This document shows positions 1 through 64,000 of a stretch of 64,000 bases of DNA, piece after piece. How positions within the stretch are numbered: position 1 is the stretch's first letter; every line of letters begins with the position of its first letter. The notes beneath the pieces were generated by a model, which had not been told where the DNA came from, ran no database searches, and saw only the letters and a list, made by a program, of their open reading frames with translations. A program made the position numbers and the translations under genes. Source of the stretch: Candidatus Brocadiaceae bacterium (lineage in GTDB: Bacteria; Planctomycetota; Brocadiia; SM23-32). The DNA lies in assembly GCA_012728835.1 (NCBI GenBank), contig JAAYEJ010000062.1:1-64000 (forward strand). Direction: 5' to 3'.

Positions 1-75
1 GACGTCCAGCGCCGGACCACCCCTGGCGCCAAGGCTACCAGAACATGCCCGCGCATTTATAGCTGCGGCAACAAC

Positions 76-245
76 CGGACATTTCTATCTGCCGTGTATA
101 GCGGACATTTCTATCTGCGGTTGACAGCATGAACTGGCTACGGTGTCAACCGCAGATAGAAGTGTCCGGTCTTCGGCGGATAGAAATGTCCGCTTTCCTT
201 CGGGTGGAAGGAGAGCGGATGGAGGGAGACCGGACATTACTATTC
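76..245. repeat. Cluster of inverted and direct repeats resembling insertion-sequence ends
   Basis: A motif close to GGACATTTCTATCTGC occurs five times: direct at 77-92 and 103-118, inverted at about 153-168 and 178-193, and degenerate direct at about 232-245. The second and third copies lie in a 25-bp inverted repeat (102-126 against 144-168, 24 of 25 bases matching) with a 17-bp spacer. Each arm ends in TGACA or TGTCA at the spacer. Multiple subterminal repeats beside TG/CA tips are typical of some insertion-sequence families such as IS21, so this may be one or two abutting IS ends. No transposase gene lies inside the window. Positions 1-320 otherwise hold no supported gene. Confidence 0.6.
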
Positions 246-320
246 GCGTATGACACCCCGCGCGACGACGGGAGCGCTCGAACGGCCGGAGCCCGCCGGG
301 AACGCGGCCGATTCCGGCGG

Positions 321-2258
321 TCAGTCTTCGGCGGCCTCGATCTCGGCCTCCCAGGCATGGTAGAAGGCCATGAGTTCGTGGCGGCCCAGCACGCCGACGA
401 CCCGCTGGGACTCGGCGTCCAGCACAGGCAGTTCGTCATACTCGGACTGCGCGAAGCTCAGCATCGCGGTCGACAGGTCGCTGTCCGTGCGCAACGGTTC
501 CGCGTCGCGCACAACCACGTCCTTGACGATGATCAGCCGCGCGGCGTCCCTGTCGTAGAGGAGCGGCCGGACCTGGTTCAGGCCGAACATGCCGTAGTAG
601 TCCCCCCGTTCGTCCAGGACCGGGAAGACGGTCTGCGCCGTGGATGGGATCAGGTCCATGACGTTCGACAGAGGGGCGTCAAACGGGAACGTGACGACCG
701 GCCCCCCGCCCGGCGTCCACACTTCGCTGACCCTGTGGCCTCGGACGACGCTGAAGACGAAATCGCCCTGGTGCGCCGGCGAGTAGAGGCGCGACGGCAC
801 CTGTTCATGGTAGATGGACCAGCCGCGGCTCAGCAGGTAGGCGATGGCGGCCACCCACATCGCCGGGATCAGCAGCTCGTAGCCGGCGGTCAGCTCCGAG
901 ACCATGATGATCGTGCTCAGCGGCACCTTGGCCGCCGCCGTGAAGAAGCCCGCCATGCCCAGGATGACAAAGACGTCCGGCCGCACGACCAGCCCGGGCA
1001 TCCACTGCTGGAGCAGCAGGCCCACCGCCCCGCCCAGAGTGCCGCCGATGACCATGCTGGGGCCGAAGATGCCGCCTGAGCCGCCCGCCCCGATCGTTAG
1101 GGCCGTCGTCACGATCTTGCCCAACCCGATGGCCGTCAGGATCACCAGGGCCGGCCTCAGGCCGTACTGGAATTCGCCGGCCAGCAGCCTCTGAAGGATG
1201 CCGTAGCCGAAGGACAGCACGTCCAGCGAATCCTTCTGTGCGACCGGCCCGAGGCCGGCCAGCCCATAGAAGAGGCCCAGCGCGAAGAGGCCCGTCAGAA
1301 ACGCACCGAGCGCCGGCCGAATATGCGCGCGCACGTGCACGCGCTTGAAAACCCTCTGCGCCCCGTAGAAGCACCGCACGTACAGGAACGACGCGACGAC
1401 CATGCAGCCCGCCAGCAGGGCGAGCGGAGCGAGCAACAGCGGGTTGTCGAACACCAGCCCCGGCTGAACGGCAAGAAGCGGCGAGAAACCGGACGGGCTG
1501 CCGAAACCGTAGGTCGTTACGAAGCCGAAGACACAGTAGGCGACGGTGCACGAGATGAACGCCGGGATCAGGGCTTCGGCCTCGAAGTCCTCGTCCCTGT
1601 AGAGGACCTCGATGGCAAAGATGGCCCCGGCCAACGGCGCCTTGAAGATGGCGGCGATCCCCGCCCCCATGCCTGCGCATAGCAGCATGCGCCGTTCGCG
1701 TGCGGAGAGCTTCAGCAGGCGGGCCAGATACGAGCCGAACCCGGCGCCGATCAGGGCGATCGGACCCTCGCGGCCCCCCGAGCCGCCGGTGCCGAGCGTC
1801 AGGGCCGAACAGACGATCTTCACCAGCGGAACGACCGGCCGGATGATGCCGCGGCCCCGGTGGTAGGCGCGGATGGCCGCGTCTGTCCCGTGCCCCTCGG
1901 CTTCCGGGGCGACTGTGTAGACGATCCACCCCGAGACCAGCCCCCCCAGGGCGACGATCACCAGGATCAGCCACGGAACGAGGCGGCCGAAGGCGGGCCG
2001 AACCTCCGAGAAGATGTCCCACTCCCCCGCCGGCCCGCCGGGACGATAGCCTGCGATGAGTTCCAGGCCGTACCGGAGCACGACGTGCGACAGCAGTTGG
2101 AAGGCCACCGCCCCCAGCCCCGCCACCACGCCGACCAGCCCGGCCAGCAGGACGACCCGTCCGACCCAACGCAAGTGCCCCGGCTCAGGATGCAGCACCC
2201 CCAGACGTCGCAGCGCAGCAGCCATCCCCCCGCACCCTGGTCCCTTCCGGCCCGCCAT
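321..2258 (-). CDS. ClC-family chloride channel/transporter with C-terminal CBS pair
   Basis: Integral membrane anion transporter of the voltage-gated chloride channel family, 645 residues. Visible motifs are GHGTD at 122-126 (in place of GSGIP), GREGP at 162-166 carrying the gating glutamate E164, and GIFGP at 396-400. About residues 525-640 form two CBS domains, which usually bind adenine nucleotides and regulate the pore. The 'proton glutamate' of E. coli ClC (E203) aligns with V218 in AIEVLY, as in animal ClC channels rather than H+/Cl- antiporters. The start at 2258 lacks a clear ribosome site; an ATG at 2225 is an alternative. It diverges from the glycosyltransferase gene. Family assignment is firm; channel versus exchanger mode is inference. 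Confidence 0.93.
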   Translation of the reverse strand: MAGRKGPGCGGMAAALRRLGVLHPEPGHLRWVGRVVLLAGLVGVVAGLGAVAFQLLSHVVLRYGLELIAGYRPGGPAGEWDIFSEVRPAFGRLVPWLILVIVALGGLVSGWIVYTVAPEAEGHGTDAAIRAYHRGRGIIRPVVPLVKIVCSALTLGTGGSGGREGPIALIGAGFGSYLARLLKLSARERRMLLCAGMGAGIAAIFKAPLAGAIFAIEVLYRDEDFEAEALIPAFISCTVAYCVFGFVTTYGFGSPSGFSPLLAVQPGLVFDNPLLLAPLALLAGCMVVASFLYVRCFYGAQRVFKRVHVRAHIRPALGAFLTGLFALGLFYGLAGLGPVAQKDSLDVLSFGYGILQRLLAGEFQYGLRPALVILTAIGLGKIVTTALTIGAGGSGGIFGPSMVIGGTLGGAVGLLLQQWMPGLVVRPDVFVILGMAGFFTAAAKVPLSTIIMVSELTAGYELLIPAMWVAAIAYLLSRGWSIYHEQVPSRLYSPAHQGDFVFSVVRGHRVSEVWTPGGGPVVTFPFDAPLSNVMDLIPSTAQTVFPVLDERGDYYGMFGLNQVRPLLYDRDAARLIIVKDVVVRDAEPLRTDSDLSTAMLSFAQSEYDELPVLDAESQRVVGVLGRHELMAFYHAWEAEIEAAED

Positions 2259-2290
2259 CAGAACAGGAACACCCGCTCGGCACCGGTGCC

Positions 2291-2319
2291 ATTAGAATGC
2301 CCCGGCGCGCAGGTTTCAA
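2291..2319 (-). promoter_or_regulatory. Candidate sigma70-type promoter for the ClC gene
   Basis: On the minus strand TTGAAA (2314-2319) is followed after 17 nt by TCTAAT (2291-2296), a 5 of 6 match to the -10 consensus. It lies about 33 nt upstream of the ClC start. Found by eye. Confidence 0.5.
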
Positions 2320-2335
2320 GCATCGCCCTTGCGCG

Positions 2336-2365
2336 TTGATATTCGCGCTTGTCTGAGGCTATGCT
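2336..2365 (+). promoter_or_regulatory. Candidate sigma70-type promoter for the fusion glycosyltransferase
   Basis: TTGATA (2336-2341), an 18-nt spacer and TATGCT (2360-2365) lie about 48 nt before the TTG start at 2413. It is arranged back to back with the ClC promoter in the 154-bp divergent interval. Confidence 0.45.
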
Positions 2366-2412
2366 GATGCCACGTCGTATCTCCCCGATGGCCACGGAAG
2401 GAGCGGTGTGCA

Positions 2413-5154
2413 TTGAGCGCGGCGGCCAACCTACGGCACGAAGCGGCGTCTGAGCAGCAGGTCTCCATCCTGATCCCGACCTTGAACGAGGCCGAGAACA
2501 TCGACCTGCTGCTGACGCGGCTGTTCGCCGTCGTTGACCCGGAGGGTCCGGTGGCCGAGATCGTGTTCGCCGACGGCGGGTCGACCGACGGCACGCAGGA
2601 CCGGGTCGCCCGATGGGCCGGCGACCATGCCGTCCGGCTCGTGCAGTGCGACTCCCATCGGGGCCTGTCCGGCGACGTTCTGCAGGCGGCGGAGGCCGCC
2701 TCCGGCCAGGTCGTCGTGGTGATGGACGCCGATCTGAGCCACCCGCCCGAAGCGATTCCGTCCCTGGTGGCGCCGCTGCTCGACGGCACGCATGACATGG
2801 CCGTCGGCAGCCGATACGTGCCCGGAGGCGGCACGCCCGACTGGCCGTGGACCCGCCGCCTGTCCTCTCGTGTGGCCACGGCACTGGCCTGGCCTCTGGT
2901 GAGCGTGCGCGACCCGATGTCGGGTTTCTTCGCGGTTCGGCGCGACCACCTGCTCGAACTCGGGCAGACGGCCGCGGGCTTCAAGATCGGCTTGACCGTG
3001 CTCTCCCAGGGCGACGACGCGCTGCGGGTCAAGGAAGTGCCGATCGTGTTCCACGACCGAACGGTGGGCCGTTCGAAGTTCGGTCTGCGGGAGATCGGCA
3101 CGTACCTGGCGCAGTTGCTGGCGCTGGCGGGCGCTTCCGTGCCGGGCGGGTCCGGCGGAGCGCTCCTAACGGTGGGGCTCATCGCACTCGCTGTCGATCT
3201 GGCGGTCTTCAACCTGCTGCTGACGCTGGGGCTTGGCAGGGCGGCCGCCCATCTGGCGGCGTTCGCGGCCGCCACGCTGCCGTGTGTCCCGGCGGCGCGC
3301 GGGGCGTTCGGCGGGCCTGCCGGCGGGGAGGGCCCGGCCCGGCCGCCCGGCGGGCGTTTCCTGGGCGTCTGGCTTTTGGCGGCGGTTCTGCGCGGCGTGG
3401 TCCTGGAGGCCTTCGTCGACGCCCTGCGCTGGTCACCCCGGGCGGCCATCCTGCCGGCGGCCGCCGCGGGCATGGCCGTCGGTCTTGTCGGGGGCATGTT
3501 CTTCGTGTTCCCGGCCGCCGCCGACGGGGCGCGGCCGGCCACGCGCTGGCGGGTGTTTGCCCTGTGCATGGCCGGCTACGGGCTGCTGCTGCGGCTGGCG
3601 CTGGCTGGGGCCACGGACCTTCTGCCCGAGGAGGCCTACTACTGGCTCTACGGGCAGCATCTCGACATCGGCTACCTGGACCATCCGCCCATGGTGGCCT
3701 GGATGATCCGCCTGAGCACGTGGATCGGCGGGAACAGCGAGTTCTTCGTGCGCCTGCCCGCCCTGCTGTGCTGGGTTGTGATGGCCGGCTTTCTGTACCG
3801 GCTGGCCACGAACATGTTCGACCGCACCGTGGGGCTCTGCACCGTGTTCTTTGTGAGCGTTCTGCCGGTCTACTTCGGCATGGGGATGGTCACGCTGCCG
3901 GACGCGTCGCTGTTCGCTGCGTGGGCCGCGTGCCTGTACTTTTTCGAGCGGGCGTTGCTGGGCGAGCGCCGGCACGCCTGGTGGGGTGTGGGGGTGTGCT
4001 TCGGCCTGGGGATGCTGTCGAAGTACACGATGGGGCTTCTGGGCCCGGCGGCGCTGGTCTTCGTGCTCGTGGATCGTCCCTCGCGCCGCTGGCTCCTGCG
4101 TCCCGGGCCGTACGTGGCCGCGTTTGTGGCCGCCCTGGTGTTCAGCCCCGTGATCGTGTGGAACGGCATGCACGAGTGGGCGTCGTTCGCCTTCCAGGGG
4201 CCGCGCCGGTGGTCGGGGCATGCAAGGTTCTCGGTGCACTTTCTGCTCGGGGCGATGCTGGGACAGGTGACGCCTCTGGCGTTGATCGGCGTGCCGGCGG
4301 CGTTTCTGGGGTCTCGCGCGTCCGGGGACGGCCAGGGGGCGCCGGCCCCGTCCATGGGCGGCCGGCACCGGCTGTTCGCTCTGGTCTTTTCCGTGGTGCC
4401 GCTCTCCGTGTTCGTCCTGCACAGCCTGCAGGACGAGCCGAAGTTCAATTGGACCGCCCCCGTCTGGCTGGCCGCCCTTCCGCTGTTCGCGTCGTGCGTG
4501 GTGGCCGGGCGAACGCGGCGGCCGGTGCGCCCCTGGGTCGCGACGGCGGGATTCCGCCTGTGGAAGCCCGCGTCCGTCGTCCTGCTGATCTTCTACGGCA
4601 TAGCCATGTACCACCTGGTGCTGGGCTTGCCGGGGGTGCCCGCGCTCCGCACGATGAGCATGCCGGTTGGCTGGGAGGAGCTGTCTGCCGAGGTGGCGGC
4701 GATCGACCGGCGCGTGCAGGCGGAGACGGGGCGGCTGCCGCTGATCGTGGGCCTGGAGAAGTACTCCCTGTCCAGCCAACTGGTGTTCTACGATCCGTCG
4801 GGGAGCCGGCGCGGGAGGGTGTCCAGCCGGCATCTGCTGGGTCGGAGCGGTCTGATGTGGGAGTACTGGCAACCGGTGGAGGATGCCGTCGGGAAGACGG
4901 CGCTCCTTGTGGGCTTCCGGCGTTCGCACGTCGAGGGGCCGCGCGTCGAGGCTCGGTTCGCCCGGTTGGGCGAAGTCGAGGAGATCGACGTGCGGAAGGC
5001 CGGCAGGACCGTCACGCACATCTACTGCCGGGTCGGCTATGACTACTCGGCTGGAGCAGTGCGGATGACGCCCCGTCCGCGGCCGACTGAGGCCGGCCCG
5101 TCGGCGGTCGGGCTCAGGTCCCGTCGGACCAGGGCCAGACATCGGATGCCTTGA
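2413..5154 (+). CDS. GT2 polyprenol-phosphate sugar transferase fused to GtrA-like and ArnT/PMT-like membrane domains
   Basis: A 913-residue three-part protein. Residues about 15-225 form a GT2 domain of the dolichyl-phosphate mannosyltransferase type, with DGGSTDG at 54-60 and DADLSHPPE at 105-113. About 240-365 is a short hydrophobic GtrA-like region. About 375-900 is a multi-membrane PMT/ArnT-type glycosyltransferase with an early acidic motif (EEAYYW, then YLDHPPMVAW), which in this family uses polyprenyl-phosphate sugars as donors. The layout suggests one polypeptide that makes a lipid-linked sugar and then transfers it to an envelope acceptor; the sugar and acceptor are unknown. Start is TTG with GGAAGGAG about 9 nt upstream. 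The 3' end overlaps the convergent zinc-ribbon gene by 41 nt. Confidence 0.85.
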   Translation: MSAAANLRHEAASEQQVSILIPTLNEAENIDLLLTRLFAVVDPEGPVAEIVFADGGSTDGTQDRVARWAGDHAVRLVQCDSHRGLSGDVLQAAEAASGQVVVVMDADLSHPPEAIPSLVAPLLDGTHDMAVGSRYVPGGGTPDWPWTRRLSSRVATALAWPLVSVRDPMSGFFAVRRDHLLELGQTAAGFKIGLTVLSQGDDALRVKEVPIVFHDRTVGRSKFGLREIGTYLAQLLALAGASVPGGSGGALLTVGLIALAVDLAVFNLLLTLGLGRAAAHLAAFAAATLPCVPAARGAFGGPAGGEGPARPPGGRFLGVWLLAAVLRGVVLEAFVDALRWSPRAAILPAAAAGMAVGLVGGMFFVFPAAADGARPATRWRVFALCMAGYGLLLRLALAGATDLLPEEAYYWLYGQHLDIGYLDHPPMVAWMIRLSTWIGGNSEFFVRLPALLCWVVMAGFLYRLATNMFDRTVGLCTVFFVSVLPVYFGMGMVTLPDASLFAAWAACLYFFERALLGERRHAWWGVGVCFGLGMLSKYTMGLLGPAALVFVLVDRPSRRWLLRPGPYVAAFVAALVFSPVIVWNGMHEWASFAFQGPRRWSGHARFSVHFLLGAMLGQVTPLALIGVPAAFLGSRASGDGQGAPAPSMGGRHRLFALVFSVVPLSVFVLHSLQDEPKFNWTAPVWLAALPLFASCVVAGRTRRPVRPWVATAGFRLWKPASVVLLIFYGIAMYHLVLGLPGVPALRTMSMPVGWEELSAEVAAIDRRVQAETGRLPLIVGLEKYSLSSQLVFYDPSGSRRGRVSSRHLLGRSGLMWEYWQPVEDAVGKTALLVGFRRSHVEGPRVEARFARLGEVEEIDVRKAGRTVTHIYCRVGYDYSAGAVRMTPRPRPTEAGPSAVGLRSRRTRARHRMP

Positions 5155-5872
5155 GTTCGGCCACGACGCCGTCGGTCAGGTTCAGGACGAGGACGACGCC
5201 CTCGATGGTGCCCTCTTCGGGCCATTCGGCGGCCATCTTGAGCAGCCGGCGGGTCCAGCCGTCACGCCAGGCGGCCTCCTGCTGCCCGGTCGCCTGGGCG
5301 GCGGCGGCCTCGGACAGGACGATCTGCGGGATGGGCACGCGCACGCCGCCGGGCAGATCGAGCGTCATGCTGCAGCCGGCCTGTTCGGCACGGAGCCAGA
5401 GTGCCAGGCGGGCGGCCATGGCGCGGTCGCCGGCCTCCTCGGCCATGCCCTGCCAGAGGCGGTACTCGAGTTCCTGGAGGGCGGGGTCAGCGGCCGCCGT
5501 GGGGACGGGTTGCGGGCCGGCGTCTTCGAGGGCCTGGGCGGCAGCCGCTTCGCCTTCGGCATCCTCTTCGATCAGATCGGCCAGCATCTCGTCTTCGGGC
5601 TCATCCGCTGCGGCCGCGACGTCGGCTCCCTTGCCCTTGCCGGCCGGCTGCGGCTTCTCGGCGCCGTGTCCTACCAGATGGGCCACCCGGGCGGCCAGGT
5701 TCTTCTTGCCGCTGGGCCGGGCGCCGTCGCGCCGGCCTCCGCCGAAGTCCTCCCTGACGACCTCCATCTTGCCGCCGCATCCGGGACAGTGGCCGCACTC
5801 GCCGATCTCGTCCTCGAACACGGTGACCTTTGTGCCGCATTTTGAGCAGCGCAGCTTCGCCTCACGCGCCAT
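5114..5872 (-). CDS. Zinc-ribbon protein with C-terminal VWPW domain, function unknown
   Basis: 252 residues. The N-terminus carries a zinc-ribbon-like set of cysteines (C9-x2-C12, then C26-x2-C29-x2-C32), followed by an acidic, Ala-rich low-complexity linker (about 45-130). The last 120 residues clearly resemble the whole protein encoded just upstream at 5931-6308. Both share the order LEYRLW/YLVWRR, AEQAGC/AQQAGC, WTRRL, EGxVxVLN and a VWPW tail. It is probably co-transcribed with that gene (58-nt gap). I recognise no function for the shared domain. The ribosome site GGGGAGAG precedes ATG 5872. Confidence 0.75.
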   Translation of the reverse strand: MAREAKLRCSKCGTKVTVFEDEIGECGHCPGCGGKMEVVREDFGGGRRDGARPSGKKNLAARVAHLVGHGAEKPQPAGKGKGADVAAAADEPEDEMLADLIEEDAEGEAAAAQALEDAGPQPVPTAAADPALQELEYRLWQGMAEEAGDRAMAARLALWLRAEQAGCSMTLDLPGGVRVPIPQIVLSEAAAAQATGQQEAAWRDGWTRRLLKMAAEWPEEGTIEGVVLVLNLTDGVVAELKASDVWPWSDGT

Positions 5873-5930
5873 CGTTCATCTCTCCCCGCTTCTTCCGTAC
5901 TGGTTGTGACGGCGGAGGGACTCCGGCCCA

Positions 5931-6308
5931 CTACTCGTCGTCGTTCCACGGCCAGACGCCGGCTTCCTTGAGTTCCTCGACGACGGAGTCGGTGTGGTTC
6001 AGCACGGCGACGATCCCCTCGGTGGTCGGTTCGTCATGCCATTTGACGGCGACGTTGACCAGCCGGCGGGTCCATTCGGCGCGCCACTCGTCCTCGCTGC
6101 CGACGGTGAGGGCGGCGGCGGCCGCTTCGGCAGCGATGATCTCCGGGATGCGCATCTCGCGCCCGTCCGGCAGCACCACCGTCATCTTGCACCCGGCCTG
6201 CTGCGCCTGGTGCAGGATGTGGAGTCGGGCCACCATGGCCTCGTCGCCGGCGAGCTCGGCCAACCTTCGCCAAACCAGGTAGCTGGCTTCCTTCACGTCT
6301 GCAGCCAT
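5931..6308 (-). CDS. Small VWPW-domain protein, paralog of its downstream neighbour
   Basis: 125 residues, essentially a single domain matching the C-terminal half of the neighbouring zinc-ribbon protein. It ends in AGVWPWNDDE, against SDVWPWSDGT in the neighbour. Shared landmarks are an internal QAGCKMT/QAGCSMT, a WTRRLVN/WTRRLLK segment and an EGI/EGV-V-VLN segment. No signal peptide or membrane segment is visible, so it is probably cytosolic. A strong ribosome site (GGGGAAGG) sits 5 nt before the ATG. First gene of a probable two-gene operon created by tandem duplication. Function unknown. Confidence 0.75.
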   Translation of the reverse strand: MAADVKEASYLVWRRLAELAGDEAMVARLHILHQAQQAGCKMTVVLPDGREMRIPEIIAAEAAAAALTVGSEDEWRAEWTRRLVNVAVKWHDEPTTEGIVAVLNHTDSVVEELKEAGVWPWNDDE

Positions 6309-6416
6309 TGACCTTCCCCTTCTGCCTTGCGATGTGCGGTTACAGGCGAATGCCGAATTCTACTGTCTTCGGGCGCCAATCTCCAGCGATTTCCGCCGAT
6401 TCCGGCCGTCCTGCGG

Positions 6417-7409
6417 CTATGACAGGAAGTCGAGGGTGACCAGCCGGGCAGCGGCCCCGTCGGCCATCACTGCCCGGTAGACCAGCGCGGCGCAGGCCAG
6501 GTCCTGTATGGCCAGCCCGGTCGAGTCGAAGACCGTGATGTCGTCGTCGGACTGCCGTCCCGGTGTGCGCCCGCAAACGACCTGCCCGAGTTCGCCGTGC
6601 AGGTCGTCCCGGCCGAACAGCCCCTGGGAGACGGGCACGTTGATCTCGCCGCCGTGGGAGGCCTGCTCCCATTCGTCGATGACCACGCGGGCGGATCGGA
6701 TGATGGCAGCGTCCAGCTCCTGCTTGCCGGGGGCGTCGGCGCCGATGGCGTTGATGTGTGTGCCGGGCCGCACCTGGTCCCGCATCACGATGGGCTTGCG
6801 CACCGGAGTGACGGTCACGACGATGTCGGCGACGGCCAGAGCGTCATCCAGGGGGCAGGCGGCGGCCTCGATGCCGTGCCGGGCGGCGCTCTGCCGGGCA
6901 AGCTCCTCGGCCCGCTCCCGATTCACGTCGCAGAACAGGGCGCGCTCGATCGTGGGCACCGTGACCATCAGCGCGGCGAGTTGCGTCTGCGCCTGACGGC
7001 CGGCGCCCACCAGGCACACGACGCGGCTGTCCGCGCGGGCCAGGTACTTCGCCGCCACGCCGCCGGCAGCGCCGGTGCGCATGGCCGTCACGAGCGTGCC
7101 GTCCATGATGGCCAGCGGATAGCCCGTCTCCGGGTCGAACAGGCTGATCGTGGCCATGACGGACGGCAGGGCCGTGTTCCCCGGATGGACGTTCACGTTC
7201 TTGACGGCGGCCAGGCCCAGGTCCGGCTCGTAGGACGGCATGACGCGCAGGTCGCCCTTCTCGAACAGCAGGTAGGACTTCGGGGGCATCTGGACCTTGC
7301 CCTCGCCGTATGCCCGAAAGGCCGCCTCGACCGCGGCCACGGCCTGCTGCATGGAGAGCACACGTGACACATCCGACTGGGGGATCAGGTACGTACGCAT
7401 GCCGGCCAT
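6417..7409 (-). CDS. Ornithine cyclodeaminase / alanine dehydrogenase (mu-crystallin) family protein
   Basis: NAD(P)-dependent enzyme of the ornithine cyclodeaminase/mu-crystallin family, 330 residues from the chosen start. Visible are the MRTGAAGGVAAKYLAR segment, the Rossmann motif VGAGRQAQ, INAIGADAPGKQELD and DSTGLAIQD. These fit both ornithine cyclodeaminases and the alanine dehydrogenase branch known from Archaea; the HINAIGADAPGKQEL block leans to the latter but does not decide the substrate. Four ATG codons cluster at the 5' end. The ATG at 7409 is preferred because GGAGG lies 5 nt upstream; 7421 overlaps the ribosome site. A good promoter lies just upstream. It is not next to other arginine genes, so its pathway is unclear. 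Confidence 0.85.
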   Translation of the reverse strand: MAGMRTYLIPQSDVSRVLSMQQAVAAVEAAFRAYGEGKVQMPPKSYLLFEKGDLRVMPSYEPDLGLAAVKNVNVHPGNTALPSVMATISLFDPETGYPLAIMDGTLVTAMRTGAAGGVAAKYLARADSRVVCLVGAGRQAQTQLAALMVTVPTIERALFCDVNRERAEELARQSAARHGIEAAACPLDDALAVADIVVTVTPVRKPIVMRDQVRPGTHINAIGADAPGKQELDAAIIRSARVVIDEWEQASHGGEINVPVSQGLFGRDDLHGELGQVVCGRTPGRQSDDDITVFDSTGLAIQDLACAALVYRAVMADGAAARLVTLDFLS

Positions 7410-7453
7410 CATGACCTCCAAAGCAGAGTCCGTCGAATGGGGACAGTGCGGAC

Positions 7454-7482
7454 ATCATAGGGCAGACAAGCGGCGAGTTCAA
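7454..7482 (-). promoter_or_regulatory. Candidate sigma70-type promoter for the cyclodeaminase-family gene
   Basis: On the minus strand TTGAAC (7477-7482), a 17-nt spacer and TATGAT (7454-7459, 5 of 6 consensus) lie about 45 nt upstream of ATG 7409. One of the better promoter matches in the window. Confidence 0.55.
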
Positions 7483-7782
7483 GCGGCTGAGACCGGCCGC
7501 GAGCCGGGCGTGCGGGTGGGGATGGCGCCAAAAAGGACGGGCGGGCCTGAGAAGCAACGACCGCCCCCGCGTCGTGCGTTCCCCGACCCGCCCTCCTCCA
7601 CCGCACTCGGTCGCCCCCGCAAGGACGATCGCCCGCCGAGCACCGAGGTCCATCTGAGGCGCGGCATCCTGTGTGGGACACCGAGTACAGAGCATACGCG
7701 CCGGGTGCCCGCCGCTCAATCGGGAAAACCCGCAGATGCGACGGTGGAATCCCTGAGTGGCACGCCGAGCCGGAAGGCGCGG
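7483..7782. other. Intergenic stretch with no supported gene
   Basis: About 300 bp between the DUF3604 gene stop and the promoter of the cyclodeaminase-family gene. Short open frames occur on both strands but none has a ribosome site together with a recognisable protein. No tRNA-like fold, repeat or riboswitch was seen. Confidence 0.5.
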
Positions 7783-9711
7783 TCAGGGGCCGATCCAGAC
7801 GGGACTGGCCCAGGCCATCTGCCCGTCGCGCTGGCGGGCGCGCACGTAGTAGAAGCAGAACGGGTGCGGGCAGTATCGGGCGGCCGGCATCCAGAGGCCG
7901 CCCAGCGGGGCGTCGTCCACCCAGGTCAGCTCGCAGTCCGGGGCCTCGACCGCGTGCGTGTGGACCACCGTGTTATTGCGGACGATCTGGATCCACTCCA
8001 GGGGTGCGGTCGCGTGGCAGCGTACGTCCAGGGTGCGCCGCCCGTCCAGCGCGCCGTCTTCCGCCAGGCTCAGCTCGGAGCCGAGCGGGCGGCCGGAGAG
8101 CGTGTAGTCCAGCAGGATGCGCGGCCCGGTCGTTGCGATGACGCGCCGCTGCCACAGGCCGTCCCAGATGGCCTCGCGCGTGCATGCGGCGGCCAGCACG
8201 CAGGTCAGGCCGACCATGCGCCACTCGTCCCCCAGTTTGTGGGGGAACTCGGTGCCGGCGTGGCCCTCGTGATCGTCGCCTCCGCCGGTGAAGCCGACCC
8301 GCCAGCCGGCCGCCAGGGCGTTGCGCACGTAGCCCTGCCGGAACGGCGCGGGGTCCGAGCGCTGCGGCAGCGGGTTGCCGTCCTCTTCGGAGCACTCATA
8401 GCAGCCGAGTATCTGGTAGATCTCCACCAGCCGCTCGTGCACCGGGTCGTGGTCCTTCCAGTCGCAGGGGTTTCCGCTTCGGGCGGTGTGGTGGGGCATG
8501 ACCAGCGCCGCTTCGTCCTGCAGCGCGGCGAACAGGTCGGGCGGGGACGGGTAGTCGGCGTCGTCGGCGCGGTACATCGGGCGGTCGTCGTGCAGGAAGT
8601 AGACGTTGCGGTCTCCATCGCCGTTGCGGCGCCAGCGCGCCCACTCGTAGCCCAGGAAGGTCACGAACGCGCCCGGATCGTGCCACCGTCTGACGGCGCG
8701 GCACGTCGCCTGCCAGAAGCCATCGGGGTGCTCGCTGCGGCTGTCGTGGTCGCCGGTGGCGCCGAAGTCGAGCCCCGCCTCGCGGCGGAGCTGGTGGAAG
8801 TAGGCGTCCAGCGACTCGCGTCCGTCGGACATCTCGGTGTGCGCGTGCAGGATGCCCCAGTGCGGGCGCAGGGCCGGCCGGGAGTCGGCACAGACGATGG
8901 GGTTGGCCTCGGCCGTCCACCCGCCCGGCCCGGCGGCGACGCGCAGGCGGTGCACGCCCTCGTGCGGCAGCACGACGTGCAGGCGCAGGCAGGACGACTC
9001 CGGGACCGCCTCGGCGCGTGCATCGAGCGCCCGGCCGTTCAGCGAGACCCGTCCTCCGTCCAGCCGTTCGGGCGAGAGATTGCTGTGCTCGTCCTCCGGG
9101 CGCACCAGGACAACGATCTCCTGCCCGGGCCGCGCGTGCGACGGCACGTAGGCGCGGACATGATGGATCGGGCCGCCGAGCACGTGCATGCTGCAGGCGG
9201 CGACGATCCGTCCGCCGTTGGCCGGGTTCCACTGGTTCGGACGGTCGTTCTCGTCCTGCGCCTCGTACAGGACCACGAACTTGTTGAGCGCGCGCATGGT
9301 GGGCATGCGGGCGCCGGGGCCGCCGCCGGACCGGTCGCCCACGACGAGCGTGAGCACCTCGCCCGCCCGAAGGGCCCTCTCCGGCCGCGCCAGGGTGTAG
9401 TAGCTGCGCGCCTCATCGGGGGTGAGCGGAACCGGTGCGCCGTCCGGCCCCTGCAGGGAGACGTAGCCTTCGCCCCGCGGGTCGGCTGCCTGATCGTCGG
9501 CGAAGCCCGGCCGGGCGTTGCGGCCGCCGCCGGTCTGGAGCTTCAGGAGGGTCTCGGGGGCGACGTCGCGTGCGAGTTCCAGCGGCAACCGCCAGGTGCC
9601 GCGCTCGCCGGCCAGGCCGAACGGCGGGTCGGCGTGGCGCAGCGGCACGGACTCGGGGATCCTGATCGGCCGCGTCCAGCGCGGCAGGAAGCCGGCCTCC
9701 ACCATCGGCAT
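7783..9711 (-). CDS. DUF3604 family protein (PHP-like putative metal-dependent hydrolase)
   Basis: 642 residues. The middle of the protein carries a PHP-like metal-site signature: HAHTEMSDG, then GATGDHD and VMPHHTARSG, then FTGGGDDHEGH. This matches the DUF3604 family, whose biochemical role is not established. The N-terminal 300 residues are probably beta-rich, and the C-terminus ends in an Ig-like strand pattern (YYVRARQ, WASPVW). No clear signal peptide. ATG 9711 is chosen because GGAGG stands 7 nt upstream; a longer reading to 9996 would run through the GNAT gene. It follows that gene on the same strand after 44 nt, so the two may be co-transcribed. Confidence 0.82.
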   Translation of the reverse strand: MPMVEAGFLPRWTRPIRIPESVPLRHADPPFGLAGERGTWRLPLELARDVAPETLLKLQTGGGRNARPGFADDQAADPRGEGYVSLQGPDGAPVPLTPDEARSYYTLARPERALRAGEVLTLVVGDRSGGGPGARMPTMRALNKFVVLYEAQDENDRPNQWNPANGGRIVAACSMHVLGGPIHHVRAYVPSHARPGQEIVVLVRPEDEHSNLSPERLDGGRVSLNGRALDARAEAVPESSCLRLHVVLPHEGVHRLRVAAGPGGWTAEANPIVCADSRPALRPHWGILHAHTEMSDGRESLDAYFHQLRREAGLDFGATGDHDSRSEHPDGFWQATCRAVRRWHDPGAFVTFLGYEWARWRRNGDGDRNVYFLHDDRPMYRADDADYPSPPDLFAALQDEAALVMPHHTARSGNPCDWKDHDPVHERLVEIYQILGCYECSEEDGNPLPQRSDPAPFRQGYVRNALAAGWRVGFTGGGDDHEGHAGTEFPHKLGDEWRMVGLTCVLAAACTREAIWDGLWQRRVIATTGPRILLDYTLSGRPLGSELSLAEDGALDGRRTLDVRCHATAPLEWIQIVRNNTVVHTHAVEAPDCELTWVDDAPLGGLWMPAARYCPHPFCFYYVRARQRDGQMAWASPVWIGP

Positions 9712-9755
9712 CGTCAATCCTCCACAGGAAGCGGGCGCACGCGAGCACGCGCCCG

Positions 9756-10202
9756 TCACTTGAGCCATTCGAACAGCCGGTAATGCTCCCCGTCCATGCC
9801 CATCGCCTCGTAGGCGCGGCGGGCGGTCAGGTTGTCGGCAGCCACGTAGAGCCGGATGCCGGCAAGGGTCCCGTCGTGCTCGACGAGCGTACGCAGGTGG
9901 GCGTAGAGGGCGCCGAACACGCCCGTGCGGCGGTGGGCCGGGAGCACGTACAGGGACTGGATCCACCAGACCCAGGCGTTGCGCCAGTCGGACCATTCGG
10001 GGGTGACCAGCAGCACGCCGACGGTCTGGCCGTCCGTCTCGGCGATCCAGTACCGCCCCCGGGTCGGGTCATCGAGGACGGCCCGCACGCCGGCGGCGAC
10101 CGTGGCGGCGTCCAGCCGGATGCGTTCCGTCTCCCAGGCCATCGCCCTCTGGGAACGTGCGATCGCCTCGGCGTCCTCGGCTCGCGCGGGCCGGACCTGC
10201 AT
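9756..10202 (-). CDS. GNAT-family N-acetyltransferase
   Basis: 148-residue single-domain acetyltransferase that would move an acetyl group from acetyl-CoA to an unknown amine. The acetyl-CoA loop is in VLPAHRRTGVFGALY (R-x-x-G-x-F/A pattern) after a central strand (WWIQSLYV). The C-terminus has the usual N-x-x-A-x-x-x-Y segment (NLTARRAYEAMG). Length and order of elements are normal for the family. It lies between the Gate-domain gene and the DUF3604 gene, all on the minus strand, which suggests an operon but does not reveal the substrate. Confidence 0.88.
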   Translation of the reverse strand: MQVRPARAEDAEAIARSQRAMAWETERIRLDAATVAAGVRAVLDDPTRGRYWIAETDGQTVGVLLVTPEWSDWRNAWVWWIQSLYVLPAHRRTGVFGALYAHLRTLVEHDGTLAGIRLYVAADNLTARRAYEAMGMDGEHYRLFEWLK

Positions 10203-10255
10203 TGCGGGGTCTGCCTCCGGGGATGATGTGTCGGTTGGCGAGGTGATCCGTCGGG

Positions 10256-11284
10256 TTAACGGGAATCGGGGCAGCCGGCGGCCTTCAGCGGCGTGCGCCC
10301 GGCGGCCGGCCGGACGAGCAGGCGCTCGAACGTCTCATCGGGCAGGCGGCCCAGGGTGCGCGCCAGCACGTAGACCACCGCAATGCTGAAGAGCACCCGC
10401 CCCACGAGCACTCCCCCGACGTGCGCGCCGATGGCCATCATGAGCAGCGTGTCCTCGATGAGGCTGTGCGAGAGGCTCAGCAGCGCGAGCGAGAAGAACA
10501 CGTCGCGGCCCGAGAGCCGGCCGGAACGCGACTCCCGGATGATGAGTCCCCCGCCGTAGGTCAGCCCCAGCGTCATGCCGATGATGGTCAGGGGTGTGGC
10601 GTTTTCGCTGAGCCCGAGCCTGTGCAGCAGCGGCGTGAGCGGGCGGATGAGGATGTCGATGACGTGCAGCCGTTTGAGCACCCGCAGCAGCACGAGCAGC
10701 GTCAGGATGATCACGAAGATCATGGCCAGGTTCCGAACCTGGGCCACGGTCCAGGCCGCCCAGGACGGATCCGGCGCGGACGGCTTCAGCAGAGGATTGC
10801 TCTGCTGCTGCAGCCACCCGAAGGCGGTGCACGTGCGGTGCACGATCCACCCCAGCGCCAGGGCCGCCAGCACGCGGAGCGGCCCGATCGCGCGCAGCCG
10901 CGAGCCGGCCTTCTGCGCCACGCGCAACTCCACCGGCAGCCCGTGCGCAATCAGGATCATGCAGCCGAGCACCGTCACCTGGGCGACCGTTAGCGAGGCC
11001 GCCGGTGCCAGCGACGCGAAGACGATCATCGACCCGTACATGTTGATCAGCATCGCCGTCGCCCAGACCAGGCCCATGCTGCCCGGCAGGCCCACGGCAC
11101 CCATGACGGGGCTGAGCGCCTCGCCCAGGAGCAGGATCGCCCCGGTCTGCTCGAGGATGCGGGTCAGGAGCAGGACCGGCACGAGCACCTTCGCCAGGGT
11201 CGAAAAGGTCTCGAACGCATCCCGGAAGACCTGGATGGCCGCATGCGCCGGGCGCGATGCCTGCACGTCGACAGGAGTGCTCAC
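10256..11284 (-). CDS. Nucleoside-recognition (Gate) domain membrane protein
   Basis: 342-residue polytopic membrane protein with two related halves of the Gate/nucleoside-recognition type (SpmA/SpmB-like architecture). The first half contains INMYGSMIVFASLAPAA, the second TYGGGLIIRES followed by SLSHSLIEDTLLMMAIG. Proteins with this domain include nucleoside transporters and spore maturation proteins; the substrate here is unknown. The start is taken as GTG 11284, after which the sequence looks genuine (VSTPVDVQ...); no strong ribosome site is present and the first internal Met is deep in a membrane helix. The open frame upstream of this is only the shadow of the divergent YchF-like gene. 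Confidence 0.8.
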   Translation of the reverse strand: MSTPVDVQASRPAHAAIQVFRDAFETFSTLAKVLVPVLLLTRILEQTGAILLLGEALSPVMGAVGLPGSMGLVWATAMLINMYGSMIVFASLAPAASLTVAQVTVLGCMILIAHGLPVELRVAQKAGSRLRAIGPLRVLAALALGWIVHRTCTAFGWLQQQSNPLLKPSAPDPSWAAWTVAQVRNLAMIFVIILTLLVLLRVLKRLHVIDILIRPLTPLLHRLGLSENATPLTIIGMTLGLTYGGGLIIRESRSGRLSGRDVFFSLALLSLSHSLIEDTLLMMAIGAHVGGVLVGRVLFSIAVVYVLARTLGRLPDETFERLLVRPAAGRTPLKAAGCPDSR

Positions 11285-11671
11285 GGAGGAACCGCCGTTT
11301 TCCGGACAGGATGGACCCTCGGGCGGGGCGGGACCGGCCCGTTGCGCACGGCCCTGCCTCACGGGGGATGTCACGACGATGGTCCCGGCCCGTCCTGCCG
11401 TCCGATGTCCGGGACGCGTCCGGCCGGGGCCACCCCGACCCCACCCTCTATAACAGACGCGCATGGGCCTGTCAACGGCGGTTCGGGCAGGCGATCGACT
11501 TGCGGCGGAAGGCGGTTTCTGATAGCCTCGGGGGTTCCTGCAACGACGCGGCCTCCGCGCGGCGTTTCCGGCGTCCTCACTTCCTGAAGCGTTCCCGCCG
11601 GTCACCACGGGGCCGCCGTGCGCCATCGAACGGCGGGCCGCGCCGCCCGCAGCCCAGAGAGGAGACTCGCA
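11285..11671. other. Divergent intergenic region between Gate and YchF-like genes
   Basis: 387 bp without a supported gene. It contains a good minus-strand promoter at 11447-11475, which implies a leader of roughly 155 nt before the Gate gene. No recognised riboswitch was identified in that leader. No convincing plus-strand promoter was found. Confidence 0.5.
11447..11475 (-). promoter_or_regulatory. Candidate sigma70-type promoter for the Gate-domain operon
   Basis: On the minus strand a perfect TTGACA (11470-11475) is followed after exactly 17 nt by TATAGA (11447-11452). It points toward the Gate-domain gene. Confidence 0.5.
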
Positions 11672-12742
11672 GTGAGAGTCGGCATCATCGGCGCCCGAGG
11701 GGCCGGAAAGCGGACCGTCTTCGAGGCGCTCACGCGGCTGTTCGGGCCCGGGGGGCACAGCGGCGAGAGCCGCATCGGCACGGTCAACGTGCCGGACGCG
11801 CGTCTGGACGTCCTCAGCGCCCTCTACAAGCCCCGGAAGACGACCCCCGCGCAGATCCAGTATTTCCTGCCCGCCGTCCGGGGCCAGGAGAGCGACCGCG
11901 ACCAGGACGAAGGCATGTACGCCCAGGTGCGCGACTGCGACGCGCTGATCGCCGTCATCCTCAACTTCCGCGGTGAGGGCAGTGACGAGGGAACGATCGA
12001 GGACCGTTGCAGGAAGCTGGACGAGGACATGATGTTCGCCGACCTGGTGACCGTCGAGAAGCGCCTGGAGCGCATCGAACTCGATCGGCAGCGGGGCCGG
12101 CGCTTCGACGCGCAGGAGTGGGAGGCGCTCAAGGCGTGCAGCGAGAGCCTGGAGCGCCAGGTCCCCATCCGGCGGCTCCCCGAACTGGCCTCCTCGCCCC
12201 ACCTGCGCAGCTACTCGCTCCTTTCCGCCAAGCCCCTGCTGACCCTGATCAACAACCCCGACGACGCCCCCGAGACGGCCGCCTCGCCCGAGACGGCTGC
12301 CTCGCCCGAGGCGGCCGCCTCCGGGGAGGCGGCGGCCGGCGAACGCCGGGCCGTCATCCGCGGACGGCTCGAACACGAACTGGCCCAGATGCCCCCCGAG
12401 GAGGCGGCCCTCTACTTCGACGAGTACGGGATCGCCGAGTCCGCCACCCGCCGCGTGATCCGGGAGAGCTACGAACTCGTGGGGCTGATCTCCTTCTTCA
12501 CCGTCGGCCCGGACGAGGTCCGCGCGTGGACGATCCGTCGGGGGACCTGCGCGGTGGACGCTGCCGGAGAGATCCACTCGGACATCCAGCGCGGCTTCAT
12601 CCGTGCCGAGGTGGTCGCCTATGACGACCTGATCGCGGCCGGCAGCCACCAGGAGGCCCGCAAGCGCGGCCGGGTGCGCCTGGAGCGAAAGACCTACCCC
12701 GTGCAGGACGGCGACATCATCAACGTGGCCTTCAACGTGTGA
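11672..12742 (+). CDS. YchF-like GTPase-fold protein with TGS domain and degenerate nucleotide motifs
   Basis: 356 residues with the overall order of YchF/OLA1: P-loop, the IGTVNVPDARLDVLS block, a helical insert, and a C-terminal DUF933/TGS module ending KTYPVQDGDIINVAFNV. The nucleotide motifs are altered. The P-loop is GARGAGKRT (residues 7-15), with Arg where the Mg-binding Ser normally follows Lys. The DxxG position reads LPAVRG, and the N-x-x-E base-recognition site of YchF reads NNPDD. A repetitive Ala/Pro/Glu segment (about 205-225) sits before the TGS part. It may bind nucleotide weakly or not at all. Start GTG 11672 has GAGAGGAG 7 nt upstream. A small ORF overlaps its stop by 4 nt. 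Confidence 0.85.
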   Translation: MRVGIIGARGAGKRTVFEALTRLFGPGGHSGESRIGTVNVPDARLDVLSALYKPRKTTPAQIQYFLPAVRGQESDRDQDEGMYAQVRDCDALIAVILNFRGEGSDEGTIEDRCRKLDEDMMFADLVTVEKRLERIELDRQRGRRFDAQEWEALKACSESLERQVPIRRLPELASSPHLRSYSLLSAKPLLTLINNPDDAPETAASPETAASPEAAASGEAAAGERRAVIRGRLEHELAQMPPEEAALYFDEYGIAESATRRVIRESYELVGLISFFTVGPDEVRAWTIRRGTCAVDAAGEIHSDIQRGFIRAEVVAYDDLIAAGSHQEARKRGRVRLERKTYPVQDGDIINVAFNV

Positions 12743-12879
12743 GGAACGCCGCGACGGGCACCAGCCACCCGATCGGCCGTCGGATCACGCGGGAGAACCT
12801 GCGCCGCATCTGCGCGGGCGGCTGCAAGCCCGACCAGTGCTACGAGGCGGCGAGTGACCCTTCCGTCATCTTCGGATGA
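12739..12879 (+). CDS. Possible 46-residue Cys-containing small protein coupled to the YchF-like gene
   Basis: A GTG at 12739 overlaps the YchF-like stop codon (GTGA) and opens a 46-codon frame ending at TGA 12877-12879. The peptide is basic at first and then contains three cysteines in CAGGCKPDQC, a spacing that could hold a metal. It stays in frame to a clean stop before the ribosome site of the next gene. The GTGA overlap is the classic arrangement for translational coupling and is the main evidence. No homolog is recognised, and a chance frame in GC-rich DNA is possible. Confidence 0.4.
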   Translation: MRNAATGTSHPIGRRITRENLRRICAGGCKPDQCYEAASDPSVIFG

Positions 12880-13015
12880 CGCTCCCGGCCGGGCCGGCCG
12901 CCGCCTTCGCCCATCGACGGTTGAAGACCCTTCCAACGCCCCGTATGCTCGACCGTACGGCCGTCGGGCCGCTGTACGGAACATGGGAAGACGCGGGATG
13001 CGGGGAGGTCGGGGG

Positions 13016-16000
13016 ATGTCGGGCTCAGGGAGGTCGATCACGTGGGCGCTCTGTCTGTCGGTCATCGCCCTTGGGAGCGCGCAGGCGCCGAGCCGCGCCC
13101 AGGAGATACTGCCCGAGGGGGTGAAGGTCCAATGGGACCTCGGGCGGGCGCACCGGGAGTCCACGGTGACCCGGGAGCGCCTCTGCGTCAACGGCCTCTG
13201 GCGCTGGCAGCCGGCCGGCGAGGACGTCGAGGCCGTTCCGGCGGACGGCTGGGGCTACTTCAAGGTGCCGGGCCCCTGGCCGGGCACGCGCTTCGGCCGG
13301 GCCGACGAGTCCCAGCGCGCCTATGCCCATCCCACGTGGGCAGACCTGAACCTGTCCGCGGTCCAGCGGGCATGGTATGAACGCGAGGTCGCCATCCCCG
13401 CCGGCTGGGCCGGCCGCCGGATTGAGCTGTGCGCCCAGTATGTCAATGCCTCGGCCGTGGTCTTTGTGGACGGCGAGCGCGCGGGCGAGATCCGCTCGCG
13501 CGGGGGCCGCGTGGACCTGACGGACGCCTGCCGTCCCGGCGGGACGCCTCAGCGCCTGTCCATCCTCGTGCGAAAGGGGCCGCGCGGCTTCCGCGGGCTC
13601 TGCGGCGACGTCTACCTGGAGAGTACGCCCGCCGGCGAACGGATCGAGGACGTCCGCGTCGAGACGTCCGTGCGCCAGTGGGAGATCGCGCTCGACACGG
13701 CCGTCTCGTCCCTGCGCGATGCGGAGACGTATACGCTTGCGGCGGAGATTCGGGATGGCGACGCGGTGGTGAAGCGGATCACGGGCGAGCCGTTCCGCGC
13801 CTCGGCGTTGGAGAACGGCCGCCTCGTCGTCCGGGACGCCTGGCGGCCGGACAAGCTCTGGGATACGCACACGCCGCAGAACCAGTACGACCTGACGCTC
13901 AGCCTGTTGGACGCCGCCGGCCGGGTCCTGGACGAGTCTCATCCGGTCCGGTTCGGGTTCCGCGAGTTCCGGGTCGACGGACGCGACGTGCGCCTGAACG
14001 GCACGCGGATCACCTTCTTCGCCACGCCTCTGGACGTCGGCGAGGTCAGCGCCCATGCCGCCTCGTACCAGACCGCCCTGAAGATGTTCCGCCGCCTGCA
14101 GGGCGTCGGCATCAATCTCATGTACACGCACAACTACTCCTGCATCCCGGGGGCCCACATCAGCTTCGACGAGATACTGCGCGCCGCCGATGACGTCGGG
14201 ATGCTCGTCTCGTTCAGCCAGCCGCAGTTCAACGACTACGACTGGGAGGCGCCCGACGCCGAGGCGACGAACGGCTACGCCGAAGACGCCGCGTGGTACG
14301 TGCGCCGCGCCCAGAACCACCCGTCGGTCATCATGTACTCGACGAGCCACAACGCCACCGGGACGTCGCAACAGCAGAATCCCGACTACCTGGACAGCCG
14401 CTCGGCGCCCTGGCCCCACCCGGACGACCCGGCCCTTCGGAACGACAACCGCGCACGCCGCGCCCTCCGGGCCGAGGCCATCATCCGCCGCCTGGATCCC
14501 TCGCGCCCCGTCTACCATCACTCCTCGGGCAACCTGGGCGGCTTCTACACCCTGAACTGCTACCTGAACTGGGTGCCGATCCAGGAGCGCTCCGACTGGT
14601 TCGAGGTCTGGGCGACCCGGGGGCGGAAGCCCCTGTTCCTGGTCGAATGGGGCGCCCCCTACACGGCTACGTGGTCCGACAGGCGCTCGGGCAGCATGAC
14701 GCCCGGCCGGGGCAGCCGCCAGTTCCAGGTCGAATGGGGCGCGCAGTTCCACGGCGACGCCGCCTATGACCTGACCGACGCCGAGGCCGCCGACCCCAAC
14801 CGCCGCGACAAGAACTCGCGGAACGTCGCCGGCGTCCTCGCCCTGTTCGTCGCGCAGAACTGGCCCGCCTTCCGGACCTGGGGCGTCCCCTTCACCAACG
14901 ACTGGAACCTCCACTACACCGTCTTCACGGCGCGACGGGGTGCGTCGGACCCGCAGCCGGTCGTCGACTGGGACGACCTGCAGAAGCCCGGCTACAGCGC
15001 CGACTTCATCCGCACCCGGCGGTGGGACCACGGCTACGGCGAGGAGGACTGGACGCCCGACGCCGAGGGCCAGGCGCTCATCCGCTACAACCGCCCGGTG
15101 CTCGCCTACATCGCCGGCACGGAGCCGCGCTTTACCAGCCGCGACCACAACTTCCAGCCCGGCGAGACCGTGGACAAGCAGCTCATCGTCATCAACAACT
15201 CCCGGCGCGAGACCCTCTGCGAATACGAGTGGTCGCTGGGGCTGCCCACGCCGGTCACCGTCTCCGGCGCCTGCACGGTCCAGACGGGCGAGCACGTCCG
15301 CCTGCCGATCCGCGTCGCACTGCCGGCCGCCCTGCCGGCCGGACGCTACGAGTTGACGCTGAAGGCGGCGTTCTCCGGCGGGGAACTCCAGGAGGACGCC
15401 TTCGCGATCGAGGTCCTTCCGGAGCCGCCCGCCGTCGGGACGGCGTTGCGGATCGCGGTGCTGGACCCGAATGGGGAGACGCGGGAGCTGCTCTCGCAGA
15501 TGGACGTGAGCTTCGATTCCGTGACGGCGGACGCCGACCTGGCCGCCTACGACCTGCTGATCGTCGGCAAGCACGCGCTGACCCTCGTCAACCCCCTGCC
15601 GGACCTGTCCCGCGTGCAGGACGGGCTGAAGGTCCTCATGTTCGAGCAGAGCAACGAGGTGCTGCAGAACCGGCTCGGATTCCGCACGCAGGAATACGCC
15701 CTGCGGAGGGTGTTTCCGAGGATGGCCGGTCACCCCGCCCTGGAGGGCCTCCGTGCCGAACACCTGCGGGACTGGCGCGGGGAAGGCACGACCGTGCCCC
15801 CCCGGCTGGCCGTGTCCATGGAGCCGCACGGAGGCTATCCCCGCGTGCAATGGTGCGGCTTCAGCGTGCCGCGGGCGTGGCGCGCCGGTTGTCTGGGCAG
15901 CGTGGCGTCCGTGCTGATCGAGAAGCCCTCGGCCGGGGACTTCCTGCCGATCCTGGACGGCGGGTTCAGCCTGCAGTATGCCCCGCTGCTCGAGCATCGG

Positions 16001-17296
16001 CACGGGGCGGGCCTGATCCTGTTCTGCCAGATGGACGTGACCGGGCGCACACAGCAGGACCCGGCGGCGGCCCGGCTGGCCGGCAACCTGATCCGCTATG
16101 TGGGCGGGTGGGAAGCGCCCGTCCGGCGCGGCCTCGTCTACGCGGGCGAGGATGCGGGCAGGGCGCATCTGGCGGCCGCGGGGTTCGAGCCGGCGCCGCC
16201 TGGCGCGGACCGCCCGGCGTCCGCCGACGTGCTCGTGACGGGGCCGGGGGCCGGCAAGGAACTGGCGCCGCACGCCGACCGCATCGCCCGGTGGCTGGCG
16301 GCCGGCGGCCGGCTGGTGGTCCTCGGGCAGGATGCCGAGGAGATCGGCTCCTACCTGCCTCTGCAGGTCGCCACCGAGACCCGGCGGTACACGTGCGGCG
16401 CCCTGGCGCCGCCCTCCCCCGCGGCCGCCGTGGCCGGCATCGGCAGTGCAGACCTGCTCGATCGCGCGCCGCGTGAGCGGCCGCTGATCGCGGACGGCGC
16501 ACAGACCCTGGCGGACGGCGTCCTGGCACTGGCCGAACACGCCGATGGGCAGGTCGTCTTCTGCCAGCTCGTTCCGTGGCATTTCGACCACCAGGAATCC
16601 TACAATGTCAAGCCCACGTTCCAGCGCAGCAGCTTCGCGCTGACGCGCCTGCTGGCCAACATGGGCGTCCGGCCGGCCACGCCGCTGCTGCGGAACCTCT
16701 CCAGGCCCCTGCCCCCCAGTTCGATGCTGGACGACGTTCCGGGCGTTGTCTACCTGCAGGCGGGCGACGAACACATCATCCTCCCCTCGACGTGGAAGGG
16801 GCTCCCCCTCGGCGAGGAGGAACCGCCGGAGCACTGGAACGAGACGGGGTTCGACGACGGCGCCTGGCGCGACATCCAGGTCCCCGGGTCCTGGGAGGAC
16901 CAGTTCCCCGACCTGGCCCATCTGAACGGCCAGTTCCTCTACCGGACGGCGTTCGACGTCCCGGCCGAATGGGCGGACCGGGAGGTGACGCTCGTGGTGG
17001 GCGCGGTGGATGACGAGGACTGGACCCACGTCAACGGGCAGTTCGTCGGCTCGTTGACACGCCAGACGCACCCGGACGACTACTACTCGGCCGTCCGCTC
17101 ATACGCCCTGCCCCGCGGCGTCCTGGCCGCCGGGCGGAACACCATTGCCGTGCGAGTCAATGACCTGCGAGGGGCCGGCGGCATGTTCGGCTCGCTGCTG
17201 AAGCGACGGGGCGGAACCGACGAACGCTGGCTCTCGGGCCTGTACGTGGACACGCCCGAACTCCAGGACGATCCCTATCGCTACTACTGCTGGTAG
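13016..17296 (+). CDS. Large exported GH2-like (beta-galactosidase-fold) protein
   Basis: 1426 residues with an N-terminal signal peptide (SITWALCLSVIALGSAQA, then cleavage near SRAQ). The first 650 residues follow glycoside hydrolase family 2: a jelly-roll sugar-binding domain, an Ig-like domain and a TIM barrel. The barrel has the nucleophile-type strand PLFLVEWGAP, but the acid/base segment that is normally NE reads SHNATG. An Ig-like region follows, then a glutamine-amidotransferase-like alpha/beta region (about 840-1250) and a second jelly-roll (about 1300-1426). Start ATG 13016 has GGGGAGG 7 nt upstream; ATGs at 12983 and 12998 do not. Role in polysaccharide binding or cleavage outside the cytoplasm is inferred. 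Confidence 0.85.
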   Translation: MSGSGRSITWALCLSVIALGSAQAPSRAQEILPEGVKVQWDLGRAHRESTVTRERLCVNGLWRWQPAGEDVEAVPADGWGYFKVPGPWPGTRFGRADESQRAYAHPTWADLNLSAVQRAWYEREVAIPAGWAGRRIELCAQYVNASAVVFVDGERAGEIRSRGGRVDLTDACRPGGTPQRLSILVRKGPRGFRGLCGDVYLESTPAGERIEDVRVETSVRQWEIALDTAVSSLRDAETYTLAAEIRDGDAVVKRITGEPFRASALENGRLVVRDAWRPDKLWDTHTPQNQYDLTLSLLDAAGRVLDESHPVRFGFREFRVDGRDVRLNGTRITFFATPLDVGEVSAHAASYQTALKMFRRLQGVGINLMYTHNYSCIPGAHISFDEILRAADDVGMLVSFSQPQFNDYDWEAPDAEATNGYAEDAAWYVRRAQNHPSVIMYSTSHNATGTSQQQNPDYLDSRSAPWPHPDDPALRNDNRARRALRAEAIIRRLDPSRPVYHHSSGNLGGFYTLNCYLNWVPIQERSDWFEVWATRGRKPLFLVEWGAPYTATWSDRRSGSMTPGRGSRQFQVEWGAQFHGDAAYDLTDAEAADPNRRDKNSRNVAGVLALFVAQNWPAFRTWGVPFTNDWNLHYTVFTARRGASDPQPVVDWDDLQKPGYSADFIRTRRWDHGYGEEDWTPDAEGQALIRYNRPVLAYIAGTEPRFTSRDHNFQPGETVDKQLIVINNSRRETLCEYEWSLGLPTPVTVSGACTVQTGEHVRLPIRVALPAALPAGRYELTLKAAFSGGELQEDAFAIEVLPEPPAVGTALRIAVLDPNGETRELLSQMDVSFDSVTADADLAAYDLLIVGKHALTLVNPLPDLSRVQDGLKVLMFEQSNEVLQNRLGFRTQEYALRRVFPRMAGHPALEGLRAEHLRDWRGEGTTVPPRLAVSMEPHGGYPRVQWCGFSVPRAWRAGCLGSVASVLIEKPSAGDFLPILDGGFSLQYAPLLEHRHGAGLILFCQMDVTGRTQQDPAAARLAGNLIRYVGGWEAPVRRGLVYAGEDAGRAHLAAAGFEPAPPGADRPASADVLVTGPGAGKELAPHADRIARWLAAGGRLVVLGQDAEEIGSYLPLQVATETRRYTCGALAPPSPAAAVAGIGSADLLDRAPRERPLIADGAQTLADGVLALAEHADGQVVFCQLVPWHFDHQESYNVKPTFQRSSFALTRLLANMGVRPATPLLRNLSRPLPPSSMLDDVPGVVYLQAGDEHIILPSTWKGLPLGEEEPPEHWNETGFDDGAWRDIQVPGSWEDQFPDLAHLNGQFLYRTAFDVPAEWADREVTLVVGAVDDEDWTHVNGQFVGSLTRQTHPDDYYSAVRSYALPRGVLAAGRNTIAVRVNDLRGAGGMFGSLLKRRGGTDERWLSGLYVDTPELQDDPYRYYCW

Positions 17297-17475
17297 GCGG
17301 GGATGCTCTGCAGGACGGGCGAGCCCGGAACACGCATGCGACCCTCCGGATCGTGTGCCGCCCGCCCGGCCGGCACGGCGGCCGGCGCCTGAATAGGAAT
17401 GGACTGCGGCGCTCTGCCGCGCACCGGTCTGCCCCGGGTGCAGGTGAAGAACACCGTCGGAAGGCAGAGCCGGGC

Positions 17476-17503
17476 TTGACATGGCCGGTCACGGGCATAC
17501 AAT
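17476..17503 (+). promoter_or_regulatory. Strong sigma70-type promoter candidate
   Basis: Perfect TTGACA (17476-17481), a 16-nt spacer and TACAAT (17498-17503, 5 of 6). Transcription would start near 17510, giving a leader of about 270 nt to the HepT-like gene, or about 40 nt to the small ORF at 17548. The preceding 180 bp (17297-17475) show nothing else. Confidence 0.6.
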
Positions 17504-17547
17504 GTCCGGTGAGTCATCGCAGTTGTCGGGAGGACGGGAGGTTCTGG

Positions 17548-17775
17548 ATGGGACTGGCATCCAGCGCCCAGGGGCAGGACAGCCGGATCCTGCAGGCTGA
17601 GTCTGCAGAATTCATAGGTCCGATACAGCACAGGAACGGCGCCTGCCCGGCACATACGCGGACGGTTCGTCCGTCGGCCAGCCGCGGGAGGTCGGGCGGG
17701 GGCGCCCTTCGAAGCGAACCGGGCGAAGCAGACGGAAGGGGGTTGTACGCACCGCAACAGGAGGGGGAGGGCTGA
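17548..17775 (+). CDS. Doubtful 75-residue small ORF ahead of the HepT-like gene
   Basis: ATG 17548 is preceded by GGGAGG at 6-nt spacing and lies about 45 nt after a strong promoter. The frame ends at TGA 17773-17775, only 2 nt before the next ATG, which looks like an operon. The predicted peptide is Gly/Arg/Ser-rich with no domain, and its codon third positions look less GC-biased than neighbouring genes. The stretch could equally be a structured 5' leader. It does not resemble a MntA nucleotidyltransferase, the usual partner of HepT. Confidence 0.3.
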   Translation: MGLASSAQGQDSRILQAESAEFIGPIQHRNGACPAHTRTVRPSASRGRSGGGALRSEPGEADGRGLYAPQQEGEG

Positions 17776-17777
17776 CG

Positions 17778-18122
17778 ATGGCATCCGACGACCATTATCT
17801 GACGTGCCTCAACCAGTCGATGGGGCACATCCTGGAGACCGTGAAGCACGGGCTGACGTCGCTGATGGACTCGGTGACCGTTCGGGACGCAACGCTGTGG
17901 AACGTCCATCTGATCAGCTACGGGGCGCGGCACCTCTCGGAGGAGAGGAAGGCGGCGCACCCGGAGATCGACTGGGACGCCCTCGGGCAGCTCTCCGGCC
18001 GGCTGATCGGCCGCGATCCCTGGTCGGTCGAGCTGAACAACGTGGCGGCCTTCGTGGAGAACGACCTCCCCGCCCTGCGAGAGCGCCTGCAGCGCCTGCT
18101 GGCCGCCCGCTGGTCCAAGTAA
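17778..18122 (+). CDS. HepT-like (DUF86) protein lacking the catalytic motif
   Basis: 114 residues, all-helical. The segment LISYGARHLSEERKAAHPEIDWDALGQLSGRL closely follows HepT/DUF86 proteins, which are RNase-like toxins neutralised by MntA. In HepT the core motif is R-x4-6-H-x-Y. Here the same place reads SGRLIGRDPW, so both the His and the Tyr are missing, and no nucleotidyltransferase gene is adjacent. It is therefore probably an inactive or repurposed member. A GGAGGGGGAGGG ribosome site precedes ATG 17778. It converges with the serpin gene (13-nt gap). Confidence 0.65.
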   Translation: MASDDHYLTCLNQSMGHILETVKHGLTSLMDSVTVRDATLWNVHLISYGARHLSEERKAAHPEIDWDALGQLSGRLIGRDPWSVELNNVAAFVENDLPALRERLQRLLAARWSK

Positions 18123-18135
18123 CGCCCGGGCCGGA

Positions 18136-19386
18136 TCAGTCCGCCTGCGACGGGTCGGCCAGCCGGCCCATGAACAGGACGGCGTCCGTCGGCCTGTGCC
18201 GGATCAGCAGGATGAAGGGATGGTCGGCGCGGAAGGTCACGGGCGGCGCCGGAGCGGCCCGCAGCCCCATGACCACGACCGTGGCGGCCGCCGCCTCGGT
18301 CCCCTGCTCGTTCACGTCCACGAACGCCTTGTGCAGCACGGCAGAGATGCGCAGGTCCCGCCCGCCCGTCATCCCCGAGAAGTCCGCCGACTGCACGCTG
18401 AACGCATCGGTCATGCCCATCGCCTCAAGCACCTCGCCCAGGCCGACGGCCCGCGTCAGCTTGAACTTCGGCAGCGTCACGTCCACCTCACGACTCCGCA
18501 GTCCCGCCGTCCACTCGGCCAGGGCCTCCGGCGTCAGGGCCGCCTCCAGCGCCGGCAGTCCCCCGCGGCCGCGCGGCAGAAGCACCACCATCGACAGCGC
18601 CTCGCCCGCATACGGCAGCTCGAGCACCTGGCACTGCGCAGACTCGCCGTACGCCAGCGACCGCGTCTGACGCATCATCGGCGCCGCCACGCCCTCCTCC
18701 GGCGTTGTCCAGAAGACGCCCTCGGTTGTGACGCCCTCCTCGAACGGATGCAGCCAGTCGCCCTTGAAGTAGATGGCGTTGGCCAGCACCAGCCGCGTCA
18801 GGGCGTTCAGCACGCCGGCCGGAACGAGGTCCGTGATCCTCTCCCGGGTCTGTTCGGACACCCAGTCGTTGATCTGCTTGCGCGCGGCTTCGGCGGCGTC
18901 CACGAAGTCGACCTGGTGAAGCGGCGCGGCGTAGTGCCCGTCCAGCGTCTGCAGGAACTCCGGCACAAAGGCGTAGCCCGACTGTCCCCAGAGCGCGTTG
19001 GCGATGCGCAGTTCGCAACCCTCGGCCTCCGTCGCACGCCCGATCTGCTCGATGAGCCGTCCATACGCCGGATGCAGCCGCGCGGCCGGCAGCGTGAAGT
19101 GCAGCACGTCCGCCATCTGCGCCGCCGTGTTCCCGGCCGCGCCGGCGTAGGTCATCGCCAGGGCGGTCGAGATGCTGTAGGGCGAGAAGAAGAGGTTGCC
19201 CTCCTCGGGCCGCAGCCGCGCGTAGAGGTCCACCGCGAACGCATTGACGCCGGCGGCAACCACAGACGTGTCCGCCGCCGCATCGGCCGCCGCCGCCTGC
19301 GCCCGGACGGCCGGCGCCCCGGCCGCAGCCCCCAAAGCCAGGACCGCCAGCAACAGCACCGTCCCGCGCCTCGTCTTCCGTGTCAT
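18136..19386 (-). CDS. Secreted serpin (serine protease inhibitor)
   Basis: 416 residues with a signal peptide (LLLAVLALGAAAGAPAVRAQA) and a complete serpin fold: NLFFSPYSISTALAMTYAGA near the start, LVLANAIYFKGDW in the middle and HPFILLIRHRPTDAVLFMGR at the end. The hinge reads EQGTEAAAAT, the small-residue pattern of inhibitory serpins. Counting 17 residues from the hinge Glu puts Arg at P1 (GLR-AAP), which predicts inhibition of trypsin-like proteases; that is inference. AAGGAAAGG precedes the ATG. It lies 60 nt downstream of the VIT/vWA gene, probably in one operon of exported proteins. Confidence 0.92.
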   Translation of the reverse strand: MTRKTRRGTVLLLAVLALGAAAGAPAVRAQAAAADAAADTSVVAAGVNAFAVDLYARLRPEEGNLFFSPYSISTALAMTYAGAAGNTAAQMADVLHFTLPAARLHPAYGRLIEQIGRATEAEGCELRIANALWGQSGYAFVPEFLQTLDGHYAAPLHQVDFVDAAEAARKQINDWVSEQTRERITDLVPAGVLNALTRLVLANAIYFKGDWLHPFEEGVTTEGVFWTTPEEGVAAPMMRQTRSLAYGESAQCQVLELPYAGEALSMVVLLPRGRGGLPALEAALTPEALAEWTAGLRSREVDVTLPKFKLTRAVGLGEVLEAMGMTDAFSVQSADFSGMTGGRDLRISAVLHKAFVDVNEQGTEAAAATVVVMGLRAAPAPPVTFRADHPFILLIRHRPTDAVLFMGRLADPSQAD

Positions 19387-19446
19387 CGCGTCCTTTCCTT
19401 CCGTGCCTTCGGGCTCCGGCCGAACCTCTCCCCGGCGACCGGTCGC

Positions 19447-22407
19447 TCAGAACTCGATCTCTCCCACGGTCACCGTCTCCTGGGCGCTTCGGAGCCGAAG
19501 CGTCAGCGAGCGGCGCTGTTCGTTCGGTCGGCCGTAGTTCAGAAAGACCTCGGCCTGCACCGTGACCGCTCCGGCCAGCTCCGGGGCCGAGCTGCCGTAG
19601 TAGTTCGCCTCGATCCTGTAGGACCCGACCATCGCCTTGCGGACGATGTACTCCTCCGGGCCGTAACCGTCCGTGAAGTCCCTCGACAGATTCCCGCCGA
19701 TCGTCGTCCTCGGATGCCCGTAGTAGGCCTTCTCCCCCGACGGCTCGGTCACCCACAGGTCGATGTCGGTCAGGTCCGCGTCCCAGGTCAGGACGATGCG
19801 CACGTCGACGTCCAGCAGCGTGATAAACCGCGCATCCGCCGCGAACTCCCCGACCCCGGCCGCCCGCGCCAGGGGGATCAGCCGGTTGAGTTCCACCAGC
19901 GCAACCAGCTCGATCCCGTCGAAGCGGTCCCACTCCCCCGCCACGACCTGCCAGAGCAGGTCGACGGCCCGGGCGTAGTCGCCCTGAGGATCCACGGCCC
20001 CGTCCTGCCCCGCGCGGCGTGCCAGCACCAGCGCCAGGTCCCGGTGCGACTGCGGCTCTTCCGGCCGGAACCGCAGCACGTCCTCGAAGACCCGGGCGCT
20101 CAGGTCCAACTCGTCCAGTTGGGCCAGCCTGTGGCCGAGCACCCGCAGCAGGGGCGCGCTCTCCAGCTCCAGCTCCGCGACGTTGGACAGCACCTGCATG
20201 CCCATCTCGCCGTGGCCGGCCTGGAAGAAGAAGTCCGCGCAGTCCAGGAAGAACGCCGGTGAATCCGCGTAGTCCTGCCGCCGGCCCATGTAGACCGCGA
20301 CGGCCTCGTCCTGTGGGGCGACGCGGAGCGCCTCCAGGTACGGCGTGCCGGGGTCCCAGGGCTGGATCAAGATCACGGGCTCGGCCGCCCCGGGGGCACC
20401 CGCGTCGCCGGCCGGCTCCTCGTCGCCAAGCTCGGCGGCCTCCTCCCGGAGCGAAGCGAGTGCCGCTGTCGGCCGCGCGTCCGCTGCCGCGGCCACAGCC
20501 GTCCCACCGCGACCGCCGGGAATCCTGCTAAAGAGGGGCACGTCCGGTTCGGCCCCCTCGGGCTCCCCGGCCGTCGTCTCTGCCGGCTCGTCGCGGAAGC
20601 CCGCCGGGTAGACGAACTCCTTTGTGCACCAGGCCACCTTCTCCTGCCAACGCGCCAGTACGTCGTCGAGCTTCGCCTTGCGCTCGGCGGCCTTCGCGCT
20701 GACCGTCTCTCGCATCCGTGCCTCGTACTGGGCGCGCATCTCGGGCAGCGACTCGGGCGGGGTGATGCCGTGCTCCAGGTACTGCGCCAGGCTCTCGAGC
20801 ACGATCAGCGACGTGCCGGGCGTGGCCAGCCCGAACCTCCGGCCGGTCGACAGGATCTCCTCGGCGTTTCCGTCCGGGTCGGCCAGAAGGTCCTGCAGAT
20901 GGTTCTGCGCCCAGAACCGTGCCAGCAGGTCGCCCTCCACGGCTTCGCCGGCCGAGACGACGTGCCGGGCCGTATGGACGGCCACGCCGTCGACCCCGTA
21001 GGTCAGGGCGACCTCCGCAGCGGCGCCCAGCAGGCGGCCGACCACGGTGACCCGCCCCTGCACCGGCGCGTTGTCGCCCGGGTATGCGTCTGCGATCGCG
21101 TCGGCGCGCACGGACAGCAGCGCCAAACGGGCCTGGCGCAGGACGGCGACGGCGGCGTGCACGTCAATCCGGCTCAGGTTCAGATACTCGCCGCCCGTGC
21201 GCCGGGCCAGGTGCCGCAGGAACGGATGGTCGGCGGCGGCGTCGGACGAGACCGCGTAGACCGGCCGCCCGAACTCCGGCCGGCCGCGGACCCCGAAGTT
21301 CCCGTTGCCGTCGGAGAACAGCAGGTAGACGTCCGGTTCGCGCTCGTCGGCCGCCGGGTTCAGGCAGGCGATGTTCGTCCCGCCGTCGTACAGAACCCCT
21401 TCGAGGGCGGCCACGAGTTCCGCGCAGTCGCCGTTGCGGATCACATAGGGCCGGGCGGGCGCCGCAGCGTTGCGGAACACCACCAGGTCGGCCTGCACCT
21501 CCGTGTCGCGAAGCTCTGCGAAGTAGGCGCGCAGCAGCGCGATCTCCCGGGCGCGGTCCGTCCGTCCGCGCGAGCCCGAGGCGTCCCACAGTATCCGCAC
21601 ACGGCCCGGCGCAGCCTTCGGCGGCCGTTCGGGCTCAGGAGGCACGTCGCGGATGCAGAAGTAGACCTCGCCCCCCGGCGCCGTCTCCACCAGCACGCTC
21701 GGCGCCCTCACGTCGGGCAGCAGCAGGACCAGGTCCTCGGCCAGGGCGGCATTCTCCAGGCGGGCCTCGGCCACGAAGCCCTCCTGCCACCGTGCGAAGT
21801 CCAGGCCGGCCGGCCCTCCCTGCCGCACGACCGGCATGGCCTCCGCCTTGACCACCTGGACCCGCAGGCGCGCCTCGCCGACCGGTTCCCTGAAGTTCAG
21901 CGGCAGGTAGTAGGCCGGCCCGTCCGGCCCGTCCACGACCTCGCTCAGGTACCTCACCATCACGGTGCGGCGGCCCCGGGCCGGGATGGGAAACACCCGG
22001 GTCCGGAAGTTGCTGCCCCGCACCCACTCCAGAAGCCCGGGATCGATGCCCTGGCGTACGATCTTCTCGAAGACCTCCCGGCCTTTGCGGCGCTCGACCA
22101 CCACGCCGTCGACCATGACGCCCTCGACGTCCAGGGCGTAGCCGCTGACGGTCGCGCCCTCCGGCAGGGGGAAGTACAGGTCGCCGGCCAGTGCGCGGTC
22201 ATGGGGGTTGGCGAACGTCAGCGTCAGGCGTGTCTCCGCGATGGAACCGAAGACGCGGGCCTCGACGTCGACCCGGGAGATCGCCAGGGACGCGGGGCCG
22301 GCGGCGCCGGCCGACGCCGCATCGACGAACAGCGCCGGCGGCACCTCCTGTGCGCCGGCCACCGAGCCCAGGAAGACCGCCAGACACGCCATCCGCAATG
22401 CCCTCAT
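19447..22407 (-). CDS. Exported VIT / von Willebrand A / DUF2135 protein
   Basis: 986 residues. A signal peptide (MRALRMACLAVFLGSVAGA) is followed by a VIT domain (about 25-160; ISRVDVEARVFGSIAETRL, EKIVRQGIDPGLLEWVRG) as in inter-alpha-trypsin inhibitor heavy chains. A vWA domain has the metal site DASGS. A helical, TPR-like region comes next, and the C-terminal DUF2135-type domain includes TWDADLTDIDLWVTEPSG and YYGHPRTTIGG. Such proteins are exported adhesion or scaffold proteins; the ligand is unknown. The start at 22407 has GGAGG 8 nt upstream; the longer reading to 22479 would place 24 residues ahead of the signal peptide. Pairing with a serpin downstream is unusual and suggests a shared extracellular role. 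Confidence 0.88.
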   Translation of the reverse strand: MRALRMACLAVFLGSVAGAQEVPPALFVDAASAGAAGPASLAISRVDVEARVFGSIAETRLTLTFANPHDRALAGDLYFPLPEGATVSGYALDVEGVMVDGVVVERRKGREVFEKIVRQGIDPGLLEWVRGSNFRTRVFPIPARGRRTVMVRYLSEVVDGPDGPAYYLPLNFREPVGEARLRVQVVKAEAMPVVRQGGPAGLDFARWQEGFVAEARLENAALAEDLVLLLPDVRAPSVLVETAPGGEVYFCIRDVPPEPERPPKAAPGRVRILWDASGSRGRTDRAREIALLRAYFAELRDTEVQADLVVFRNAAAPARPYVIRNGDCAELVAALEGVLYDGGTNIACLNPAADEREPDVYLLFSDGNGNFGVRGRPEFGRPVYAVSSDAAADHPFLRHLARRTGGEYLNLSRIDVHAAVAVLRQARLALLSVRADAIADAYPGDNAPVQGRVTVVGRLLGAAAEVALTYGVDGVAVHTARHVVSAGEAVEGDLLARFWAQNHLQDLLADPDGNAEEILSTGRRFGLATPGTSLIVLESLAQYLEHGITPPESLPEMRAQYEARMRETVSAKAAERKAKLDDVLARWQEKVAWCTKEFVYPAGFRDEPAETTAGEPEGAEPDVPLFSRIPGGRGGTAVAAAADARPTAALASLREEAAELGDEEPAGDAGAPGAAEPVILIQPWDPGTPYLEALRVAPQDEAVAVYMGRRQDYADSPAFFLDCADFFFQAGHGEMGMQVLSNVAELELESAPLLRVLGHRLAQLDELDLSARVFEDVLRFRPEEPQSHRDLALVLARRAGQDGAVDPQGDYARAVDLLWQVVAGEWDRFDGIELVALVELNRLIPLARAAGVGEFAADARFITLLDVDVRIVLTWDADLTDIDLWVTEPSGEKAYYGHPRTTIGGNLSRDFTDGYGPEEYIVRKAMVGSYRIEANYYGSSAPELAGAVTVQAEVFLNYGRPNEQRRSLTLRLRSAQETVTVGEIEF

Positions 22408-22524
22408 CGTCCGAACCTCCCGAGTCAGAGTCAGGCCGTGCGCTTCGTGTGCCGCCCATCTTGGATGAGTGGCGACCACCCCGGGTTCCCGGGAATCCCC
22501 CCGCTACCGTCGTGGGCCACAATC

Positions 22525-22962
22525 CTACGAGGCGTCGCCGGCCTCTTCGGGGCTCGGCCGTAAGGGAGCGGACTCCTCGGCCGACGGCCCCTTGACCGGC
22601 CACGAGAACGTGAAGGGCCGCCAGATGCTGGCCGGACCATACGTGCGGAAGACGTCCTCGTACTCCATCTGGCCCATCACCCACTGGATGTCGAGCGCCA
22701 GCCCCTTGGCGAAGCCGAAGACCGGGCCCGTGGCGAAGCCGACCGGCCCCAGGACGACCGCGTTCAGCGAGTGCAGGACGGGCACCTCGTCGAACCGCTC
22801 CCGGTTGGCGCGGTAGTTCTCCGCCGGACAGTCGATGGCGTTGGTCACCGCGCCCGTGACCGTGCCCGTGACCGTGGCGCAGCCGGCTCCTGCGCACAGA
22901 CCCACTGCGAGCGCGGCGATGGCCATAACGCGGCTCGCGCGACCGATCGTGCTCCGAATCAT
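22525..22962 (-). CDS. Small putative lipoprotein, function unknown
   Basis: 145 residues. The N-terminus has a hydrophobic stretch (VMAIAALAVGLCAGAGC) ending in a plausible lipobox cysteine, followed by a VTGTVTGAVTNAIDCPAENYR segment. The mature part contains a Gly-rich hydrophobic run (VVLGPVGFATGPVFGFAKGLALD) and ends in a charged, Pro-rich tail. It is probably lipid-anchored in the envelope. It precedes the VIT/vWA gene by 117 nt on the same strand. No family is recognised. Confidence 0.7.
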   Translation of the reverse strand: MIRSTIGRASRVMAIAALAVGLCAGAGCATVTGTVTGAVTNAIDCPAENYRANRERFDEVPVLHSLNAVVLGPVGFATGPVFGFAKGLALDIQWVMGQMEYEDVFRTYGPASIWRPFTFSWPVKGPSAEESAPLRPSPEEAGDAS

Positions 22963-23021
22963 CCCGCCTCCTCCTGACGATGGACTGAAGTCCCGTGACT
23001 CATCAGAGTATCATCCCAGCC

Positions 23022-23091
23022 GGGCGGATGCACTCGCCGGGCAACGCATCCGCCCCAACGACAATGGGTAGCGCGGCCGTCCTCGGCCGCG
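23022..23091. repeat. Two perfect GC-rich stem-loops upstream of the lipoprotein gene
   Basis: The first hairpin pairs 22-31 with 46-55 of the 23,000 block (10 bp, 14-nt loop). The second pairs 23072-23079 with 23084-23091 (8 bp, loop TCCT). The second resembles the stem-loop at 28517-28536 in layout (8-bp stem, 4-nt loop of type YCCT) and lies next to the tandem array. No run of T follows, so a classic intrinsic terminator is unlikely. Confidence 0.5.
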
Positions 23092-23152
23092 GGGAAGCCG
23101 GTGCGCGCACACACCCCGGGCGGGGACGACCCGGGCGACCCGGCGTTGGAGG

Positions 23153-23500
23153 GGCACGCTCCGTCGTGCCCGCTCCTGCAATGACAGGCCGCTGGCCATC
23201 CCCGGCCGCGACGGAGCGCGGCCCTCCACCGGCACGCTCCGTCGTGCCCGCTCCCGCAATGACAGGCCGCTCGCCATCCCCGGCCGCGACGGAGCGCGGC
23301 CCTCCACCGGCACGCGCCGTCGTGCCCGCTCCCGCAATGACGGGCCGCTCGCCATCCCCGGCCGCGACGGAGCGCGGCCCTCCACCGGCACGCTCCGTCG
23401 TGCCCGCTCCTGCAATGACAGGCCGCTCGCCATCCCCGGCCGCGACGGAGCGCGGCCCTCCACCGGCACGCTCCGTCGTGCCCGCCCGGGCAATCCCGGC
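23153..23500. repeat. 78-bp tandem repeat, four full copies and one partial
   Basis: Units begin at 23153, 23231, 23309, 23387 and 23465, exactly 78 bp apart; the fifth diverges after about 22 bp. Copies differ at only a few positions. Each unit contains a 10-bp inverted repeat (CGCTCCGTCG at unit positions 5-14, CGACGGAGCG at 57-66; one mismatch in the third unit), so each can fold into a hairpin. Because 78 is a multiple of 3, open frames run through in several phases, giving repetitive peptides, but none has support as a gene. It lies between the lipoprotein and MATE genes, which diverge. Direct contiguity with no spacers excludes CRISPR. Confidence 0.9.
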
Positions 23501-23527
23501 CGAGACGGCGCCGTTCACCACGTCCTC

Positions 23528-23556
23528 TTGTGCCGGAGGCCCGGGTCGGGGATAAT
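23528..23556 (+). promoter_or_regulatory. Candidate promoter for the MATE transporter
   Basis: TTGTGC (23528-23533), a 17-nt spacer and GATAAT (23551-23556, 5 of 6). It supports translation from GTG 23623, about 60 nt after the predicted transcription start, rather than from a codon inside the promoter. Confidence 0.45.
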
Positions 23557-23622
23557 CCGATGGTCTGCCGGGTGTCGCGGCCCGGCCCCTCCTTTCTGGC
23601 CCCCGATCGCTGGGAGTCCTCC

Positions 23623-25068
23623 GTGTCGCATCTTCTGAGGGACGGCGTCCGGCGCCGCTGGCACGCCGAGGCCGGGTATCGCGAGATACTGAAGCTCGCC
23701 GTGCCCCTCATCATCAGCACCAGCGCCTGGAGCGTCCAGCATTTCGTCGACCGCATGTTCCTGGCGTGGTACAGCCCCCAGGCGGTGGCGGCCGCCATGC
23801 CGGGCGGCATGGCCAGCTTCGCCGTCCTGAGTCTGTTCATCGGCACGGCCGGGTACGTGGGCACGTTCGTGGCGCAGTACCACGGGGCGGACCGCCCGGA
23901 AGAGATCGGCCCGGTCGTCTGGCAGGGCATCTACCTGTCCGCCGCCGCCGCCTGCCTGCACCTGGCGCTCGTTCCCCTGGCGGGTCCGTTCTTCCGCCTT
24001 GTCGGCCACGAGCCGGAAGTCCGGGACATGGAGATCGCCTACTTCCAGATCCTCTGCCTCGGTGCCGGACCGGCCGTCGCCGGCAACGCGATATCGGGCT
24101 TCTTCGCGGGACGCGGCAAGACGTGGACCGTCATGATGGTGAACGTCCTGGTCACGGCGGTGAACCTGGTCCTGGATTACCTGCTGATCTTCGGCCGCCT
24201 CGGGTTCCCTGAGATGGGCATCCGGGGCGCCGCCCTGGCCACGATCATCGCCACGGCGGTCGGGTTGTGCGTCTCCGCGTATCTGCTGATGCTGCCCGAG
24301 CACGCCCGGCGCTTCGGGACGCGGTCCGGCCGGCGCTTCCGGCCGGCGCTGTTCCGCCGGCTCATCCGCTTCGGCTTCCCGAGCGGCGTTCAGTTCTTCA
24401 TCGACTCGGCCGGTTTCACGGCGTTCATCCTGCTGGTCGGGCGCCTGGGCGTCACGGAACTGGCCGCCAGCAACATCGCCATGAACGTCAACACGCTGGC
24501 CTTCATGCCCATGATCGGCATCGGCATGGCCGTATCCATCCTGACCGGTCAGCATCTCGGCGCCGACCGGCCGGACGTCGCCGAGCGCGGCGCGTGGTCG
24601 GGGTTCCACCTGACCCTGGCGTACATGACGGGCATCGCGACGGCCTACATCCTGCTGCCGGGGGTGTTCCTGGCGCCGTACGCGGCCCGCATGTCGGCCG
24701 CCGATGTCGCCCTTCTGCGCCCCACGGTGGTGATCCTGCTCCGGTTCGTGGCCCTGTACTCGCTCTTCGACGGCCTCAACATCATCTTCGCGTCCGTGAT
24801 CAAGGGGGCCGGGGACACCCGGTTCGTCATGCAGATGATCCTGATGGTGTCGCTGGGGGTGCTGGTCGTGCCCTCCTACGTCGCCCTGCAGGTGCTGGGT
24901 CGGGGGTTGTACACCCTGTGGGCGTTTCTGGCGGCGTATGTCATCGTTCTGGGCCTCGTCTTCCTGATGCGGTTCCTGGGGGGCCGATGGAAGTCCATGC
25001 GCGTCATCGAGCCGCCGGTGGCGGCTGTGCCTCCCGCCGTCCCGGACGCGCCGACGAGGCAGGTCTGA
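23623..25068 (+). CDS. MATE-family multidrug/metabolite efflux transporter
   Basis: 481-residue inner-membrane antiporter of the MATE family, with about twelve membrane helices in two homologous halves. Helix 1 starts at ILKLAVPLIISTSAWSVQHFVDRMFLAWYS, followed by NAISGFFAGRGKTWTVM; the second half begins at FPSGVQFFIDSAGFTAFILL and includes the typical IKGAGDTRFVMQM segment. MATE proteins export cationic compounds using Na+ or H+; the substrate is unknown. GTG 23623 is chosen because GGGAG lies 6 nt upstream, about 25 residues before helix 1 as in relatives. An earlier in-frame GTG at 23530 lies inside the predicted promoter. Confidence 0.88.
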   Translation: MSHLLRDGVRRRWHAEAGYREILKLAVPLIISTSAWSVQHFVDRMFLAWYSPQAVAAAMPGGMASFAVLSLFIGTAGYVGTFVAQYHGADRPEEIGPVVWQGIYLSAAAACLHLALVPLAGPFFRLVGHEPEVRDMEIAYFQILCLGAGPAVAGNAISGFFAGRGKTWTVMMVNVLVTAVNLVLDYLLIFGRLGFPEMGIRGAALATIIATAVGLCVSAYLLMLPEHARRFGTRSGRRFRPALFRRLIRFGFPSGVQFFIDSAGFTAFILLVGRLGVTELAASNIAMNVNTLAFMPMIGIGMAVSILTGQHLGADRPDVAERGAWSGFHLTLAYMTGIATAYILLPGVFLAPYAARMSAADVALLRPTVVILLRFVALYSLFDGLNIIFASVIKGAGDTRFVMQMILMVSLGVLVVPSYVALQVLGRGLYTLWAFLAAYVIVLGLVFLMRFLGGRWKSMRVIEPPVAAVPPAVPDAPTRQV

Positions 25069-25156
25069 CCGCCTGCCCCTCCCCCCGGCGATTTGCGCGA
25101 TGGACACGACCCCATTGGGATGGAGGGACGGCGAGCGGCCACGCCTGGTCCGCCCC

Positions 25157-26947
25157 CTACTGGCCGCCGCGTTCGAACTTCCGTATGGCCTCGATGAACG
25201 GCTCGGCGTACTGCCGGCACTTGCGGTCGCCGACGCCGTGGGCCGCGCGGAACTCCTCGGGCGTATGCGGCCGGCGGCGGCAGAGGTCGCGCAGCGTCGC
25301 GTCGCCGAACACGACGAACGCGGGCACGCCCAACCTGTCCGCCAGGCGCTTGCGCAGCGCCCGCAGGTGTCCGTAGAGGTCCGGGTCGACGCCGTCCCAG
25401 GGGTCCTCGGTGCGGAGCATGGGGCGCACCGGCCCGCCGGCCGGCCGGGACAGGCGGGGGGTCCGTTCCCCACGCAGCACCTCGGCCCCTTCGCGCGTGA
25501 GCTTCAGCACCTTGTGCTGCGCCGTGCGTGTCAGGCAGCGCTGGGCGAGCAACTGCTCGATCCAGTTCCGCACCTGCCGGGCGGGGTACTCGCTCAGCAG
25601 CCCGTAGGTGCTCAGCCCGTCGTGCCCGTTCTGAACGACGCGCTCCGGGTTGGCGCCCGTCAGCACGCCGGCGGTGTAGGCCGCGCCGTAGCGCTGCCGG
25701 AGCCGCGCCACGCAGGAGAGGATCTTCTGGGCCGTCTCCAGCGAGTCCTCCAGGCACGCCACCTCGCCCAGGCAGAAATCGCAGGCCCCGCAGTCCGCCT
25801 TCCCGTAGGGCTGGCCGAAGTACTCGACCAGCGTGCGATGCCGGCAGGAGACGTCGGTGCAGAAGCTGTACATCTCGCTCAGCTTGCGCATGTGGATCCG
25901 GCGCATCTCCGGGTCGGAGTCGGACAGGATGAACTTCCACGTGTGGTAGTCGTTGCCCGAGTAGAAGACCCAGCACTCGGACTCCAGCCCGTCCCGCCCC
26001 GCGCGGCCCGCCTGCTGCTGGTACTCCTCCAGCGTCTTCGTCATGCCGGCGTGGATGACGTAGCGCACGTCCGGCTTGTCGATGCCCATGCCGAAGGCCA
26101 CGGTGGCGACCACGATGTCGGCCTCGCCGCGCGAGAAGGCGTCCTGATTCCGCCTGCGCGCCCCATCCTCCATGCCGGCATGGTACGGCAGCGCGCGGTA
26201 GCCGAGGCTCTGCAGCTCGGCGGCCGTCTCGTCCACGTCCGCGCGCCGGATGCAGTAGACGATCCCCGCCTGCCCGGGATGGGCGTCGATGACGCCGCGC
26301 ACCTGGGCCGGCCGATTCTCGGCGGGTCGGGCGCGATAGACCAGGTTGGGCCGGTCGAAGGACCCGACCATCACCCGGGGCGCCTCCAGGCGGAGCGTCT
26401 GCACGATGTCCTCCCGCACCTGCTGCGTCGCGGTGGCCGTGTAGGCGTGCACGGCGATGCCCGGGAAGACCTCCTTCAGCGCGTCGAGCCGCCGGTAATC
26501 CGGCCGGAAGTCGTGCCCCCACATGCTGACGCAGTGCGCCTCATCCACGGCGATGAACGAGAGACCGCCCGCGCGCAGCACGTCCGTAAAGCGTTCCGAC
26601 ACCAACCGTTCGGGCGAGACATAGAGCATCTTCAGGGCGCCGGCTCGGAACTGTTCCATCACGCCGCGCCGCTCCTCCGTCGACAGACTGCTGTCGTAGC
26701 GTGCCGCCGCAACGCCGCACTCGGCCAGCGCGTCCACCTGGTCCTTCATGAGCGAGATGAGCGGGCTCACCACGACGGCCGTGCCGGGCAGCACGCCGGC
26801 GGGCGCCTGGTAGCAGAGCGATTTGCCCCCTCCGGTCGGCAGCACGACCAGGGAGTCGCGCCCTTCCAGGACGCTCTCCATGGCGTCCTGTTGAAGCGGC
26901 AGGAACCCCTCGAAACCCCAGTATTTCCGCAGTGTCTCGCGCAGCAT
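25157..26947 (-). CDS. recQ: ATP-dependent DNA helicase RecQ
   Basis: 596-residue superfamily 2 helicase that unwinds DNA 3' to 5' during repair and recombination. Visible in order: the FLPLQQDAMESVLEGRDSLV entry motif, Walker A PTGGGKS, VDEAHCVSMWGHDFRP, TATATQQV, the VATVAFGMGIDKPDVRYVIH block and QQAGRAGRDG. The zinc domain follows with cysteines in CRHRT and CGACDFC, then a winged-helix region and a C-terminal HRDC domain (about 525-596). ATG 26947 is chosen from the family start; upstream residues to 27049 look like non-coding sequence. Translation would be nearly leaderless if the -10 element at 26959 is real. Divergent from rmuC. Confidence 0.95.
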   Translation of the reverse strand: MLRETLRKYWGFEGFLPLQQDAMESVLEGRDSLVVLPTGGGKSLCYQAPAGVLPGTAVVVSPLISLMKDQVDALAECGVAAARYDSSLSTEERRGVMEQFRAGALKMLYVSPERLVSERFTDVLRAGGLSFIAVDEAHCVSMWGHDFRPDYRRLDALKEVFPGIAVHAYTATATQQVREDIVQTLRLEAPRVMVGSFDRPNLVYRARPAENRPAQVRGVIDAHPGQAGIVYCIRRADVDETAAELQSLGYRALPYHAGMEDGARRRNQDAFSRGEADIVVATVAFGMGIDKPDVRYVIHAGMTKTLEEYQQQAGRAGRDGLESECWVFYSGNDYHTWKFILSDSDPEMRRIHMRKLSEMYSFCTDVSCRHRTLVEYFGQPYGKADCGACDFCLGEVACLEDSLETAQKILSCVARLRQRYGAAYTAGVLTGANPERVVQNGHDGLSTYGLLSEYPARQVRNWIEQLLAQRCLTRTAQHKVLKLTREGAEVLRGERTPRLSRPAGGPVRPMLRTEDPWDGVDPDLYGHLRALRKRLADRLGVPAFVVFGDATLRDLCRRRPHTPEEFRAAHGVGDRKCRQYAEPFIEAIRKFERGGQ

Positions 26948-26958
26948 GGCCGCTCGGG

Positions 26959-26967
26959 AATATAGCA
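26959..26967 (-). promoter_or_regulatory. Possible extended -10 promoter element for recQ
   Basis: On the minus strand TGC directly precedes TATATT (-10 at 26959-26964), an extended -10 arrangement; no good -35 is present. Transcription would start only about 5 nt before ATG 26947, implying an almost leaderless message. Confidence 0.3.
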
Positions 26968-27066
26968 GCACCCGGCGTCGAATGCCAGTGCGCCCGGGCT
27001 GCGCCGGCGGTTGAGTCGGCGCGCCGCGCGTGCTAAGCTTGGGCGTCATTCGCGCGGGAGAGGTCG

Positions 27067-28485
27067 ATGACGTCGGTCATCGTTGCGGCACTGGCGGGGC
27101 TGGTCGTGGGCGGCGCCGCGGCCTGGGTCCTGGCGTCCGCACGGGCGCGGGCGACGGTCGGTGCCCAGGTGGCACAGGCGCGCGGCACGGTCGGCGAGCT
27201 GCGCGGGCAACTGCTCAAGGCCGAGGGGGACCTGCAGTCGCTGCGGCAGACGCTCGACGCCGAACGGGCGGCGCGGGTGAAGGCGGAGACCGAACAGGCC
27301 GAGTCGGCGCGCAACCTGCAGGAGCAGCGCGCGCTGCTGGAGCAGGCCCGCATCCGGCTGACCGACTCGTTCAAGGCCCTCTCGCACGACGCCCTGAGGA
27401 CGAACAACCAGGCGTTCCTGGAACTGGCCAGGAAGTCGCTCGAGGCGCTCGTCACCGACGCCAAGGGCGACCTGGGCAAGCGCCAGGAAGGCATCGACGC
27501 GATGCTTAAGCCCCTGCGCGAGGCCCTGAAGCGCTACGAGGAGCAGATCCAGGCCATCGAGCACAGCCGCCAGAAGGCCTACGGCGGCCTGGAGGAGCAA
27601 CTGAAGGGCCTGACGGCCGCGCAGCAGCGCCTGGAGAAGGAGGCGCACCAGCTCAGCACGGCGCTGCGCAATCCCCAGGTACGCGGCCGCTGGGGCGAGA
27701 TCAGCCTGCGGCGCGTTGCCGAACTGGCCGGCATGAGCGAGCACTGCGACTTCGCCGAGCAGGTGTCCGTGGCCGGCGACGCGCGCCGGGGGCGTCCGGA
27801 CATGGTCGTGAGCCTGCCCGCCGGCCGGCAGATCGTCGTGGACGCCAAGGTGCCGCTGAACGCCTACCTGGAGGCCGTCGGGGCCGACACGGAGGAAGCC
27901 CGTGCGCGCTCACTGGCCGTCCATGCGCGCCACATGCGCGACCACATGAGGGGCCTGGCGGCAAAGGGCTACTGGGAGCAGTTCGCGGAAGCGCCGGAGT
28001 TCGTCGTGATGTTCATCCCGGGCGAATCGTTCTTCGGTGCGGCGGTCGACAACGATCCGGCGCTCATCGAGGACGGGATGCGCGACGGCGTCGTGCTGGC
28101 CACGCCGACGACGCTCATCGCGCTCCTGCGTGCGGTCGCTTACGGCTGGCGCCAGGAGCAGCTTGCGCAGAACGCGCAGGCCATCAGCGACCTGGGCCGG
28201 CAGGTGTACGACCGGCTCGGCACGCTGACGGGGCACCTCTCGGCCGTCGGCGATGCCCTGCAGCGGGCGGCCCATGCCTACAACCGGACGGTGGCCTCGA
28301 TGGAGGCCCGCCTGTTCCCCGCCGCCCGGCGGTTCCAGGAACTCGGCGTCGCCGCGCCCGACAGCTTCCCGGCCGTCTCCCACGTCGAGACCAGCCCGCG
28401 CACACTGGCCGCCCCCGAGGCTGCCGGGGACGACGCCGGCGCAGCGGACGATCGCGACGACGCGGACCAGGCCGCCGACGCGTGA
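27067..28485 (+). CDS. rmuC: RmuC family DNA recombination protein
   Basis: 472 residues. A single N-terminal membrane helix (VIVAALAGLVVGGAAAWVLA) is followed by a long coiled coil (about 25-200) and the RmuC nuclease-like domain. The PD-(D/E)xK-type core reads RPDMVVSLP then IVVDAKVPLNAYLEA, with VMFIPGESFFGAA and ATPTTLIALLRAVAYGW after it. RmuC limits inversions at short inverted repeats in E. coli. The C-terminal 40 residues are an acidic, disordered tail. GGAGAGG precedes ATG 27067. It is divergent from recQ with 119 bp between starts, so two genome-stability genes share a control region. Confidence 0.93.
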   Translation: MTSVIVAALAGLVVGGAAAWVLASARARATVGAQVAQARGTVGELRGQLLKAEGDLQSLRQTLDAERAARVKAETEQAESARNLQEQRALLEQARIRLTDSFKALSHDALRTNNQAFLELARKSLEALVTDAKGDLGKRQEGIDAMLKPLREALKRYEEQIQAIEHSRQKAYGGLEEQLKGLTAAQQRLEKEAHQLSTALRNPQVRGRWGEISLRRVAELAGMSEHCDFAEQVSVAGDARRGRPDMVVSLPAGRQIVVDAKVPLNAYLEAVGADTEEARARSLAVHARHMRDHMRGLAAKGYWEQFAEAPEFVVMFIPGESFFGAAVDNDPALIEDGMRDGVVLATPTTLIALLRAVAYGWRQEQLAQNAQAISDLGRQVYDRLGTLTGHLSAVGDALQRAAHAYNRTVASMEARLFPAARRFQELGVAAPDSFPAVSHVETSPRTLAAPEAAGDDAGAADDRDDADQAADA

Positions 28486-28516
28486 TCCCGCACGGCCGGC
28501 CGCGTGCCGTGTGTGG

Positions 28517-28536
28517 CACAGCCGCCCTCGGCTGTG
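28517..28536. repeat. Stem-loop with dispersed-repeat sequence between convergent genes
   Basis: A perfect 8-bp stem (28517-28524 with 28529-28536) with loop CCCT lies between the 3' ends of rmuC and the coiled-coil gene. Its left part (28510-28527) recurs at 38082-38099 with one mismatch in 18. A further GGCGCC-GGA-GGCGCC hairpin follows at about 28540. These may stop transcription from both sides, although no T run is present. Confidence 0.5.
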
Positions 28537-28591
28537 TCGGCGCCGGAGGCGCCGCCGGGCGGGCGGCTCCTCCAGACCTCCCCCACGGGCG

Positions 28592-30313
28592 CTACTCCCC
28601 CTGCCCTGCCAGGCGCCGGCTGTAGTCGCGCAGCAGCTCGCGGTAGCGTGCGGGCAGACGGCCCGTTGCGAAGGCGTCCGAAATGCGCCGGCGCTCGGCC
28701 TCCGGAAGCTCGGGCAGCCAGTCGGCCGCGGCCGGACCCTCGGGCGCGAGCAGCCCGGGCGGCGGCCCGAACGGCGAGAGCATCGATTCGTCGGCCGCCC
28801 GCTGCGGGGCCCCGGTGGCCGCGCCGGGCTGCGTGGCCCGGGGTTCGTCCGAACCGCCGGGCGCGCCCGTACCGTCCGTGTCCGGCTGCTCGGCGGCCGC
28901 GATCAGGGCGTCCAGTCCGTCCAGGACGCGCCCCTGCGCCTCCCGGACCCCGGCGCCGGTCAGGCCCCGCTCCAGGGCGTCGCGCGCCTCCACGGCGGCC
29001 TGTGCGATCGGCGCCAGAGCGTGCGCGAACGACGGCGGCGCCGAGTCCCCCAGGGCCGTCAGCCCCGCAACGACGCCCGACTGTCGCTCGGCGACCGCTC
29101 GGACGGCCTCGGCCGGGCGCGCGGTCTGCGCGTCGAGCCGCGCCGTGCGCGCCTGGAGGGCCGTCTGCACCGCGCGCAGCACGAGCAGGTCGCCGTGCAG
29201 GTCGGGCGGGGGCCGCTCGGACGGCGAGCGCCTCTCCTGCTCGCCGGGCTGCACCTGCGCGGCGGGCGATTCGGCCTTCCGGACGGCCTCCCTCAGCGCC
29301 CTCAGCTCGGCGACGATTCCCTCCTGCAGCGCCTGCACGTCCACGCCGGCGTTGCCCGCCTGCAGGCGATCGCGGGCACGGCCGATGTCCGCCCTCAGGC
29401 CGGCCAGCGCCGCCGGGAGGGCCGTGCTGCCGGTCTCCCGGGCCGCCGACAGGGCCTCGGCAGCCTGGTCGGCCACCGCCTGCTGGCGCTCGGCCAGGCG
29501 TGCGACGGCCAGTTGCGCGCTGCGCACCGGCACGGCCGACAGGGCCTCGGCGACGGCGCGCGTGTCGGCCAGGATCGACTCCTGCTCGGCCTCCATGGCC
29601 TCCAGAAGGCCTGCCAGGCGTGCACGCGCCGCCGCCCGTTCCTGCGCGCGGAGGGCCGCCACGGCTGCGCGCACGGCTGTGAGCGCGTCGGCAAGGCTGT
29701 GCTCGGCCTCCGCCTGTGCCTCCCCCGCCGGTGCCCCCTGGCCGGAGCCCAGCGTGCGCTCGGCGTGCAGCATGTGGGCGACGGCCGCCGCCAGATGCGC
29801 GGCGCCTGGACGGCCCGGGGCCTGCGCCTGCACCCCTTCTGCGCGCGTGCGCACGTCCGCCTGCGCGGCCGCCGTGCCGGCCGCTGCCGCGGCGGCCTGA
29901 CGGGCCAGCAGATCGGCCAGGGCCGCCTCCAGTTCGGTGAGGCGCCGCAGCTCGGCGGCCGTGTCGGACGCGGCGAGCAGCGCGGCCATGGCCGCCAGAT
30001 CGCCGGCGACCTGCTCCTGCAGGCGCGCGGATTCGTCCAGGCGCCCCCGGGCCAGCAGCCGCCGGGCCTCGGCCATGGTCTCGACGATGAACCGGTCGCG
30101 GCTGAGCGCGAGCGCCTCGGCCAGGCGTGCGGCCTGGGCGGGCTCGTCGTTCTCGAGCCGGCCGACCAGCCCGAGCAGATGCTGTTCGAGTTCGGCCATG
30201 CGCAGCTCCGCCCGGCCCTGCTGGGCCGCCAGCGCTGCGGCGTCCTGTGCGTGCGCACCGCCGGCGGCCAGGAGCGCCAGCGCGCATGCTGTGAGCAGCC
30301 ATCGCATGGTCAT
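28592..30313 (-). CDS. Exported Ala-rich coiled-coil protein, coupled to DUF4175-like gene
   Basis: 573 residues. A signal peptide (MRWLLTACALALLAAGGAHA) precedes an almost entirely helical, Ala/Arg/Glu-rich chain with strong coiled-coil character. A short Pro-rich segment (FGPPPGLLAPEGP) and a C-terminal helix (LPARYRELLRDYSRRLAGQGE) end the protein. ATG 30313 overlaps the upstream stop by 4 nt (ATGA), so the two genes are translationally coupled. The biased composition gives spurious open frames on every strand, but the signal peptide and coupling support this one. Likely periplasmic partner of the upstream membrane protein; function unknown. Confidence 0.7.
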   Translation of the reverse strand: MTMRWLLTACALALLAAGGAHAQDAAALAAQQGRAELRMAELEQHLLGLVGRLENDEPAQAARLAEALALSRDRFIVETMAEARRLLARGRLDESARLQEQVAGDLAAMAALLAASDTAAELRRLTELEAALADLLARQAAAAAAGTAAAQADVRTRAEGVQAQAPGRPGAAHLAAAVAHMLHAERTLGSGQGAPAGEAQAEAEHSLADALTAVRAAVAALRAQERAAARARLAGLLEAMEAEQESILADTRAVAEALSAVPVRSAQLAVARLAERQQAVADQAAEALSAARETGSTALPAALAGLRADIGRARDRLQAGNAGVDVQALQEGIVAELRALREAVRKAESPAAQVQPGEQERRSPSERPPPDLHGDLLVLRAVQTALQARTARLDAQTARPAEAVRAVAERQSGVVAGLTALGDSAPPSFAHALAPIAQAAVEARDALERGLTGAGVREAQGRVLDGLDALIAAAEQPDTDGTGAPGGSDEPRATQPGAATGAPQRAADESMLSPFGPPPGLLAPEGPAAADWLPELPEAERRRISDAFATGRLPARYRELLRDYSRRLAGQGE

Positions 30314-32328
30314 TCGTCCCACAGGGATTCCAGGGCACGCGCCTGCTCGGCGCGCGTGCGGCGCAGCAGGTCGGCCTGGGATTCGGCGAGTTCCTCCACG
30401 GACGTGAGCACGGATGCGTACCCTTCCATGAGCAGCATGCGCGTGCGCACGGCGTCCAGTTGCGCCGCGATTTCGCCCATCGCCTGCGCGGCCGCCGGCG
30501 TGTCGGCCCGGCCCAGCGCATCGGCCGCCAGCGCCACGGCCCCGCCGGGTGCCGCCAGGCGCCTGAGCGGCGCCACGACGGCGGCGGAACGCGCGGCGTG
30601 GTCGGCGTCGGTCAGGATGCCGTTGTTGAGCATCTGCGCCAGGACGTCCGCATACGCGTCGCCCACAAGGCCCAGCAGCCCGCCGAGCGCACTCTGGCGG
30701 CGCGCGAGCGCTCCGGCCGCCGGCACGTCCCGGAGCAGGCGGCGCTGTTCGGAGAGGTAGTCCTCCAGATCCCGCCGCAGGTCGAGCTGTCGCAGCAGGA
30801 GCGCGGCGAGCAGTTCGCGTCCCCGCACCAGGCGGAACGTCGTGGGGGCGCTGCGGCCCTCGTTCGGCCCGCCGACCGTGCACGCGTCGCGCGCGGCCGC
30901 CCGTATGACCAGCCGCCCGCCCGGCTCGAGACCGAGATCCGACAGGTCCACCACGGCCCGCTCGCGCACGAATGCCCGCGCCGGCCCCTGCCATACGGCC
31001 ATATCGGGCAGCGAGTGCGCGTCCGCGCCGTCCTCGTGCGTGACCTCCAGCCGGACGCCGACCGCGCCGTAGTCGTCCTGCACGTGCACGAGCAGCGGCA
31101 GCCGCGCCGTCGGCAGCACCAGGTCGCCCACGCCGTCGGCGGCCAGGCGCACCTGCGGCGCGCGGTCGGGCACGGCCGTGATATCCGCCACGAGCGGTGC
31201 GGCCGATTCGAGCCCGAACGCGTCCGTGAGCGCGATCGCACAGTGCACGTCGGCATGCACGGGCAGGGTGAAGCGCACGCGCGCCTCGCCGTCCCACTCG
31301 GGCGCCGGTGCGGGGGCTCCGTCCGCACGGCAGCGCGCGTCGGAGAGCGGCGCAGAGGCATCCAGCACGATCGTGGCCTCGCTGCCGACGGGCACCGAGA
31401 AGGCCGGCGTGTTCCAGGGCAGGATGACCGGCTCGGGGGCGATGTAAGGGGGCGGGCGCACGACCAGGCGCGCGGCGGTCACGTGCGGGCGCTCCCGGAC
31501 CATGATCCGGCGGCCGTCCAGGCGGCCGTCGCCCGCGCGCACGGCCACGTGCACGGACTCCTCGAGGCCGGCCGATTCGGCCTCGAGGCGGTTGCCTCCG
31601 GTGCGCGCCATGGCCAGCGTGCGCGTCGTTGCGGACTGCAGCCCCGTGAGCGTCAGCCGCCCGCTGCGCGGGACGGCGCCGTCGGCGTGCACGCTTACGC
31701 GTACGGGCTCGCCGCGCGGGGCGACCTCGGGCAGCTCGACGAATGCCAGGCGCGTGCGCGGGGGCCAGGGCACGTTCCGAAGCAGCAGGTTGCGCTGCGC
31801 CCACAGGGCGGCCGCGCGCGGCTGGGCGAAGGCCAGTCCGGCGGCCAGCGCCAGGAGCGCGCCGGCGGCGGCGAGCGACCGCCGCACGGGCCGCCACTGC
31901 ACGAGGCCGCCGGCGGAGAGGCCCCGGGCGGCGCGGCCGGCGCGTGCCAGCACGCTACGGCGCAGCGCATCGGCCCCCAAGCCGCGTTCCTCGGCCAGCC
32001 AGAGCGCGGCGGCGAACAGGTCGGGCGGGCCCGGCCACCGCCCCTCGACCTCCAGTGCCAGGGCGGCATCGGGGAGCGGGCGCAGAAGGGGCCACACCAG
32101 GTCGCGCGCGAGGCGCCACGCCACCACGGCCGCCCCGGCCGCCATGAGCGCCAGCCGTGCGCCCCCGGGCAGGAGGAACGCGCGGTCGAGCGCGCAGTCC
32201 GCCAGTGCGACGGCGGCCAGGACCCACGCCGTCCGGCCGGCCCCCCGCAGGACCATGGCCAGCCGGAGCCGGCGGCGCAACTGCGCCATGCGCATCCTGA
32301 GCAGCAGGACATCGACCGGTTGGGCCAC
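30310..32328 (-). CDS. DUF4175-like membrane protein
   Basis: 672 residues. The N-terminal 150 residues hold two or three membrane helices (AWVLAAVALADCALDRAFLL, LALMAAGAAVVAWRLARDLV, SLAAAGALLALAAGLAFAQP). A periplasmic beta-rich part follows, with repeats of the type RLVVRPPPYIAPEPVILPWN and VPDRAPQVRLAADG ... VQDDYGAVGVRLEV. The C-terminal third is helical. The layout resembles DUF4175 proteins, whose function is not established. GTG 32328 is chosen because AGAGG lies 7 nt upstream and the reading before it lacks coding character. First gene of a coupled pair, divergent from ribH. Confidence 0.68.
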   Translation of the reverse strand: MAQPVDVLLLRMRMAQLRRRLRLAMVLRGAGRTAWVLAAVALADCALDRAFLLPGGARLALMAAGAAVVAWRLARDLVWPLLRPLPDAALALEVEGRWPGPPDLFAAALWLAEERGLGADALRRSVLARAGRAARGLSAGGLVQWRPVRRSLAAAGALLALAAGLAFAQPRAAALWAQRNLLLRNVPWPPRTRLAFVELPEVAPRGEPVRVSVHADGAVPRSGRLTLTGLQSATTRTLAMARTGGNRLEAESAGLEESVHVAVRAGDGRLDGRRIMVRERPHVTAARLVVRPPPYIAPEPVILPWNTPAFSVPVGSEATIVLDASAPLSDARCRADGAPAPAPEWDGEARVRFTLPVHADVHCAIALTDAFGLESAAPLVADITAVPDRAPQVRLAADGVGDLVLPTARLPLLVHVQDDYGAVGVRLEVTHEDGADAHSLPDMAVWQGPARAFVRERAVVDLSDLGLEPGGRLVIRAAARDACTVGGPNEGRSAPTTFRLVRGRELLAALLLRQLDLRRDLEDYLSEQRRLLRDVPAAGALARRQSALGGLLGLVGDAYADVLAQMLNNGILTDADHAARSAAVVAPLRRLAAPGGAVALAADALGRADTPAAAQAMGEIAAQLDAVRTRMLLMEGYASVLTSVEELAESQADLLRRTRAEQARALESLWDE

Positions 32329-32394
32329 GCCGTCGCCTCTGGCAAGGCGTCCGCACGGCCGCCGCGCCCCGGCCGCGGGGAACGCCGAAAACGG

Positions 32395-32423
32395 TTGAAG
32401 CCAACGCGCGATTTGCTTATAGT
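32395..32423 (+). promoter_or_regulatory. Candidate sigma70-type promoter for ribH and downstream genes
   Basis: TTGAAG (32395-32400), a 17-nt spacer and TATAGT (32418-32423, 5 of 6). The predicted start near 32430 gives a leader of about 65 nt before ribH, too short for an FMN riboswitch. Confidence 0.55.
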
Positions 32424-32431
32424 GTTCCGTT

Positions 32432-32460
32432 ATTATAGGGGGAGATTGTCGGCCGGGAAA
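32432..32460 (-). promoter_or_regulatory. Candidate promoter for the DUF4175-like operon
   Basis: On the minus strand a perfect TATAAT (32432-32437) lies 17 nt from a weak -35, TTTCCC (32455-32460). It overlaps the transcription start region of the divergent ribH promoter, so the two could interfere. Confidence 0.4.
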
Positions 32461-32494
32461 GGACCCCGCGGTCCGGCATGGGATCGAGGACGAG

Positions 32495-32974
32495 ATGGCG
32501 CAATTGAAGACGCACGAAGGCAACCTGAACGCCGGCGGCAAGCGGTTTGCGCTGGTTGTGAGCCGCTTCAACGAGTTCTTCTCCGGCCGTCTGCTCAGCG
32601 GCGCCGAGGACTGCCTGATCCGCCACGGGGCCGCGCCCGAGGACGTCGAGGTCTTCCGCGTGCCGGGCTCGTTCGAGCTGCCGCTGGCCGCCCGGAAGGT
32701 GGCCGAAACCGGCCGGTTCCAGGCCATCGTCTGCCTGGGGGCCGTCCTGCGCGGGCAGACCCCCCACTTCGACTTCGTCGCTTCGGAAGCCGCCAAGGGC
32801 ATCGCGCAGGTGAGCCTGAGCACCGGGCTGCCCGTCATCTTCGGCGTGATCACCACCGAGACCGTTGAGCAGGCTGTGGACAGGTCGGGGGCGCGGGCGG
32901 GCAACCGCGGCGCCGAGGCGGCGCTGGCCGCCATCGAGATGGCGAACCTGCTGGACGGAATCGCCGGTCCTTGA
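32495..32974 (+). CDS. ribH: 6,7-dimethyl-8-ribityllumazine synthase
   Basis: 159-residue enzyme of the penultimate riboflavin step, condensing 5-amino-6-ribitylaminouracil with 3,4-dihydroxy-2-butanone 4-phosphate. Diagnostic segments are [30 protein letters not shown], the [14 protein letters not shown] block with the catalytic His, and [16 protein letters not shown] near the end. Length is normal, and the cytosolic protein forms icosahedral or pentameric assemblies in other bacteria. It begins the run with nusB and ftsY, a neighbourhood seen in many bacteria. The other riboflavin genes are not in this window. Confidence 0.96.
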
Positions 32975-33081
32975 CGCGTCTCCGGCGCCGGCGGATCGCC
33001 GCGCCGGCCTTCCCGCTCGGTGCGTCCTCCGGCACTGCCGCACGTGATGAAGGCTTCCATTGTTCTTCTTCGGACAACCCT

Positions 33082-34374
33082 GTGAAATCGCAGACCCTCG
33101 CGCGTGAACTGGCCCTCAAGACCCTCTACCGGCATGACCTGCTCGGCGGGCGGCCCCAGGCGGACCTGGTCGCCTTCTGTGTGGAGCACGGCGAGGCCGC
33201 CGTCGCCGCCGAGGCCATCGAGATCGTCAAGGGCTGCCTGGAGCACGCCGAGGCGCTGGACGACCTGATCCGCCGCACGGCCGAGAACTGGGACCTGGAG
33301 CGCATGGCTGCCACGGACCGCAACGTCCTCCGCATCGGCATCTACGAGCTGCTTTTCCGGCACCGGACGCCGCCCAAGGTCGCCATCGACGAGGCGATCG
33401 AACTGGCCAAGAAGTACAGCACGCAGAACTCGCCCACGTTCGTCAACGGCATACTGGACCGCATCTACACCACGCGCGTCCTGCATGCGCACGGCGAGGG
33501 CGCGCGGCCGGGCGTCGCCGACGGGGACCCCATGGTGCGCTGCGACCTGCACGTCCACTCGACCGCCTCGGACGGCTCGGTCGCCCCGTGCGAACTCCCC
33601 GGGCTGGCCGCACGGGCCGGCCTGGCGGCCATTGCGCTGACGGACCACGACTCGGTCGAGGGCGTCGCCGAGGCCCGCGAGGCGGCCGAGTCGCTCGGCA
33701 TCGAGCTTGTGCCGGGCATCGAGCTGACCGCCTATGCGCCCCGCGAGGCGTCCATGGCGGAGGTGCACATCGGCGGCCTGTTCGTCGATCCGTCGCACCC
33801 GGACCTGCTCGCCAGCCTGCGCGGGCTGCGGCGCGGGCGCGTGGAGCGCGTCGAGGCTATGGTGCGGGCGCTGGCGCGGCTCGGCGTGCTGGTGGACGCC
33901 GAGGCGGTGCTGAAGCGTTCGCAGGGAGGCGCCGTCGGGCGTGTGCACGTCGCCCAGGAGGTGGTGGCGCGCGGCTACTGCAGTGACCTGCGCGAGGTTT
34001 TCGATCGCTACATCGGCCAGGACGGCCCCGCCCACGTGCGCAAGAAGGACATGAGCCCCGGGCAGGCGATCGACCTCATTCACACGGCGGGCGGGTGCGC
34101 GGTCCTCTGCCATCCGGGCCTCGGCGGAGGCGTCGACCACCTGATCGACGACCTTGTCGCCGCAGGGCTGGACGCCCTGGAGGTGCACTGCCCCGCCCAC
34201 ACGGCCGAGGATGAGAAGCGCTACATGGACATCGCGCGCGAGCGCGGCCTGCTGATCGCCGGGGGGAGCGATTTCCATGGCGAGGCCAAGCCCGACGTGA
34301 AGCTGGGCCAGGAGGCCGTCTCGGGCATCGAACTGGAGCTGATCCGGCGGCGCGCGTCCGCCCCGTCCCGTTGA
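33082..34374 (+). CDS. NusB-PHP fusion: antitermination factor joined to PHP-family phosphoesterase
   Basis: 430 residues in one frame. Residues 1-135 are NusB (LARELALKTLYRHDLL, AATDRNVLRIGIYELLF, AIDEAIELAKKYSTQNSPTFVNGILD), an RNA-binding transcription antitermination factor. After a linker of about 17 residues comes a PHP domain of the TrpH/YciV type (DLHVHSTASDGS, ALTDHDSVEG, VPGIELTA, LCHPGLGGGV, GSDFHGEAKPD), a family of 3'-phosphate or 5'-3' RNA/DNA phosphoesterases. Usually these are separate genes. An internal ATG at 33532 could start the PHP part but has no ribosome site. The N-terminus is set by homology at GTG 33082; a TTG at 32971 overlapping the ribH stop would add 37 atypical residues. 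Confidence 0.85.
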   Translation: MKSQTLARELALKTLYRHDLLGGRPQADLVAFCVEHGEAAVAAEAIEIVKGCLEHAEALDDLIRRTAENWDLERMAATDRNVLRIGIYELLFRHRTPPKVAIDEAIELAKKYSTQNSPTFVNGILDRIYTTRVLHAHGEGARPGVADGDPMVRCDLHVHSTASDGSVAPCELPGLAARAGLAAIALTDHDSVEGVAEAREAAESLGIELVPGIELTAYAPREASMAEVHIGGLFVDPSHPDLLASLRGLRRGRVERVEAMVRALARLGVLVDAEAVLKRSQGGAVGRVHVAQEVVARGYCSDLREVFDRYIGQDGPAHVRKKDMSPGQAIDLIHTAGGCAVLCHPGLGGGVDHLIDDLVAAGLDALEVHCPAHTAEDEKRYMDIARERGLLIAGGSDFHGEAKPDVKLGQEAVSGIELELIRRRASAPSR

Positions 34375-34394
34375 CCGTCGCATGAGGACACCGC

Positions 34395-35411
34395 ATGTCG
34401 CTGTTGAACCCGTTCAAGCGCAAGAAGCCGGACAGCCCTGAGGCCGCGACCCCTGCTGGCGCCGCCGCCCCGTCGTCGGCCGAGGCCCCCACCGAGCCGC
34501 GCAACGGCCTGTTCGGACGGCTCCGCAGCAGCCTGGCGCGCACGCGTCAGAAGGTGACCGGCAGCCTGCTGAGCGTGCTGGCCATCCGCCGGCCGCTCGA
34601 CGAGGCCGTGATCGAGGAGATCGAGGAGCAGCTCTACGTGGCCGACGTCGGCCCCAAGACCGTCGCCCGGCTCTGCCGGGAGCTGCGCGCGGCGCACAAG
34701 GAGGGCCGAGTCACGCAATCGAACCAGGTCGCCGAGTTCCTGGCCGGCCTGATCAAGGACGAGCTGCGCCGGTGGGACACCGAGCTGCGTCTGCCGGAGA
34801 CCGGCCCGGCCGTCCTCATGGTCGTGGGCGTGAACGGGTCCGGCAAGACGACGAGCATCGCCAAGCTGGCGCAGCGGTTCGTCCGCCAGGGCCGGCGGGT
34901 TCTGCTGGCCGCCAGCGACACGTTCCGGGCGGCGGCCGTCGAGCAGCTCTGCATCTGGGCCGAGCGCGTCGGGGCCGACATCGTGAAGAACGAGAGCGCG
35001 GACCCGGCCGCCGTGGCCTTTGACGCGGCCGAGAAGGCGCTGGCCGGCGGCTACGACGTGCTGATCATCGACACGGCAGGCCGGCTGCACACGCGCAGCA
35101 ACCTGATGATGGAACTGGAGAAGGTCCGGCGGGTCGTGGCGGGCAAGGTGCCGGGCGCCCCGCACGAGACGCTCCTGGTGCTGGACGCCACCACCGGTCA
35201 GAACGCCGTCAGCCAGGCGTTGCGGTTCAACGAACACATCCCGCTGACCGGCCTCGTGCTGGCCAAGCTGGACGGCACGGCCAAGGGCGGCATCGTGTTC
35301 GGCATGCGGGACCAGATCGACCTGCCTGTGAAGTTCATCGGCATCGGCGAACGGGCCGACGACCTGGTGCCCTTCGACGCCGACCGATTTGTGGACGCAC
35401 TTTTCGAATGA
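34395..35411 (+). CDS. ftsY: Signal recognition particle receptor FtsY
   Basis: 338-residue SRP GTPase that docks SRP-ribosome complexes at the membrane for co-translational insertion. After a short, Ala/Pro-rich acidic region (1-40) come the NG domains: [17 protein letters not shown] (G1), [21 protein letters not shown] (G3), [10 protein letters not shown] (G4) and [11 protein letters not shown] (G5 region). The N-terminal A domain is short compared with E. coli. It lies 20 nt after the NusB-PHP gene and 25 nt before the argD start, so probably in one operon. It works functionally with YidC, encoded at 61-63 kb. Confidence 0.96.
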
Positions 35412-35436
35412 CCCCTTTCCCGTCGGGGAACGACAG

Positions 35437-36642
35437 ATGACACAGCCCATGCACTTCGACGAAGTACGCCGCCTGTTCGACAAGCACGTCGTGGCCAACT
35501 ACGCGCGCCAGGCCGTGGCGTTCGTGCGCGGGGCCGGCTCGTATCTCTGGGACACCGAGGGGAACCGCTACATCGACCTGATGCCCGGCTGGGGCACCAC
35601 GCTGCTGGGGCACTGCCACCCCAAGGTCGTGACGGCCGTCCAGCGCCAGGCCGCCATGCTGCTGCACGTGGACAACACGTTCTACATCCCGCCGCAGGGC
35701 CAACTTGCGCAGGCGGTCAGCGAGCGTTCGTTCGGCGGCAAGTGTTTCTTCTGCAACAGCGGCGCCGAGGCGAACGAGGCCGCGCTGAAGCTCGCCCGAA
35801 TCTACGCCGAGGAGTCCGGCCGCTACAAGGTCATCAGCATGCTGCACTCCTTCCACGGCCGCACGATGGCGGCGATCCGGGCCACGGGCCAGCCGGCCTA
35901 TCATCGGGGCGTGCCCCACGTGGAGGGCTTCTGTTACGTGCCGATGAATGACCTGGACGCGGTCAAGGAGGCGGTCGACGACGAGACGTGCGCCGTGATC
36001 GTGGAGCCGATCCAGGGCGAGGGCGGCGTGAACATCGCCACCCAGGAGTTCATGGAAGGGCTGCGTGCCCTCTGCGACCAGAAGGAGATGCTTCTGATCT
36101 TCGACGAGGTCCAGACCGGCGTCGGCCGAACCGGGGACTGGTTCGCCTACCAGAACTACGGCGTCACCCCGGACGTCATGACGCTGGCGAAGGCGCTCGC
36201 CAGCGGTGTGCCGATCGGCGCGATGGTGGCCCGGCCCGAGGTGGCCGAGCGCCTGGTGCCCGGCACCCACGCCTCGACATTCGGCGGCAACCCGCTGGCC
36301 TGCGCCGCCGGGCTGGCCACGTTCCAGGCCATCGAGGACGAGGACCTTCTGTCCGCCTGCCGCAGAGTCGGAGAGCACATTCACGAGCGCCTGACGGCGA
36401 TGGCGGGCGAGTTCGACATCGTGCGCGAGGTCCGCGGGCGAGGCGTCATGTGGGGGGTGGACCTGACCCGGCCGGCCGGTCCCGTCTTCCAGTACTGCCT
36501 GGAGCAGCGGGTCCGCCTGAACTGCACCCACACCAGCGTTCTGCGCATCCTGCCGGCCATGAACGTGCCGCGGGACGTTCTGGATGTCGGCCTGGACGTG
36601 CTGCGCGACGGACTGGCCAGGGCGCAGGCCGGCGACATCTGA
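35437..36642 (+). CDS. argD: Acetylornithine aminotransferase
   Basis: 401-residue class III PLP aminotransferase of arginine biosynthesis, converting N-acetylglutamate semialdehyde and glutamate to N-acetylornithine. Key segments: NSGAEANEAALKLAR, HSFHGRTMAAI, VIVEPIQGEGGV, LLIFDEVQTGVGRTG, the PLP lysine K252 in TLAKALASGVPIGAM, and STFGGNPLACAAG. ATG 35437 is preferred; an earlier in-frame start at 35389 would overlap the ftsY end. The next gene, argF, starts 20 nt downstream, which supports the acetylornithine assignment over other class III substrates. Confidence 0.93.
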   Translation: MTQPMHFDEVRRLFDKHVVANYARQAVAFVRGAGSYLWDTEGNRYIDLMPGWGTTLLGHCHPKVVTAVQRQAAMLLHVDNTFYIPPQGQLAQAVSERSFGGKCFFCNSGAEANEAALKLARIYAEESGRYKVISMLHSFHGRTMAAIRATGQPAYHRGVPHVEGFCYVPMNDLDAVKEAVDDETCAVIVEPIQGEGGVNIATQEFMEGLRALCDQKEMLLIFDEVQTGVGRTGDWFAYQNYGVTPDVMTLAKALASGVPIGAMVARPEVAERLVPGTHASTFGGNPLACAAGLATFQAIEDEDLLSACRRVGEHIHERLTAMAGEFDIVREVRGRGVMWGVDLTRPAGPVFQYCLEQRVRLNCTHTSVLRILPAMNVPRDVLDVGLDVLRDGLARAQAGDI

Positions 36643-36662
36643 CCAATCGGAGGGAGGCGGCG

Positions 36663-37568
36663 ATGCACCTGATCACGCTGATGGACTGGGAGCCGGACCG
36701 GATCTGCGAACTGCTCTCTCTGGCCCACGATTTGAAGGCCCGGGCGCGCGCCGGCACGCTGGAGCCGACCCTGCGCCGCAAGACGCTGGCCCTGCTCTTC
36801 GAGAAGCCCTCGATCCGCACGCGCGTGTCCTTCCAGGTGGCCATGACGCAGCTCGGCGGCAGCTCCATCTACGTGTCGCAGGCGGACGCCAACCTGGGCA
36901 AGCGCGAACCGATCAAGGACGGCGCCCGCGTGCTGGCGCGCTACGTGGACGGCGTGGCGGCGCGGACGTTCGCCCACGAGACGGTGGAGCAACTGGCCGC
37001 CTATTCCTCCGTGCCCGTCATCAACGCCCTGAGCGACGCCGCCCACCCCTGCCAGGCGCTGGCGGACGTCCTGACGATCCAGGAGCGCTTCGAGGAGCCC
37101 GAGGCGGCGCGCGTCGTCTTCGTCGGCGACGCCAACAACGTGTCGCGTTCCCTGGCCACGCTCTGCGCGAAGCTGCGGATGGACTTCACCCTCGCCTGCC
37201 CGCCCGAGTACTCATTTACCGACGATTTCATGGCCACGCTCCATTCGACGACCGGCCGCCGCATCGTCGTCTGCCACGACCCGGCCCAGGCCGCCGCCGG
37301 CGCCGACGTGCTCTACACCGACGTCTGGACGAGCATGGGACAGGAGGCGGAGGCGGAGGCGCGCAAGAAGGCGTTCGCCGGCTTCTGCGTGGACGCCGCC
37401 CTCGTTGCGCGCGCTGCGCCGGGCGTTATCGTCATGCATGACCTGCCCGCGCACCGGGGCGAGGAGATATCGGACGACGTGATCGAGGGCCCGCACTCGG
37501 CCGTCTTCGACCAGGCGGAGAACCGCCTGCACGCCGAACGGGCGCTGCTGCAGATGCTGCTGGCCTGA
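36663..37568 (+). CDS. argF: Ornithine carbamoyltransferase
   Basis: 301 residues; transfers carbamoyl from carbamoyl phosphate to ornithine to form citrulline. The carbamoyl-phosphate motif reads SIRTR (50-54, usually STRTR), then HPCQALAD at 128-135 and VGDANNVSRSL. The ornithine-side motif normally HCLP reads HDLP at 259-262, followed by AHRGEEIS. GGAGGGAGG gives a strong ribosome site. Placement after argD supports the ornithine route, but the Cys-to-Asp change at the amino-acid site leaves open a modified ornithine such as an N-acyl form. Confidence 0.9.
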   Translation: MHLITLMDWEPDRICELLSLAHDLKARARAGTLEPTLRRKTLALLFEKPSIRTRVSFQVAMTQLGGSSIYVSQADANLGKREPIKDGARVLARYVDGVAARTFAHETVEQLAAYSSVPVINALSDAAHPCQALADVLTIQERFEEPEAARVVFVGDANNVSRSLATLCAKLRMDFTLACPPEYSFTDDFMATLHSTTGRRIVVCHDPAQAAAGADVLYTDVWTSMGQEAEAEARKKAFAGFCVDAALVARAAPGVIVMHDLPAHRGEEISDDVIEGPHSAVFDQAENRLHAERALLQMLLA

Positions 37569-37609
37569 ACGCCGCCCGGCGGCCCCGGCTGACCAGGGTG
37601 TGACAGGAA

Positions 37610-38017
37610 ATGGCGGATTCGCCGCGTCGGTCCCAGCCGAAGACGTCCGCGCGCACGGAGCCGGCCTGTGAGGGCTGCCCGGCCCTCTGCTGTCACGACC
37701 TGGTCATGCCCATTCTCAAGCCTCGCACCCGCGAGGAGATCGACGAGCTGAAGTGGAAGCTCCAGTATGACACCGTCAGCGTCTTCATCTCCAACCAGCG
37801 CTGGCATCTCCAGGTCAAGGGCCGCTGCATCTACCTGACCGACGATTGCCTCTGCTCGATCTACGAATGGCGCCCGGAACGGTGCCGCCGGCACAGCCCC
37901 TCCGACTGCGAGCGGTACGGCTCCTACTTCGACGTGCGGATGGAGACGCCGGAGGAACTGGAGTCGTATCTGAGCCGCCAGCGCCGGGGGCGGCGCAAGC
38001 CGAAGCCGCGCCGCTGA
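37610..38017 (+). CDS. YkgJ-type cysteine-cluster protein
   Basis: 135 residues. Cysteines are arranged as C-x2-C-x3-CC (CEGCPALCC) near the N-terminus, then single cysteines in [24 protein letters not shown] and SDCERYG. This pattern is the YkgJ/CxxCxxxCC zinc- or iron-chelating family. Members are thought to bind a metal or Fe-S cluster, but the function is not known. The C-terminal tail is strongly basic ([11 protein letters not shown]). It lies 41 nt after argF on the same strand. The ribosome site is weak. Confidence 0.82.
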
Positions 38018-38081
38018 TGGACCGCTGCGACGCACGCGCGGCCGCGGACGTTCCGGCGGCCGGAAGGGTTTCGCGGTCGTC

Positions 38082-38099
38082 TGTGTAGCACAGCCGCCC
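38082..38099. repeat. Second copy of a dispersed intergenic repeat
   Basis: Eighteen bases match 28510-28527 with one difference. Here the right half of the stem-loop is replaced by a different GC-rich sequence. It lies upstream of the ilvD promoter. Confidence 0.45.
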
Positions 38100-38136
38100 G
38101 GCGGGCGCTCTCCCACTCGCGCGCACGCGCCATTGT

Positions 38137-38165
38137 TTGACAGGCGCCGCTGCCGGGATTACACT
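38137..38165 (+). promoter_or_regulatory. Candidate sigma70-type promoter for ilvD
   Basis: Perfect TTGACA (38137-38142), a 17-nt spacer and TACACT (38160-38165, 4 of 6). It lies about 63 nt before the ilvD start and separates ilvD from the arginine operon. Confidence 0.5.
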
Positions 38166-38228
38166 CGATGCCTTGCGGCCGACGCCGTGCTCATCCCGCA
38201 TTCCCGCTCACGCAAGGAGACCGTCAGC

Positions 38229-39902
38229 ATGGGCCTCAGACACGAGAAGGCCACGGCCGGCATCGAACGGATGCCGAACCGCGCGCTGCTGTATGCCACC
38301 GGACTGACCCCCCGCCAGATGGACCGGCCGTTCATCGGCGTCTGCTCCAGCTTCACGGACCTCGTGCCCGGTCACGTGGGGATGCGGAGTCTCGAACGCC
38401 GCATCGAATGGGGCGTCTGCAGCGGGGGCGGCGTGCCGTTCCTGTTCTCCGTGCCCGGTATCTGCGACGGCATCGCGATGGGCCACGTCGGCATGCACTA
38501 CTCCCTGCCCTCGCGGGAGCTGATCGCCGACATCATCGAGTCGATTGTGGAAGCGCATCAGTTGGACGGGCTTGTGCTGTTGACGAACTGCGACAAGATC
38601 ACGCCCGGCATGCTGATGGCGGCCTGCCGGCTGGACCTGCCCACTGTCGTCGTCACGGCCGGTCCGATGCTGTCCGGCCACCACAAGGGGCGGCTGCTGT
38701 CGCTTGTGCGGGACACGTTCGAGGCCGTGGGCCTGTGCAAGGCGGGCAGACTGGGCGAGTCCGACGCCGCCGAACTCGAGATGGAGGCATGCCCCGGCCA
38801 GGGCTCGTGTCAGGGGCTCTACACGGCCAACACGATGGCGTGCCTGACCGAGGCCATGGGCATGAGCCTGCCGGGCAGCGGCACGGGGCTGGCCGGTTCG
38901 GCCAGGAAGGAACGCCTGGCCGAACAGGCCGGCGAGCGCGTGGTGGCCCTCGTGCGCGAGGGGATCACGGCGCGCCGGGTCGTCACCCGCGAGTCCCTGC
39001 GGAACGCCATCCGCGTGGACATGGCCCTGGGCGGCTCGACCAACACGGCGCTGCACATCCCGGCCATCGCGCACGCGGCCGAGGTGGACGTCACGCTGGA
39101 GGACTTCGACCGGCTCAGCCGCGAGACGCCCCAGATCACGTCTCTGCGGCCCGGCGGCGAACTGATGATGGAGCACCTGGAATGGGCCGGCGGCATCCCG
39201 GCGGTGATGAAGAACCTGGCGGCCCTTCTGAACACCGACTGCGTGGGCGTGAGCGGCCTGAGCGTGCGGGAGGTCGTGGACGCCACTCCTGCGGGCGATC
39301 CGGCCGTGATCCGGAGCCTTGACGACCCGATCGCACGCGAAGGCGGCATCGCGGTGCTGAAGGGGTCCCTGGCGCCGGACGGAGCCGTGGTGAAGCAGGG
39401 CGCCGTGCAGCCCGACATGATGAAGTTCACCGGCACCGCCCGGGTGTTCGACGGCGAGGACGCCGCCATGGAGTACCTGATGGCCGGCAAGGTGGTGCCG
39501 AACGACGTGCTGATCATCCGCTACGAGGGGCCGCGGGGCGGTCCCGGCATGCGGGAGTCCCTGGCGCTGACGGCCGCCGTGGCCGGCAGCGGCCTGGGCG
39601 ACAAGATCGCCATCGTGACCGACGGGCGGTTCAGCGGAGGCACGCGCAACCTGAGCATCGGCCACGTCTCACCCGAGGCCGCCGAGGGCGGCCCGATCGC
39701 GCTGGCGAAGGACGGCGACAGGGTGACCGTGGACGTGCCGGCGCGCACGCTGGACCTGCAGGTGGCGCCGGAGGAGCTGGAGCGCCGCCGGCAGTCCTGG
39801 AAGCGCCCGGCCCCGAGGTTCACTCGCGGCTGGCTGGCCCGCTACTGCCGCCTGGTCTCCAGCGCGGCCGACGGCGCGGTGCTGTCGCCGCCGTGCGACT
39901 GA
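38229..39902 (+). CDS. ilvD: Dihydroxy-acid dehydratase
   Basis: 557-residue Fe-S enzyme of branched-chain amino acid synthesis, turning 2,3-dihydroxy-isovalerate into 2-ketoisovalerate and the homologous isoleucine intermediate. Visible are NCDKITPGM (C121), [18 protein letters not shown] (C194), [28 protein letters not shown] and [25 protein letters not shown]. The first cluster cysteine of the [2Fe-2S] enzymes (TPCN) is absent: the position reads VPGH (46-49), so only two of the three ligands seen there are present. ATG 38229 has AAGGAG 8 nt upstream. No other ilv gene is in the window. Confidence 0.94.
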
Positions 39903-39930
39903 GGGGGCGAGCCTCGAACAGGCGAGTTCG

Positions 39931-42132
39931 ATGGAAGAAACCGGCCTGGTCCTGCGGCCGTTCGTCAGCCCGTGGGCCATCGCCCTGCTGGCGTGCGTCC
40001 TGGTGGGCGTCTGCGTGCTCGCCTACGTGCGCACGCCGGGCGCCCTTGCGGGCCGGTTTCGGGCGCTGCTGATCGCGCTCCGGGCGATGGCGGTCGCTGC
40101 GGCCGGCGTGGCGCTGCTTCGGCCCAGCCTGGAGGTGACGCACCACGAGGTCGTCCGCCGGCCCCTGCTCCTGCTGGTCGATGCCAGCCGGTCCATGCGC
40201 GAGATCCGCGACATGCCCGGCGGGCGGAGCCGAAGCGAGGCTGCCGACGAGGTGCTGGCGCGCAATGCGGACGAGCTGGAGGCCCTCGAGGGCCTCTACG
40301 ACGTGACCGTGCTGCGCTTCGGCCGGGGCCTGCTCGGACGCGGCGCGGACGACGACGATGCGACGGGGGCGCGCTACAGCGCCTACGGGCTGGCCATGGA
40401 GCAGGCGTTCGACCACGTCGCCGCCGGGCAGGCCGACGCGCTGGTCGTCATCGGCGACGGGGCGCACAACCTGGGTCCGCCGGACCCCGTGGACGTCGCC
40501 GGCGCGCTGAACGCCCAGGGCGTGCCCGTCCACACGATCGGCATGGGCGAGGAGCAGGACCCGTCCGCCTTCTGCGACGTGCGGATTGTCGAGGTCACGG
40601 CGCCTCCGACCGCTTTCGTGTTCGCCGCCCTGCCGATTCGTGTGCAGATGCTCCTGCGCGGGTGTCGGGGCCGCACGGTGCCGGTGCGCATGCAGTTCGG
40701 AGACCAGCCGCCGCAGGAACGCGTGCTGACGGCCGCCCACGACGAGGAACTGATTCCCCTGGAGTTCGAGGCGGTGCCGGAGGCGGTGGGCGAGCAGAAG
40801 GTCACCGTCCGGGCCGAGCCGATGCCGGACGAACTGCTCGTGACCAACAACGCCTTCACCACGTACGTGCGCGTGGGCAGCGAGGGGGTGCGCGTCGGCC
40901 TGTTCGACACGCTGCGGCCGGAGAGCAAGTTCATCGCCCATGCCCTGACCGGGGCGGAGCACGTGGCGCTGCGCCGGGTGCTCGTGCTGCCCGGGCAGAG
41001 CCCCCCGTCGGACGTGTTCGACGCGGCGCGTTACGACGTGGTCATGCTGGGCGATCTGGGGCCGACGGCGCTGGTTCCCAGCCGCGTTCTGGCGCTGAAG
41101 ACGGCCGTCCAGGAGGACGGCAAGGGGCTGATCGTCCTGTTCGCCGGCGGCGGCGAGCGGGCGGGCGAGGCGTTCTCGCACACGGCCATGCAGGACCTTC
41201 TGCCCGTCCGCCTGGGGGGCGACCTGCGCCCGTCCGAGGGGATGTCGCAACTCGTGCCGGCGCCCGCACATGCGGGCCATCCCGTGCTGGCGCTGGCGCC
41301 GACGCCCGAGGAGACGGCCGCCAGGTGGCGCGGGATGCCTCCCCTGACCGGCACGCTGACCGGCGCGGAGCCGAAGCGCGGCGCCACCGTGGTGGCGCAG
41401 GACGACGGCGGCCGCCCGCTGCTGGTCGTCCACCGGGCGGGCGCCGGCCGCGTCGCGTGCGTGCTGTGCGACACGACGTTCCGGTGGTTCTTCACGGAGC
41501 GCGACACCCAGGACGCCCACCGGCGGTTCTGGCGTCAACTGGTGCTGTGGGCCGGCGGGTCGGCCAAGGCGGACGACGTGCGCCTGCGTCTGGACCTGAG
41601 CCGGCAGCGCCTGCTGATGGACGAGGCCGTGACGGCCAGAGTGCACGTTTCCGACGCCGACGGCGTCCCCCTGCGCGAGGCGGAGGTGTCGATCCAGGTG
41701 ACCGACCCCCGGGAGCGCACCGTGGCACTGTCGCCCGTCTACCAGCGGGAGGCGGCGGCCTTTGAGGCCGAGTTCTCGCCCGCCCTGGCCGGGGAGTACA
41801 CGGTGGAGGCCACGGCGCGCCGCGGCGCCGCGCACCTGGGGCGGGAGCGGGCGCACTTCCAGGTGAGCAGCCCGGACGCCGAGGTGGAGGACCCGCTGCC
41901 GGACCTGGCTCTGCTGCGCCGGGTCTCGGCGGCCACCGGGGAGGCCGGCGGCCGCTACGTCCACCACTCGCGCGCCGACAGCCTGTTCGCCGCGCTGCGC
42001 AAGGGGGGCGCCCCGCTGACACTGACGACCCGGCGGCGCGCGGACGTCTGGGACTCCTGGCCCCTGTTCGCCGTCTTCGGCGCGTGTCTGGCGGCCGAGT
42101 GGGCCGTGCGGAAATGGAGGGGACTGCCGTGA
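39931..42132 (+). CDS. Membrane-anchored vWA-like protein with glutamine-amidotransferase-like region
   Basis: 733 residues. Two N-terminal membrane helices (WAIALLACVLVGVCVLAYV, RFRALLIALRAMAVAAAGVALL) precede a vWA-like domain with the metal site DASRS (VDASRSM) and VIGDGAHNL. A beta-rich segment, a region like class I glutamine amidotransferases used as a scaffold (DVVMLGDLGP, GKGLIVLFAGGGERAGE) and an Ig-like domain (about 540-640) follow. A last helix (WPLFAVFGACLAAEWAVRKW) anchors the C-terminus. Such proteins often accompany MoxR/DUF58 clusters, but no MoxR gene is present here. Its stop overlaps gmhB by 4 nt. Function unknown. Confidence 0.72.
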   Translation: MEETGLVLRPFVSPWAIALLACVLVGVCVLAYVRTPGALAGRFRALLIALRAMAVAAAGVALLRPSLEVTHHEVVRRPLLLLVDASRSMREIRDMPGGRSRSEAADEVLARNADELEALEGLYDVTVLRFGRGLLGRGADDDDATGARYSAYGLAMEQAFDHVAAGQADALVVIGDGAHNLGPPDPVDVAGALNAQGVPVHTIGMGEEQDPSAFCDVRIVEVTAPPTAFVFAALPIRVQMLLRGCRGRTVPVRMQFGDQPPQERVLTAAHDEELIPLEFEAVPEAVGEQKVTVRAEPMPDELLVTNNAFTTYVRVGSEGVRVGLFDTLRPESKFIAHALTGAEHVALRRVLVLPGQSPPSDVFDAARYDVVMLGDLGPTALVPSRVLALKTAVQEDGKGLIVLFAGGGERAGEAFSHTAMQDLLPVRLGGDLRPSEGMSQLVPAPAHAGHPVLALAPTPEETAARWRGMPPLTGTLTGAEPKRGATVVAQDDGGRPLLVVHRAGAGRVACVLCDTTFRWFFTERDTQDAHRRFWRQLVLWAGGSAKADDVRLRLDLSRQRLLMDEAVTARVHVSDADGVPLREAEVSIQVTDPRERTVALSPVYQREAAAFEAEFSPALAGEYTVEATARRGAAHLGRERAHFQVSSPDAEVEDPLPDLALLRRVSAATGEAGGRYVHHSRADSLFAALRKGGAPLTLTTRRRADVWDSWPLFAVFGACLAAEWAVRKWRGLP

Positions 42133-42674
42133 ACGAGCGCGGACGCAGGGCGGTCTTCCTGGACCGCGACGGCACGCTCATACGCGACGCCGACTACCTG
42201 ACGGAGGTCGACCAGGTGGAGTTCCTGCCGGGCGTGCCGGAGGCGCTGCACGCCCTGCGCGAGGCGGGGTATCTGCTCCTGGTGGTCACGAACCAGAGCG
42301 CCATCGCGCGCGGATGGCTCAGCGAGCCGGAGCTGGTGCGGATCCACGCCGAGCTGAACGCCCGCCTGCGGGCCGCCGGGGCGTCCGTGGACGCCTTCTA
42401 CTACTGCCCGCACCTGCCGGACGGCGCGGTGGCGCAGTATGCGCGCGCCTGCGACTGCCGCAAGCCGGCGCCGGGCCTGATCCTGCGGGCCGCGGGGGAA
42501 TGGCGGGTGGACCTGGGCCGGTCTTTCATGGTGGGAGACAGCGAACGCGACGTGGAGGCCGGGCGCCGGGCCGGCTGCCGCACGGTGCGGATCGGCCGGT
42601 CACCGGGCGCCGCCGCGGACCTGGGCGAGGCGGCGGGGCGCATCCTGGGGGGCGAGGCGGCCCGTTCTCAGTAG
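42129..42674 (+). CDS. gmhB: D-glycero-beta-D-manno-heptose-1,7-bisphosphate 7-phosphatase
   Basis: 181-residue HAD-family phosphatase removing the 7-phosphate in ADP-heptose synthesis for LPS core. The nucleophile motif is FLDRDGTLI, followed by VVTNQSAIARG; the zinc loop has CPH and CDC (YYCPHLPDG, ACDCRKPAPG) as in GmhB, and the last motif is FMVGDSERDVEAGRRAG. GTG 42129 overlaps the upstream stop (GTGA) and has GGAGG 8 nt before it. hldE and gmhA, the neighbouring pathway steps, lie 14 kb away. Its 3' end overlaps the convergent gene by 7 nt. Confidence 0.92.
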   Translation: MNERGRRAVFLDRDGTLIRDADYLTEVDQVEFLPGVPEALHALREAGYLLLVVTNQSAIARGWLSEPELVRIHAELNARLRAAGASVDAFYYCPHLPDGAVAQYARACDCRKPAPGLILRAAGEWRVDLGRSFMVGDSERDVEAGRRAGCRTVRIGRSPGAAADLGEAAGRILGGEAARSQ

Positions 42675-44449
42675 CGGTATTCCTTCAGTTCGTCGTCCAC
42701 CTCTTCGGGCGTCGGCAGGCTCACCTGGGCTTCCTGGAGGTTCTTCAGGATCTGGTCCACCGCGTCGCTCTTCTGCGCGCGAAGCTCGCGCAGGATGCCC
42801 ATGTAGACCGTCCGGGACACGCCGGCCCGCCCCGTCAGCACGTCCACGACGGCCGTCTCGCGGACGCGGTCGAAGCGGACGGTCATCCGGGGGCTGCCGT
42901 CGTTGTCCTCCGCCTCGTTCCACTGGGTGGCGAAATCCCGGGCCTGCTGTTCCAGCGCGGCGGATTCGTTGTAGTTGCCCAGGCCGAGGGCGACCAGGGA
43001 GCGGATCAGGTAGACCCACACGAGCCGGCGGGCCTCCTGCGTCGTCTTGTCCTGCAGTGCGTAGTCCATGGCTGCGCGCCGGTAGGCATCGTAGGTGCGG
43101 TTGCGGACCTCGTCGGGGTAGTCCTTCTTGAGCATTGCGAAGTAGGCCTGCGACTTTCGGACGTCGCCGGTGTAGTAGAACTCCATCAGGCCGCGGGTGA
43201 GGAAGTTCTTGAGGCCTTCGGTTGCGCCGGTGGCGAACCGGCTGCCCCGCTCCTCGATCATCTTGCGGTAGAGCGGGAGCGTGGCATCGGCGAAGCGGTA
43301 ATCGGGGCCCACCTCGAGCTGCAGCACGCCCCGGGTATCGAACAGGACGCGCCCGTGTGTCACCAGGCTCTGCATGGAGGCGTAGATGATGCGCTCCAGG
43401 GTGACGCGCTGGAACTCGTAGAGTCCTTCGCCTTCCCGCAAGTCGCCCTCGCCTTCCTCGTACGGCTTGGGCACCTCCTTGCCGAACGATTCGAACTTGC
43501 TGACGGTCCGGGCCTCCAGTTCGTCCAGCTTGCGCACGCCGACGGTGGCCCAGTAGACGGCGTGGGGGTAGGGACTGCGCCAGTCGAACGGGCCGTATTG
43601 CTCGCGCAGCTCGAGCATCAGGCGGACGTCCATCTTCATCTCCTCCCGCAGCCGTCTGGCCCGGGCGAAGGCGGCGGTCTTGCGAATGGCGAACAGGTTG
43701 TAGTCCCGGTTCACGATCTCGAAGATCGGCCGCGGGACGGAGGCCGTCTGCTTGTAGAACTCGAAGAAGCCGTCGACGATGTCGAACCCGTGAACCATGC
43801 ACTCCTGGTGGAAGCGCTGCACGTCGGAGTCGGCGAGCAGTTCCTCGCGCGTGGCGGGTGCCTTGGCCAGGGTCTCCAGTTGCTCGGCAGTGCCTTCCCC
43901 GCCGATGATCTCGTGCATGAGCAGGCCCAGGGACCGCTTGTAGAACATGTTGGCGTTGTCGGTCTGTTCGCCCATCTTGTGGTAGAACAGCATTGCCAGG
44001 CGGTCATAGAGCATGGCGGAGTAGGGATTCTGCGGTATCCCCTGGTCGCGCAGAAGCTCGACGCCGGCCCAGACCCAGGGCCAGCGGTCGGGCAGCTTGG
44101 ACATGCGGCAGCTGACGTTGTAGGCGAGGTTCCAGGACTGGATGTCCCACACGGGCGCGAACCGCGGGGCGAGCTTGCAGGCCCAGTCGGCCAGTTGCAC
44201 GAGTTCGAAGTAGCGATCGTCCATCTTCAGGGCTTCCATGCGGATCCAGATCACGTCGATGATCAGGCCGCGGCCCCATCCGAGCACCTGCGTGGCCAGC
44301 GCCAGTTGTGGGGTGAGCCCCTCGACGGGCTGGTTGGTCAGATCGTATTCCTCGCGCATCCGCTGAAGCGGGTCGAGGGCAGCCCCCGCCGCAAACAGCA
44401 GGACGAGCGCAGTGCTCAGGGAGACGAGTCGTTTCAGCCTGGTGCTCAC
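42668..44449 (-). CDS. Signal-anchored helical-repeat protein, last gene of the SPFH/ABC run
   Basis: 593 residues. One N-terminal hydrophobic segment (LVSLSTALVLLFAAGAALDP) acts as a signal or anchor, and the remainder is soluble and helical with a TPR-like look (LVQLADWACKLAPRFAPVWDIQSWNLAYNVSC, RRAAMDYALQDKTTQEARRLVWVYL). An IIDVIWIRMEALKMDDRYFELVQ segment near the start is distinctive. GTG 44449 is 20 nt after the upstream permease stop. No catalytic motif is evident. Position suggests a periplasmic or membrane-facing partner of the ABC permease encoded before it; this is inference. Confidence 0.72.
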   Translation of the reverse strand: MSTRLKRLVSLSTALVLLFAAGAALDPLQRMREEYDLTNQPVEGLTPQLALATQVLGWGRGLIIDVIWIRMEALKMDDRYFELVQLADWACKLAPRFAPVWDIQSWNLAYNVSCRMSKLPDRWPWVWAGVELLRDQGIPQNPYSAMLYDRLAMLFYHKMGEQTDNANMFYKRSLGLLMHEIIGGEGTAEQLETLAKAPATREELLADSDVQRFHQECMVHGFDIVDGFFEFYKQTASVPRPIFEIVNRDYNLFAIRKTAAFARARRLREEMKMDVRLMLELREQYGPFDWRSPYPHAVYWATVGVRKLDELEARTVSKFESFGKEVPKPYEEGEGDLREGEGLYEFQRVTLERIIYASMQSLVTHGRVLFDTRGVLQLEVGPDYRFADATLPLYRKMIEERGSRFATGATEGLKNFLTRGLMEFYYTGDVRKSQAYFAMLKKDYPDEVRNRTYDAYRRAAMDYALQDKTTQEARRLVWVYLIRSLVALGLGNYNESAALEQQARDFATQWNEAEDNDGSPRMTVRFDRVRETAVVDVLTGRAGVSRTVYMGILRELRAQKSDAVDQILKNLQEAQVSLPTPEEVDDELKEYRY

Positions 44450-44469
44450 GGCGTCCCGGCCCCTTCCGA

Positions 44470-46164
44470 TCAGACGATCACGCGGGCGAGTTCCCTGCGC
44501 GTGTAGAAGTAGATGCCGATCAGCATCGCCACGGTGCCCTGCAGGAACACCATCACCGCGCCGGCCAACGCCACGGACGACCACGTCACCGTGATGCCGT
44601 CCGTCAGATCGGACAGCGGGTTGTACTTCCCGAAGTGCGGCATGACGGTCAGGAATCCCTCCACGCCCCGTCGCCAGATCGTCTCCAGGAGGTCCCGCAG
44701 AAACGGCGCCTCGCCGGTCATGATCGCGGGCTCCAGGAGGGTTCCGAACCAGGGCCCGATGAGCCCCACGACGACGACGAAGACCACGGTCAGGGTGGCC
44801 ACGGGGAACGAGAACACCGCCCCCGCCATCATGCCCAGGGCCGCCAGCAGGGCCACGTGGCAGAGCAGGGTGAGCAGGGCCCGGTAGTAGTTGGGCCAGA
44901 AGCCGCCCTGCTTCTGCAGGATCTCGATCGGGATCGTGTGGTTGAACATCGCGGCCGAGGCCGTGTTGATGTTCTCATACTGGAAGAACAGGGTGCCGTC
45001 CGGCGGAACCACCGAGGCCGGCATCTCGAACTCGTTGCGCGCGTAGGCCGTCCATTCATATCCGGCCGCCGGCGGAAGCTCGACGTGGACCGGCACATAC
45101 CGGAAGCCCGTCTTGCCCTTCTCGTCCTCCACCACGTCCCGCCGCAGGACGACCCACGTGCCGCTGAGTTCCTCGCCCGGCTTGCTGGAGTGGGCATCCC
45201 AGCGGACGAACAGCGAGCCCTCCTGGCCGGGAAGGAGTCCGTCCACCCGCATCACGATCGCGTGCCCGGCCATGACGGTGTAGTACTCGGCCAGCGTGGC
45301 GTCCAGCACGCGCCGCTTGTGGCGTTCGCGCTTGTGCACGTTGTCGCCCGCGTCGCCCTTGGCGACGATCTCCTTCCATATCTCCTCGGCCCTTGTGAAC
45401 GCCTGCTCCGGCAGTTCGGGGATCACCGGACGACGCGCCACGAGGACCTCATCGAAGACCTGGTTGTAGTTCGCCATTGCCGCTTCGGCTTCGCGCTTCA
45501 GCATGCGGCGCGTATCGGGTTTCTTCACCAGTTGCATGGTGAGGGCGGCGGCCGCGAACGCCATGATCGACAGGATCGTCGAGCACATGACGACCACGCC
45601 GAACCACTTGCCCAGCAGGAACTGCCAGCGCTTCAGCGGCTTCGTGTCGGTCACCTGGATGTGCTTCTGCTCCACCTCCGAGCAGATGCTGGCGGCGGAC
45701 ACGAAGATGGCCAGCACGCTCAGGAGCGTCAGCCCCAGGACGAGCGCATAGAAGAGCGTCAACTGCGTCTGGCTCTTCAGGCTGCCCTCCGTCTTGAGTA
45801 TGAACGGCAGGGACAGCATCAGCACCGCGAAGAAGACCAGCAGCACGATGACGACCTTGCGGTGCAGGGCCTCGATGATCAGCTTGCGCGCAACGGCCCA
45901 GAGGTAGGTCCAGTTGCGCCAGAAGACGATGACGGCCACGACGCTGCCGACCAGGCAGAGCAGCGCGGCGGCCAGCGGCCAGCGGTTGGCGCTGAGGTCG
46001 GCCACGAACGCGGCCGGTTGGGTCAGGACGAGGCGAGCCTTCCGCACCACGAGTGCCCCGACCATGACGACCAGCGGCACCATCGCGGCCAGGAAGACGA
46101 ACAGCAGCACCTCCGGCATTCGATGGGCGAACCAGCGCAGCAGCCTGCGGATCCTATCCTTCAT
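44470..46164 (-). CDS. ABC-2 type permease with large extracytoplasmic loop
   Basis: 564 residues. Two hydrophobic N-terminal helices (VLLFVFLAAMVPLVVMVGALVV, WPLAAALLCLVGSVVAVIVF) precede an ABC-2 core: KLIIEALHRKVVIVLLVFFAVLMLS, LTLLSVLAIFVSAASICSEVEQKHIQVTDTKPLKRWQFLLGKW. The coupling segment SEVEQKHIQVTDTKP is typical of the family. A roughly 250-residue hydrophilic loop follows (about 230-400), then four helices at the C-terminus. The start overlaps the ATPase gene by 11 nt, which indicates the two form one transporter. Substrate unknown. The large loop resembles those of gliding or exopolymer exporters. Confidence 0.82.
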   Translation of the reverse strand: MKDRIRRLLRWFAHRMPEVLLFVFLAAMVPLVVMVGALVVRKARLVLTQPAAFVADLSANRWPLAAALLCLVGSVVAVIVFWRNWTYLWAVARKLIIEALHRKVVIVLLVFFAVLMLSLPFILKTEGSLKSQTQLTLFYALVLGLTLLSVLAIFVSAASICSEVEQKHIQVTDTKPLKRWQFLLGKWFGVVVMCSTILSIMAFAAAALTMQLVKKPDTRRMLKREAEAAMANYNQVFDEVLVARRPVIPELPEQAFTRAEEIWKEIVAKGDAGDNVHKRERHKRRVLDATLAEYYTVMAGHAIVMRVDGLLPGQEGSLFVRWDAHSSKPGEELSGTWVVLRRDVVEDEKGKTGFRYVPVHVELPPAAGYEWTAYARNEFEMPASVVPPDGTLFFQYENINTASAAMFNHTIPIEILQKQGGFWPNYYRALLTLLCHVALLAALGMMAGAVFSFPVATLTVVFVVVVGLIGPWFGTLLEPAIMTGEAPFLRDLLETIWRRGVEGFLTVMPHFGKYNPLSDLTDGITVTWSSVALAGAVMVFLQGTVAMLIGIYFYTRRELARVIV

Positions 46165-47365
46165 CGGCGTTCCCGGTCCCCCTGCCCATCAGGTCGTCGA
46201 GCACCTCGCGCCGCACGTTGGCCTCGCGGGCCGTTTCGGCCTCGGCAGCCTCCTGGCCGGCCTCCTCGGCGGTCCCGTCGTCGGCGGCGCGGGCCATCAG
46301 GTTGCCGATCAACGCCTCATCGGCGCCGGTGCGGATCACGGGGGCGGGCTCGGGCGCGGCGGGCGTCGCCGCCCTGCCCTCAATCTCGGCCCGGGCGGCC
46401 TCCACGAGCTGGTGCACCAGGTCCTCGCCCTCGCCCCCGCTCCGCTTCAGGAAGTCGGCGGCCGCGGTGCCCAATTCCGCCCCGGCCGTGACCAGCTTGT
46501 CCCGCTGGGCGTCCCGGACGACCTTCAGGAAGTACTCCTCCAGGGAGTGCTGGGGCGTGGAGACGTCGACCTCATCGGCCGACCCCAGGTGCGTGGCGAT
46601 GATGTCCTTGACCGCCTGCACGGCCTCCTCGGGCAGGCGCGGGGCCTTGATCTGGGTCCTGTCCTCTGCCGACAGCAGCTCATCCACGGGGCCGATGGCG
46701 CGCTGCTTGCCGCCGTAGAGGATGCAGATGCGGTCGCAGACCTGGGCCACGTCGCCGAGCAGGTGGCTGCAGAGCAGGATCGTCTTGCCGCGATCGCGCA
46801 ACGTCAGGATCAGGTCCTTCATCTCGCGGGTGCCGATCGGGTCCAGGCCCGTGGTCGGCTCGTCCAGGATGATCAGGTCGGGGTCGTTGATCAGCGCCTG
46901 CGCCAGGCCGATGCGGCGCGCCATCCCCTTGGAGAACTGGCCGACGGGCCGTCGGCGGGCGCGCTTGAGGCCCACCATCTCGATCAGTGCATCGGCCCGC
47001 GCCCGGCGTTCGCCCGGCGCCAGCCTGAAGAGCCGCCCGAAGAAGTCGAGCGTCTCCTCCGCGTTCAGGTAGGCGTACAGATGCGATTCCTCGGGCATGT
47101 AGCCGACGCGCTTCTTGACGTCGACGGCGCGCGGGCTCTTCCCGAACAGGCGCACGGCGCCGGAGGTGGGGAACAACAGCCCGAGGATGATGCGCACGCA
47201 GGTCGTCTTGCCGGAGCCGTTCGGGCCCAGCAGGCCGAACACCTCGCCGCGACGGATGTCGAGGTCCACCGAATCCAGGGCCTTGACGCTCTCCCGCCCC
47301 CAGAAGTCCCGGAAGGTCTTGGTCAACTGGATGATGTCTATGACGGTGTCATCTGCCGATGCCAT
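46154..47365 (-). CDS. ABC transporter ATPase with long C-terminal extension
   Basis: 403 residues. Walker A is GPNGSGKTT (47-55), the signature reads QFSKGMARRIGLAQAL, Walker B is LIILDEPTTGLDP and the switch His is in LLCSHLLGDV. The first 240 residues are the nucleotide-binding domain of a DrrA/CcmA-type exporter. About 160 further residues are Ala/Glu-rich, acidic and likely disordered or regulatory. GAGGAAGG precedes ATG 47365. It partners the overlapping ABC-2 permease, and possibly the permease at the other end of the run. The signature is FSKGM rather than LSGGQ, a variant common in ABC-2 exporters. Confidence 0.93.
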   Translation of the reverse strand: MASADDTVIDIIQLTKTFRDFWGRESVKALDSVDLDIRRGEVFGLLGPNGSGKTTCVRIILGLLFPTSGAVRLFGKSPRAVDVKKRVGYMPEESHLYAYLNAEETLDFFGRLFRLAPGERRARADALIEMVGLKRARRRPVGQFSKGMARRIGLAQALINDPDLIILDEPTTGLDPIGTREMKDLILTLRDRGKTILLCSHLLGDVAQVCDRICILYGGKQRAIGPVDELLSAEDRTQIKAPRLPEEAVQAVKDIIATHLGSADEVDVSTPQHSLEEYFLKVVRDAQRDKLVTAGAELGTAAADFLKRSGGEGEDLVHQLVEAARAEIEGRAATPAAPEPAPVIRTGADEALIGNLMARAADDGTAEEAGQEAAEAETAREANVRREVLDDLMGRGTGNADEG

Positions 47366-47378
47366 GCTTCAGCCTTCC

Positions 47379-49307
47379 TCAGGCGGAGACGGGCACAGCC
47401 TCGCTCTCTTTGAGCGCCGTACCGGAGTAGGGTGAGAGGTTCTCGCCGAAGCGCACGAGCCGCGCGCTGTTGAAGATCACGATGAAGGAGCTGATGTTGT
47501 GGAGGACGGCGGCCAGGATCGGGCTGATGTAGGCCATGACGCCGAGCGTTGCCCCGCCGACGACGAAGACGACGCCCACCAGGATGTTCTGGACGATCAC
47601 GGTGCGCAGGCGGCGCGAGAGGCGCACCAGGAACGGCAGCCGGCCCAGGTCGTCGCTCATCAGTGCGATCGAGGCGCTGTCGATGGCCACGTCGCTGCCG
47701 GCCGCGCCCATGGCGATGCCGAGGTCCCCTGCAGCGAGCGCCGGCGCGTCGTTGACGCCGTCGCCGACGACCGCCACCATGTGGCCTTCGGACCTGAGTA
47801 TCTCGACCAGGCGCAGCTTCTGCTCCGGCAGGCACTCGCCCTGCACGTCGGTGCACCCCAGCTCGCCGGCCACGCGCTTCGCCACGCTCCAGCGGTCGCC
47901 GGTCAGCATCGAGATCCGCTGCACGCCGAGGTCGCGCAGGCTCTCGGTGGCCTGTTTCGCTTCCGGCCGGGCCCGGTCTTCGAGCCCCATCCAGCCGATG
48001 CATTCGCCGTCTCTGGCGACGAACAGCATGCTCATGCCGCTGACGTCGACGCCCTGGACCTCCTGCACCTTCACGCCACGCTCCTCGAGGAACGACGCGC
48101 GGCCGATGATCACCACGGAGTCGCCCAGGCGGCCCTCGACGCCGCGTCCGGGCGTCTCACGGAAGTCATGCACGTCCTTAACGATGATGTTGGCCCGGGC
48201 GGCGATCTTCTGGATGGCCTGGGCCACCGGGTGCCGCGAGTGGTGCTCAACGCTGGCGGCGGCCGTCAGCAGCTCCACGCCGTCCACGTCCGGCGCGGGC
48301 GACAGGCGGGTGACGGTCAGCTCGCCCGTGGTGAGCGTGCCCGTCTTGTCGAACACGACGGCCGATATGTCGCCGGCCGCCTCGAGGTGCGCCACCTTCT
48401 TGATCAGGACGCCCAGGCGCGCGGCGGCCGACAGCCCCGCGACCATGGCCGTCGGGGTTGCCAGGACGAAGGCGCACGGGCAGCAGACGACCAGAACCGT
48501 GATGACGCGCCGCATGTCCTTTGTGAAGACATAGAGCATGAACGCGACCATCAGCACCACGGGCGTGTACCAGTGCGCGTAGCGGTCGATCAACTGCATC
48601 ATGGGTGTCTTGGTGCTCTCGGCATCCAGGATCAGGCGTTTGACCTTGCCGAGGGTCGTGTCCTCGCCCACGCGCGTCACTTCGACCTCGATCGAGCCGG
48701 TCACGTTCGTCGTGCCCGCGAAGACCTCGGCGTCCGTGCCCTTGTCGACCGGGAAGGACTCGCCGGTGATCGTGGCCTCGTTGATGGTGGTCTCGCCGGA
48801 GACGATGCGCCCGTCGGCGGCAATGCGGTCGCCCGGGCGCACGCGGATGCGGTCGCCCTTCTTCAGATCGGACACGCGCACGGTTTCCCCGCTGATCAGC
48901 TCGGCGGTCGGCGGCGTCAGCGTCATGAGCTTCTCGACCGATTCGCGCGCGCCGGCCGCCGTCTGTTGCTCGATCAGGCTGGCCAGCATCATGAAGAACG
49001 CAATGATGCCGGCCTCCGAGTAGTTCCCGAGAGCGAAGGACGCCAGCACGGCGATGGCGACCAGCACGGACATGTGCATGCGCCCGCGCCGCATCTCGTG
49101 CATGCCGCCCAGCAGGATCGGGCCGGCCAGGATCAGCGCTCCCACCAGGCCGCTGACGCCGCTGATGATCGGGTCGTTGGGAAAGAGGAGGTTGGCCAGG
49201 TACGCGTTGATGACCAGGGCGCCGCCGATGAACGTGATGACCAGGCGCGTCTGGATCGTTCCGACGTGTTCGTGCTCGTGCGCGCTTTGAAGGGCTGCTT
49301 CTGCCAC
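47379..49307 (-). CDS. P1B-type heavy-metal-transporting ATPase
   Basis: 642-residue metal pump with eight predicted membrane helices. It has TGES (181-184), CCPCAF with the CPC metal site at 276-278, DKTGT (320-324), a SRHP version of the HP motif and TGDRWSVA/GDGVNDAPAL. The last helix reads LHNISSFIVIFNSARL (HNISS at 603-607). This differs from the MxxSS of copper pumps, the DxG of zinc/cadmium pumps and the HEGGT of cobalt/iron pumps, so the metal cannot be named. There is no N-terminal CxxC domain, only a short HEHEH stretch. GTG start; 13 nt from the ABC ATPase gene. Confidence 0.92.
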   Translation of the reverse strand: MAEAALQSAHEHEHVGTIQTRLVITFIGGALVINAYLANLLFPNDPIISGVSGLVGALILAGPILLGGMHEMRRGRMHMSVLVAIAVLASFALGNYSEAGIIAFFMMLASLIEQQTAAGARESVEKLMTLTPPTAELISGETVRVSDLKKGDRIRVRPGDRIAADGRIVSGETTINEATITGESFPVDKGTDAEVFAGTTNVTGSIEVEVTRVGEDTTLGKVKRLILDAESTKTPMMQLIDRYAHWYTPVVLMVAFMLYVFTKDMRRVITVLVVCCPCAFVLATPTAMVAGLSAAARLGVLIKKVAHLEAAGDISAVVFDKTGTLTTGELTVTRLSPAPDVDGVELLTAAASVEHHSRHPVAQAIQKIAARANIIVKDVHDFRETPGRGVEGRLGDSVVIIGRASFLEERGVKVQEVQGVDVSGMSMLFVARDGECIGWMGLEDRARPEAKQATESLRDLGVQRISMLTGDRWSVAKRVAGELGCTDVQGECLPEQKLRLVEILRSEGHMVAVVGDGVNDAPALAAGDLGIAMGAAGSDVAIDSASIALMSDDLGRLPFLVRLSRRLRTVIVQNILVGVVFVVGGATLGVMAYISPILAAVLHNISSFIVIFNSARLVRFGENLSPYSGTALKESEAVPVSA

Positions 49308-49362
49308 GGATTGTGTCTCCCGTTCAGGGGTGTGGGCCGGACGAGGCCCGCTGTGTCCCCGC

Positions 49363-50514
49363 TCAATCCTCCGTAGGTGGCGGCGGTTCCGCCGACAGGA
49401 GGAGCCGCAACTCCCTGTCGGGATTCTCGTAGAGGATGTACACCGAACGCGCCGTGTCCATGACCGAGTTCAGCGTCCGCTGGAAGAACGTCTCGCGCAG
49501 GATGGCCGCCTCCTCGGACGAGGCCTGGTAGACGGGCAGCAGCTTGGCCATGGCCTCGGCGTCGGCCTGCGCCGTCTGCACCAGGCGTTCCTTGAAGCCG
49601 GCGGCCGACGCGACGATCTCGGCGGCCTTCGCCCGGGCGTCCTCCAGGATGGCGATGGACTCGATGCGGCCCTCGTCGATGAGCTGCTGGCGCAGACTGC
49701 TGGCGTTCTGTGCGTCCGTGAACGCCTGCCGAACGGCCAGGGGCTCGGTGGGGTTCTTGATGGCGTTGTCGATGACTTCGCTGGCTTCGACCGCCTCGAC
49801 CCGGATGCCGAGCGGGATGCCCGCCCTGGCCTCGAACACGGCCACACGCCGCTGGAGTTCAAGGCGGATCTGGTCCAGCAGGGCCTGGCGCTTCAGGACG
49901 TCCATGACCTTCATCGAACCCACGACCTTGACGGTGGCGCCCAGCAGTTGCCGCTTGAGTATCTCCTCCGCGTCGGTGACGCCGAACAGGTAGGAGAGGG
50001 CTCCCGGGGCGTCCCCGCGCACGCGGTAGCGGGCGCGGACCTGCATATGGACGATGTTGGCGTCGCCCGTGATCAGAAAGCCGTCTTCCTGCACGCGCAA
50101 TGCCGACTTGCGGGTCGGGGCGGGGCCCATCGGGTACTGCGTCCAGAACTCGGTTTCGACGGCCAGCGACCGTTCCTCGGTCGATACCCGCTCCACCGCT
50201 TCCCACGGCCACTGGATGTGCATCGTTCCGGGCTGCAGGGCCCATTCACCCCAGCTCGGCACGACCCGGCCGAAGCGCAGCTTGAACCGCACTTCCTGCG
50301 GCTGCACGTAAAAGATACCGCTGATCACGTAGAAGACGGCCAGGGCGATCATGGCGACCTTCAGCACCCGGAAGCTGCCCTTCAGGGCGTCGGCAAGGGC
50401 TCGCGCGCCCGCCTGCTCGGCCGCCACGTCCTCGGGGCCGCGAGGCTGTTCGGTCTCCGGGGTGCGCTCCTGCGGCACGTTCGTGCCGTCGGCCTGTTCC
50501 CTGTCGGCCATCAT
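49363..50514 (-). CDS. HflK-like SPFH (band 7) membrane protein
   Basis: 383 residues. An acidic N-terminal tail (1-50) precedes one membrane helix (VAMIALAVFYVISGIFYV) and the SPFH domain: QPQEVRFKLRFGRVVPSWG, DGFLITGDANIVHMQVRARYRV, LGATVKVVGSMKVMDVL. A helical coiled region rich in Ala/Glu (about 260-340) follows, as in HflK, which together with HflC regulates FtsH in E. coli. No FtsH gene is here. It overlaps the HflC-like gene by 4 nt (ATGA). Second of the two smaller SPFH proteins; a role as a membrane scaffold is inferred from the family. Confidence 0.87.
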   Translation of the reverse strand: MMADREQADGTNVPQERTPETEQPRGPEDVAAEQAGARALADALKGSFRVLKVAMIALAVFYVISGIFYVQPQEVRFKLRFGRVVPSWGEWALQPGTMHIQWPWEAVERVSTEERSLAVETEFWTQYPMGPAPTRKSALRVQEDGFLITGDANIVHMQVRARYRVRGDAPGALSYLFGVTDAEEILKRQLLGATVKVVGSMKVMDVLKRQALLDQIRLELQRRVAVFEARAGIPLGIRVEAVEASEVIDNAIKNPTEPLAVRQAFTDAQNASSLRQQLIDEGRIESIAILEDARAKAAEIVASAAGFKERLVQTAQADAEAMAKLLPVYQASSEEAAILRETFFQRTLNSVMDTARSVYILYENPDRELRLLLSAEPPPPTED

Positions 50515-51569
50515 TCGCCTCCATCCGTCGTCGGGATCCGGACGGCGTCCGGGACCGTCAGATCGGGCAGTCCCGGGGTGCCCGTCCCGGCCTCGGACCC
50601 GCTGTCCAGGACTCCGAACGGCGGCGTCTGTGTGCTCAGCACGAACGTGAGCGGGCGCCGGGACTCCTCGGCGTTCGTTGCCATCAGTTTCAGCGATTCG
50701 AGCCGGCGCAGGAAGATGGCGAACTCCTGGTCACGCGCGAAGACCTCGTAGCTCTTGCCCGCTTCCGCCTCGCCTTCGGCGCGGATCCTGCGTGCATCGG
50801 CCTCGGCGTTGGCCAGCATGATCTCGCGTTCCTTGTTGGCCCGGGCCACCATCTGTCGTTTGAGCGCCTTGCCTTCCTCGGTCAGCTTCTCGGACTCGGT
50901 CGTCCGCTCCAGTTCCATGCGGCCGAAAACGGCGGAGGTGGCGTCCTCAGGGAGCGCGATCCACGTGATGCCCAGGTCGCAGATCTCGATCCCATAGTCG
51001 GGCCCCTCCACGGCCTGCTTGACCTCGCGGTAGACCTCCTCTTCGATCTGGTCGAACTTGAGCTGGCCGGGGTCCGTGTTAACCAGATCGCGCAGTGTGT
51101 AGCCGCCGAACACCTCCGGCGTGCGGCCGCCGATGATCTCCTTGACCCGTTCGCGCGCGGCCTCCGGGTCGCCCATGAAGGAGCTTTCAAACAGGTCCGG
51201 ATCGATGATGCGCCACGTGGCGTAGACGCGCGGGATGAGCTGGTTCTCGTCGGGCAGTTGCATCTGGGTCAGCGGGCCGTCCACGTAGTTGACCCTCTGG
51301 TCCTGCTTGCGCACCTTGTCGAACGGCCACGGGAGCTTCAGGAACCACCCCGCCCGCTCGACGACCGGGACGTTGCCCCGGCCGACCTGCTGGCGCTCCA
51401 GAAGCGTTTCCCCGGCCAGTTCCAGGGGGGGCCGGATAATGCGCCTGAGCTTGCCGAGCCGGTATTGCGCGGCGACCTGGTCCACACGGACGCTGAAGAC
51501 GAACAGGTAGCTGACCAGACCCACCGTGATCATGACCAGCAGAACCGTCGTTAGCCATCGTTTTGCCAT
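50511..51569 (-). CDS. HflC-like SPFH (band 7) membrane protein
   Basis: 352 residues. A short cytoplasmic N-terminus and one membrane helix (TTVLLVMITVGLVSYLFVFSV) precede an SPFH domain with WFLKLPWPFDKVRKQDQRV, QLIPRVYATWRIIDPDLF and YGIEICDLGITWIALPED. The following helical region contains KRQMVARANKEREIMLANAEADARRIRAEGEAEA, the conserved HflC block, which is interrupted only by minor changes. The C-terminus adds a Pro/Gly-rich tail. ATG 51569 has GGAGG 9 nt upstream and lies 4 nt after the preceding stop. Probably hetero-oligomerises with the HflK-like protein. Confidence 0.88.
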   Translation of the reverse strand: MAKRWLTTVLLVMITVGLVSYLFVFSVRVDQVAAQYRLGKLRRIIRPPLELAGETLLERQQVGRGNVPVVERAGWFLKLPWPFDKVRKQDQRVNYVDGPLTQMQLPDENQLIPRVYATWRIIDPDLFESSFMGDPEAARERVKEIIGGRTPEVFGGYTLRDLVNTDPGQLKFDQIEEEVYREVKQAVEGPDYGIEICDLGITWIALPEDATSAVFGRMELERTTESEKLTEEGKALKRQMVARANKEREIMLANAEADARRIRAEGEAEAGKSYEVFARDQEFAIFLRRLESLKLMATNAEESRRPLTFVLSTQTPPFGVLDSGSEAGTGTPGLPDLTVPDAVRIPTTDGGE

Positions 51570-51573
51570 CGGG

Positions 51574-53577
51574 TCAATCCTCCAGGGCATCCAGATCGTC
51601 CAGGATGAACGGACGGACCTTCTCTTGAAGATCGATGATCTGCACTTCGTGCGCGGTATCGGGGACCACGTAGACTCTCTGGTTCTCGAGCGCCAGTTCC
51701 AGCGCGTCGAGGTAGGTGCGGTACAGGTAGACGAACGGCGCCTTGCCGTAGACCTCCATCTGCGTCTCGAACAGGGCGGCCTCGGCCGCCGTCACCTGCG
51801 CCTGGTACTGGGCGTAGGCCGTTGCCGCCTCCAGGATCTCGGTGCTCTCGGCTTCGGCCTGCCTGTAGGCGCGGTTGCTCTCCTGCTCGCCTTCCTGGAT
51901 CAGCGACTCGCGCTGTTCCAGGGCGGCGACCACCTGTTCGTAGGCCCGGGCGATCTCGGCCGGGGGATGCACGGCGTTGATCGTGGCATCCACCACCTCG
52001 ATGCCCAGCCCCACCTGGTCCGCGCCCTTCTGCACGGCCGCCAGGTACTGCCGGGCCACCGCCGCGCGGTCCTGGGCCACCCACCGCAGGAAGTCCTGGC
52101 TGGCCGCCACCCGGCACATGGCCCGGAAGGCCAGCTTCTCCAGATGCGTGGTGGTGTCCTGCTCGTTGTAGTAGTAGGCGAAGGCCGCGTTCCCGTCGAG
52201 CCCTCCGCCCTCGGCGTGCTTGAGGCGGTAGTAGACGTGGCCCTCCACCCGAACCAGGTTGACGGCCGGCGCCTTCAGCGCCTCAGCCACCTGCACCTCA
52301 TCGCCCTCCTTCTTGGCGACGACCGTCGGGTCCACGTCCAGCTCCTCACTGCTGGGCACCAGGAAGCTGGCCTCGAAGCCCTCGCGCGGATCAATGTGGA
52401 GTTCGCGCCAGAGAACGATGTCGGGTTCCTTCGTGACGGCGATCGGCGCACGCATGCCCGTGTGGCCTTCGTACACCTTGCCGACGGACACGTGCAGGAT
52501 CGCCTCGCCCGGGATCCGGCGGGTGACCGCGAAGGGCCAGGGCGCCTTCAGGCGGAAGCCGGGCTGGATGAGCGTGGCCTTCAGGCCCTGCGCCCTGTCC
52601 TCGGCGCTGACGTACGGCCGCCCCAGCGTCTCGATGAAGGCGACTTCCTGCGGCTGGATGACGACCAGCGTCGTCAGGATCCAGAGCCCGAACGCCTGGA
52701 CGAGGATCAGCGGCAGGATGGCCCGCTCCATGAAGTGGTAGAACCACGTCTCGGACACCTTGAAGCCGAACTGGTAGTCCAGCGTGGCGGCCATCGTCTT
52801 GAGCACGCCCTCGGGCTCGGCGAACAGCCCCAGCAGGCGGCTGTCGTACGGCGGCCGGGTCTCCTGGCCGGCCACCCGGGGGCGGTAGATGTCCAGAATC
52901 AGGTTCAGGAGCACCTCCAGCGCGACCAGCGCCATGACGGCCGGGATGACGAACGTCAGGATCCGCTCGCCCCACCGGATGTCGAAGTAGTACAACGCCA
53001 TGGCCACCGCCGTGAGCACGGCCACGATCACGTTGCCCATCGTGTAGCCGGCGCCGGCCCTCAGCAGGCGGAAGCCGCGATTCTGGGCGATGCCGGCCGC
53101 GTACTTGCCGATCAGGAAGCCCAGGAAGCTGATGAAGACCATGCCGATCGCCACGGTGGCCGGGTTCGAGACGCTATAGGGCTCCCGGGTCCAGTTGTTC
53201 CGCGCGATCTGAACGGCGAAGAAGGCCAGCAGGCCGCTGAGAACAAGGCTGACGATCGGGACCAGGTACTTCTCGAAGAAGGCCAGACCGGCGCTTGCGC
53301 GCGCCGAGTCCAGTTCCGTCTCCTCGAAGATCTCGTCACTCAGCCGCGTGGCCCGGAGCCGCTCGCGCTCCTCGCGTTCCTCCTGCGCCAGGCGCCGTTG
53401 CCGCCCGTGGACCAGCACAAGGAACCAGACCAGGAGCCCCACCGCGACGTGCCACATCTCGGCGTCGACGGCGAGACTTCCGCTCTTCTCCCTCAATATG
53501 AGACACACCACCAGGAACGCCAGTTGGAGTGCCAGGCCGGCCAGGGCCGTCATCTCCAGTCTCTTCGGACGGGCCAT
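51574..53577 (-). CDS. Large SPFH protein with multi-helix membrane N-terminus
   Basis: 667 residues. The first 330 residues carry about six to eight membrane helices (LALQLAFLVVCLIL, MWHVAVGLLVWFLVLVHG, VPIVSLVLSGLLAFFAV, ATVAIGMVFISFLGFLIG and others) with a charged cytosolic loop between helices 2 and 3. From about 330 an SPFH domain follows (VVIQPQEVAFIETLGRPYV, GFRLKAPWPFAV, VRVEGHVYYRLK, GIEVVDATINAVHPP), then a coiled coil. SPFH proteins normally have one helix or hairpin, so this is an unusual architecture. ATG 53577 is chosen because the longer reading enters the neighbouring permease gene. It lies between the ABC-2 permease and the HflC-like gene. Confidence 0.85.
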   Translation of the reverse strand: MARPKRLEMTALAGLALQLAFLVVCLILREKSGSLAVDAEMWHVAVGLLVWFLVLVHGRQRRLAQEEREERERLRATRLSDEIFEETELDSARASAGLAFFEKYLVPIVSLVLSGLLAFFAVQIARNNWTREPYSVSNPATVAIGMVFISFLGFLIGKYAAGIAQNRGFRLLRAGAGYTMGNVIVAVLTAVAMALYYFDIRWGERILTFVIPAVMALVALEVLLNLILDIYRPRVAGQETRPPYDSRLLGLFAEPEGVLKTMAATLDYQFGFKVSETWFYHFMERAILPLILVQAFGLWILTTLVVIQPQEVAFIETLGRPYVSAEDRAQGLKATLIQPGFRLKAPWPFAVTRRIPGEAILHVSVGKVYEGHTGMRAPIAVTKEPDIVLWRELHIDPREGFEASFLVPSSEELDVDPTVVAKKEGDEVQVAEALKAPAVNLVRVEGHVYYRLKHAEGGGLDGNAAFAYYYNEQDTTTHLEKLAFRAMCRVAASQDFLRWVAQDRAAVARQYLAAVQKGADQVGLGIEVVDATINAVHPPAEIARAYEQVVAALEQRESLIQEGEQESNRAYRQAEAESTEILEAATAYAQYQAQVTAAEAALFETQMEVYGKAPFVYLYRTYLDALELALENQRVYVVPDTAHEVQIIDLQEKVRPFILDDLDALED

Positions 53578-53615
53578 CCTCAGGGTCTCTCCTCTGCGGT
53601 CTGCAGTTGGGGGCC

Positions 53616-54596
53616 TCAGGTCACTTCGCGACGCTCGAACAGGAATGCGGCAAACGCCACCATCGCCCCGCAGTAGACGACGGCGTACACGGACGCCATC
53701 TGCACGTAGGGCATGGGGATGAACGGCGCCTCGGACATGAGCGCGTCGCCCACCCAGAACACATGCAGGCTCGGCACGACGCGCAGCGCCGCCCAGGCCC
53801 ACCAGGCGTCGTCTGCGAAGCGGCCGAACAGGAACTGCGAGATCATGCCCACGAAGAACACCGTCAGGCAGATCACGACGTTCACGACGACGTTCAGGCG
53901 AACCGAAGCCGCCACGGCGATGGAGCTGAGCACCCAGACGCCCAGGAAGACCAGCACCGCCGTCTTGGCCACCTCTCCGGCGTGGCGCTGCAGGAACACC
54001 ATCGGAATGAACTGGAACTGCCAGGCCGGGCTGATCAGAAGCATGCCCGCCAGCGCCAGCGCGTAGAAGGCGAACGCCAGGGCGACGGCGGTCGAGGCGA
54101 AGTTCCAGCGGTAGAAGAAGTTGCAGTACATCCCCAGCCCGATCGCCAGGAACAGCGGCGCCAGAAGGGCTACGAACGCGGGGACGTCCGGCTCCCACGA
54201 GGCCGACGACGGCACGCCGATGCGCAACGTGGCCAGCAGCACGACCGTCAACACGAACCAGCTCACGGCCATGGCCAGGGAGACCGACAGGAACTTGCCC
54301 AGCACGAAGGTGAAGCGGGCCACCGGCTTGCTGAGCACCGCCCCGACCGTCTGGGCCTCGATCTCCCGGCTGATCACCTGCGTGGCGCTCAGCACCGCAA
54401 TCACCAGACCCAGCAGCATGATCGTCGTCAGGCCGATGTCCACCATCAGGCTCTCGTCGCGCGCCATGCTGAACATCGTGATGGCCGGCGAGGCCCCGAT
54501 CAGGACCATGCCCGTCAGTATGAGCACCCCGTAGACGGGCTGCCGGATGATCTCGCGGAACGAGTTCTTGGTGATCGCCCAGAGGGTGGAGATCAA
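53616..54596 (-). CDS. ABC-2 type permease, first gene of the SPFH/P1B/ABC run
   Basis: 326 residues with about six membrane helices and the ABC-2 N-terminal pattern (ISTLWAITKNSFREIIRQPVYGVLILTGMVLIG), a VISREIEAQTVGAVLSKPVARFTFVLGKF coupling segment, and a C-terminal RRE tail. No ATPase gene is immediately adjacent; the nearest is at 46154-47365 in the same run. Start is TTG 54596 with AGAGG about 5 nt upstream. It is 38 nt before the next gene. The segment 54597-54726 upstream carries only a weak -35-like TTGAAC on the minus strand and no clear -10. Confidence 0.82.
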   Translation of the reverse strand: MISTLWAITKNSFREIIRQPVYGVLILTGMVLIGASPAITMFSMARDESLMVDIGLTTIMLLGLVIAVLSATQVISREIEAQTVGAVLSKPVARFTFVLGKFLSVSLAMAVSWFVLTVVLLATLRIGVPSSASWEPDVPAFVALLAPLFLAIGLGMYCNFFYRWNFASTAVALAFAFYALALAGMLLISPAWQFQFIPMVFLQRHAGEVAKTAVLVFLGVWVLSSIAVAASVRLNVVVNVVICLTVFFVGMISQFLFGRFADDAWWAWAALRVVPSLHVFWVGDALMSEAPFIPMPYVQMASVYAVVYCGAMVAFAAFLFERREVT

Positions 54597-54726
54597 GAGC
54601 GCCTCTTCTCAGCAGGCCGAACCCAGTGTCGGCGGATGATCGAAGCCGGCGGAGGCCCGTCCGGGTCGCCCGCCGTTCCCTTAGTGCGCATCCTGCGCCA
54701 AAGGTTCAATGCACCGTCGGCGCTTC

Positions 54727-56091
54727 TCATGCGTGCGTCTCCAGTGCGGCCAGGGCGGCCTGCGGCTCCACGCCCGCCCCCATGGCCGTCAGTCGGTCCC
54801 GGACGGCCACGCCCGGATAGACGACGGCCCCGAGCCGCCGGAAGAACTCGTTCCGACGCGCCCGATCGCCGCCGAAATGCGCCTCCGCCCAGGCGCCCGT
54901 CGCCCCCGCGCCGGCCGTCATGCGCAGCAGCGTGTGGCCCCAGGCGAAGTGCGCCCCGTCCAGGAAGGCACGGCGGTGCGGCGCCAGCTCCGGCACGTCG
55001 AACGAGTCGACGAACCTCTGCCCGTCGGCGTTCATCTCCGTGCCCACGATCAGCGGCATGCTGAGCCGGGCGGCGGCCTGGACCGCCGCGTTCAGATGGG
55101 CCGCCTTGACGGCCCTCTCCCGCGGGTCGGCGACGTTCCAGTTGCGGTCCGGGATGATGCAGACGGCCTCGATGCCCCGGCTCCGCCAGAACGCGAACAG
55201 CTCGTCCGGGTCCCGCTCTCCGTCATTCGTACCGTCCAGCCACCCGCCCACGGGCACCGCCCCGCAGTCGAGCGTCATGCGCACCACGGAGTTCAGGTCT
55301 GGGAATCTGCCCTCCTGCGGCGGCGCGTAGCCGACACCGCCGTGCTTCATCAGGCGCGCCCGGACGAGGGCCTTCAGTGCGACGGGATCGTCCAGGAGCG
55401 CGTGCACGCGCTCGACCGGCTCGCGGAGGCGCTCGCTCCAGAAGGCGGCCCGCTCCCGGCGGTCCGGAAGGACCTCGCGCGCCCGCCGGACGTAGGCCGC
55501 CAGCATGTGACGCTCGGTGACGTTCCCGGCCGGTGTCAGCGGCAGGAGGTCCGCCCGGTAGTCCACCGTCACGGGCTCCAGGTGGGCGTTGACCCGCTGG
55601 ACCATCCGCTCGTTGCGGCGCCGTGCGCACGCGGCCATCTGCCCGAGCACGTCGGCGGCCTCCGACCCCGGCTCCGGCGGGCGCACGAAGCCCGTGCTCA
55701 TCACGTAGGAGACGCCCGGCTCATGGGGCGAGTTCGTCACCCGGGCGCGATACTCCGGCACGAACACGCGCGTCTCGAAGCCCGCCACCGTCTTGAGGCC
55801 CAGCAGGCGCCCCGCATCCAGGAACTCCTCGGTGCCGTCCAGGACGTCGAAGTCCACGATGCCGGCGGCCTCCAGGCCGTAGATCCGGGCCTCCCAGGCA
55901 AACCGCGACGGGGAGTAGCCCCGCGCGTTGTAGGAGAAGAAGGTGTGACAGTGCAGGTTCACCTCGCTCCGGCGGGCGGCGGGCAGCTCGGCCGGGCACA
56001 GGCGGACGAGCCCTCTCAGGGCGCGCCGGCGCACGGCGGCCTCAGGGCTGTCCAACTGCGCCACGAGTGCGTCGATCTCGCTGGAACTCAC
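54727..56091 (-). CDS. PHP-domain metal-dependent hydrolase-like protein
   Basis: 454 residues. A short N-terminal helical segment (SSEIDALVAQLDSPEAAVRRRALRGLVRL, HEAT-like) precedes a PHP-type metal core: NLHCHTFFSYNARGYSP, then GIVDFDVLDGTEEFLDAG and VAGFETRVFVPEY, with later HLEPV and IPDRNWN blocks. The C-terminal half (about 300-454) includes VGTEMNADGQRFVDSFDVPELAP. PHP proteins hydrolyse phosphoesters or act as polymerase exonucleases; the substrate here is unknown. Start is GTG 56091 without a good ribosome site. Divergent from hldE. It is unrelated in detail to the PHP part of the NusB fusion. Confidence 0.8.
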   Translation of the reverse strand: MSSSEIDALVAQLDSPEAAVRRRALRGLVRLCPAELPAARRSEVNLHCHTFFSYNARGYSPSRFAWEARIYGLEAAGIVDFDVLDGTEEFLDAGRLLGLKTVAGFETRVFVPEYRARVTNSPHEPGVSYVMSTGFVRPPEPGSEAADVLGQMAACARRRNERMVQRVNAHLEPVTVDYRADLLPLTPAGNVTERHMLAAYVRRAREVLPDRRERAAFWSERLREPVERVHALLDDPVALKALVRARLMKHGGVGYAPPQEGRFPDLNSVVRMTLDCGAVPVGGWLDGTNDGERDPDELFAFWRSRGIEAVCIIPDRNWNVADPRERAVKAAHLNAAVQAAARLSMPLIVGTEMNADGQRFVDSFDVPELAPHRRAFLDGAHFAWGHTLLRMTAGAGATGAWAEAHFGGDRARRNEFFRRLGAVVYPGVAVRDRLTAMGAGVEPQAALAALETHA

Positions 56092-56212
56092 GGGCAGGTC
56101 CGCACATGGGTTTCCGGCCGGAAGGTCGCCCGGGACGTCGGGCTCCAGACCACGCTACCCGCTCGGCCCGCCCGATTCAAGCGCCGCCGGGGCCGTCCGG
56201 GGCTCCGCCTCA

Positions 56213-56242
56213 TTGACACGGCGGCCGCGTTTGGCCTACTAT
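56213..56242 (+). promoter_or_regulatory. Candidate sigma70-type promoter for hldE and downstream genes
   Basis: Perfect TTGACA (56213-56218), an 18-nt spacer and TACTAT (56237-56242, 4 of 6). It lies about 108 nt before the hldE ATG. Confidence 0.5.
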
Positions 56243-56349
56243 CTCGGAACCGCCGTCACCGGTGGGGGCGTCCCCTGGCAGGCGCCGGGGCTCTGGGCGG
56301 CGGACGCCCTTCCGAACCACGTCCTCTGCTCGTGAAGGATACACGCGGA

Positions 56350-57846
56350 ATGCTCGAGGAAGCATGCAGGCTGCTGGAGCGCGCGGGCCGGCCGCGCATC
56401 TGCGTGGTCGGCGACCTGATGCTCGACACCTACGTCTGGGGCGACGTCTCGCGAATCTCCCCTGAGGGCCCCATCCCCGTGCTGCGCGTGGAGCGCCGGG
56501 ACCACCGGCCGGGCGGCGCCGGCAGCGTGGCCGCCATGCTGACCGCCCTGGGAGCCGACGTGCAGCCCGTGGCGCTTGTCGGCGACGACGCTGCCGGCGC
56601 GGCCCTGTGCGCGTGTCTCGCCGAGGCGGGCATGAACACCGACACCGTCGTCGTCTCGACCGAACGCCCCACAACGACCAAGACGCGCTACATGGGCTAC
56701 GTGCAGTCGGCCGGACGCGCCCTGCAGCAGATCGTGCGCGTTGACGAGGAGGCGACCCACCCCCTCTCGACGCGCGAGGCCGCCGACGTGCACCGCGGCG
56801 TCATGGACGCCGTCGCCCACGCGGACCTCGTCGTCATCGAAGACATGGGCAAGGGGCTGCTGGACGAAGCCCTGATCCGGCGCACCATCGCCGAAGCCGC
56901 CCGCCTGGGCACCCGCGTGGTGGTGGACCCCGAACGGACCCAGGACTACGCGCCGTACCGGGGCGCCGCCGCCGTGCTGCCCAACCGCTTCGAGACCGAA
57001 CTGGCCACCGGCCTGAGCCTGCGCACGGAGGAGGACTACGCGCGTGCGGCCGACCGGCTCCTGGCCGACCTGGGGCTGGCCTGCGTGATGGTCAAGCTGG
57101 ACCGCGAGGGCATGTACCTGGCCACGGCCGCCGGCGAGCGCACGCGCATCGCCAGCCGCGTGCGCCAGGTGGCCGACGTGACCGGCGCGGGCGACATGGT
57201 GACCGCCGCGTTCGGTGTCGCACTCGCCTGCGGCGCCTCCGAGCGGCTCGCGGCCGTCCTGGCCAACTTCGCCGCCGGCATCGAGGTCACGCTGCACGGT
57301 GCCACCCCCCTGCCGCGCGCGGAGTTGATGGGCGCCCTGCGTGCCGAGGCCGACCCCACCGCGCGCAAGATCGTGGACAGAGAGGACCTGGCGCAGATGC
57401 GCGCGGGCATGCGGGCGGCCGGCCGCAGGGTGGCCTTCACCAACGGCTGCTTCGACCTGCTGCACCTGGGGCACGTGCAGTTGCTGCGCTACGCGCGTGC
57501 GCAGGGCGATCTGCTCATCGTGGGCCTCAACACCGACGCGTCCGTGCGGCGCCTCAAGGGCCCCTCGCGCCCCATCAACTGCGAGCAGGTCCGCAGCCGC
57601 GTCCTGGCCTCGCTGGCCGACGTGGACTACGTCGTCCTGTTCGACGAGGAGAGCGTGCTTCCGCTCGTGGACCAGTTGCGCCCCGACGTGCTTGTCAAGG
57701 GCGGCGACTACACGGTCGAGGGCGTCGTGGGCCACGAGCTTGTGCAGTCCTACGGAGGCGAGGTGAAGCTGGCCCCGCAGGCCGAGGGCTTCTCGACCAC
57801 CGACCTGATCCGCAGAATCGGAGAAAACGATGAAAGGCATGATTGA
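56350..57846 (+). CDS. hldE: Bifunctional heptose-7-phosphate kinase / heptose-1-phosphate adenylyltransferase
   Basis: 498 residues joining two enzymes of ADP-heptose synthesis for LPS inner core. The N-terminal PfkB/ribokinase domain (about 1-325) has VVGDLMLDTYVWGDVSRISPEGP, VDPERTQDYAPYRGAAAVLPN and the phosphate-anion motif DVTGAGDMV. The C-terminal cytidylyltransferase-like domain (about 345-498) has FTNGCFDLLHLGHVQLL, LNTDASVRRLKG and VLVKGGDYTVEGVVG. Length is normal for HldE. The end overlaps gmhA by 17 nt. ATG 56350 is preferred; an in-frame GTG at 56332 is possible. With gmhA and gmhB this completes the kinase, isomerase and phosphatase set. Confidence 0.95.
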   Translation: MLEEACRLLERAGRPRICVVGDLMLDTYVWGDVSRISPEGPIPVLRVERRDHRPGGAGSVAAMLTALGADVQPVALVGDDAAGAALCACLAEAGMNTDTVVVSTERPTTTKTRYMGYVQSAGRALQQIVRVDEEATHPLSTREAADVHRGVMDAVAHADLVVIEDMGKGLLDEALIRRTIAEAARLGTRVVVDPERTQDYAPYRGAAAVLPNRFETELATGLSLRTEEDYARAADRLLADLGLACVMVKLDREGMYLATAAGERTRIASRVRQVADVTGAGDMVTAAFGVALACGASERLAAVLANFAAGIEVTLHGATPLPRAELMGALRAEADPTARKIVDREDLAQMRAGMRAAGRRVAFTNGCFDLLHLGHVQLLRYARAQGDLLIVGLNTDASVRRLKGPSRPINCEQVRSRVLASLADVDYVVLFDEESVLPLVDQLRPDVLVKGGDYTVEGVVGHELVQSYGGEVKLAPQAEGFSTTDLIRRIGENDERHD

Positions 57847-58405
57847 AGCCACCCTTCACGACACGGCCGCCGTGCACGAGGCGCTCATCGCCCAGAGCGA
57901 CCGCATCGCCGAGATCGCCGGGCGCCTCGTGGACGTCTTCCGGATGGGCGGCTCGCTCTACCTGATGGGCAACGGCGGCAGCGCCGCCGACTGCCAGCAC
58001 ATGGCCGGGGAACTGGTCAGCCGCTTCCTGATGGAGCGCGCCCCCCTGCCCTGCCTGGCCCTGACGACCGACACGAGCATCCTGACGGCGATCGGCAACG
58101 ACTACGCCTTCGCCGACGTCTTCACCAAGCAGGTGAAGGCGTTCGTGCACAAGGGCGACGCCGTCATGGGCATCTCGACCAGCGGCACCGCCGCCAACGT
58201 CAACGCCGCCATCGACGAGGCCCGCCGGCGCGGCGCGCTGACCATCGGCCTGACGGGCCGCGACGGCGGTGAGCTGGCCGGCAAGTGCGAACTCGCCCTC
58301 GTCATACAGGCCCAAGCCACCCCGCGGATCCAGGAGGCGCACGCCACCGTGATCCACATCCTGTGCGAACTGATCGAGCGCGCGCTGTTCGCCGACGCCA
58401 TGTGA
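57830..58405 (+). CDS. gmhA: Phosphoheptose isomerase (SIS domain)
   Basis: 191 residues; converts sedoheptulose 7-phosphate to D-glycero-D-manno-heptose 7-phosphate, the first step feeding HldE. The SIS core shows LYLMGNGGSAADCQHMAGEL, LTTDTSILTAIGNDYAFADVF, GISTSGTAANVNAAI and the catalytic segment PRIQEAHATVIHILCELIE. GGAG precedes ATG 57830 by 7 nt, within the hldE 3' end. The 17-nt overlap suggests coupled translation, as expected for consecutive steps of one pathway. Confidence 0.94.
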   Translation: MKGMIEATLHDTAAVHEALIAQSDRIAEIAGRLVDVFRMGGSLYLMGNGGSAADCQHMAGELVSRFLMERAPLPCLALTTDTSILTAIGNDYAFADVFTKQVKAFVHKGDAVMGISTSGTAANVNAAIDEARRRGALTIGLTGRDGGELAGKCELALVIQAQATPRIQEAHATVIHILCELIERALFADAM

Positions 58406-58427
58406 TCGCCGCAGCAAGGTCCTGACC

Positions 58428-59060
58428 ATGCGAATGCTCACGCTGGAAGAAGCCGTCTGGCGTCTGCTCCTGATCCTGCCCGCACTCACGTTCCATGAGT
58501 TCGCTCATGCGTACGCGGCGGAGCGGATGGGAGACCCGACGCCCCGGATGCTCGGCCGGCTCACGCTCAACCCCCTGGCGCACATCGACCCGATCGGGAC
58601 GATCCTTGTCCCGATCTACGTGCGCTTCGGCTGGGCCAAGCCCGTGCCGATCAACCCGCGCAACTTCCGGGACCATGCGCGCGGCTCGCTTGTGTGCAGC
58701 ATCGCCGGGCCGGGCTCGAACCTCCTGCTCGCCCTTTCCACCGGGCTGATCGCCCGGGGCCTGGCCGCGTTCCTGCCGCCGGAGGCGATCGCCTGGGACT
58801 CGGTGTTCGTGCGGTTCGCTTTCTCGTTCGTCGCCGTCAACGTGATGCTGGCGATCTTCAACATGATCCCCCTGGGCCCGCTGGACGGCCATCACGTGCT
58901 CGAGGCGCTCCTGCCCTATCCGCTACTGATGAAGTACCGCCAGTTCAACCAGTATGGCTTCTTCATCGTCATGGCCTTCCTCTTCCTGACCCCGCAACTG
59001 GCGGACCTCGTCATCTTCCGGCCTGCCGTGTGGGCGGCCAGCTTCCTGACCGGCTTCTGA
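58428..59060 (+). CDS. M50-family membrane zinc protease (site-2 protease type)
   Basis: 210-residue membrane protein with about five helices. The zinc motif HEFAHA (H23, E24, H27) lies in the first helix, and the second motif PLGPLDG, with the Asp that completes the metal site, is near residue 150. ILTLNPLAHIDPIG-like segment LTLNPLAHIDPIGTI and WAKPVPINPRNFR are typical of the short YwhC-like S2P subgroup, which lacks PDZ domains. Substrates are unknown; the family cleaves membrane-embedded regulators. It lies 22 nt after gmhA and 12 nt before scpA. Confidence 0.9.
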   Translation: MRMLTLEEAVWRLLLILPALTFHEFAHAYAAERMGDPTPRMLGRLTLNPLAHIDPIGTILVPIYVRFGWAKPVPINPRNFRDHARGSLVCSIAGPGSNLLLALSTGLIARGLAAFLPPEAIAWDSVFVRFAFSFVAVNVMLAIFNMIPLGPLDGHHVLEALLPYPLLMKYRQFNQYGFFIVMAFLFLTPQLADLVIFRPAVWAASFLTGF

Positions 59061-59072
59061 GGAGGGCCTGCG

Positions 59073-59900
59073 GTGTCCGAGCGCGAGGCACAACCCGAGC
59101 CGGCCGCGCCCTTGAGCCTGGAGGGCTTCCGGGCGGAGCTGGAGGTCTTCAACGGGCCGCTGGACCTGCTGCTCCACCTGATCCGCCAGGAAGAGGTGGA
59201 CATCCTCGAGGTGTCCCTGGCGCGGATCACGGACCGCTACCTGGCCGCGTTGCGGGCCATGGAGTTCTTCGACGTGAACATGGCGGCCGACTTCCTCCTC
59301 GTGGCCGCCACCCTGACCGAGCTGAAGAGCCGCACCCTGCTGCCCCCCGGCCCGGCGGACGAGGAGGAGGACGAAGACGACCCCGGGGCCGAACTGGTCC
59401 GCCGGCTGCTCGAATACAAGGAAGTGCGCGAGGCTGCCGACCACCTGGGCGAGCGCGCGCGCGAGCAGGGCACCCGCTTCCGCCGCGGCCGTGCGCCCGT
59501 GCCCGGCGAGGTCCAGGACGACGAGGCGCCTGCCCTGCTGGAGGACCTGGCCGTCTGGAACCTGATGGCCGCCTTCGCCGAGGTCGTCGAGCAGACGCAG
59601 TTGCGCCGCCCGCGCGAGATCGTGCACAGCGACGTGCCCATCAGCGTCTACATGGACGAGGTGCTGTCGGCGCTGGGCGAGTGCGGCGGTTCGCTGGAGT
59701 TCCTGGACTTCTTCGCCCACGAGCGCTCGCGGGCGCGCGTGATTGGCATCTTTCTTGCACTGCTGGAACTCGTGCGTCGCAAGTCGATCCACGTCCACGA
59801 CCCGGGCGACCACCCGTGCCGGATACGGATCACGCTGCGGGACGACCCGGAGCCGGAGCCCCAACCGCCGGGCGGCGTCCCGGACCCTGAGGTCAGTTGA
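59073..59900 (+). CDS. scpA: Segregation and condensation protein A
   Basis: 275 residues; the kleisin subunit that links SMC heads in bacterial condensin, acting in chromosome segregation. The N-terminus shows FRAELEVFNGPLDLLLHLIRQEEVDILEVSLARIT and FLLVAATLTELKSRTLLP, both diagnostic. An acidic stretch (EEEDEDD, about 95-105) is followed by a helical middle and a C-terminal winged helix (VIGIFLALLELVRRKSI). GTG 59073 has GGAGG 7 nt upstream. The usual partner gene scpB is not adjacent in this window. Confidence 0.93.
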   Translation: MSEREAQPEPAAPLSLEGFRAELEVFNGPLDLLLHLIRQEEVDILEVSLARITDRYLAALRAMEFFDVNMAADFLLVAATLTELKSRTLLPPGPADEEEDEDDPGAELVRRLLEYKEVREAADHLGERAREQGTRFRRGRAPVPGEVQDDEAPALLEDLAVWNLMAAFAEVVEQTQLRRPREIVHSDVPISVYMDEVLSALGECGGSLEFLDFFAHERSRARVIGIFLALLELVRRKSIHVHDPGDHPCRIRITLRDDPEPEPQPPGGVPDPEVS

Positions 59901-59926
59901 AGCCAGTCGGCACTTTCTGTTACCAT
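59897..59926 (+). promoter_or_regulatory. Possible promoter overlapping the end of scpA
   Basis: TTGAAG (59897-59902), an 18-nt spacer and TACCAT (59921-59926, 4 of 6). If used, the message would start about 10 nt before ATG 59943 and have no ribosome site. A weaker match than the others. Confidence 0.3.
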
Positions 59927-59942
59927 GCCGTTTTCAGCGACT

Positions 59943-60173
59943 ATGACATCAGACCAGGATCAGGACCTGACGGCCCCCGAGGGCATCCGGGAGTTCCTCC
60001 TTGCGCTTCTGGCCTGTCCGGCGTGCCGGCAGCCGGTCGAACAGGGGGACGGCATGCTGCGGTGCCGAGGGTGCGGTCGGGCCTTTCCGATTCGGGACGG
60101 TGTGCCCGTGATGCTCGTTGAGGAGCCGGCAACGGCCCCCGACGGCCCGTCGGGCTCCCCTCCATCGCCCTGA
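59943..60173 (+). CDS. Trm112-like small zinc-ribbon protein
   Basis: 76 residues from ATG 59943 (82 from ATG 59925). Two CxxC pairs are present, CPAC and CRGC, in LLALLACPACRQPVEQGDGMLRC and GCGRAFPIRDGVPVML, the Trm112/YcaR pattern. Eukaryotic and archaeal Trm112 activates RNA and protein methyltransferases; the bacterial versions are poorly known. A Pro/Ser-rich tail (DGPSGSPPSP) ends the protein. Neither start has a clear ribosome site. It lies 14 nt before the phosphoesterase gene, in the same transcription unit. Confidence 0.78.
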   Translation: MTSDQDQDLTAPEGIREFLLALLACPACRQPVEQGDGMLRCRGCGRAFPIRDGVPVMLVEEPATAPDGPSGSPPSP

Positions 60174-60187
60174 GAGAGGCAGCTCGT

Positions 60188-60940
60188 TTGCGCGCGATCA
60201 TTTCCGACATCCACGGCAACCTGGAAGCGTTCCAGGCCGTCCTGACCGACATGGAGCGCCAGGGGGCCACGTCCGTGACCTGCCTGGGCGATTTCGTTGG
60301 CTACGGGCCGAATCCCAAGGAGTGCATCGACCTGGCCTTCGGCTTCAACATCGCCCTGCGCGGCAACCACGAACACGCCCTGCTGACCGAGTTCGAGAGC
60401 ACGAACTTCAACGTCAAGGCCCGCGGCTCGATCGACTGGACGCGCCAGCAGCTCAACCCGCTCGGCGCCGACCGCGAGGCGAACCTGAAGCGATGGGACT
60501 TCCTGGATTCCCTGGAAACGACCCACAAGGAAGGCAACGTCCTGCTCGTGCACGGCACGCCCCGGGACCCCATCGCCGAGTACCTCTACCCTCGCGACAT
60601 CTACCGTCCGGAGAAGCTCCAGGCCATCTTCGAGAAGGTCGACTGGCTGTGCATGTGCGGACACACGCACGTGCCCGGCATCTGGACGGAGGACATGATC
60701 TACCTGACGCCGCAGGAAGTGAACTTCCGATACCACCTGGTCAACAAGAAGACCCTGGTGAACGTGGGCAGCGTCGGCCAGCCGCGCGACGGCGACAGCC
60801 GGGCCTGCTACGTGCTCTTCGACGGAAGCCGCATCATCTTCCGCAAGGTCGAATACCGCGTGGAGACGACGGCCCGCAAGATCCGCGCGATTCCCGAACT
60901 CGACGCCTACCTGGCCGATCGCCTCCTGGAGGGCCGGTAG
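60188..60940 (+). CDS. Metallophosphoesterase
   Basis: 250-residue calcineurin-like phosphoesterase with the full two-metal motif set: SDIHGN (6-11), CLGDFVGYGPNP, LRGNHEHA, LLVHGTPRDP and CGHTHVPG. The GYGPNP and MRAIISDIHGNLEAFQAVL features resemble the small phosphodiesterase group around YfcE and diadenosine tetraphosphatase relatives. The substrate cannot be told. TTG 60188 is used, with GAGAGAGG about 7 nt upstream. It lies 80 nt before yidC. Confidence 0.88.
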   Translation: MRAIISDIHGNLEAFQAVLTDMERQGATSVTCLGDFVGYGPNPKECIDLAFGFNIALRGNHEHALLTEFESTNFNVKARGSIDWTRQQLNPLGADREANLKRWDFLDSLETTHKEGNVLLVHGTPRDPIAEYLYPRDIYRPEKLQAIFEKVDWLCMCGHTHVPGIWTEDMIYLTPQEVNFRYHLVNKKTLVNVGSVGQPRDGDSRACYVLFDGSRIIFRKVEYRVETTARKIRAIPELDAYLADRLLEGR

Positions 60941-61020
60941 CGCACCCGACGGCCGTGCGGTGCCCGGCCGGGCGGCCGTGACTCGGGAAGGGCCCGCCTC
61001 GCCGTCCAGCGAAAGACCCC

Positions 61021-62988
61021 ATGGATAAGAAGACCTTCGCCCAGTTCCTGATCTTCTGCAGCGCCGTGCTCGGCGCGTGGTGGGTTGCCAGTTACATCTG
61101 GTTCCGCCCCGAGCCTGCCGCGCCCCGGCCGCCCGAGGCGGCCCCGGCCGTCATCGCCGCCGCCGAGGCCCCCGAAGGCCGGTCGCCCCGCGCCCTGCAG
61201 GGCACCGAAGGCCCGGCCGCCGCCGTGCCCGACGAACCCGTCCCCGAACCGGCGACTGCCCTGCTCGACAACGGCATGATCCGCACGGAGTGGACCAACC
61301 GGGGCGGCGCACTGGCCCGGCTGGACCTCCTGGACGAGCGCTACCGGGCGCCCTACGAGGTGGGCGGCGAACGGCCGGTCCTGACCCTCCTGCGCGATTT
61401 CCAGGACGGGCTTTGCAGCGACGTCCTCGAGAGCCTGACCTTCTACGTGGCCGATCCGCAGGGCGGCGAACGGGTGCTCGAGTTCCCCGTCGGCGACCGC
61501 CTCTATGAACTCGCCCGCGAGCCGGGCGGCCGACTGGCCTTCTCCACCGTTGTGCGCGACCCGCACGGGCATGCCGTGGAGGTGCGCAAGACCGTCACCG
61601 CCGAGCCGGGGGCGCATCATTACACAGTGGACCTGGAGTTCCGCAACGCCGCCGAGGCGCCCTGCAAGTTCGCCTTTGCCCTGCGCGGACCGGCCGGCAT
61701 CGAGCGCGAGTCCCTGGCGACCGGCAACCTGGGCACCCGCGTCGGGCTGTCCGAACGCCGCGACAGCTACAGCGTCAAGAAGACCTCCACGGGCGATCTG
61801 AGCAAGGGACAGCGGGTGAACGAATCCGCCGACATCGCCTGGGCCGCCGTGGTCAACCACTACTTCGTGGCCGTGCTGAACCCGGAGGACGCCGCGTGGG
61901 TCAACCGCGTCGTCTCGCGGTCGATCATCGACAGCGACCTGCTGGCGGGGCGCGGCCGCTGGCCCGTCGGCAGCATACGCCGGGAGGCCGACCGGGCGCG
62001 TCTGGCCGCTCAGAACGCGGCCATCGTGCTGCACAGCACGGCGCAGAAGCTCGAACCCGGACAGACGCTGCTTATCCGCTACGCGCTCGTGGCCGCCCCG
62101 AAGGAGCCCGCTTTGCTGGAGAGCTACGACCGCGGATTCGGCAAGCTGATCGAATACGGCATCCTTCCCGGGGTCAGCAAGCTGGTGGTGGCCCTGCTGA
62201 AGGCGGTCTACCGCGTCCTGCCGAACTACGGCGTGGCGCTGATCCTGATGACGATCATCGTGCGCGCCCTGCTGCACCCGCTTACGCGCAAGAGCCAGAT
62301 CGGCATGGCGAAGATGCAGAAGCTCCAGCCCATGCTCGAGGAGCTTCAGAAGAAGTGCGGGGACGACAAGCAGCGGCTCACGCAGGAGCAGATGGAACTC
62401 TGGCGCAAGTACGGCGTCTCGCCGATGGGCGGCTGCCTGCCGCTCCTGCTCCAGATGCCCGTGCTGTTCGCCCTCTTCGGCGCCCTCCGGGCCGCGATCG
62501 AACTGCGCCATGCCGGCTTCCTCTGGGTCGAGGACCTCAGCCGGTCCGACACGCTCTTCACATTCAAGTTCTTCCTGCCCATCGTGCAGAACGAATTCAA
62601 CCTGCTGCCCCTGCTGATGGCCGTCGTGATGGTCGTCACCCAGAAGTCCGCCATGCAGGCCTCCACAGAGCAGGCCCGTCAGCAGCAGAAGATGATGAAG
62701 TTCATGCCCGTCATCTTCGCCGTGTTCCTCTACTCCATGCCCAGCGGCCTCTGCCTCTACATCCTCACCAGCACGCTGGTCGGCACCTTCGAGCGATGGC
62801 TCGTGCAGCGCCACACGGACACGATCGAGCTGCGGCCCGTCGGTGAGAGCCCGCGCAAGGGCAAGCCGACTCGCCCCGGCACGCGGCCGGCAGGGCGGCC
62901 GTCGGGCTGGATGGGCCGACTGCAGAAGATGGTCGAGGAGCAGGGCAAGCCCGGCCCACAGCCGCGCCGCCGGCCGAAGAAGAAGTAG
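61021..62988 (+). CDS. yidC: Membrane protein insertase YidC/Oxa1
   Basis: 655 residues; inserts membrane proteins and assists SecYEG. One N-terminal helix (AQFLIFCSAVLGAWWVASYI) is followed by a Pro/Ala-rich linker and the large periplasmic domain (about 80-350) typical of Gram-negative YidC. The conserved insertase core begins at LIEYGILPGVSKLVVALLK; the hydrophilic-groove arginine is R415 in TIIVRALLHPLTRKSQ. The remaining helices include MPVLFALFGALRAAIELR and FMPVIFAVFLYSMPSGLCLY. The tail is strongly basic (RRRPKKK), as in YidC that contacts ribosomes. No rnpA or rpmH is adjacent. The periplasmic domain supports an outer-membrane-bearing cell plan. Confidence 0.95.
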   Translation: MDKKTFAQFLIFCSAVLGAWWVASYIWFRPEPAAPRPPEAAPAVIAAAEAPEGRSPRALQGTEGPAAAVPDEPVPEPATALLDNGMIRTEWTNRGGALARLDLLDERYRAPYEVGGERPVLTLLRDFQDGLCSDVLESLTFYVADPQGGERVLEFPVGDRLYELAREPGGRLAFSTVVRDPHGHAVEVRKTVTAEPGAHHYTVDLEFRNAAEAPCKFAFALRGPAGIERESLATGNLGTRVGLSERRDSYSVKKTSTGDLSKGQRVNESADIAWAAVVNHYFVAVLNPEDAAWVNRVVSRSIIDSDLLAGRGRWPVGSIRREADRARLAAQNAAIVLHSTAQKLEPGQTLLIRYALVAAPKEPALLESYDRGFGKLIEYGILPGVSKLVVALLKAVYRVLPNYGVALILMTIIVRALLHPLTRKSQIGMAKMQKLQPMLEELQKKCGDDKQRLTQEQMELWRKYGVSPMGGCLPLLLQMPVLFALFGALRAAIELRHAGFLWVEDLSRSDTLFTFKFFLPIVQNEFNLLPLLMAVVMVVTQKSAMQASTEQARQQQKMMKFMPVIFAVFLYSMPSGLCLYILTSTLVGTFERWLVQRHTDTIELRPVGESPRKGKPTRPGTRPAGRPSGWMGRLQKMVEEQGKPGPQPRRRPKKK

Positions 62989-63002
62989 CGCCCCCCGCCC
63001 TC

Positions 63003-63437
63003 TCAGACCGACGCCTCGGCGATGTCCGCCTCCAGGCGCACCTCGCCGGCGAGTGAGGCGGAGACCAGACACCTCTCGGCGCGTGCCATCGCCTCCCGGG
63101 CGGCGCCCAGATGCCCCGTCGCCACCGTCACGGACGGCCGCACGGTGAACGATGTGAAGGCCGGTCCGTCCGCAGTGAACTCCAGGACCCCCTCCGCCGC
63201 CGACTCGTAGCGGATCAGGTCGACCTTCGCACGCTCCGCGTAGTGCAGGAACGTCGCCAGCGTGCACGCGTTCAGCGAGGCGACCAGCAGGTCCTCCGGC
63301 GACCAGGCGTCGCCCGGCCCGCCGAACTCGGCCGGCGGGGCGACCGGCAGGTCGGGCCGGTCGGCTGCCGTGCATACTCCCCGCACCCCGCGGTCCCATG
63401 CGACCATCGTCCGGTAGACGTAACGCTTCTGCGCCAT
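63003..63437 (-). CDS. OsmC-family peroxiredoxin-like protein
   Basis: 144 residues of the OsmC/Ohr fold, which reduces organic or inorganic peroxides with two cysteines. The first sits in LLVASLNACTLATFLHYA and the second in ARAERCLVSASLAGEV. Another family landmark is FGGPGDAWSPEDLLVASL. Specific OsmC or Ohr assignment is not attempted. GGAGGCGGGG precedes ATG 63437. It follows the ferritin-like gene after 27 nt on the same strand, an oxidative-stress pair, and converges with yidC. Confidence 0.9.
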   Translation of the reverse strand: MAQKRYVYRTMVAWDRGVRGVCTAADRPDLPVAPPAEFGGPGDAWSPEDLLVASLNACTLATFLHYAERAKVDLIRYESAAEGVLEFTADGPAFTSFTVRPSVTVATGHLGAAREAMARAERCLVSASLAGEVRLEADIAEASV

Positions 63438-63464
63438 CCCCGCCTCCGCTGCCGGCCCGGCGGC

Positions 63465-63992
63465 CTATTCGATCCCCAGCGAACTCTGATCGCCGACGAC
63501 CAGCGCCCACTCGTTCCACAGGAACCACTTCGGGTTCTCGGACAGGTACTCCAGCGTGTTCTCCAGCATCTCGTAGTGCTGGTTCTCCTCGCGGGCGAGG
63601 CGCTCGAGCAGCTCGCGCGTGGCCGCGTCCTCCGCGCGCCCGGCGGCATCCCGGTACATCTGGAAGCTCTTCGTCTCCATCGACAGGGCCACGCGGACGG
63701 CCTCCCGCTCGGTCTCGGTGGCCTCTACGTCGGCCTCCTCGCGTGCGGCGGCGCGCGTGAAGATCGTGGCGATCTCGTCGCGCGGCATGGGCATCTTCGA
63801 CAAGTCCACGCCGACGCCCTCGGCCACTTCGCGGACGATGCGCAGATGGCGTCGTTCGTCCGAGGCGAAGGACTCGAACATCCGACGGGCGGCCGCAGAG
63901 GAGCATTCCTCCGAGAGCTTCCCGTAGTACTCGGCTCCGTCGAGTTCGAGCTTCTGCGCCAGTTCCAGCGCCCTTTTCAGTTCGTCACGCAT
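63465..63992 (-). CDS. Ferritin-like / rubrerythrin-type diiron protein
   Basis: 175 residues forming a four-helix bundle with paired diiron ligands: LDGAEYYGKLSEE, SFASDERRHLRIV (E-x-x-H), ALSMETKSFQMYRDAA and LAREENQHYEMLENTLEYL (E-x-x-H). This is the rubrerythrin/ferritin-like DUF family with two E...ExxH repeats, probably binding iron and consuming peroxide. No rubredoxin domain follows; the C-terminus ends in WFLWNEWALVVGDQSSLGIE. The reading frame starts 8 nt from the window edge and appears complete. Upstream partner of the OsmC-family gene. Confidence 0.85.
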   Translation of the reverse strand: MRDELKRALELAQKLELDGAEYYGKLSEECSSAAARRMFESFASDERRHLRIVREVAEGVGVDLSKMPMPRDEIATIFTRAAAREEADVEATETEREAVRVALSMETKSFQMYRDAAGRAEDAATRELLERLAREENQHYEMLENTLEYLSENPKWFLWNEWALVVGDQSSLGIE

Positions 63993-64000
63993 CCGTCCGT

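Follow-up and report, generated by a model that had tools for sequence, protein, structure and literature searches.

A NusB domain, a linker and a PHP-type metallo-phosphoesterase domain form one protein in the Candidatus Brocadiaceae genome from which the window (the whole stretch of 64,000 nucleotides analyzed here) is taken, and the same fusion is found in most genomes of its class. The reality of the fusion is confirmed by the observations below. The gene lies between two neighbors on the same strand, which we take to be ribH and ftsY from the families as known.

32495..32974, + strand: ribH (lumazine synthase), upstream neighbor; an ORF whose protein, used as query, was recognized in homologous loci
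33082..34374, + strand: nusB–PHP fusion gene, 430 aa, GTG start; from translation, family matches, alignment and conservation
33082..33474, + strand: NusB domain, aa 1–131, a predicted boxA/S10-binding antitermination factor; above the TIGR01951 cut-off, Foldseek match to 3r2c
33475..33531, + strand: inter-domain linker, about aa 132–150, ~20 aa; from low pLDDT and the linker survey
33532..34326, + strand: PHP metallo-phosphoesterase domain of the TrpH/YciV/RNase AM type, aa 151–415; from NF041577 and NF047791 matches, conserved residues and the 9etk fold
34395..35411, + strand: ftsY (SRP receptor GTPase), downstream neighbor; an ORF whose protein, used as query, was recognized in homologous loci

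Translation from GTG 33082 gives a single frame that runs without interruption to the stop codon ending at 34374, and this start agrees with an alignment of 24 homologues; a longer ORF from TTG 32971 finds no support in that alignment and was rejected. The N-terminal half matches the Pfam NusB family PF01029 at aa 7–129 (E=5e-34, 117.9 bits against a cut-off of 23.1) and passes the NCBIfam nusB model TIGR01951 (127.1 bits against 88.35). The C-terminal half matches Pfam PHP at aa 155–221 (E=3e-11) and two NCBIfam models over aa 151–411: the 3′,5′-nucleoside bisphosphate phosphatase model NF041577, which is its best NCBIfam match (E=1e-59, 201.6 bits where the curated cut-off is 400), and the RNase RNM model NF047791 (E=4e-47, 160.8 bits where the curated equivalog cut-off is 375). 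The initial annotation had described a complete NusB domain continuing in frame into a TrpH/YciV-like PHP domain, and the Pfam and NCBIfam matches within a single frame bear this out.

An AlphaFold2 model of the fusion (pLDDT 94, pTM 0.86) is confident throughout except for the linker at about aa 131–150, where pLDDT falls to 64–69. Across 38 fusions the linker varies from 13 to 71 aa (median 24) and its sequence is unconserved, as suits a flexible tether. No internal start codon is common to these linkers; an ATG is present in only 6 of the 38, and the production of a free PHP protein from an internal start is therefore not supported.

The initial annotation had named a sequencing error that removed a stop codon, or a consistent two-gene arrangement in close relatives, as grounds for doubting the fusion, and had proposed a search of related genomes. 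Such a search covered 75 genomes of the class; in 62 of them the two domains share a single open frame, a tally counted by hand from the result table with single frames checked at a subset of loci, and the full-length matches are 37–62% identical to the window protein. We read the class as Brocadiia, Planctomycetota, from the named Candidatus Brocadiaceae and Candidatus Scalindua records in which the fusion is present. The absence of a stop codon between the domains is thus conserved class-wide, close relatives are fused and two genes are seen only in distant ones. The window genome is a MAG-like draft in 82 contigs, which together with the two-gene state of distant relatives might suggest that a missed stop, a frameshift or a misassembly had joined two genes, but the same fusion occurs in 61 further class genomes, and an artefact of this kind is extremely improbable. 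Sequencing error is ruled out because the in-frame fusion is shared so widely and because several of the genomes that carry it (G015, G024, G027 and G028) are single contigs. Its presence in one frame in so many genomes also implies retention from a distant ancestor onward.

Among the other class genomes, five have separate genes, six fragmented assemblies gave no match, one has the fusion cut at a contig end and one has a fusion with a single in-frame TAA (G337:C195:3311-4594), while its genus mates are intact, the result of either sequencing error or decay. In ten genomes checked, the only NusB-domain proteins besides the fusion are RsmB-like ones of ~467 aa, a length as expected of RsmB, and in most class genomes the fused PHP domain is the sole PHP match at E<=1e-20. 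We also note that the window genome encodes, outside the window, a second PHP protein of this type that stands on its own (G000:C42:15573-16364) that is 36% identical to the fused PHP domain; similar extra copies are seen in two other class genomes and are not found in most.

Both halves of the protein look functional, as judged from an alignment of 24 fusions in which the invariant columns are spread over both domains. In the NusB half, Tyr16, Asp79 and Phe120 are invariant and correspond, by HMMER alignment, to Tyr18, Glu81 and Phe122 of Escherichia coli NusB, with an acidic residue retained at the second position; these E. coli residues have roles in contacting S10 and boxA. A Foldseek comparison matches this half to the NusB–NusE–boxA complex 3r2c with a TM-score of 0.84–0.85 by target length, and to other NusB structures that include NusB–S10 complexes. 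The NusB half is predicted to bind S10 and boxA and to function in rrn antitermination.

The best PDB fold match of the PHP half is Vibrio cholerae RNase AM (9etk, E=9e-20, Foldseek of the model), with further matches to CV1693 (2yb1) and BAD_1165. All nine metal ligands of RNase AM (H13, H15, D20, H45, E72, H83, H198, D255 and H257) are kept, as H157, H159, D164, H189, E214, H229, H344, D397 and H399, and are invariant in the 24 fusions; the E. coli tri-metal ligands are those of PMC9410882, except H15, which is unnamed in that text. The 5′-phosphate pocket residues R107, R110 and R141 and the base-stacking F161 of RNase AM (PMC9410882) correspond to R253, R256, R287 and F307 in 24/24 fusions. 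Almost all separate relatives also keep the ligands and these four residues. Arg201, which forms a salt bridge to bound sulfate or phosphate in RNase AM, is Leu347 in the window protein and is L, I, V or Y in the fusions; most of the sampled relatives with separate genes also lack an Arg at this position. The pocket residues are common to the nucleotide phosphatase CV1693, and their conservation therefore does not separate an RNase from a phosphatase. The description of this half as a probable nucleic-acid phosphoesterase can be sharpened to that of a putative RNase AM-like enzyme, and the functional interpretation in the initial annotation is partly supported.

As the initial annotation had anticipated, relatives keep the two genes side by side. 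Separate neighbors in the order ribH–nusB–PHP, often followed by ftsY, are found in basal class members, other Planctomycetota, Omnitrophota, Verrucomicrobiota, Hydrogenedentota and Auribacterota, at loci chosen by their similarity to the fused query, which are the loci that the adjacency count covers. In about a third of these two-gene loci, the start codon of PHP and the stop codon of nusB share a 4-nt overlap (ATGA, GTGA or TTGA), a usual sign of translational coupling that suggests such coupling here. Eleven loci noted for this overlap are spread across phyla. The two-gene state is likely ancestral and does not refute the fusion. In a four-gene tree, where support is by SH-aLRT only and the root and the place of family f4 are not firm, all class members group together (SH-aLRT 93) and the two-gene family f3 falls outside them. 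Two changes of the fused state are required on this tree, consistent with a single fusion and a single subsequent separation, in family f8. In the latter family, nusB and PHP are apparently separated again inside the fused clade (L050 of G039, and C73/C139 of G331, where the two genes lie on different contigs). PHP domains of the fused type are also seen in ORFs of ~535–560 aa in one Desulfatibacillum and two Lachnospiraceae records (L115:3983-5590, L116:3150-4796 and L125:4016-5692), and TrpH/YciV-type PHP domains may have other fusions or extensions beyond NusB.

In the window genome, a boxA, TGCTCTTTGACA, lies at −146 from the start of the Rfam match of its own 16S gene. It is one base off the E. 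coli boxA, and none of 500 shuffles was as good, where such shuffle counts are flattered by a degenerate consensus drawn partly from these and the similar sites of the other genomes; the own-genome match stands alone because the E. coli consensus had already ranked it first. Five further genomes have boxA-like sites at −115 to −174 of 16S, and 2 of the eight genomes with a 16S gene (G020 and G028) have only weak boxA-like candidates, at −118 and −116. RNase E/G is present in 10/10 genomes checked, and full RNase J was found in 0/10 of the same set. E. coli likewise has RNase E/G and is not known to have RNase J.

Together, these features suggest a factor for rRNA antitermination to which a 5′-to-3′ exonuclease is tethered, for the trimming of pre-rRNA or of fragments of the leader. 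Of the explanations considered we think this the most likely, at about even odds of being right. Binding of NusB and S10 to boxA initiates the rRNA antitermination complex, and this complex also aids rRNA folding and maturation and is tied to rRNA processing (PMC6614801, PMC10250234, PMC3639268). In the proposed mechanism, the NusB half, with S10 (NusE), would bind boxA of the nascent rRNA leader and enter the antitermination complex on RNA polymerase, placing the PHP half, as a tri-metal 5′-to-3′ exonuclease of the RNase AM (YciV) type, flexibly tethered beside the leader. Cleavage of the leader by RNase III or RNase E/G would yield 5′-monophosphate ends, which the PHP half could trim back to the mature rRNA 5′ end, or it could clear the excised leader pieces. 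In E. coli, RNase AM reportedly generates the mature 5′ ends of 16S, 23S and 5S rRNA alike (Jain 2020, cited in PMC9410882). The anatomy of the protein is established by the observations above; the RNase activity, its action on rRNA and a benefit of the physical coupling are inferred. That the fusion points to RNA processing tied to transcription, as the initial annotation had it, is the best-supported reading in view of the RNase AM-type site, the intact NusB, the leader boxA and the lack of a detected RNase J in the ten genomes, and it is an argument from homology and anatomy. Extended to most Brocadiia, the proposal would have boxA-bound NusB hold, by a covalent link, a domain of the RNase AM type, and this domain would trim the 5′ ends of rRNA or degrade the leader during or just after transcription, and in this general form we advance it tentatively.

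In the main rival explanation, the PHP half would be a phosphatase of nucleotides or nanoRNA, acting on 3′,5′-bisphosphates such as pAp or on short 5′-phosphorylated oligonucleotides, and translationally coupled neighbors would have become fused and stayed so because the fusion was harmless or served only co-expression, without any joint mechanism. The two explanations are not told apart by sequence alone, and we consider this one plausible without thinking it probable. In its favor, the top-scoring NCBIfam model of the PHP half is that of a phosphatase and CV1693 has the same pocket. The shared pocket, the scores far below the cut-offs of both NF047791 and NF041577 and the Leu at the Arg201 position weigh against the exonuclease reading as such. 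The frequent −4 nt overlap of neighboring nusB and PHP genes in several phyla, the variable linker (13–71 aa) and the apparent loss of the fusion in one family are what would be expected of fusion without a joint mechanism. That the fusion is kept almost universally by families that diverged deeply (~40% identity), without a conserved internal start to give free PHP, is not easily explained in this way, however, and a functional link of some kind is suggested by the pairing of the two genes in phyla that are unrelated. Most bacteria keep NusB and PHP apart and family f8 seems to have re-split them, and the covalent link is therefore not indispensable, which counts against a coupled mechanism.

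It is also conceivable that the PHP half is the cell's general 5′-to-3′ exonuclease for mRNA and oligonucleotide decay, and that NusB recruits it to transcribing polymerase so that terminated or stalled transcripts are surveyed, rather than for rRNA maturation. RNase J was not found in the ten genomes, and in vitro RNase AM can degrade an RNA of 40 nt; it also takes off FAD caps (PMC9410882). These observations would suit such a role. NusB, however, acts chiefly at the boxA of rRNA operons, and a boxA is present in the 16S leader of this genome, making general decay an unlikely primary function; the weak boxA-like sites of G020 and G028 do argue against the boxA part of the tethered-exonuclease proposal. 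A link to anammox metabolism was rejected for the window organism. Its family, f1, has the fusion and gave no match to the hydrazine synthase alpha model, and an anammox lifestyle is improbable for this organism. Two other genomes (G009 and G011) have 11–16 matches each to the Pfam model for hydrazine synthase alpha, mostly in ORFs longer than in anammox genomes, and these form an expanded family of other proteins, perhaps multihaem cytochromes.

Retention of the fusion across most of the class argues, by association, for a working connection between enzymes of the RNase AM type and the rRNA antitermination complex, and suggests, without proving, that the making and trimming of rRNA are physically joined in almost the whole class. 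The contribution of the antitermination complex to ribosome quality control has been described as unclear (PMC10250234), and the fusion offers a direct, testable link between an RNase AM-type enzyme and this complex in a class that includes anammox bacteria. If the antitermination complex does carry its own exonuclease in this way, the nusB–PHP gene pair of other phyla would be a two-protein version of the same link.

Both halves belong to known families; the domain architecture is new, and a literature search found no description of a NusB–PHP protein. Standard NusB (TIGR01951) resembles the N-terminal half in its full-length domain above the cut-off, its fold match to NusB–S10 and NusB–NusE–boxA structures and its ribH neighbor, but it is a protein of ~140 aa and not an enzyme, whereas a catalytic-type PHP domain occupies the C-terminus here. 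RNase AM, also called RNase RNM or YciV, of E. coli and V. cholerae shares the PHP fold with its insertion domain, the nine metal ligands and R107, R110, R141 and F161, and differs in that the protein described here is fused to NusB, has Leu for Arg201 and scores below the NCBIfam equivalog cut-off. The 3′,5′-nucleoside bisphosphate phosphatase CV1693 of Chromobacterium violaceum (2yb1) is alike in fold and active site; here again the NusB fusion, a Leu for the Arg after HPG and a score below the NF041577 cut-off set the window protein apart. A functional parallel is the endoribonuclease YbeY, likewise a metallo-RNase with a reported role in rRNA antitermination and maturation (PMC3639268), but YbeY is a separate protein of another family whose link to antitermination is genetic, not covalent.
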